The position numbers and the translations under genes were made by a program. A stretch of DNA of 20,018 nucleotides from a virus. Below the pieces are notes generated by a model. It did not search any database and was not told the origin of the DNA. It was given only the letters and a program-made list of their open reading frames with translations. Shown piece after piece: positions 1-20,018 of this stretch; within the stretch, counting starts at the first letter, position 1, and each line of letters opens with the position of its first letter. The DNA lies in the IMG/VR virus record IMGVR_UViG_3300033998_000291, positions 1 to 20,018 of that record; one strand, written 5' to 3'.

Positions 1-141
1 TAAAACTGTCAATAATCCCCTGGCATGGTCATCGTCAAAGTGGCTGAAAACCACCACATCGATATGGTTAACACCCCTGCCGTACAAAAAGGGCTCCACA
101 ATTGCCGACCCCACATCAAAATCTCCTGATTTGTAAATATA
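1..141 (-). pseudogene. comEC: comEC, downstream fragment (metallo-beta-lactamase domain)
   Basis: The minus strand reads without a stop from the element junction off the left edge. It contains SGDFDVGSAIVEPFLYGRG and then the metal-site-like motif SHFDDDH, followed by ARGLL. In ComEC/Rec2 proteins the C-terminal metallo-beta-lactamase domain has the same order: a DVG stretch, a 'RGI.KID' segment, then an [ST]H-x-D-x-DH metal motif and GGL-like residues. ComEC forms the membrane channel for transforming single-stranded DNA, and this soluble domain is thought to degrade the non-transported strand. The matching upstream half lies at the right edge of the window. The fragment has no start of its own because the phage element has separated it from the rest of the gene. 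Its base composition is richer in G and C than the element. Identification as ComEC rather than another MBL protein rests on combining both halves. Confidence 0.82.
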
Positions 142-150
142 GTAGGAAAA
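130..150. other. Left attachment site (comEC / recombinase junction)
   Basis: The comEC reading frame meets the element here. The best shared core with the right end is TATA at 138-141 (same codon phase as TATA at 19925-19928), inside a looser shared pattern A-n-TATA-n-TA. The two copies are 19,787 bp apart. Joining the comEC halves at this core gives an uninterrupted frame and an approximate dyad TGTA-N9-TACA centred on the core, which is reasonable for a serine-integrase attB. A short core is normal for this recombinase family. The exact crossover base is not resolvable from one sequence. Confidence 0.7.
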
Positions 151-156
151 TTTTTT

Positions 157-1791
157 TTAAACAATATATGTTTCTTCAACAGAACAATTCATTATTTTTG
201 CGACATATCGTCTTTGGATTTCTTCCACATTCATACCATCGATGAAATTCCAATGAATGGATATTCCAGTAGTTCTTTCATTATTATTAAACGGATCATG
301 CTCTATTGTTACTACGACGATTTTTTTGATAATTTTTTTTAAAATAGCATTGGTTAAATTTTCCAAATCAATTTCATTAATATATTTGATAAAATCTTTA
401 AATTCTGCTTCAAGTCTAGTTATCTCTTGATTTATGGTTTTATATTTGTTTAATTCATTTTTCTTTGCTTTTAACTCTGCCTGTAATTCATCATTTTGGC
501 TCTTATACTGTTCTTTATCTATTATCCCATCAGTAAGTAACATCAAATTAGTTTTTATCATTTTTTGTATTTTTTCTATTTCCTGACTTAATTCTTCTAC
601 TTTTTTGTCTGCTTCTGCTGAATCAAAATTAACATAGATATATTCATCAAAAATTGCTTTGTGATCCATTTTTTTAAATTTTTCTATTTCATCTTTGATA
701 TACTGTATTAGATATTCTTCATCTAAAGTATTTCGATGATTGCAAAATTTTGAACCATACCTATCGTTTCCGTTGCAACACCAGTAAAATCTATTTTTAT
801 CATATTGTCTTCTTTTTCGACGGAAATTTGTATTGCAATGTCCGCAATAAATTAAGTTAGAAAACAAATGTACATTAGATGGCCGATGATTATTCTCAAA
901 CATTTCTAACCGCTTTTTTAATTCTTTTTGAACTGCTTCAAAAGTTTCATTATCAATTATTTGCAAATGAGGAAAATAATGGATAATTTGTTCTTCTTCT
1001 GGTATTTCTTTTCTTAGTTTTCTATTGACATCAATAGTGATTGATCTGTGTGTTATTTGTTGTCCGACGTATATTGGATTTTGAAGAATTAATCTAATTA
1101 TCCGTTGCCTCCATATAACTTTCCCTCGTTTTGTAGGTATTTTATGTTCGTTTAGATATTTCATTATTTTTGCGGTGCCATAATTTTTATTTAGATACAA
1201 ATCGAAAATTAGTTTTACAATTTCTGCTTCTTTAGGATTAATTTTTAAATAACCATTTTCCACATCATACCCGTAGGGAATTTGTGCATTCCATTTACCT
1301 AATTTTTGTATCCTTCTAATACCAACTTGAACACTTTGAGAAAGTGCGTTGCTTTCTTCCTGTGCTAAACTTGCAAATAAATTTATAATGAATTCTTTAC
1401 TGTTGTCTAGTGAATTTAATTTTAATAATTCAAACCAAACTCCTATCCCGAATTCTTTTAAATCTTTTAGGTTTTTGGTAAAATCTTCTACACTTCTTGC
1501 AAAACGCTTAATGTCCTTCACAAAAATTATGTCGAATTTTCTCTTTTTTGCATCTTCCATCATTTTTTTAAACGCTTTTCTGTTTTTTAAACTCGTTCCA
1601 GTTATGCCTTCATCTGCATATAAACCTTTTGTCACTTTAGTCCCTTCGTGGCTATACCAAACCCCGCAATTTTCTGCTATCTCATATCCATTTTTTTCAA
1701 CCCATGCTTTAAATTCTGCTTGTTGAGTTTGCATAGAATTTTTTTGGTCTTCTTGATCTGTAGAAACTCGAATATAACATACTGCCCGCAA
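157..1791 (-). CDS. Large serine recombinase / phage integrase
   Basis: This 544-residue protein integrates and excises the element. The N-terminal resolvase domain begins YIRVSTDQ, with catalytic Ser10, and includes the conserved DEGITGTS and KDIKRFAR segments that carry the active-site arginines. A recombinase domain follows (around 160-290, with PYGY and the 'QNPIYVG' block), then a zinc ribbon (about 316-353, YCGHC plus CC and a further C), a long coiled coil (about 390-470) and a C-terminal tail, a normal length for large serine integrases. The start is TTG, seven bases after a perfect AGGAGG. A consensus promoter lies just upstream and the stop is 15 bp from the attachment core. All catalytic features look intact, so activity is plausible. 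A separate recombination directionality factor, normally needed for excision, was not recognised. Confidence 0.97.
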   Translation of the reverse strand: MRAVCYIRVSTDQEDQKNSMQTQQAEFKAWVEKNGYEIAENCGVWYSHEGTKVTKGLYADEGITGTSLKNRKAFKKMMEDAKKRKFDIIFVKDIKRFARSVEDFTKNLKDLKEFGIGVWFELLKLNSLDNSKEFIINLFASLAQEESNALSQSVQVGIRRIQKLGKWNAQIPYGYDVENGYLKINPKEAEIVKLIFDLYLNKNYGTAKIMKYLNEHKIPTKRGKVIWRQRIIRLILQNPIYVGQQITHRSITIDVNRKLRKEIPEEEQIIHYFPHLQIIDNETFEAVQKELKKRLEMFENNHRPSNVHLFSNLIYCGHCNTNFRRKRRQYDKNRFYWCCNGNDRYGSKFCNHRNTLDEEYLIQYIKDEIEKFKKMDHKAIFDEYIYVNFDSAEADKKVEELSQEIEKIQKMIKTNLMLLTDGIIDKEQYKSQNDELQAELKAKKNELNKYKTINQEITRLEAEFKDFIKYINEIDLENLTNAILKKIIKKIVVVTIEHDPFNNNERTTGISIHWNFIDGMNVEEIQRRYVAKIMNCSVEETYIV

Positions 1792-1821
1792 ATTTTCACC
1801 TCCTATTATCTATCTGCTTTT

Positions 1822-1850
1822 ATTATAAAGTAGGAAGTGAGATTTGTCTA
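1822..1850 (-). promoter_or_regulatory. Sigma-A promoter of the recombinase gene
   Basis: On the minus strand TAGACA (1850-1845) and TATAAT (1827-1822) are separated by exactly 17 bp. The gene starts 30 bp downstream behind AGGAGG. The recombinase can therefore be transcribed independently of the tail operon, which ends at the terminator just upstream. Confidence 0.75.
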
Positions 1851-1851
1851 T

Positions 1852-1889
1852 AAAAAAAAATAAAGGGCCTACCCAAAAAGGTAAGCCCT
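1852..1889 (-). terminator. Rho-independent terminator after tape measure gene
   Basis: On the minus strand a 10-bp stem (AGGGCTTACC pairing with GGTAGGCCCT, one wobble pair) with a 6-base loop is followed by TTTATTTTTTTTT. The stem begins inside the tape-measure stop codon, so it ends the morphogenesis transcript. Confidence 0.9.
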
Positions 1890-3852
1890 AACTTGTATAT
1901 TGAATTACTAATGTTTTAGCTAATTTTAAAAAACTATCCGCATCTTTTGTTTCTACTTTATCTATATGGAAGTTAAAATTTTGAGTATTGTTTTCAATTT
2001 TTTGCTGAGACACAACATTTTTTGCCGAAGGGTTCCAGGGATTGTAATCCTTTGGTATTATTGCTTCTCCTTCATGAATCAGTGCTAATTGATCGAAAGG
2101 TACATATGTAGTGCCTGAAGCATACGCAGGGACAACATATGTTGCACCAGAACTACTACTTGACATTTTGCTTTTACTGCTATTCCAAAAAGTCAGTTTT
2201 TCTTTAAGCCATGAAATTGTATTATTTACCCAATCTTTGATATCTTCCCATATGCTTCGCATACCGTCCCATACTGCGCCAAATATGTTTTTACCAATAT
2301 TTGTAAATACTTTAAACGAAGCACGAAGAATAGCATAAACACCATCAAGTAGTGAAGGTAAAACATTTTGTATTCCCTTCCACACATCTATGAAGATTTG
2401 TTTAATACCATTCCAAACACCAGCCCAATCACCTTTTATCAATGCAGTTATGGTTTTAATTATATCTCGAATAAGATTCATTGCAGTTCGAATGATTGTT
2501 TTTAATATTTCAAAAATTGGTTTGGTTATTGCCACAATGTCATTTCCATATCTTTGCCAAATTATTTTTATAGCTTGCCAAACAGTTTCAACAATAGTTT
2601 TTAGTGCATTGAAAATTTGAGAAAACCATATTTTAAAACTTTCCATAAATGCCTTAAATTCCTGCGCTGATTGGCTATTGCTATTATACCATTTTTTGAA
2701 AGCATTGGTAACATTTGTAATAATTTGGACAAAACCTGAAATAATTGAACTAACAGTATCAAAAACAGTAGTTAGAGTTGCCTGTATTGCAGGCATGTTT
2801 GTTTGTAGCCATGATACAAATTGCGCCACCAATGGAGCTAATCTGTCGCCTAAATCCGTAAATAAACCCATCAGTTGTTTTTGCAATAATGTTAATTGCA
2901 CTTTAAGACTTGCATCATAAGTTTTAGACGCTTTTTCTACTGCTCCCGTTGCCCCTTCCATCGTTTTCTGAATTTCTGCTAATGACTGTGTTCCAGGTTT
3001 GAGTGCATTTGCCATCTGTATGCCTGCCCTGGCTCCAAAAAGCTCTACTGCCATTTTAGCTCTTTGTGTCGCATCTTCTGTATTCTGTAATTGAGTAATA
3101 GCTTTTTGGAGTTCTTGAGGGCTTTTTACCTGTTTGAGTGCATAGTTAAAAGCAGTAATGGCTGTACTGGAATCAACACCAGTCGAAGCAAAAAGATTAA
3201 GATAACCTATTGCGTCATCAATACTCATCCCTAAACCCTGAAAAGCAGGAGCCATTTGTTTTAAGGCTGCCTGACTATCCTGAACAGATAATCCGAATTG
3301 TTCCTGCGAAAATTTCAATTTATCCATAATAGGAATTATTTCTTCATTTGCTAAACTCCAAGCATCACCAATATCATCAAGTGCCCCCACAACTTCTTCT
3401 ACACCCTGCCCTGTCACTTTCGCAAAATCAAGAAAATTCTGCGAATATTTTTTTATATCGTCGGCATTCATCTGCATGTTGTTGTGTAATGCTTCAGCCA
3501 TTTTTGCTATGTCTTGATAACTGTCCTCATTAGTCTTGTATAGGTCTTTAATTGTCTCTTTAACTTTTTCCGCTTCTTCTGCTGTCATGCCTGTTGATGC
3601 TTTAAATTTTGCCATTGTGTCATCTAATTCCATTGCGCTTTTAACCCCTGCTACTGCCATAGCTCCCACGGCTGCTGTGACTGTTGCTATCCCTGCAACA
3701 ACAGAAGTTTTCAAAAATCCTGCCATAGAACTCATTTTTGATTGAAATTTTTCCGCTGTCTGCTCTGCATTTTGCATACCAACAGTAAAATTTTTATCGT
3801 CTAAAACCAAATGTGTCGCATAAGTGGCTAAATCTATCACCCCTGGCATCAT
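1888..3852 (-). CDS. Tail tape measure protein
   Basis: A 654-residue protein that sets tail length and is the scaffold for tail-tube assembly in siphoviruses. The sequence shows an N-terminal helical region, an Ala/Val-rich hydrophobic segment (about 48-70), a conserved TP901-type tape measure region (about 75-330, including ELDDTMAKFKASTGMTAEEA and the VELFGARAG stretch), then long amphipathic and hydrophobic helices rich in repeated Trp (about 340-560). The C-terminal LALIHEGEAIIPKDYNPWN is typical of Firmicute tape measures. The ATGATG start overlaps the TGA stop of the preceding chaperone gene. At roughly 1.5 angstrom per residue it predicts a short tail near 100 nm. No internal stop or frameshift is seen. 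In intact siphoviruses the next gene encodes a distal tail protein; here a terminator and the integrase follow instead. Confidence 0.93.
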   Translation of the reverse strand: MMPGVIDLATYATHLVLDDKNFTVGMQNAEQTAEKFQSKMSSMAGFLKTSVVAGIATVTAAVGAMAVAGVKSAMELDDTMAKFKASTGMTAEEAEKVKETIKDLYKTNEDSYQDIAKMAEALHNNMQMNADDIKKYSQNFLDFAKVTGQGVEEVVGALDDIGDAWSLANEEIIPIMDKLKFSQEQFGLSVQDSQAALKQMAPAFQGLGMSIDDAIGYLNLFASTGVDSSTAITAFNYALKQVKSPQELQKAITQLQNTEDATQRAKMAVELFGARAGIQMANALKPGTQSLAEIQKTMEGATGAVEKASKTYDASLKVQLTLLQKQLMGLFTDLGDRLAPLVAQFVSWLQTNMPAIQATLTTVFDTVSSIISGFVQIITNVTNAFKKWYNSNSQSAQEFKAFMESFKIWFSQIFNALKTIVETVWQAIKIIWQRYGNDIVAITKPIFEILKTIIRTAMNLIRDIIKTITALIKGDWAGVWNGIKQIFIDVWKGIQNVLPSLLDGVYAILRASFKVFTNIGKNIFGAVWDGMRSIWEDIKDWVNNTISWLKEKLTFWNSSKSKMSSSSSGATYVVPAYASGTTYVPFDQLALIHEGEAIIPKDYNPWNPSAKNVVSQQKIENNTQNFNFHIDKVETKDADSFLKLAKTLVIQYTS

Positions 3853-4139
3853 TTCACCTCTTTTCTGTAACTAGGTAAAGCCCTAATCCTGTTCCAATCT
3901 GGCTCAGTTTGTGATAGAATCTTGCTTTCCTGCAATATCTGTCGTCCTTCTTCAGTTTTCATTAGTTCAAACATTTGGAAATGTTTGAGTAAACTTAAAA
4001 ATACTGCATAAGGTAATTCCATTACCTCGTTAAATGACATATGGCTTTCATGTATTAAAAAAGCAATATTTTCCATTATTTCAATTTCGCTTTTGTCGTT
4101 TCCCCCTTTGCCGCTTATTCTGCGGTGGGGGAATTGGAG
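3849..4139 (-). CDS. Tail assembly chaperone, GT extension reached by -1 frameshift
   Basis: The -1 frame is open from the slippery site through residues LQFPHRRISGKGGNDKSEIEI to the helical segment MENIAFLIHESHMSFNEVMELP and ends YRKEVK, overlapping the tape-measure start by 4 bp. There is no ribosome binding site worth the name before the first ATG at 4076. With the -1 frameshift the product would be 108 residues of the upstream protein plus 96 from this frame, 204 in total. This matches the lambda gpG/gpGT arrangement, in which the frameshifted T part recruits tail tube protein to the tape measure. A separately translated 75-residue protein from 4076 is the alternative, and is less likely. 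Confidence 0.85.
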   Translation of the reverse strand, partial: LQFPHRRISGKGGNDKSEIEIMENIAFLIHESHMSFNEVMELPYAVFLSLLKHFQMFELMKTEEGRQILQESKILSQTEPDWNRIRALPSYRKEVK

Positions 4140-4145
4140 TTTGGG
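4102..4145 (-). promoter_or_regulatory. Programmed -1 ribosomal frameshift signal (slippery heptamer plus stem-loop)
   Basis: In the zero frame the minus strand reads C CCA AAC (4145-4139), a canonical X XXY YYZ heptamer. After a 5-base spacer comes a two-part stem: TTCCCCC (4133-4127) pairs with GGGGGAA (4106-4100), and inside it CCGC (4125-4122) pairs with GCGG (4114-4111). The loop AGAATAA contains the zero-frame stop codon. Heptamer, spacer and stem geometry match known -1 frameshift sites. Confidence 0.88.
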
Positions 4146-4462
4146 TCGTTGTTTATCTCTGCTATATGCTCCATCATACCAGATATTATTGCCCTAATCA
4201 TCCGCATGTCAAAATTTTCCTCGACGTAATTCACATCAATATTTTTTGTTTTGTCTAAATTTAATATATCACAAACAAGTTCTTGACTTTTCTTAATTGC
4301 TTCCGATTCGTCTTTAAGATTCTGTATATCTTGAGTATATTTAGTTAGCTTAATCACAAATTTTGTGGAAATTTCACCAGGAATAGTAAAGGTTTCACCT
4401 TTTGGAGTCTTGATAATTAATGGATCTTTCACCAAAACGCCAAGATCTATTATTTTACCCAT
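4115..4462 (-). CDS. Tail assembly chaperone (gpG-like)
   Basis: A 115-residue protein lying between the major tail protein and tape measure genes, which is the fixed position of tail-assembly chaperones. It starts MGKIIDLGVLVKDP, has a beta-rich N-terminal part and a helical C-terminal part with MIRAIISGMMEHIAEI, and ends shortly after the slippery site. The start is ATG behind AAGGAGG. Ribosomes that do not slip make this short form; those that do make the G-GT fusion. The function is inferred from position, size and the frameshift signal rather than from strong sequence motifs. Confidence 0.85.
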   Translation of the reverse strand: MGKIIDLGVLVKDPLIIKTPKGETFTIPGEISTKFVIKLTKYTQDIQNLKDESEAIKKSQELVCDILNLDKTKNIDVNYVEENFDMRMIRAIISGMMEHIAEINNDPNSNSPTAE

Positions 4463-4484
4463 TGTTTTGCTTCCTCCTTAAAAT

Positions 4485-4516
4485 AAAAAAATTAAGGGTA
4501 GAATTACTCTACCCTT
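4485..4516 (-). terminator. Terminator after major tail protein gene
   Basis: AAGGGTAGA pairs perfectly with TCTACCCTT (9 bp, loop 4503-4507) and is followed on the minus strand by TTAATTTTTTTATTTT. The stem overlaps the stop codon of the major tail protein gene. A strong terminator here would lower expression of chaperone and tape measure relative to the abundant tube protein. Confidence 0.85.
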
Positions 4517-5066
4517 ATATTGTCGGGAATGTTTCGACTATTTCAACAAGAGTTCCATCGCTACAAGCCAAAGCCCTAAATTCGTAATCGGTCACATTTG
4601 GTTTTTCATTATCGAAGCTAAACGCAAAACCATTGGTATTTATGGCTTTTTTGATGTTCACGATAAGCTCTCCGCCATCTTTTTTGGTATGAATAAATCT
4701 TAAATAATTGATTGGCAAACTGCCTTTACCACCTATTTTTATGGTTTTCTTACCGGTTATCGCATCTGTAGTGATTGTTACTGGTGCTACTCTTTCTAAG
4801 TTATCAATTTTCCAAGTCATAACCCCACATTTGAAAGTGACATCTTCCTCAGTAATGAAACTCATTAACAAACCTCTGTTTGCACTTCTCACGTCTTGAA
4901 TTTTTGGTTTATAAGTTAACGTTGCCCCGCTGTCTATTGCCCCTACGTTTACCAATGCTGCTTCTATTGTTGCATCATCCGCTGTTTCAGGATTTTCAAC
5001 AGTTCCTAAGTACAACTCACCAGAACCCAACAAAATCGGCTCTGCCGGTATAGTCGTCAATGCCAT
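4515..5066 (-). CDS. Major tail (tube) protein
   Basis: A protein of 183 residues from the ATG at 5066, which lies ten bases after AAAGGAG; an in-frame GTG three codons upstream is too close to that site. The sequence begins MALTTIPAEPILLGSGELYL and has the beta-rich, low-cysteine composition of tail tube proteins, with GAIDSGATLTYKPKIQDVRS resembling the N-terminal conserved part of Firmicute phage tail tube families. It sits between the tail completion protein and the chaperones, the expected place. It is followed immediately by a strong terminator. It would polymerise into the tube around the tape measure. Confidence 0.85.
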   Translation of the reverse strand: MALTTIPAEPILLGSGELYLGTVENPETADDATIEAALVNVGAIDSGATLTYKPKIQDVRSANRGLLMSFITEEDVTFKCGVMTWKIDNLERVAPVTITTDAITGKKTIKIGGKGSLPINYLRFIHTKKDGGELIVNIKKAINTNGFAFSFDNEKPNVTDYEFRALACSDGTLVEIVETFPTI

Positions 5067-5081
5067 GTTTAACACGCTCCT

Positions 5082-5441
5082 TTAAATTTTATACAGAAAA
5101 TATAGAATTATTTCATAATTTCCAGTATCAGGATTTTTTACAATGCCACCGCCATTTAAAAGCTCGGTATGATATATCCCCTCAATATGCTTTTCGCATC
5201 TTGGGTCATCTAATAGAAATATTAATCTATTTTGAATTTGCATTAATTTTGCCAAATCCTTGCCTACAATGTTAAATTCTATTTGGTAATTTTTTATATA
5301 TCCACCAGAAATAGGTTTTGTTTTATAAACAATATAAACATCATTTTCAATTTCTTTTGGCTTTTCTACAAAATAAATAGCATTGCCTACAAGAGAGAAA
5401 AAATCAGTATCATTAAGCAAATATTTCCTAATCGCTTCCAT
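5082..5441 (-). CDS. Putative tail completion / tail terminator protein
   Basis: A 119-residue protein placed after the HK97 gp10-like gene and before the major tail protein, where siphoviruses encode the tail terminator (lambda gpU or SPP1 gp17 type). The N-terminal helix (MEAIRKYLLNDTDFFSLVG), a central beta-rich part with YIVYKTKPISGG, and a helical segment with KLMQIQNRLIFLLDD fit that fold class. The start is ATG behind GAGGTG, and it overlaps the upstream gene by 14 bp, suggesting translational coupling. The family assignment is by position and general shape. Confidence 0.65.
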   Translation of the reverse strand: MEAIRKYLLNDTDFFSLVGNAIYFVEKPKEIENDVYIVYKTKPISGGYIKNYQIEFNIVGKDLAKLMQIQNRLIFLLDDPRCEKHIEGIYHTELLNGGGIVKNPDTGNYEIILYFLYKI

Positions 5442-5739
5442 TGTTTAGCACCTCGGCAATTCTGCGTCGAATTTGTTCAAGGTTTTTGTCTACTGCTGGT
5501 TCAAGGTAAGGTCTTTTCCTTTCTGCCCAGTAAGCATATTCAACATTACTGCCTACTGCCCCTTCGGTTTTATCGTCATCGGTTCTAACTTCATGAGTAA
5601 TGCTTCGCTTTAGTGTTCCAGTTCTCACAGGGCACATCATTTTTGCGTCTGCTTCAATCAAAAGACATGCTTCTTCTATTGCTTTTTGCCTTCTTACCCG
5701 CATTTCCTCAATGGCTTTTTGAAAAGGACTATCACTCAT
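5428..5739 (-). CDS. HK97 gp10-like head-tail / neck protein
   Basis: A 103-residue protein with the hallmark of the HK97 gp10 family: an N-terminal helix (AIEEMRVRRQKAIEEACLLIEADAK rewritten: helix about 9-35), then CPVRTGTLKRSI, where the 'P-V-x-T-G-x-L-x-x-S' motif is diagnostic, then VGSNVEYAYWAE and a C-terminal RPYLEPAVDKN segment. Proteins of this family join head and tail. It overlaps the preceding gene by 8 bp and the following one by 14 bp, so it is within a tightly coupled operon. Confidence 0.9.
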   Translation of the reverse strand: MSDSPFQKAIEEMRVRRQKAIEEACLLIEADAKMMCPVRTGTLKRSITHEVRTDDDKTEGAVGSNVEYAYWAERKRPYLEPAVDKNLEQIRRRIAEVLNNGSD

Positions 5740-6034
5740 TGTCTATCATCCATTCTGCGTAATCATCCCATTCAATCACTTTTTTAATGATATATCTATT
5801 ATTTTTATATTTACATTTATTTCCAACAATTATATTAGAATTTGGATCACTAAAAACTCTATAAACAACATTTTCAGTAAACCCATAATCCCTATAGGCT
5901 AATTCCTTTGAATATGGCTGAACATCACATTCTATACTTGCAACAGTAGTTTCTTGCCCTTCATGCCAAATGCCCATATCATCCAAATAGCCTTCGGATT
6001 GGCCTAAAATATCAATTTTTGAATTATAAAACAT
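5732..6034 (-). CDS. Putative head closure protein
   Basis: A protein of about 100 residues from the ATG at 6034, six bases after GGTG; an in-frame GTG at 6043 lies directly behind the previous stop codon. The sequence is beta-rich (YNSKIDILGQSEGYLDD, then IECDVQPYSKELAYRDYG, then YRVFSDPN) and ends YIIKKVIEWDDYAEWMIDNE. The pattern of a Cys/Pro 'DVQPYS' strand followed by 'GxxxxxxYRVF' is typical of small head closure or minor capsid proteins next to the connector. It sits between the connector and the gp10-like gene, as in SPP1-like and HK97-like modules. Confidence 0.7.
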   Translation of the reverse strand: MFYNSKIDILGQSEGYLDDMGIWHEGQETTVASIECDVQPYSKELAYRDYGFTENVVYRVFSDPNSNIIVGNKCKYKNNRYIIKKVIEWDDYAEWMIDNE

Positions 6035-6043
6035 AGTTTTCAC

Positions 6044-6349
6044 CTACCCCATTAATCGGATTTTCCGAAATGGAGCGCACATAATTTTTATTTCCTCTGG
6101 TAAATCCTGTATAAATGAAACACTTCTGCTACCTTGAGTTTGTGAGGATATACCATCATTTTTCCTTTTTTTGTAATATGTTGCCGCTAATTGAAGTATT
6201 GCATTGTCAAGCCCTGTCGGTAATACTTCATCTGGCAAATAATTACAATAGCTTTTTATCACATTTTGTGCCATACTAATTAAAAGGTTTAATAAATTAT
6301 CCTGCGAAGTATCACTAATGCCCAAATACAATTTTAAATTTTCTAACAT
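6044..6349 (-). CDS. Head-tail connector (gp6-like adaptor)
   Basis: A 101-residue all-helical protein starting MLENLKLYLGISDTSQDNLL, with LISMAQNVIKSYCNY, LDNAILQLAATYYKKR and a final KIRLMG. This series of helices, with an N-terminal L-x-L-G-I-S-D-x-x-x-D segment, is the signature of the gp6-like DNA packaging/connector family that binds the portal. The start is ATG after AGGTG. It stands first in the four-gene neck cluster. Confidence 0.88.
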   Translation of the reverse strand: MLENLKLYLGISDTSQDNLLNLLISMAQNVIKSYCNYLPDEVLPTGLDNAILQLAATYYKKRKNDGISSQTQGSRSVSFIQDLPEEIKIMCAPFRKIRLMG

Positions 6350-6369
6350 TTCCTACACCTACTTTTTAA

Positions 6370-6407
6370 AAAGGTAAAGGCAAGGAAATTAATCCTTGCC
6401 TTTTTTT
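6370..6407. terminator. Strong bidirectional hairpin after the capsid genes
   Basis: AAAGGCAAGGA (6376-6386) and TCCTTGCCTTT (6393-6403) form a perfect 11-bp stem with a 6-base loop. The plus strand continues with a clean T tract; the minus strand continues ACCTTTTTAAA. The stem overlaps the stop codon of the 43-residue gene and separates capsid genes from neck genes, probably attenuating rather than abolishing read-through. Confidence 0.75.
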
Positions 6408-6520
6408 ACCTTTTTATCTTCTTTTTCTACTATTTCTTTGAATCCCTGTTTTAACAAGTCCGCTTTTTCGTATTCACTTTCAACAATTCTTACTACATTA
6501 AGCCTTTGTAACTTATACAT
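6389..6520 (-). CDS. Small conserved-type phage head protein (43 aa)
   Basis: A 43-residue reading frame starting one base after the capsid stop codon (TAATATG), so likely translated by re-initiation. It begins MYKLQRLNVVRIVESEYEKA, has a DLLKQGFKEI segment and ends in a lysine-rich tail KKVKKGKD. Small proteins with this 'LNVVRIV..E.E...L...GF' layout are common after capsid genes of Firmicute phages, with no established function. The sequence is clearly protein-like rather than chance. Confidence 0.7.
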   Translation of the reverse strand: MYKLQRLNVVRIVESEYEKADLLKQGFKEIVEKEDKKVKKGKD

Positions 6521-6521
6521 A

Positions 6522-7445
6522 TTATACCAAAGCTTCTTTGATGTTTACGAATACAGCGGACATCTTGTTGTCAGGAATCCAAAGGTCATGGTATTTTCTG
6601 TAGTCAATCTTGTAAGCATCTGCCACTTGATTGACAGAAGGATCGAAAATTCTAATGTTGTCGGTTTTGCTGACTGCTATAGGAGCAGTTTGGGCACATA
6701 TAATCCAGTTTATGGTTTTTGCGCTTGCGTCTGCAACAAATCCACCGGCTTCTTGCCCTGCGGTTTTGCCATCATAAAATACATATGCAGTTTTAAGTCT
6801 TACAGAAGGTACAGTGATTATAGGGTATCCATCAATAGAAACAACTTTTGTATTTACCTGCCCTTGAGTAAAATCAACAACGGACAATTGTTTTGTTAAT
6901 TCGGTGGAATTTTCCAATATATTCTTTGTAGCAAAAGACATGGTGATGATGAGCGGAACATCACCAACAACATCCTGCATTGCGGCTATATCGGCTTTTA
7001 TTTTGCTTAATATATCTGCCACAGCAGGAGTATATCCACCAGAAGCCCTACCAGCGGCTATGGCAAGAGAGGCTATTTTAGAATACCTATAGGCATCAAC
7101 TTCAGGAATAACATGTACTCTCTGGAATTCGGCCATTACAGCGGAAGCATTAGCCACGAAATTGCTTTCGTTAACATCCATTGCATCCAACTGGAATGTT
7201 CTAGCCCTATCCTGGGTCATTATCATGGTTTCATAGCTTAAATTAATACTGCCCTGAGTAAAACCGTTAACTCTATCATAATTACCAAGGCCATCCATCG
7301 AGATTTTCGGAATCTTTATTTCTTTACCACCATTATATATTACTTGTCCTGCATTTGCTTCCATCCATCCGGAAGTAGCACCCTGCACCATCTGAGTATC
7401 TAATGCCTGCTGGAAAATTGTTGCATAATCAATTATATTTGCCAT
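6522..7445 (-). CDS. Major capsid protein
   Basis: A 307-residue protein from ATG at 7445, preceded by AAGGAG; an in-frame GTG at 7457 is too close to the ribosome binding site. It starts MANIIDYATIFQQALDTQMV. It has a region with GKEIKIPKISMDGLGNYDRV and TQGSINLSYETMIMTQDRAR, then IPEVDAYRYSKIA and a C-terminal part with IRIFDPSVNQVADAYKIDYR. These are typical of HK97-fold capsid proteins of Clostridium and Bacillus phages that are assembled on a separate scaffold. It follows the scaffold gene closely and precedes the connector module, confirming its role as shell subunit. Confidence 0.92.
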   Translation of the reverse strand: MANIIDYATIFQQALDTQMVQGATSGWMEANAGQVIYNGGKEIKIPKISMDGLGNYDRVNGFTQGSINLSYETMIMTQDRARTFQLDAMDVNESNFVANASAVMAEFQRVHVIPEVDAYRYSKIASLAIAAGRASGGYTPAVADILSKIKADIAAMQDVVGDVPLIITMSFATKNILENSTELTKQLSVVDFTQGQVNTKVVSIDGYPIITVPSVRLKTAYVFYDGKTAGQEAGGFVADASAKTINWIICAQTAPIAVSKTDNIRIFDPSVNQVADAYKIDYRKYHDLWIPDNKMSAVFVNIKEALV

Positions 7446-7464
7446 AATAAAAATCACTCCTTAA

Positions 7465-8040
7465 TTATTTTATATTAAAATATTTTGAAATTTCTGCTTT
7501 AATTTTTTCTTCCTGTGATAATTGTTTGTCAGTTTTTACTGGCTGATAACCACCTTTAAGCCTCTGCTGAACCAAATTATTAATACTATCATTAAGAATT
7601 CTCTCAAGTTTCATCAAATTTTCTTCGGTTTCTTTTTCGTCATTTCCAACAAAATAATCAATGATTTCTACTGGTAAATTTTTCTCTGTTGCTATTTTTA
7701 TAGCCCTATTAGTAAGGTCTTTTCTTTTTGCTTCTTCTTCCATTTTCTTGAATTTTGCTTCCAATTCTGCGATTCTTAAGTCTTTTTCATCTTTTTCTGG
7801 GAAACGTCTTTTAATTTCTTCATCGATTAGTTTTGATAAATTATTGCTTTTCCAAGTTTCAAGCCCTTTAGAAAAATGTCTGTCTTTTTCAGAATCAAAC
7901 CACTTTTTGGCATCAGGATTTTCATTTAAAAATTTCTGCACCCCTTCAATGGTTAATTGGTTAAACCCCTGAAGGTATGCTTTTACCTCCTGATTATCCT
8001 TGTTTTGTTCTAAAAATGCTTTTACTTCATCAAAATTCAT
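7465..8040 (-). CDS. Capsid scaffolding protein (DUF4355-like)
   Basis: A 191-residue, highly charged, mostly helical protein. It has an N-terminal helical part (MNFDEVKAFLEQNKDNQEV), KWFDSEKDRHFSKGLETWK, a predicted coiled coil around 80-115 (ELEAKFKKMEEEAKRKDLTN) and a C-terminal LVQQRLKGGYQP. The order 'D.....K.LETWK..N...L' followed by a coiled coil is characteristic of DUF4355 scaffolds, which sit immediately upstream of the capsid gene and guide shell assembly. The start is ATG behind GGAGAGG. Confidence 0.88.
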   Translation of the reverse strand: MNFDEVKAFLEQNKDNQEVKAYLQGFNQLTIEGVQKFLNENPDAKKWFDSEKDRHFSKGLETWKSNNLSKLIDEEIKRRFPEKDEKDLRIAELEAKFKKMEEEAKRKDLTNRAIKIATEKNLPVEIIDYFVGNDEKETEENLMKLERILNDSINNLVQQRLKGGYQPVKTDKQLSQEEKIKAEISKYFNIK

Positions 8041-8111
8041 ATTTACCTCTCCTTCTGCCCTTTTAGTTCTTTTTTTTAAGCCCTAAAAGTGCATTATTTT
8101 ATATTTATATA

Positions 8112-8153
8112 TTAAAAAACGCCTCCATATTTCGTTTTAGAGACGTTTTTTTG
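8112..8153. terminator. Hairpin terminator between head morphogenesis and scaffold genes
   Basis: AACGCCTC (8118-8125) pairs with GAGACGTT (8140-8147), an 8-bp stem with one wobble pair and a 14-base loop. T runs flank both sides, so it can work in both directions. A second weaker hairpin (GGC...GCC followed by T7) lies near 8200-8220. The 184-bp gap contains no gene. Partial termination here would separate portal/packaging from scaffold/capsid expression, but no good promoter was seen after it. Confidence 0.6.
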
Positions 8154-8224
8154 CAGTTTAGGTATAAAACTATTACCACCCAAATTTTGACTAAAAAAAC
8201 GGCTAAAAATGCCTTTTTTATGCG

Positions 8225-9100
8225 TTATAGCTTATTTTTCGCCCATTCTTCATACGATTGATACTCTATTACCTCCCCTGTTTCCTGATCTCTTCTTTGT
8301 TCAGGATTCCAGCCATCCACCACAGGAATAAGACAACATCTACAGTTCGGATGTGCTGGCAGGTCTGGCGCATTATCCAAATCAAACTTTTGCCCATCCA
8401 AATTTTGACATTCTTCGCATGTGTTATCCTCCAATGTTGCACTCCACATTACTTGCTGAACTAATCCAGAATTTTCATAAATTTCCTTCTGTGCAGCAGT
8501 AACACATCTTGCCATCTCTGTGTTGATGATACGTTGGCTTTCATAAGCTCCTGAACCCATTGTTTGGCTTATATCTTTTGCCAATTTATCAATACTTTTT
8601 CCTTGAATCATGCCATCTTCCAGATTTTTGCGAAGTGTATTAACTAATTTTGATTTATTATCCCAAATGCGATCACTAAAGGTTTTTCCTTCAATCGGCA
8701 TTTTGACGGCTTTTTCAACAAATTCTGGTCTAACGATTGAATAATCAATATTGACATCTATACCTTTTTCGATTGTATATCCTGTGCGGTAAAAACTTTC
8801 CTTATAAATGTCTTGTAATATATTTGTGGTTTTTTCATCTTCAAAATTTCCCAATTCCTTAGCCATAAAAGTTAATTTTTTTTGCATATTAGCCAAAACT
8901 GCATATCTTTGCTGGTCTGAAATACTTAATTTTCCATCTTGTGAATATTTTGAATATATCTTTCCTAATTCGCCTCTAATATCATTCAAAGCTCTTTTGT
9001 ATGCTTGCAAAATGGGTAAACTGTCTTTATTAGCCTTTTTTGCCATCTCTTCATGTATATTTTCAATTTCTTTTTGTAACTGCTTTTGGTTTTTATCCAT
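8225..9100 (-). CDS. Minor head protein, SPP1 gp7 / Mu gpF-like
   Basis: A 291-residue protein. The N-terminal half is helical, with a long charged coil. The C-terminal domain from about 185 carries the Mu F signature: RIINTEMARCVTAAQKE, VMWSATLEDNTCEECQNLDG and LPAHPNCRCCLIPV, with paired cysteines and a histidine that resemble a metal-binding site. In SPP1 the homologue gp7 binds the portal and is packaged in small amounts, taking part in DNA ejection. The gene overlaps the portal stop codon by 8 bp, supporting a functional pairing with the portal. Confidence 0.93.
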   Translation of the reverse strand: MDKNQKQLQKEIENIHEEMAKKANKDSLPILQAYKRALNDIRGELGKIYSKYSQDGKLSISDQQRYAVLANMQKKLTFMAKELGNFEDEKTTNILQDIYKESFYRTGYTIEKGIDVNIDYSIVRPEFVEKAVKMPIEGKTFSDRIWDNKSKLVNTLRKNLEDGMIQGKSIDKLAKDISQTMGSGAYESQRIINTEMARCVTAAQKEIYENSGLVQQVMWSATLEDNTCEECQNLDGQKFDLDNAPDLPAHPNCRCCLIPVVDGWNPEQRRDQETGEVIEYQSYEEWAKNKL

Positions 9101-10355
9101 TATTTACCACATCCGGCACGACATCAAGGTTAATTGTCATCGCTTCTTCCTGCTCTTTTTTGAGTTTCGCCATTTCTTCTTTAGGATTGTCAATGAAACT
9201 CAATTGAGCAATAGCAGTTTCAGTTGAAAGTTTACCATTAAGTTGGCTAATAATTTGAGCAGTTACCATGTCATCGGCTGGCACATTAAAAGTAAATTTA
9301 ACATGAATATCTCTATAATCGTATTCCTGGCCTGTCTTAATTTTTAGGTATTTAAAAAGGAATTTTAACCTATTTTTTAAAGCATCGGCTATTGCATCTG
9401 CATTAAGTTTGCACTTATTTTCAAGGCTTATTAGCCTAGTCCGCAAAGCTAATGAACTTGTATTGCTTGAAAGTTTCTCATTTGCATTGATATGATTACT
9501 AATTTGATACATCTTATCTTCTAAAGTTTTCAAAGTATTCTGTATAAAACTATCATTAACATTTTTTACCAACCATGCTACGTCCCCACCAACAGGAACC
9601 TTCATTGCGCCAAGTTTTTTCATGTTGGCTAAATCTTCTGCTTGTATGTCTGCACCTTTCAACATCAAATATGCATTGCGAAAATCACTTATTTCATTGG
9701 AAATATCGCTTAAATTTGTTTCGTAAGCATCCTGCAAACCCTTCAGGTCATTGAAAAGTGTATCGAATTCCTTCTCTTCGGCTATGCTACAAACAGAAAC
9801 TGGCACTTCATTAAATATATGAGTATCTTCACCAATTAAATTCTGATCGACATAGTGTTCAATTCTACCTGGATAGTAGACATCCATGTATTGTTTATCA
9901 TCAAATTTTCGTTTAAACAATACTAAAAAAACCTGCACATTACCAAAATCATCCGTCAAAATATAAGAATTTAATGGGCTATAAATTTGGCTTGAAAACA
10001 AGCCATCTTTATCAATGTAATAAAGCTCATATGCTTCCCCGAAAGTAAGCATGTTTTTACATAAATTTTGGTCATGTTTTTCGCTCCAATGAGCCAAATT
10101 TTGTATTATGGCATTTATTATATTTTCGTCACCGGATTTGCTAATATAAGTGACATTGTTACCGACAATGTATGAAACTTCTTCCTTAATAAAGGTTTTA
10201 ATGAAATTGCAATTAACTTTATTATTAGTACGGTTAGTAATCATTTGATAATTTAACATCGCATCTGTTTGACCTAGATAATAATTATACATTTTTTGGT
10301 ATTTATATAAATTTGCATAATAATCATCAAGACAATTCTGAATTAACGTATTCAA
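9093..10355 (-). CDS. Portal protein (SPP1 gp6-like)
   Basis: A 420-residue protein that forms the dodecameric DNA gate at one head vertex. It starts MNTLIQNCLDDYYANLYKYQ and contains YNYYLGQTDAML, NKVNCNFIKTFIKEEVSYIVG and, later, DLKGLQDAYETNLSDISNEI plus LALRTRLISLENKC, all typical of SPP1-type portals. The start is TTG five bases after GGTGAAACA-like ribosome binding sequence, 16 bp after the terminase stop codon. Length is close to the usual 440-500 residues, slightly short. It is coupled to the Mu F-like gene downstream. Confidence 0.94.
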   Translation of the reverse strand: MNTLIQNCLDDYYANLYKYQKMYNYYLGQTDAMLNYQMITNRTNNKVNCNFIKTFIKEEVSYIVGNNVTYISKSGDENIINAIIQNLAHWSEKHDQNLCKNMLTFGEAYELYYIDKDGLFSSQIYSPLNSYILTDDFGNVQVFLVLFKRKFDDKQYMDVYYPGRIEHYVDQNLIGEDTHIFNEVPVSVCSIAEEKEFDTLFNDLKGLQDAYETNLSDISNEISDFRNAYLMLKGADIQAEDLANMKKLGAMKVPVGGDVAWLVKNVNDSFIQNTLKTLEDKMYQISNHINANEKLSSNTSSLALRTRLISLENKCKLNADAIADALKNRLKFLFKYLKIKTGQEYDYRDIHVKFTFNVPADDMVTAQIISQLNGKLSTETAIAQLSFIDNPKEEMAKLKKEQEEAMTINLDVVPDVVNNG

Positions 10356-10371
10356 TGTTTCACCGCCTTTT

Positions 10372-12096
10372 TTATAAACCTAATAATTTTCTATCGAAAA
10401 CTTCTATTTTTCTATTAACTTCAATTTCATCCAACAACCTATCACATTCGGCTAATATGTCAGGAGCATCATCATGCAAGGTATACCCTTCCCCTTCATA
10501 AGCCAAAACCTGATTATAAAATTCCGTATCTTCTTCATTAAAAATTATAAAGCCACTATCCACTTTACCAGATATGGCTCTTATTTTGGCTTCTTTATTC
10601 TTAAATTGACGCTCATTAATTATTTCTATATTCCTATGTTTTAAAGTATCATCTTTTTCTATCCTCTGTCGTATTTCTCTTGCATCAGTGCCATTATAGG
10701 TATTTTTTTCAATCCAAATATGAGTAATGTCAGGATATTCCTTTAACAATTCAATAACTTTATTTACGTATTCATCAAAGGTATATTTTGCAATAATACC
10801 TTTACGAATCCATCGGAAATTATTGCTTGTTAGACTTCCTACACATAAGGCAGTATAGTCATTGCTAGCATTAGTTTCTACTGCTGGATCGCAACAAAGT
10901 ATAGTTTTAACAAAGGTATTATTTTCAACAAAATCCTTCGGTTTAACTGTAACCTGATGAAATGCTTTTTCACCGATTTTGCTGGCATCGTTCTGCATTT
11001 CCTGTTTAAAAGCAGAAGGATTTGAGTAATAATCAATTGCCAAATCCAAACAATTCCATTTGTCGGGCCACAAAACAGGAAATTTCATTTCATTTTCATG
11101 TTGATAATAAAATTCTTTTGCATTATCCTGTGCAAATGGGTCTTTGGGATTGAAATATATTTCTTTAAACTGCTTCCAAAGCCCCTCATTAAAAAGTTTG
11201 TCTACATCATCCACTAAAACTGCTTTTTTAACTATATGCTTATATGAATTATCTTTCAATAGACGGCTCATAAAACAATCTCTGTGCAAAATAGTTCCCA
11301 AAACTATAAATTTTGTTGCCATCTTAACCTTTTTGCCATTTCTGTATACTGCTTTATCGCCTGCGTATTGGCTGTCTTCCATCCATATTTGAAATTTTTT
11401 GTCTCTTGCCTCTTGAGTAATGACGTCATTTTTGCCCTGATAATCGTCGGCTATAATTAGAGACGGTCTATGATTCATGAATTTTTTACCACGCATTGAA
11501 CTTGCGGAAGAAATGGCTTGAACTTTTGTGCCATTTGCTAATTCTAACTCTAAACTATTGGTGGTAAATCTTTTTGTATCAATCAATTTACCAAAAGCAT
11601 TTATAATATATTCATTTTCTTCTAATGCTCTACGAACTTCCCTTATGAATTCTATTGCATCCTGTTCAGTTTTTCCACATATAAGGGAATATATTGATTT
11701 TTTATAGCAATGTGCCCAAACAGTTAAAGCAAAATCGCATGTAGTTGTTTTACTTGAACCCCTGGGCATCACTAATTCTAATTTGTCAAATTCATCCTTT
11801 AGCCACATTCTTTCCAAATTATCCCATATTTCAAAATGAAAATCGGCTAAAGGTCTTACCGCATTATCAGGTTTTACTCTAAAAGTGTCTTGAAGAAAAA
11901 ACAAACAAAAAAATTCAATGCTGCGTTTACCTACAGCATAAGCCAATCCATGATAACCGAAAAGATTGTCTTTGTGTTTTTTAATTATGGCTATGGCTAT
12001 TTTTTTTGCTTCTTGTTCATTTACATTTTTTTCCTGCACTATTATTTTAGTTAGGTATTTTTTTAATAACTCTAAATCTTCTTTTGTATTCTGCAT
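10372..12096 (-). CDS. terL: Terminase large subunit (packaging ATPase/nuclease)
   Basis: Pumps DNA into the prohead and cuts concatemers. From the ATG at 12096 (behind GGTGAAAAAA) it has 574 residues; the frame is open a further 21 codons upstream, but without a better start. The ATPase domain shows Walker A MPRGSSKTTT (about 110-119) and Walker B SLIIADD (about 212-218). The RNase H-like nuclease domain shows CCDPAVE with Asp about 403, IEKN in the middle, and HDDAPDILAE near the end, giving the usual acidic triad. All key residues are present, so the protein looks functional. It follows the small terminase at an unusually long distance of about 600 bp. Confidence 0.96.
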   Translation of the reverse strand: MQNTKEDLELLKKYLTKIIVQEKNVNEQEAKKIAIAIIKKHKDNLFGYHGLAYAVGKRSIEFFCLFFLQDTFRVKPDNAVRPLADFHFEIWDNLERMWLKDEFDKLELVMPRGSSKTTTCDFALTVWAHCYKKSIYSLICGKTEQDAIEFIREVRRALEENEYIINAFGKLIDTKRFTTNSLELELANGTKVQAISSASSMRGKKFMNHRPSLIIADDYQGKNDVITQEARDKKFQIWMEDSQYAGDKAVYRNGKKVKMATKFIVLGTILHRDCFMSRLLKDNSYKHIVKKAVLVDDVDKLFNEGLWKQFKEIYFNPKDPFAQDNAKEFYYQHENEMKFPVLWPDKWNCLDLAIDYYSNPSAFKQEMQNDASKIGEKAFHQVTVKPKDFVENNTFVKTILCCDPAVETNASNDYTALCVGSLTSNNFRWIRKGIIAKYTFDEYVNKVIELLKEYPDITHIWIEKNTYNGTDAREIRQRIEKDDTLKHRNIEIINERQFKNKEAKIRAISGKVDSGFIIFNEEDTEFYNQVLAYEGEGYTLHDDAPDILAECDRLLDEIEVNRKIEVFDRKLLGL

Positions 12097-12193
12097 TTTT
12101 TTCACCAACTTTAAAAAAGACTTCAGGGAAGGAAAATTAGATCCCTCCCCTACAGCCACATTCTCATGGCATAGGCAGTTTTACTTTGTTTGC

Positions 12194-12255
12194 TAGGAGG
12201 AGGCAGGACTTGAACCTGCTATAAACTGCCAAACTTACCGATATGCCAATGGCTG
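12194..12255 (-). pseudogene. tRNA-like remnant in the terS-terL gap
   Basis: The minus strand carries a perfect T-arm, GCAGG-TTCAAGT-CCTGC (12219-12203), followed by CTCCTCCT like a tRNA acceptor 3' strand. Upstream, GCC-ATTGGCATATC-GGT resembles a D-arm with the usual GG in the loop. Only 17 bases lie between the D-like arm and the T-arm where about 22 are needed, so the anticodon arm is incomplete, and the 5' strand has no GGAGGAG to pair with the acceptor. It is therefore not a functional tRNA. It could be a decayed phage tRNA, or a tRNA-mimic structure in the terS-terL RNA. Confidence 0.4.
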
Positions 12256-12257
12256 AT

Positions 12258-12283
12258 GTATAGAAAAAGGGCATAAAGCCCTT
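12258..12283 (-). terminator. Terminator after the small terminase transcript
   Basis: AAGGGC-TTTAT-GCCCTT on the minus strand (12283-12267) is a perfect 6-bp stem followed by TTTCTAT. It lies upstream of the tRNA-like sequence. Confidence 0.6.
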
Positions 12284-12701
12284 GTTCTACCTCGAAAGTA
12301 TAAAAATATGAAAAAAATTTGTAGAGGTTATCCTGGCTCATTTTCTGAAAATTAAAAAAGAAGGCTACCGGCTATTTTATTTTGAAAATTTTGATAATGA
12401 ATAAAATGCAATTTTTATTTTCCATATTTTGTATTTCAATCTATTATAATATTAATTATATAAGATTCAACGTCCGATAATGTAGATTAAGTAAACTAAA
12501 AACAATCCTTCAAAGCCTTGATATTATCGCATTTGTTATTTATTTCCATTTTATTAGTTTACGTTTTATTATTTTATTTCCATTTACTTCCATAATTGTC
12601 CATATACCAAAAACATCTTACCTAATTTCTGGAAATATAAATCAATAAAACGAAACTTTTATTCAATTCTGTAATTTATATTAATACAAGTTTATGCTTA
12701 A
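12284..12701. other. AT-rich non-coding gap between terminase genes
   Basis: About 420 bp with no convincing gene on either strand. It is strongly AT-rich, with GGCTACCGGCTA near 12363 and a T-run that may be a second terminator. Small and large terminase genes usually adjoin, so a gap is unusual. It may contain a packaging (pac) site or a structured RNA, but no recognised motif supports either. Confidence 0.4.
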
Positions 12702-13094
12702 TTATTCATTATCTAATTCTTCTAATTCTTCAAGTATGTCAACATCTTCTTTATCTTCTGTATCTTCTGAATCTAATGTAACTTTTGAGGTCGGTTTGCC
12801 CAATTGCCTATCAACCCAATATTTGAGCAAATCTGCTTTTACTTTATCGCTCTGACTTTTTTCAATTAGATTCCACATTTTATACAATGCTTCAGGCAAT
12901 TTTGAATTTACAATCTTTTCTGCCTGAGCTTTATTTTCCTGTAGTCTTTCGTCAAGGGCTGCCTTAAATTCTGGATTTTTGAGCCAATCATATATTGCTT
13001 GTCTGCTTCTACCTATTTTCTGTGATATTTCAGTAATTCCCATACCTGCAACCAAATATTCAATACATAGTCTTTTTTGTTCATCAATTATCAT
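12702..13094 (-). CDS. terS: Putative terminase small subunit (phBC6A51-type HTH)
   Basis: A 130-residue protein from ATG at 13094, six bases after GAAGG; a TTG two codons upstream is possible. The N-terminal helix-turn-helix reads KRLCIEYLVAGMGITEISQK and IGRSRQAIYDWLKNPEFKAA, the layout of phBC6A51-family proteins. A helical oligomerisation region (about 50-105) follows, then an acidic tail (SEDTEDKEDVDILEELEELD). Small terminases recognise packaging-initiation DNA and hand it to the large subunit. The position upstream of terL and the HTH plus acidic tail fit. It could alternatively be a related HTH regulator. Confidence 0.8.
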   Translation of the reverse strand: MIIDEQKRLCIEYLVAGMGITEISQKIGRSRQAIYDWLKNPEFKAALDERLQENKAQAEKIVNSKLPEALYKMWNLIEKSQSDKVKADLLKYWVDRQLGKPTSKVTLDSEDTEDKEDVDILEELEELDNE

Positions 13095-13124
13095 TGTCAA
13101 CCTTCACCACCTTTACAGTTAACA

Positions 13125-13144
13125 ATTATACCCCCTATGGGTAT
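13125..13144 (-). promoter_or_regulatory. Inverted repeat over a -10 element upstream of terS (CsoR-like)
   Basis: On the minus strand ATACCC-ATAGG-GGGTAT forms a perfect 6-5-6 inverted repeat (13144-13128), and its right arm runs into TATAAT (13130-13125). There is no good -35 at 17 bp, as in activator- or repressor-dependent promoters. The shape closely resembles operators of the CsoR/CstR family (copper or persulfide sensors), known from genes such as copZA. Here it would control the late (packaging) operon. Whether a host CsoR-type protein or a phage protein binds is unknown. Confidence 0.45.
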
Positions 13145-13149
13145 ATAAT

Positions 13150-13248
13150 TTATTTCTTTTTCCTTCTTCTTTTTTCTAATTGTTGTAAATTTTCCTCTGA
13201 CTGCTTTTTCCATTGCTTTAGTAGTTTACTAAAATTATCTTTCTTAAT
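13150..13248 (-). CDS. Possible 32-aa basic helical peptide with non-AUG start
   Basis: After TAGGAGAGG the minus strand reads from an ATT codon: IKKDNFSKLLKQWKKQSEEN, then a leucine/glutamine helix, ending with RRRKKK. The composition (amphipathic helix with basic tail) looks protein-like and the ribosome binding site is good, but there is no ATG, GTG or TTG in frame. ATT starts are known but rare (infC). It may be a real small gene or a decayed one. Confidence 0.3.
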   Translation of the reverse strand: MKKDNFSKLLKQWKKQSEENLQQLEKRRRKKK

Positions 13249-13282
13249 TGTTAACCTCTCCTATTATTTAAGTTTACAATAA

Positions 13283-13492
13283 TTAAAATACTTCTTCATC
13301 CATTAATTCAATGAAAATCTTAAAGTTATTATTATAACAATAATCCTTAAACAAATCTAATATTGTTTGATTTATTTCTTGTTTTTTTTCATTCTCTGCT
13401 GATTTGTATGCCTCTTTTAAATTTTTCAACAACTGAAGAATTATCTTCCCCTTTACTTCATCATTAATATTATCAACTTGAATTGCTCTCAT
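13283..13492 (-). CDS. Hypothetical small acidic helical protein (69 aa)
   Basis: The start ATG at 13492 follows TAAGGAGG at good distance, ruling out the upstream in-frame TTG at 13537, which lies inside the terminator stem. The product MRAIQVDNINDEVKGKIILQ continues as helices (LLKNLKEAYKSAENEKKQEI) and ends IELMDEEVF. No family was recognised. It lies in the cluster of small genes between the putative origin and terS, where phages often keep replication or regulatory accessory factors. Confidence 0.65.
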   Translation of the reverse strand: MRAIQVDNINDEVKGKIILQLLKNLKEAYKSAENEKKQEINQTILDLFKDYCYNNNFKIFIELMDEEVF

Positions 13493-13527
13493 ATTATAAA
13501 TTTCCTCCTTAATTATTATAAAGATAT

Positions 13528-13552
13528 AAAAAAACAAGGGCTAACCCCTTGC
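13528..13552 (-). terminator. Terminator after the 24-aa reading frame
   Basis: AAGGG-GTTAG-CCCTT followed by GTTTTTTTAT on the minus strand (13550-13529) is a 5-bp stem with an excellent T tract. It overlaps the stop of the 24-codon frame and the next gene has its own ribosome binding site downstream. Confidence 0.7.
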
Positions 13553-13615
13553 GACAAAACAATTCACGAAATTCGTCGAATGATTAATTTTTCTCAACAT
13601 GCCTTTCCACGTCAT
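13541..13615 (-). CDS. Possible 24-aa peptide
   Basis: ATG at 13615 is preceded by AAAGGTGAT at a normal distance. The peptide begins MTWKGMLRKINHSTNFV and ends CFVARG, with its stop codon inside a terminator stem. The strong ribosome binding site and a terminator immediately after suggest a genuine mini-gene, but at this length coding statistics are not informative. Confidence 0.35.
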   Translation of the reverse strand: MTWKGMLRKINHSTNFVNCFVARG

Positions 13616-13676
13616 GAATATCACCTTTGTTTTATTTCTACAAAAAGAGGGAATTTCCTGCAAATATCGAAAAATT

Positions 13677-13883
13677 TTAGCTCTTACTTAAAAACCAACT
13701 GCAAAATTTTTCCAAACTAATATTTTTAAACATTTTATTTTCCAGCATTTCTTTTGTTTTTTTAAGTTGATATAAGCTATAATCCATAAATTTTCCTACA
13801 ATGTCTCCAATTTCCTCCGGCCAATTGAATTCATTTTTGAAATATTTTGCATAGTTAATATATTGATCCATTTTTATTATCAT
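13677..13883 (-). CDS. Hypothetical small protein (68 aa)
   Basis: ATG at 13883 is nine bases after AAAGGAG; an in-frame TTG two codons upstream sits too close. The product begins MIIKMDQYINYAKYFKNEFN and continues with WPEEIGDIVGKF, a lysine-rich helix and the end LEKFCSWFLSKS. It is the first gene after the palindrome cluster. No family was recognised. The aromatic and lysine content would fit a small helical DNA- or protein-binding factor, but that is only a guess. Confidence 0.6.
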   Translation of the reverse strand: MIIKMDQYINYAKYFKNEFNWPEEIGDIVGKFMDYSLYQLKKTKEMLENKMFKNISLEKFCSWFLSKS

Positions 13884-13930
13884 ATTCAATCTCTCCTTTT
13901 ATCTTATATAATTTTTTTTTAAAAGACTTT

Positions 13931-14330
13931 TTACGTAACTTTTTACGTAGTTTTTACGGTCTGGAAACCCGCATCAGACGGCTTTTTAAGTTTAATACGT
14001 TTAATACGTTAGGTATAAAAATAAAAAACCTACAAAGAGAAAAAATTATATATTGAGAATAATTCTCATTAGGGATGTACTACTCTATAGCCTACAAAGG
14101 AAAGAATATATCCATTTTGAGAATGATTATCATTATTGATATTTTATATATTATATATCCCTAATAGTAATAATTATTATTAGCATATATACATTTTTTC
14201 TTTTGTAGGAAATTAAAATAGGCCGGTTTTTTGTTCCGGCCTTTTTTTATATTTATATCCTACGTAAAAAACGTATTTAACGTAAAAAGCTTTATATCAA
14301 GGCTTTCGGCTACGTAAAAACTACGTATTA
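13931..14330. repeat. Inverted ACGT-rich arms with three palindrome modules (putative origin/operator cluster)
   Basis: This gene-free region has two imperfect inverted arms of about 80 bp: 13945-14029 on the plus strand and 14240-14324 on the minus strand. Both read ACGTAGTTTTTACG, later GCTTTTTA, then AATACGTTT, then ACGT-AGG and a run of A and T. Nine or ten ACGT cores are clustered here. Between the arms are three modules of CCTACAAA plus A-rich spacer plus palindrome plus TA(G/T)(G/T)GAT. The palindromes are TGAGAATAATTCTCA (14054-14068), TGAGAATGATTATCA (14118-14132) and, in opposite orientation, the 23-bp CTAATA...TATTAG (14161-14183). Location directly after the primase and helicase genes suggests an origin, with operator function as the alternative. 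Confidence 0.6.
14216..14250. terminator. Bidirectional terminator after the helicase gene
   Basis: AGGCCGG (14220-14226) pairs with CCGGCCT (14236-14242), followed by TTTTTTTAT on the plus strand and by ATTTTAATTT on the minus strand. It can end the replication-gene transcript about 90 bp after the stop codon. Confidence 0.7.
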
Positions 14331-14332
14331 AG

Positions 14333-15751
14333 TTACTTATTAAGTTCCCACATCATTTTTGGTCTTCCTTTTGTAGGAATAGTTTTATAAATTACTTTCT
14401 GTCTTGCTGAAAGTTTTTGCAATGTATTTTTAATTTTCGATGATTCGACATTACATAGGAAAATATTTTTATAAATTTCTGTTTGTGTCATAGGCCCATA
14501 CTTTTTTAATCCTTCTAAAATGTTTTCTGCTATCGGATCATTTCCAGTTTCGTTAAAAATAAATTCCACACTTTGCTGGCATCTATTCCATATCGCTAAA
14601 CCTGCTTCAATATGTTCTGGTTTAATGAACTGAGATTTATCCAATATTGCATAAAGTAAAGATAACCTTAAAACCTGTGTTTCTGCCCTGCTGGTTATCG
14701 CCCCTATTATGCCATCTTTTGGCTCTGTAAGCACATAGTATAGATTATGCCACATTTCATTAGCTTCACTATTTCTTTTAATGTGTCTATCTTCGCTTTT
14801 TAAAGTTTTAATCCAATTTAAAACATCTTTTAATTTTAATAAAAGCTCATTATATACTGAATTAGGAATTTCTGGAGCATCAGGAAGAAGTTTACTTCTC
14901 CTAATACACATCCACAAAAATCTGTTTGCAAAACCGTTGAAAAGCTCTGTATTATCAAGATATTTTTTTAATTCCTCAATGGTTATGTGGCCTATAATGC
15001 TTATATGTGGCTTTGTTGCTTTGTATGGATTTGAAATACTGCTATTTTCTAATTTATAGCCATCCCATGCTTGTCTTATCATGGTGCTTAAAGTATTTCC
15101 TTCTTTTTGCATCTTGTTCAAGACGGACGCAAATTCACTCTCGATAACTAATAATCTTTTATCGCTAACCCCTGCATCTACAACCTTATCAACAAAATAT
15201 CCTTTTTCTTCATCAAATTCCTGTGAGAATTTTGGATCTCTTATGCTTTTAACCAGGAATTCACCACTGGATAAACCACCAATACATTTTTCCTGCATAT
15301 AAAATTCATCTAGTCTTGAGAATAATTCCCTTATAGGCCCCCAAGACGTTCCTTTTCTTGCTTTTGCAGTATCACCAATTAGCAAAGTAAATAAATTAGT
15401 GCTGTGAGTATCAGCACTAACTTTTGTAAAAACATCTTTTCCAATGTAATTACCAAAAGTAGTGAGAAAACTCATTAGTATTGCTACGTTGTCGGCTTCT
15501 GTGTATGGTTCAAAAGCCTTTACAACCTCACCGGCAAGGCCATGATATGCTTTTTCGTCAATTTCATCTGGCCAAGGGATTATTTCTTCTTGATTTATTT
15601 CTTTATCTGTGCTATCATTACAATTAAAGGATTCGGTTTCATTTTCAGTGAGATTCTCTGTCTCACTTTTTTCTATTTGGAATAATTCATTTATTTCTGT
15701 TTCATATTCTTTCAGTTCTTCGATTGAGATTCCTTTTATATTATTTTCCAT
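14333..15751 (-). CDS. DUF3987-type replication ATPase/helicase
   Basis: A 472-residue protein. The first 60 residues are acidic and low-complexity. The core starts around 65 (AYHGLAGEVVKAFEPYTEAD). It has a degenerate P-loop GDTAKARKGTS (about 126-136), in which the usual GK[ST] is RKGTS, and a Walker B-like LLVIESEFASVL (about 200-211). It also contains HISIIGHITIEEL and NGFANRFLWMC, as in other DUF3987 proteins. The C-terminal 70 residues resemble a winged helix (YGPMTQTEIYKNIF). DUF3987 proteins are RecA/AAA-type ATPases found with primases in phages and plasmids and are thought to act as replicative helicases. It starts with ATG behind AAAGGAG. It lies next to the zinc-finger primase, which supports this role. 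Confidence 0.8.
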   Translation of the reverse strand: MENNIKGISIEELKEYETEINELFQIEKSETENLTENETESFNCNDSTDKEINQEEIIPWPDEIDEKAYHGLAGEVVKAFEPYTEADNVAILMSFLTTFGNYIGKDVFTKVSADTHSTNLFTLLIGDTAKARKGTSWGPIRELFSRLDEFYMQEKCIGGLSSGEFLVKSIRDPKFSQEFDEEKGYFVDKVVDAGVSDKRLLVIESEFASVLNKMQKEGNTLSTMIRQAWDGYKLENSSISNPYKATKPHISIIGHITIEELKKYLDNTELFNGFANRFLWMCIRRSKLLPDAPEIPNSVYNELLLKLKDVLNWIKTLKSEDRHIKRNSEANEMWHNLYYVLTEPKDGIIGAITSRAETQVLRLSLLYAILDKSQFIKPEHIEAGLAIWNRCQQSVEFIFNETGNDPIAENILEGLKKYGPMTQTEIYKNIFLCNVESSKIKNTLQKLSARQKVIYKTIPTKGRPKMMWELNK

Positions 15752-15774
15752 TTTTTCAATCTCCTTTTATATTT

Positions 15775-15954
15775 TTATCTTGATAAGAAATATTGATATT
15801 CTTTGAGTTCTTTTTCAAGCTTTTTATCATATTCAAAAACAAAAACTGTTGCAATTTTGTTGTATCGATTTGGCTTCAAGTCAATAATTTTACAACCTTT
15901 TTGTACTAGCCATTTTGCCAACACTGGATTAGTTATCACTTTTTCCGTTTTCAT
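15775..15954 (-). CDS. Small phage protein, DUF5659-like (59 aa)
   Basis: ATG at 15954 lies behind GGAGGAGATATTGAAAA, and the frame overlaps the end of the primase gene by 26 bp. The product begins MKTEKVITNPVLAKWLVQKG and continues CKIIDLKPNRYN, then a hydrophobic strand TVFVFEYD and a charged end. The combination of an 'LA.WL...G' helix, an 'N' turn and a 'VFVFE' strand is the pattern of DUF5659 proteins, small factors next to phage replication genes with unknown function. The tight overlap argues for translational coupling with the primase. Confidence 0.7.
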   Translation of the reverse strand: MKTEKVITNPVLAKWLVQKGCKIIDLKPNRYNKIATVFVFEYDKKLEKELKEYQYFLSR

Positions 15955-16786
15955 TTTTCAATATCTCCTCCATAATTTTAATTTTTTCCTTTAAATTTCC
16001 ATTTTTTAGAATATCTATTTTTTCTTTCCAGATTTCTTCTTGTCTTTTGGCTTCAATATATTCTGCATTACCAATATCTTCAGGTCTTTCAATTTCTATA
16101 TCGCTATATTTATAAATACAATCATGTTCACGGTCATATAGAATATTCAAAACTTTTTCATATAGAACCATAAAATTTTCATATCGAATTTTATCCATAT
16201 TGAAAAAATCCGGATATTTTTTTAGAACCTCAATTACATCAATCATATTTTCTTCTAATGTAACATCACTAGAACAAGGAAATACATTTTCTATTTCTTC
16301 AGATTCACGTGTATAAGCTTCAATGATTAATCGGACTTGTTCTTCAATATCTCCATCGATCAAAATGTCTTTGAAAAAATCTAATTCTGAATTAGATTTA
16401 TAAACAAGCCACTGATAAACTTTTTTTCTTTTCAGAAGAAAATTTTTATACATTTCAATTTCTTGTGTTGTAGGCTTGTTTTTCTTGATATATTCAGTAT
16501 TACCTTCAATCAAATAATCCTTCTTTATTTTTTTTACTGCTTCTGAAATACTAATACTTTCCATTTTCGCTACAAAGTCTACTACATCTCCGCTTGCCCC
16601 GCATCCAAAGCATTTCCAACCGCCATCAGGGAAAACCACAAAAGAAGGTGTTTTTTCTTCGTGAAAAGGGCATAGTATATAATACTTGTTCCTTTTTTGC
16701 TTTGGAGGATCTAAACCATATTTATCAATCACGTCTAATATGCTTACTTTTTGTTTGATTTCTTCAAAAATATTCGTTTTAATCAA
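15929..16786 (-). CDS. CHC2 zinc-finger primase-like protein
   Basis: The N-terminal domain is a DnaG-type zinc-binding primase domain: EEIKQKVSILDVIDKYGL, then CPFHEEKTPSF, then GGWKCFGCGASGDVVDFV, giving a C-x2-H and C-x2-C site. The rest (about 190 residues) is helical and charged and has no TOPRIM catalytic motifs, so the protein is far shorter than DnaG. It may present the template to a partner, possibly the neighbouring ATPase, or be a split primase. The start is uncertain. An ATG at 16837 lies inside a terminator-like hairpin. The nearest plausible ribosome binding sequences (AAAAGGA, AAAGGAG) point to a TTG at 16786, used here, or a rare ATT at 16771. Confidence 0.85.
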   Translation of the reverse strand: MIKTNIFEEIKQKVSILDVIDKYGLDPPKQKRNKYYILCPFHEEKTPSFVVFPDGGWKCFGCGASGDVVDFVAKMESISISEAVKKIKKDYLIEGNTEYIKKNKPTTQEIEMYKNFLLKRKKVYQWLVYKSNSELDFFKDILIDGDIEEQVRLIIEAYTRESEEIENVFPCSSDVTLEENMIDVIEVLKKYPDFFNMDKIRYENFMVLYEKVLNILYDREHDCIYKYSDIEIERPEDIGNAEYIEAKRQEEIWKEKIDILKNGNLKEKIKIMEEILKNENGKSDN

Positions 16787-16818
16787 CTCCTTTAATCCTT
16801 TTTTATTTTTAAGTAAAA

Positions 16819-16856
16819 AATTAAAAACACACGACATTTTTGTCGCATGTTTTTGC
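16819..16856 (-). terminator. Terminator/attenuator before the primase gene
   Basis: On the minus strand AACATGCGACA-AAAA-TGTCGTGTGTT makes an 11-bp stem with two wobble pairs, extended by A/T pairs and followed by TTTAATTTTTT. It lies between the 49-residue gene and the primase and includes an apparent ATG of the primase frame, so it probably limits or regulates read-through into the replication genes. Confidence 0.65.
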
Positions 16857-16935
16857 CTTTGACTAACTTTTACCTTTCTATTATTATTATACTCATTTTT
16901 TTTGATTTTTTAAATAGCAATTTAAAATTTTTCTT

Positions 16936-17085
16936 TTATCGGTATACAGTTTTTTCTAAATTTGTGATTCTAACCTCATGATCCATTAAAATTTTTTGTA
17001 TGGCTTCTATCATCATATCGGTTTTTTTATTACTTTCCTGTATTTGGTAAATAAGTTCCTCAATTTTTTCAATTAACTGATCCAT
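16936..17085 (-). CDS. Small coiled-coil protein (49 aa)
   Basis: ATG at 17085 follows TAGGAGGC and starts 11 bp after the stop codon of the HTH gene, so the two are probably co-transcribed. The product MDQLIEKIEELIYQIQESNK continues as one heptad-like helix with hydrophobic I/L spacing and ends RITNLEKTVYR. It is likely a short coiled coil that dimerises. No family was recognised. A role as a partner of the HTH regulator is an inference from position only. Confidence 0.65.
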   Translation of the reverse strand: MDQLIEKIEELIYQIQESNKKTDMMIEAIQKILMDHEVRITNLEKTVYR

Positions 17086-17095
17086 TTTCTGCCTC

Positions 17096-17269
17096 CTATT
17101 TTTGTAGTATATATTGTTTGTATGCTGTTTCCTTTTCTGGAATTATGTTGCATTTGTCTTTTTCATACATGCACAGCAATGCCGAAGTGCATCCAATGTT
17201 GTCTGCAATTTCCCGCAATGTAATATTTTTCTTTCTCCGTGCCACGATAAATAAATCTTTTGCGTTCAC
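17096..17269 (-). CDS. Small Cro/C1-type (XRE) HTH regulator (57 aa)
   Basis: Starts with GTG at 17269 behind GGGAGGGGG. The sequence VNAKDLFIVARRKKNITLRE, then IADNIGCTSALLCMYEKDKC, shows the five-helix XRE pattern: 'R..k.itl.eiA...g.s...l..yEk...'. At 57 residues it is close to a bare DNA-binding domain. It is not divergent to any gene and has no protease or dimerisation domain, so it is not a classical CI repressor. A perfect 18-bp palindrome 33 bp upstream of the start is a natural candidate for its own operator. It probably regulates the early transcription unit. Confidence 0.75.
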   Translation of the reverse strand: MNAKDLFIVARRKKNITLREIADNIGCTSALLCMYEKDKCNIIPEKETAYKQYILQK

Positions 17270-17301
17270 TTTTCCCCCTCCCTTGAATAAATTATTATAT
17301 C

Positions 17302-17319
17302 AATTTAATATATTAAATT
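17302..17319. promoter_or_regulatory. 18-bp perfect palindrome before the HTH gene
   Basis: AATTTAATATATTAAATT is its own reverse complement. On the minus strand it is followed by GATATAAT, a candidate -10, and then the GGGAGGGGG ribosome binding site. This placement suits an autoregulatory operator. Being all A/T, chance occurrence in this AT-rich gap cannot be excluded. Confidence 0.45.
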
Positions 17320-17324
17320 AATAT

Positions 17325-17349
17325 TCAAAAAAAAGGCCAAACATGGCCT
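17325..17349 (-). terminator. Small terminator, copy 1
   Basis: AGGCCA-TGTT-TGGCCT on the minus strand (17349-17334) is followed by TTTTTTTGAA. Copy 2, with the same arms, lies exactly 160 bp upstream in transcription. Confidence 0.65.
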
Positions 17350-17429
17350 GAAAGAAGGTGATTTGTGATTATGCTCCCCTTTAATAACTTGCTTTAGATA
17401 CATCAAAAATGGGATAGACTTATTAAAAT

Positions 17430-17445
17430 GGGGACATAACTCCCC
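17430..17445. repeat. GGGGA/TCCCC inverted repeat
   Basis: GGGGA-CATAAC-TCCCC, 5-bp arms with a 6-base loop. It lies between the two small terminators and parallels the CAGGGAAT hairpin before copy 2, as if a hairpin-plus-terminator unit had been duplicated. Confidence 0.4.
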
Positions 17446-17480
17446 GAAAAAACAAATTTATTTAAATAATTAAATGATGT

Positions 17481-17509
17481 TTCAAAAAAATAAAGGCCAA
17501 ATGTGGCCT
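17481..17509 (-). terminator. Small terminator, copy 2
   Basis: AGGCCA-CATT-TGGCCT on the minus strand (17509-17494) is followed by TTATTTTTTTGAA. The arms are identical to copy 1 and the T-tract context (TTTTTTTGAA) is shared. Confidence 0.65.
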
Positions 17510-17539
17510 AATACAGATGGGTATTAATTTATATAAAAA

Positions 17540-17556
17540 CAGGGAATAATTCCCTG
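17540..17556. repeat. CAGGGAAT/ATTCCCTG inverted repeat
   Basis: Perfect 8-bp arms around a single central base. It adjoins the end of the tandem array and could be a protein-binding site. It is a poor terminator because the loop is too small. Confidence 0.5.
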
Positions 17557-17895
17557 AAAAAGTCCTTCCCTATATTATAAGTACGAAGTAAAAACTTAAA
17601 AAATACAAATTTTGCACAAAATTAAAAAAATCCTCTCCATAATATAATAACAAAATTAGAAGCCCAAAATATACAAAAATTCGCAGGAAAAGTCTTTCCC
17701 AATAAATAATACAGAAAAAATTTTGCCAAAAAAGCAAAAATTCCTTAAAAAATCCTTCCCTGTATTTTAAGTACGAAAAACTTTTGCCAAAAACTCAAAT
17801 TTTTTCGAAAATACTTTTCCTATATATAATACAGAAAATCAAAGCCCAAAAATATGCAATTTTCGCCACTTTTAGAAAAAAATATCCTCCTATAT
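17557..17895 (-). repeat. Degenerate tandem array of six promoter-like 60-70 bp units
   Basis: Six copies of a CCTTCCC-like block end at 17570, 17638, 17700, 17760, 17820 and 17890 (steps 68, 62, 60, 60 and 70). On the minus strand a unit reads TTGG(C/G) (at 17849, 17790, 17729 and 17667 in four units), a 15-base spacer, a TATAAT-like A/T block, then GGGAAGGA and a T run. The TTGG block keeps a fixed distance of 24-25 bases to the purine block in all four units. The units are too diverged for a CRISPR array and encode no protein. They lie between the sigma-AP2 gene and the HTH gene and point towards the latter. Confidence 0.7.
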
Positions 17896-18041
17896 ATTAA
17901 ATACTACTTCCAGGGTAATTTTTAACCTTTTTTGACGTAATTTCTACATTTCTTACAAAAACTATGCAACCCATCTTTATTCCTAGTGTCGGGACTAAAA
18001 TATTTTTGCCCAAATTTTTTGTTAAATTTTTGTGAATTTTT

Positions 18042-19361
18042 TTAAACATTGTTCAGTTTGGTTTTTCCCAATTCTTTTGCCCGTCGATCATATGCTCTGG
18101 CGGCTTCCAACGGAGAAGAAAAAATCCCTATATATTCATGTTTATTGCCATTTCTTATTGACGCTAAATATGTCCCATTGCTTCGCCTGCTTACTCCTAT
18201 ATATTTTTTATTTATCATTTGTACAAAAGGACTATTTTCCATATTTTGGATATGCCCTTCAAATAAATACTCCTGCATTTGTTGTAAATTATTGGAAATA
18301 TTTTGGATAAACTGCAAAAATGCCTGAAAACAATTAGCAAATATTTCCATTTTGCGATTATCTGATAAATTAGGATTCTGGCTTTTTTCTAAAATTGAAT
18401 GTAATACGAAATAATCATTTTTAGGAATTCTATCAACCAATACATCGAAAATTGTCTCATGCAATGTATTTTTATTCCTTTGCAGCCACGAAAAACTGAT
18501 CCATTGTTCTCCCTGGCGGTAATTTTCCTTCAAAAAATTAACCAAATATGAAAAATAATCAAAATTTAATTTTGATACTTCATAAATTTTGGCCACTTCC
18601 TGAAGGAATTGCATTATTTTTTTAAGCCTATCAGTCCTTAATTTTTCTTCAATTGATAAATATTCTTCCCATAGCCCTTGAATTTTTTTTACAATAGAAT
18701 CACGCAGCGCATAATAATTTTTGGCAGTCATGTTTAAATTTTGTGCTATTTCATTTTCCTGCTTTTGGCCTGCATTTATGATTGCCTCAAAAATAGAATA
18801 TTGCTTTGGTCCTAACAAATCCTTTGCATATTTTTTTATCGCTTCCCAAAATCTCCGTTCCTTTGTGCTTTCCGTGCTTCCTTCCATAAACTCCTGCACT
18901 TGTCGCCAATCTATGTTTGAGAAGATCACATCTCCATCCGTTTCATCTACAATCTCTGTGATTGGCTCTATCTCAATTTGCTTTTGGTAATTCTTCTTGC
19001 CATCTTTGAAAACTTTGGATTGCCCTCCAACCTTCATGGCTTCATCATTTAATCTGTATTTTATATGTTTTTGAAAATAATCTAAAACACTCTTGTTATT
19101 ATCATATTTACTTAAATCAATTCGCTCCAAGCACTCACAAAAAGAAAACAAAGCAATATCGAAAGCCTCATCCTGGCCTAAAAGGTTTGAATACATGCCC
19201 ATTATGCGGTCAAGAAACTGGTTAAAAAGATAATCCCTTGTTCGCCATTTATCTGAATAGAATATAAGAAATCTGCCTAAAACTTCACTTTTGTTTTGGC
19301 TTTGCTGGTATTCTTCAACCCAATCACGAAAAAACTTCTTTTCGATAAAAATCCCTCCCAT
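18042..19361 (-). CDS. Sigma-70-like protein fused to an AP2/ERF DNA-binding domain
   Basis: Residue numbers count from the first in-frame ATG at 19394. Residues 76-121 (DEAFDIALFSFCECLERIDL, then YD..KSVLDYF..HIKYRLNDEAM) match sigma region 2. Residues 191-242 (KDLLGPKQYSIFEAII, then ENEIAQNLNMTAKNYYALRD) match the region 4 helix-turn-helix. About 150 helical residues follow. The last 56 residues (KKYIGVSRRSNGTYLASIR, EYIGIFSSPLEAARAYDRRA, ending KLNNV) fit the AP2/ERF consensus from its YxGV start to its LN end. It probably directs RNA polymerase to element promoters. The start is uncertain: a consensus promoter overlaps the upstream ATGs, and GGGAGGG sits six bases before an ATC at 19346. 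The ATG at 19361 is used here. Confidence 0.8.
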   Translation of the reverse strand: MGGIFIEKKFFRDWVEEYQQSQNKSEVLGRFLIFYSDKWRTRDYLFNQFLDRIMGMYSNLLGQDEAFDIALFSFCECLERIDLSKYDNNKSVLDYFQKHIKYRLNDEAMKVGGQSKVFKDGKKNYQKQIEIEPITEIVDETDGDVIFSNIDWRQVQEFMEGSTESTKERRFWEAIKKYAKDLLGPKQYSIFEAIINAGQKQENEIAQNLNMTAKNYYALRDSIVKKIQGLWEEYLSIEEKLRTDRLKKIMQFLQEVAKIYEVSKLNFDYFSYLVNFLKENYRQGEQWISFSWLQRNKNTLHETIFDVLVDRIPKNDYFVLHSILEKSQNPNLSDNRKMEIFANCFQAFLQFIQNISNNLQQMQEYLFEGHIQNMENSPFVQMINKKYIGVSRRSNGTYLASIRNGNKHEYIGIFSSPLEAARAYDRRAKELGKTKLNNV

Positions 19362-19365
19362 TATT

Positions 19366-19394
19366 ATTATATTCATAATCTTGTGAATTATCAA
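19366..19394 (-). promoter_or_regulatory. Sigma-A promoter of the sigma-AP2 gene
   Basis: TTGATA (19394-19389), a 17-bp spacer and TATAAT (19371-19366) on the minus strand. It lies just after the terminator of the preceding unit, so the host polymerase can start this gene independently. Transcription would begin near 19360, overlapping the apparent N-terminal ATG codons. Confidence 0.75.
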
Positions 19395-19417
19395 TATATA
19401 TAATGTTAAATTTTTAT

Positions 19418-19442
19418 GAAAAAAAAGAGGCCATTAAGCCTC
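19418..19442 (-). terminator. Terminator after the 78-aa gene
   Basis: GAGGC-TTAATG-GCCTC on the minus strand (19442-19427) followed by eight T. It overlaps the end of the 78-residue gene and isolates the comEC-proximal genes from the sigma-AP2 gene. Confidence 0.8.
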
Positions 19443-19670
19443 AAGTAAACTATGCAAATATTTTTTTCGATAATGGATATCCATTACCACATCTATCAGT
19501 TCATTAGCAAGCCGAATTTTATCCTGCATCGATATATTTTCTTCTTTCGCATTTTTCATACTCTGCATAAATTTTTCCGATACTTGTTTTCCACAAACAT
19601 CCTTATAAACTGTTTTTAATACCTGCAACCTCCTTTCAAGGATTTTGTTTTCATCAACTAATGACATCAT
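19434..19670 (-). CDS. Hypothetical helical protein (78 aa)
   Basis: Starts with ATGATG nine bases after AGGAGG, 13 bp after the stop codon of the 61-residue gene. The product begins MMSLVDENKILERRLQVLKT, has charged helices through KFMQSMKNAKEENISMQDKI and ends KKYLHSLLEA. No family was recognised. The heptad-like spacing at the N-terminus suggests a coiled coil. As the second gene of the element it would be expressed with the 61-residue gene, possibly by read-through from comEC. Confidence 0.65.
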   Translation of the reverse strand: MMSLVDENKILERRLQVLKTVYKDVCGKQVSEKFMQSMKNAKEENISMQDKIRLANELIDVVMDIHYRKKYLHSLLEA

Positions 19671-19683
19671 TTTGTCATACCTC

Positions 19684-19869
19684 CTATGATTTTATTTTTT
19701 TTGGAAAAATATAATCAATTCTATCATGCAAAAAATCAAAGAAAACCACCATTTCTTCTCCATTGCGGTCAATAAGCCTTTTACCTGCAGGGAATAAGGG
19801 AAAATCTTGTATTATGATATCGTCTAATATGAAATTATCATTTATCCATGCTAAAACTTTTTCCTGCAC
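19684..19869 (-). CDS. Hypothetical small protein (61 aa), first gene of the element
   Basis: The start is GTG at 19869 behind a perfect AAAGGAGGT; the frame is open further upstream, but that part crosses the junction and lacks a ribosome binding site. The product begins VQEKVLAWINDNFILDDIII and continues with QDFPLFPAGKRLIDRNGEEM, a VVFFDFLHD strand and a lysine-rich end. No family was recognised. It starts only 36 bp after the truncated comEC stop codon, so comEC transcripts would carry it. In serine-integrase elements small genes near an end sometimes encode excision factors, but nothing in the sequence identifies it as one. Confidence 0.6.
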   Translation of the reverse strand: MQEKVLAWINDNFILDDIIIQDFPLFPAGKRLIDRNGEEMVVFFDFLHDRIDYIFPKKIKS

Positions 19870-19904
19870 AGGATTACCTCCTTTTATTTTATTTGGTAAT
19901 CCTA

Positions 19905-20018
19905 TTATAACACATACTCTCCAGTATAATATACAGGCATTCCCCCACCATCTATTAATACCGTGCCGCCGTTTTCCGCTCTTATAAAGATGCAATCCCC
20001 CTGGCCTACATCCACAAA
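19905..20018 (-). pseudogene. comEC: comEC, upstream fragment truncated by the element
   Basis: The minus strand enters from the right edge as FVDVGQGDCIFIRAENGGTV, LIDGGGMPVYY, the classic start of the ComEC metallo-beta-lactamase domain (VGQGD and LIDGG motifs). It then runs into element sequence and ends after TGEYVL with TAA at 19907-19905. The membrane channel part of ComEC lies outside the window and would still be made, but without most of the MBL domain. Base composition is GC-richer than the element. Confidence 0.9.
19918..19936. other. Right attachment site (comEC / element junction)
   Basis: TATA at 19925-19928 matches the left core at 138-141 in sequence and in codon phase. Joining the comEC sides across this core gives codons for V-Y-Y-I-Y-K-S-G without a shift. 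The element-side sequence adds six codons and a stop to comEC. Confidence 0.7.

Follow-up and report, generated by a model that had tools for sequence, protein, structure and literature searches.

A phage gene that joins a sigma-like fold to a C-terminal AP2 domain, next to a promoter-like repeat array

Bacterial RNA polymerase is guided to its start sites by one of its subunits, the sigma factor. The initial annotation of the DNA studied here, made from its sequence, described one gene as a sigma-70-like protein fused to a C-terminal AP2/ERF domain and proposed that the extra sequence-specific reader could confine transcription to the promoters of the element that carries it. The literature searched contains no report of a sigma–AP2 fusion. 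The locus therefore raises the questions of whether the fusion is real, whether its larger part is a sigma factor and what such a protein would do. They are addressed here for the window, by which we mean the whole stretch of 20,018 nucleotides of virus record IMGVR_UViG_3300033998_000291. The features discussed are collected in Table 1.

Table 1. Positions of the fusion gene, its domains and the neighbouring features in the window
Feature	Position	Strand	Basis or remark
Sigma-like/AP2 fusion gene	18042..19361	-	ORF prediction; probable start 19361
Host sigma-A promoter predicted for the fusion gene (TTGATA-17-TATAAT)	19366..19394	-	Inside the 71-bp conserved island
Array-motif copy at the fusion-gene start	19346..19377	-	Overlaps predicted transcription and translation start
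Sigma2-like helical domain, residues ~16-127	19014..19349	-	Structure match, none by sequence profile
Sigma4-like helix-turn-helix domain, residues 163-249	18648..18908	-	Structure match
Middle helical domain, residues 250-394	18213..18647	-	Conserved between alleles
AP2 domain, residues 395-450	18045..18212	-	Sequence profile and structure match
Array of 6 promoter-like units	17556..17935	-	Between fusion gene and next gene
Four terminator-like hairpins	17334..17556	-	17556-17540, 17509-17494, 17445-17430, 17349-17334
57-aa Cro/CI-type HTH gene, first after the array	17096..17269	-	HTH_19, E 1.6e-4, under cut-off
Replication genes	14333..16837	-	CHC2 primase 15929-16837; helicase/primase-like protein 14333-15751

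The minus-strand ORF at 18042-19394 is intact, with 450 codons and no internal stop. A second allele, reached via the adjacent primase gene, lies in record IMGVR_UViG_3300034683_000485 (L006), which is 97.4% identical to window positions 12077-17499. The same locus in L006 encodes a protein of 454 aa that is 37% identical over its whole length and has the same AP2 end, and the fusion is consequently taken as real and maintained. A frameshift joining two genes, or an assembly artefact, is excluded by the presence of the same fusion in so diverged an allele beside 97%-identical DNA. The order of the parts is sigma2-like, sigma4-like, middle helical and AP2, with the sigma parts assigned on predicted models. 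Identity between the alleles is highest in the AP2 domain (52%), lower in the middle domain (43%) and lowest in the sigma-like parts (31%). The divergent stretch runs from 17499 through the array, the fusion gene and the small upstream genes, excepting only a 71-bp island at 19354-19423. As the divergence spans all of these, the sequence suggests an early module that has been swapped or is evolving fast, and not a change in the fusion gene alone.

The 71-bp island is 89% conserved in L006 and contains the promoter predicted for the fusion gene. Called mechanically, the ORF extends upstream to a TTG at 19394; the ATG at 19361 follows the -10 box of this promoter by 4 bases. The start ATG of the L006 gene is absent from the window allele, so the window start codon is uncertain; it may be the ATG at 19361, used leaderless, or a non-standard start after GGGAGGG. 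The alleles differ at this place by ~35 bp (window 19346-19377, L006:1035-1110), between two GGGAGG-like repeats.

The sigma-like parts are recognized by predicted structure only. The AlphaFold2 models have a mean pLDDT of 58 (window) and 52 (L006), so that their general fold alone is usable. Sigma factors and AP2 domains are the best structure matches of the window model, and the entire visible match list of the L006 model consists of sigma chains. Window residues 16-127 match sigma2 of Clostridium thermocellum SigI6 (Z 9.3, 3.6 A over 96 residues) and residues 173-249 match sigma4 of Mycobacterium tuberculosis SigL (Z 7.6, 2.8 A over 74), while L006 matches SigI6 sigma2 (Z 9.8, 2.9 A over 95) and sigma4 of Fusobacterium sigma-H (Z 8.9, 2.3 A over 75); Z values of this size are possible between unrelated helical proteins, and the weight lies in the near-exclusive sigma content of the matches, repeated in both alleles. 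The sigma2 and sigma4 folds stand in sigma70-like order in both predicted models, which are of moderate confidence, and on these models a sigma fold is likely. Some sigma chains align as far as residue 356 of L006, so the middle domain, for which no fold was identified within the whole-protein model, may be a further sigma-like HTH.

Sequence comparison gives a different answer for the sigma parts. Neither allele, searched whole or in pieces, matches Sigma70_r2, Sigma70_r4 or any other sigma profile in Pfam, and no sigma match was found in NCBIfam or among PDB sequences. Profile–profile comparison with six phage sigma factors was not significant (probability 0.3%, from a shallow alignment with Neff 1.6). 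The protein is therefore labelled sigma-like and not assigned to the sigma70 family. Sigma70 contacts the beta-prime coiled coil of RNA polymerase through its region 2.2, with the ‘QE’ of DLIQEG. When EAFDIAL/ELYDVAL is aligned by eye with DLIQEGN, in an uncertain register, the Q and E are not kept.

The AP2 domain can be recognized by sequence and by structure. Pfam PF00847 matches residues 397-442 with E 2.6e-4 and the L006 allele with E 7e-6, both under the curated cut-off, and PHROG 99, ‘HNH endonuclease’, matches the fusion protein via its AP2 part only (E 3e-8). In the predicted model, residues 397-450 superimpose on the AP2 domain of TEM1 (7et4; Z 8.0, 1.6 A over 54 residues) and also match AtERF1 (1gcc; Z 7.6). 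The sequence profile and the three-strand-plus-helix fold of the AP2/ERF family are thus both present, and the domain would act as a sequence-specific DNA reader. An HNH nuclease identity is ruled out: no HNH profile in Pfam matches the protein, and L006 lacks all six of its histidines. The architecture named in the initial annotation thus stands, supported by the predicted structures of two alleles and, for AP2, by sequence as well; sigma-domain and AP2 matches are both found and L006 excludes the frameshift. The profile searches proposed there as a check bear out AP2 but not the sigma regions, which are seen in the models alone.

The array directly downstream of the fusion gene is new here. 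Its six units have GG anchors at 17890, 17820, 17760, 17700, 17638 and 17570, spaced 60-70 bp apart with a unit of ~63 bp; the L006 array has seven. Each unit comprises an AT-rich, -10-like core ending at the GG that opens a purine run (GGRRGG or GGRRRGG), followed by a T run. TTTTGG is also present in eight of the 13 units of the two alleles; relative to the GG anchor, the GG of this element falls between -29 and -26 (at about -28 in four of the six window units). The distance from TTTTGG to the AT core is about one promoter spacer and the array is strand-oriented, features by which the units appear promoter-like. A position weight matrix built from the L006 units finds eight above-threshold sites in the window array, compared with a mean of 0.8 (maximum 4) in shuffles. 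The top-scoring site of the whole window under this matrix overlaps the start of the fusion gene; its purine run, GGGAGGG, may simply be a ribosome-binding site.

Clusters of array sites occur only in the window and L006 records among 1.49 Mb of loci scanned, and these two share ancestry here, so the co-occurrence of array and gene represents few independent events. A 17-base array pattern is found in 20 other IMG/VR records, none of which has the array or a related protein. The array cores are similar in both alleles despite protein divergence to 37% identity, so the sites show no change in step with their presumed reader. Past the array come the hairpins, four in ~220 bp against 1.6 expected in the whole 3.2 kb scanned and present in L006 too, then the HTH gene and then the primase and helicase genes. 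The proposal of an extra reader at element promoters gains circumstantial support from this arrangement: the region singled out for it, 17540-17900, does contain a promoter-like array, which among the loci scanned occurs only in the two records with the gene. The accompanying statement that the element has no CI-type repressor is weakened by the small HTH gene, which had been missed.

A regulator acting together with RNA polymerase at promoters of the element is suggested by the domain order sigma2–sigma4–middle–AP2, by the promoter-like character of the array units and by the motif copy at the start of the gene. Our preferred, if tentative, reading (probability roughly 0.45) is that the protein is a phage transcription factor built on a sigma fold with a C-terminal AP2 reader, acting at the array and at its own promoter. 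The gene would probably be transcribed from its own host-type promoter. The sigma2/sigma4-like part would then touch host RNA polymerase as well as the -10/-35-like elements of each array unit, and AP2 would add a contact of its own to a specific sequence, possibly the purine run GGRRGG, limiting the protein to the tandem sites of the element and to its own start. Transcription towards the HTH and replication genes would be controlled in this way, with autoregulation, the direction of regulation being conjectural. A more specific version, in which sigma4 reads TTTTGG, sigma2 the AT core and AP2 the adjacent purine run, as a third reader that confines polymerase to the tandem promoters of the phage, is doubtful.

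The evidence counted for the preferred reading is the fusion in two alleles, the near-exclusive sigma structure matches, AP2 by sequence and structure, the strand-oriented, promoter-like array, found among the loci scanned only alongside this gene, the return of its motif at the start of the gene, and an independent fusion of HNH_3 to a sigma factor in another phage. Counted against it are the missing sigma sequence profile, the low-to-middling model confidence, the ‘QE’ that by eye is not kept, the four terminator-like hairpins separating the array from the next gene, the lack of co-change between array and protein, and the shared ancestry of the two records. In an unlikely but substantial alternative, the sigma fold is kept purely as a set of DNA-binding modules that no longer join RNA polymerase, and the protein is a repressor or activator that would cover its own promoter and the array in the manner of a lysogeny repressor. 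Such a protein could do without a sigma sequence signature and without the core-contact residues (judged by eye), a motif copy overlaps the predicted start site of its gene, and no large repressor gene is seen elsewhere in the provirus. It leaves less well explained why sigma2- and sigma4-like domains are both retained, in true-sigma order, in two diverged alleles, and the array units resemble promoters more than plain operators.

The array, whose repeats are phased at intervals of about six helical turns and which lies beside primase and helicase genes, also invites a reading as an iteron-like or transcription-primed origin, opened or primed by the protein for these neighbours; terminators past the array would yield short RNAs. 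Plasmid initiators often have a further site at their own start, as the fusion gene does. No replication-initiator (Rep) profile was found with Pfam or PHROGs, however, sigma folds differ from those of initiators, and the units have -35/-10-like parts, so that a role in replication is improbable. Least probable is a reading that gives AP2 no present role, as a chance juxtaposition or a decayed homing endonuclease, left over from an HNH-AP2 gene that had entered a phage gene at its end. The match to PHROG 99 and the character of the other AP2 loci read, which are HNH-AP2-type endonucleases or short AP2 proteins, fit such an origin, but AP2 is the part best conserved between alleles, HNH part and conserved histidines are absent, and the fusion is kept in both.

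The architecture appears rare in the collections searched. Apart from L006, single-protein and two-sequence scans of IMG/VR and GTDB species genomes returned no relatives, and INPHARED and PLSDB gave AP2-region or insignificant matches only; the search for the same architecture in other phages thus yielded the one further allele, and as the pattern scans depend on exact matches to short peptides, which more distant relatives may escape, this does not prove rarity. A scan for AP2 alone gave 36 loci, one of which is L006 (as L073). Of the other 35, 32 had their ORFs read, and these are HNH-AP2-type or short AP2 proteins, with no sigma-like part seen. Among 25 records searched with the Pfam AP2 model, a long AP2 protein of this type occurs only in L006.

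The element itself is a whole provirus of ~19.8 kb that fills the window and splits a ComEC/Rec2-like competence gene, whose two in-frame halves lie at 1-125 and 19920-20018 and give a joined peptide matching TIGR00361 (E 9e-10). A motif match at 19922 was rejected as a regulatory site, since it falls on the host/provirus junction. A large serine recombinase lies at one end. Among ORFs of at least 60 aa, its gene directly follows the tape-measure gene (the two in window 157-3852), and no tail-tip, fibre or lysis gene was recognized. The provirus has therefore probably undergone an internal deletion or is defective. Two relatives appear to be inserted in a comM-like gene, one of them L129 (L129:8938-9717; Mg-chelatase/ChlI family, E 1.6e-44) and the other, judged by eye, L006 (L006:1-65), so that elements of this kind seem to favour competence genes.

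Known sigma factors share only part of this architecture. The small sigma of Clostridium difficile phage HGP05 (L072:890-1432), whose large terminase is 46% identical to that of the window element, likewise has a sigma2-like followed by a sigma4-like part in one protein. It differs from the fusion protein in that its 180 aa match Pfam Sigma70_r2 and Sigma70_r4 and lack both AP2 and the middle domain. The SigI factors of C. thermocellum (SigI1, SigI6) include the best single-domain structure match, SigI6 (Z 9.3 and 9.8), although the gap in Z to other sigma families is small, no sequence similarity was detected and they have no AP2.

A C-terminal AP2 is shared with the phage HNH-AP2 homing endonucleases of PHROG 99, whose HNH catalytic part is absent from the fusion protein. 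The plant AP2/ERF factors place AP2 in a transcription regulator, and their fold matches (Z 7.3-8.0), but they contain no sigma part. Plants are thought to have received the domain from a prokaryote by transfer; in prokaryotes AP2 is part of homing endonucleases (PMC3794426). If the third-reader model is true, a prokaryote would have recruited the DNA reader of a homing endonuclease into its transcription machinery, in parallel with that proposal, and AP2 joined to a sigma-like phage factor would be a separate case of the same kind of step. Fusing an extra reader to a sigma subunit would, moreover, be an unusual means of making RNA polymerase more specific, and the compact, repeated candidate targets next to the gene make the model directly testable in vitro.

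A parallel comes from an unrelated phage. In IMGVR_UViG_2609460309_000004 (L136:739-2037), HNH_3 (E 5e-15) is fused to Sigma70_r2/r4 (r4 E 2e-16), in a gene directly before a primase gene; no INPHARED record matches most of the length of this protein, and by eye its HNH histidines look replaced. As in the sigma-like/AP2 protein, a homing-endonuclease-type module is joined to sigma2- and sigma4-type parts, next to a primase gene; in contrast, the module is an N-terminal HNH_3 and not AP2, and the sigma part is canonical. This independent case indicates that such fusions do occur: in two unrelated phages, a module of homing-endonuclease type is attached to a sigma or sigma-like protein.
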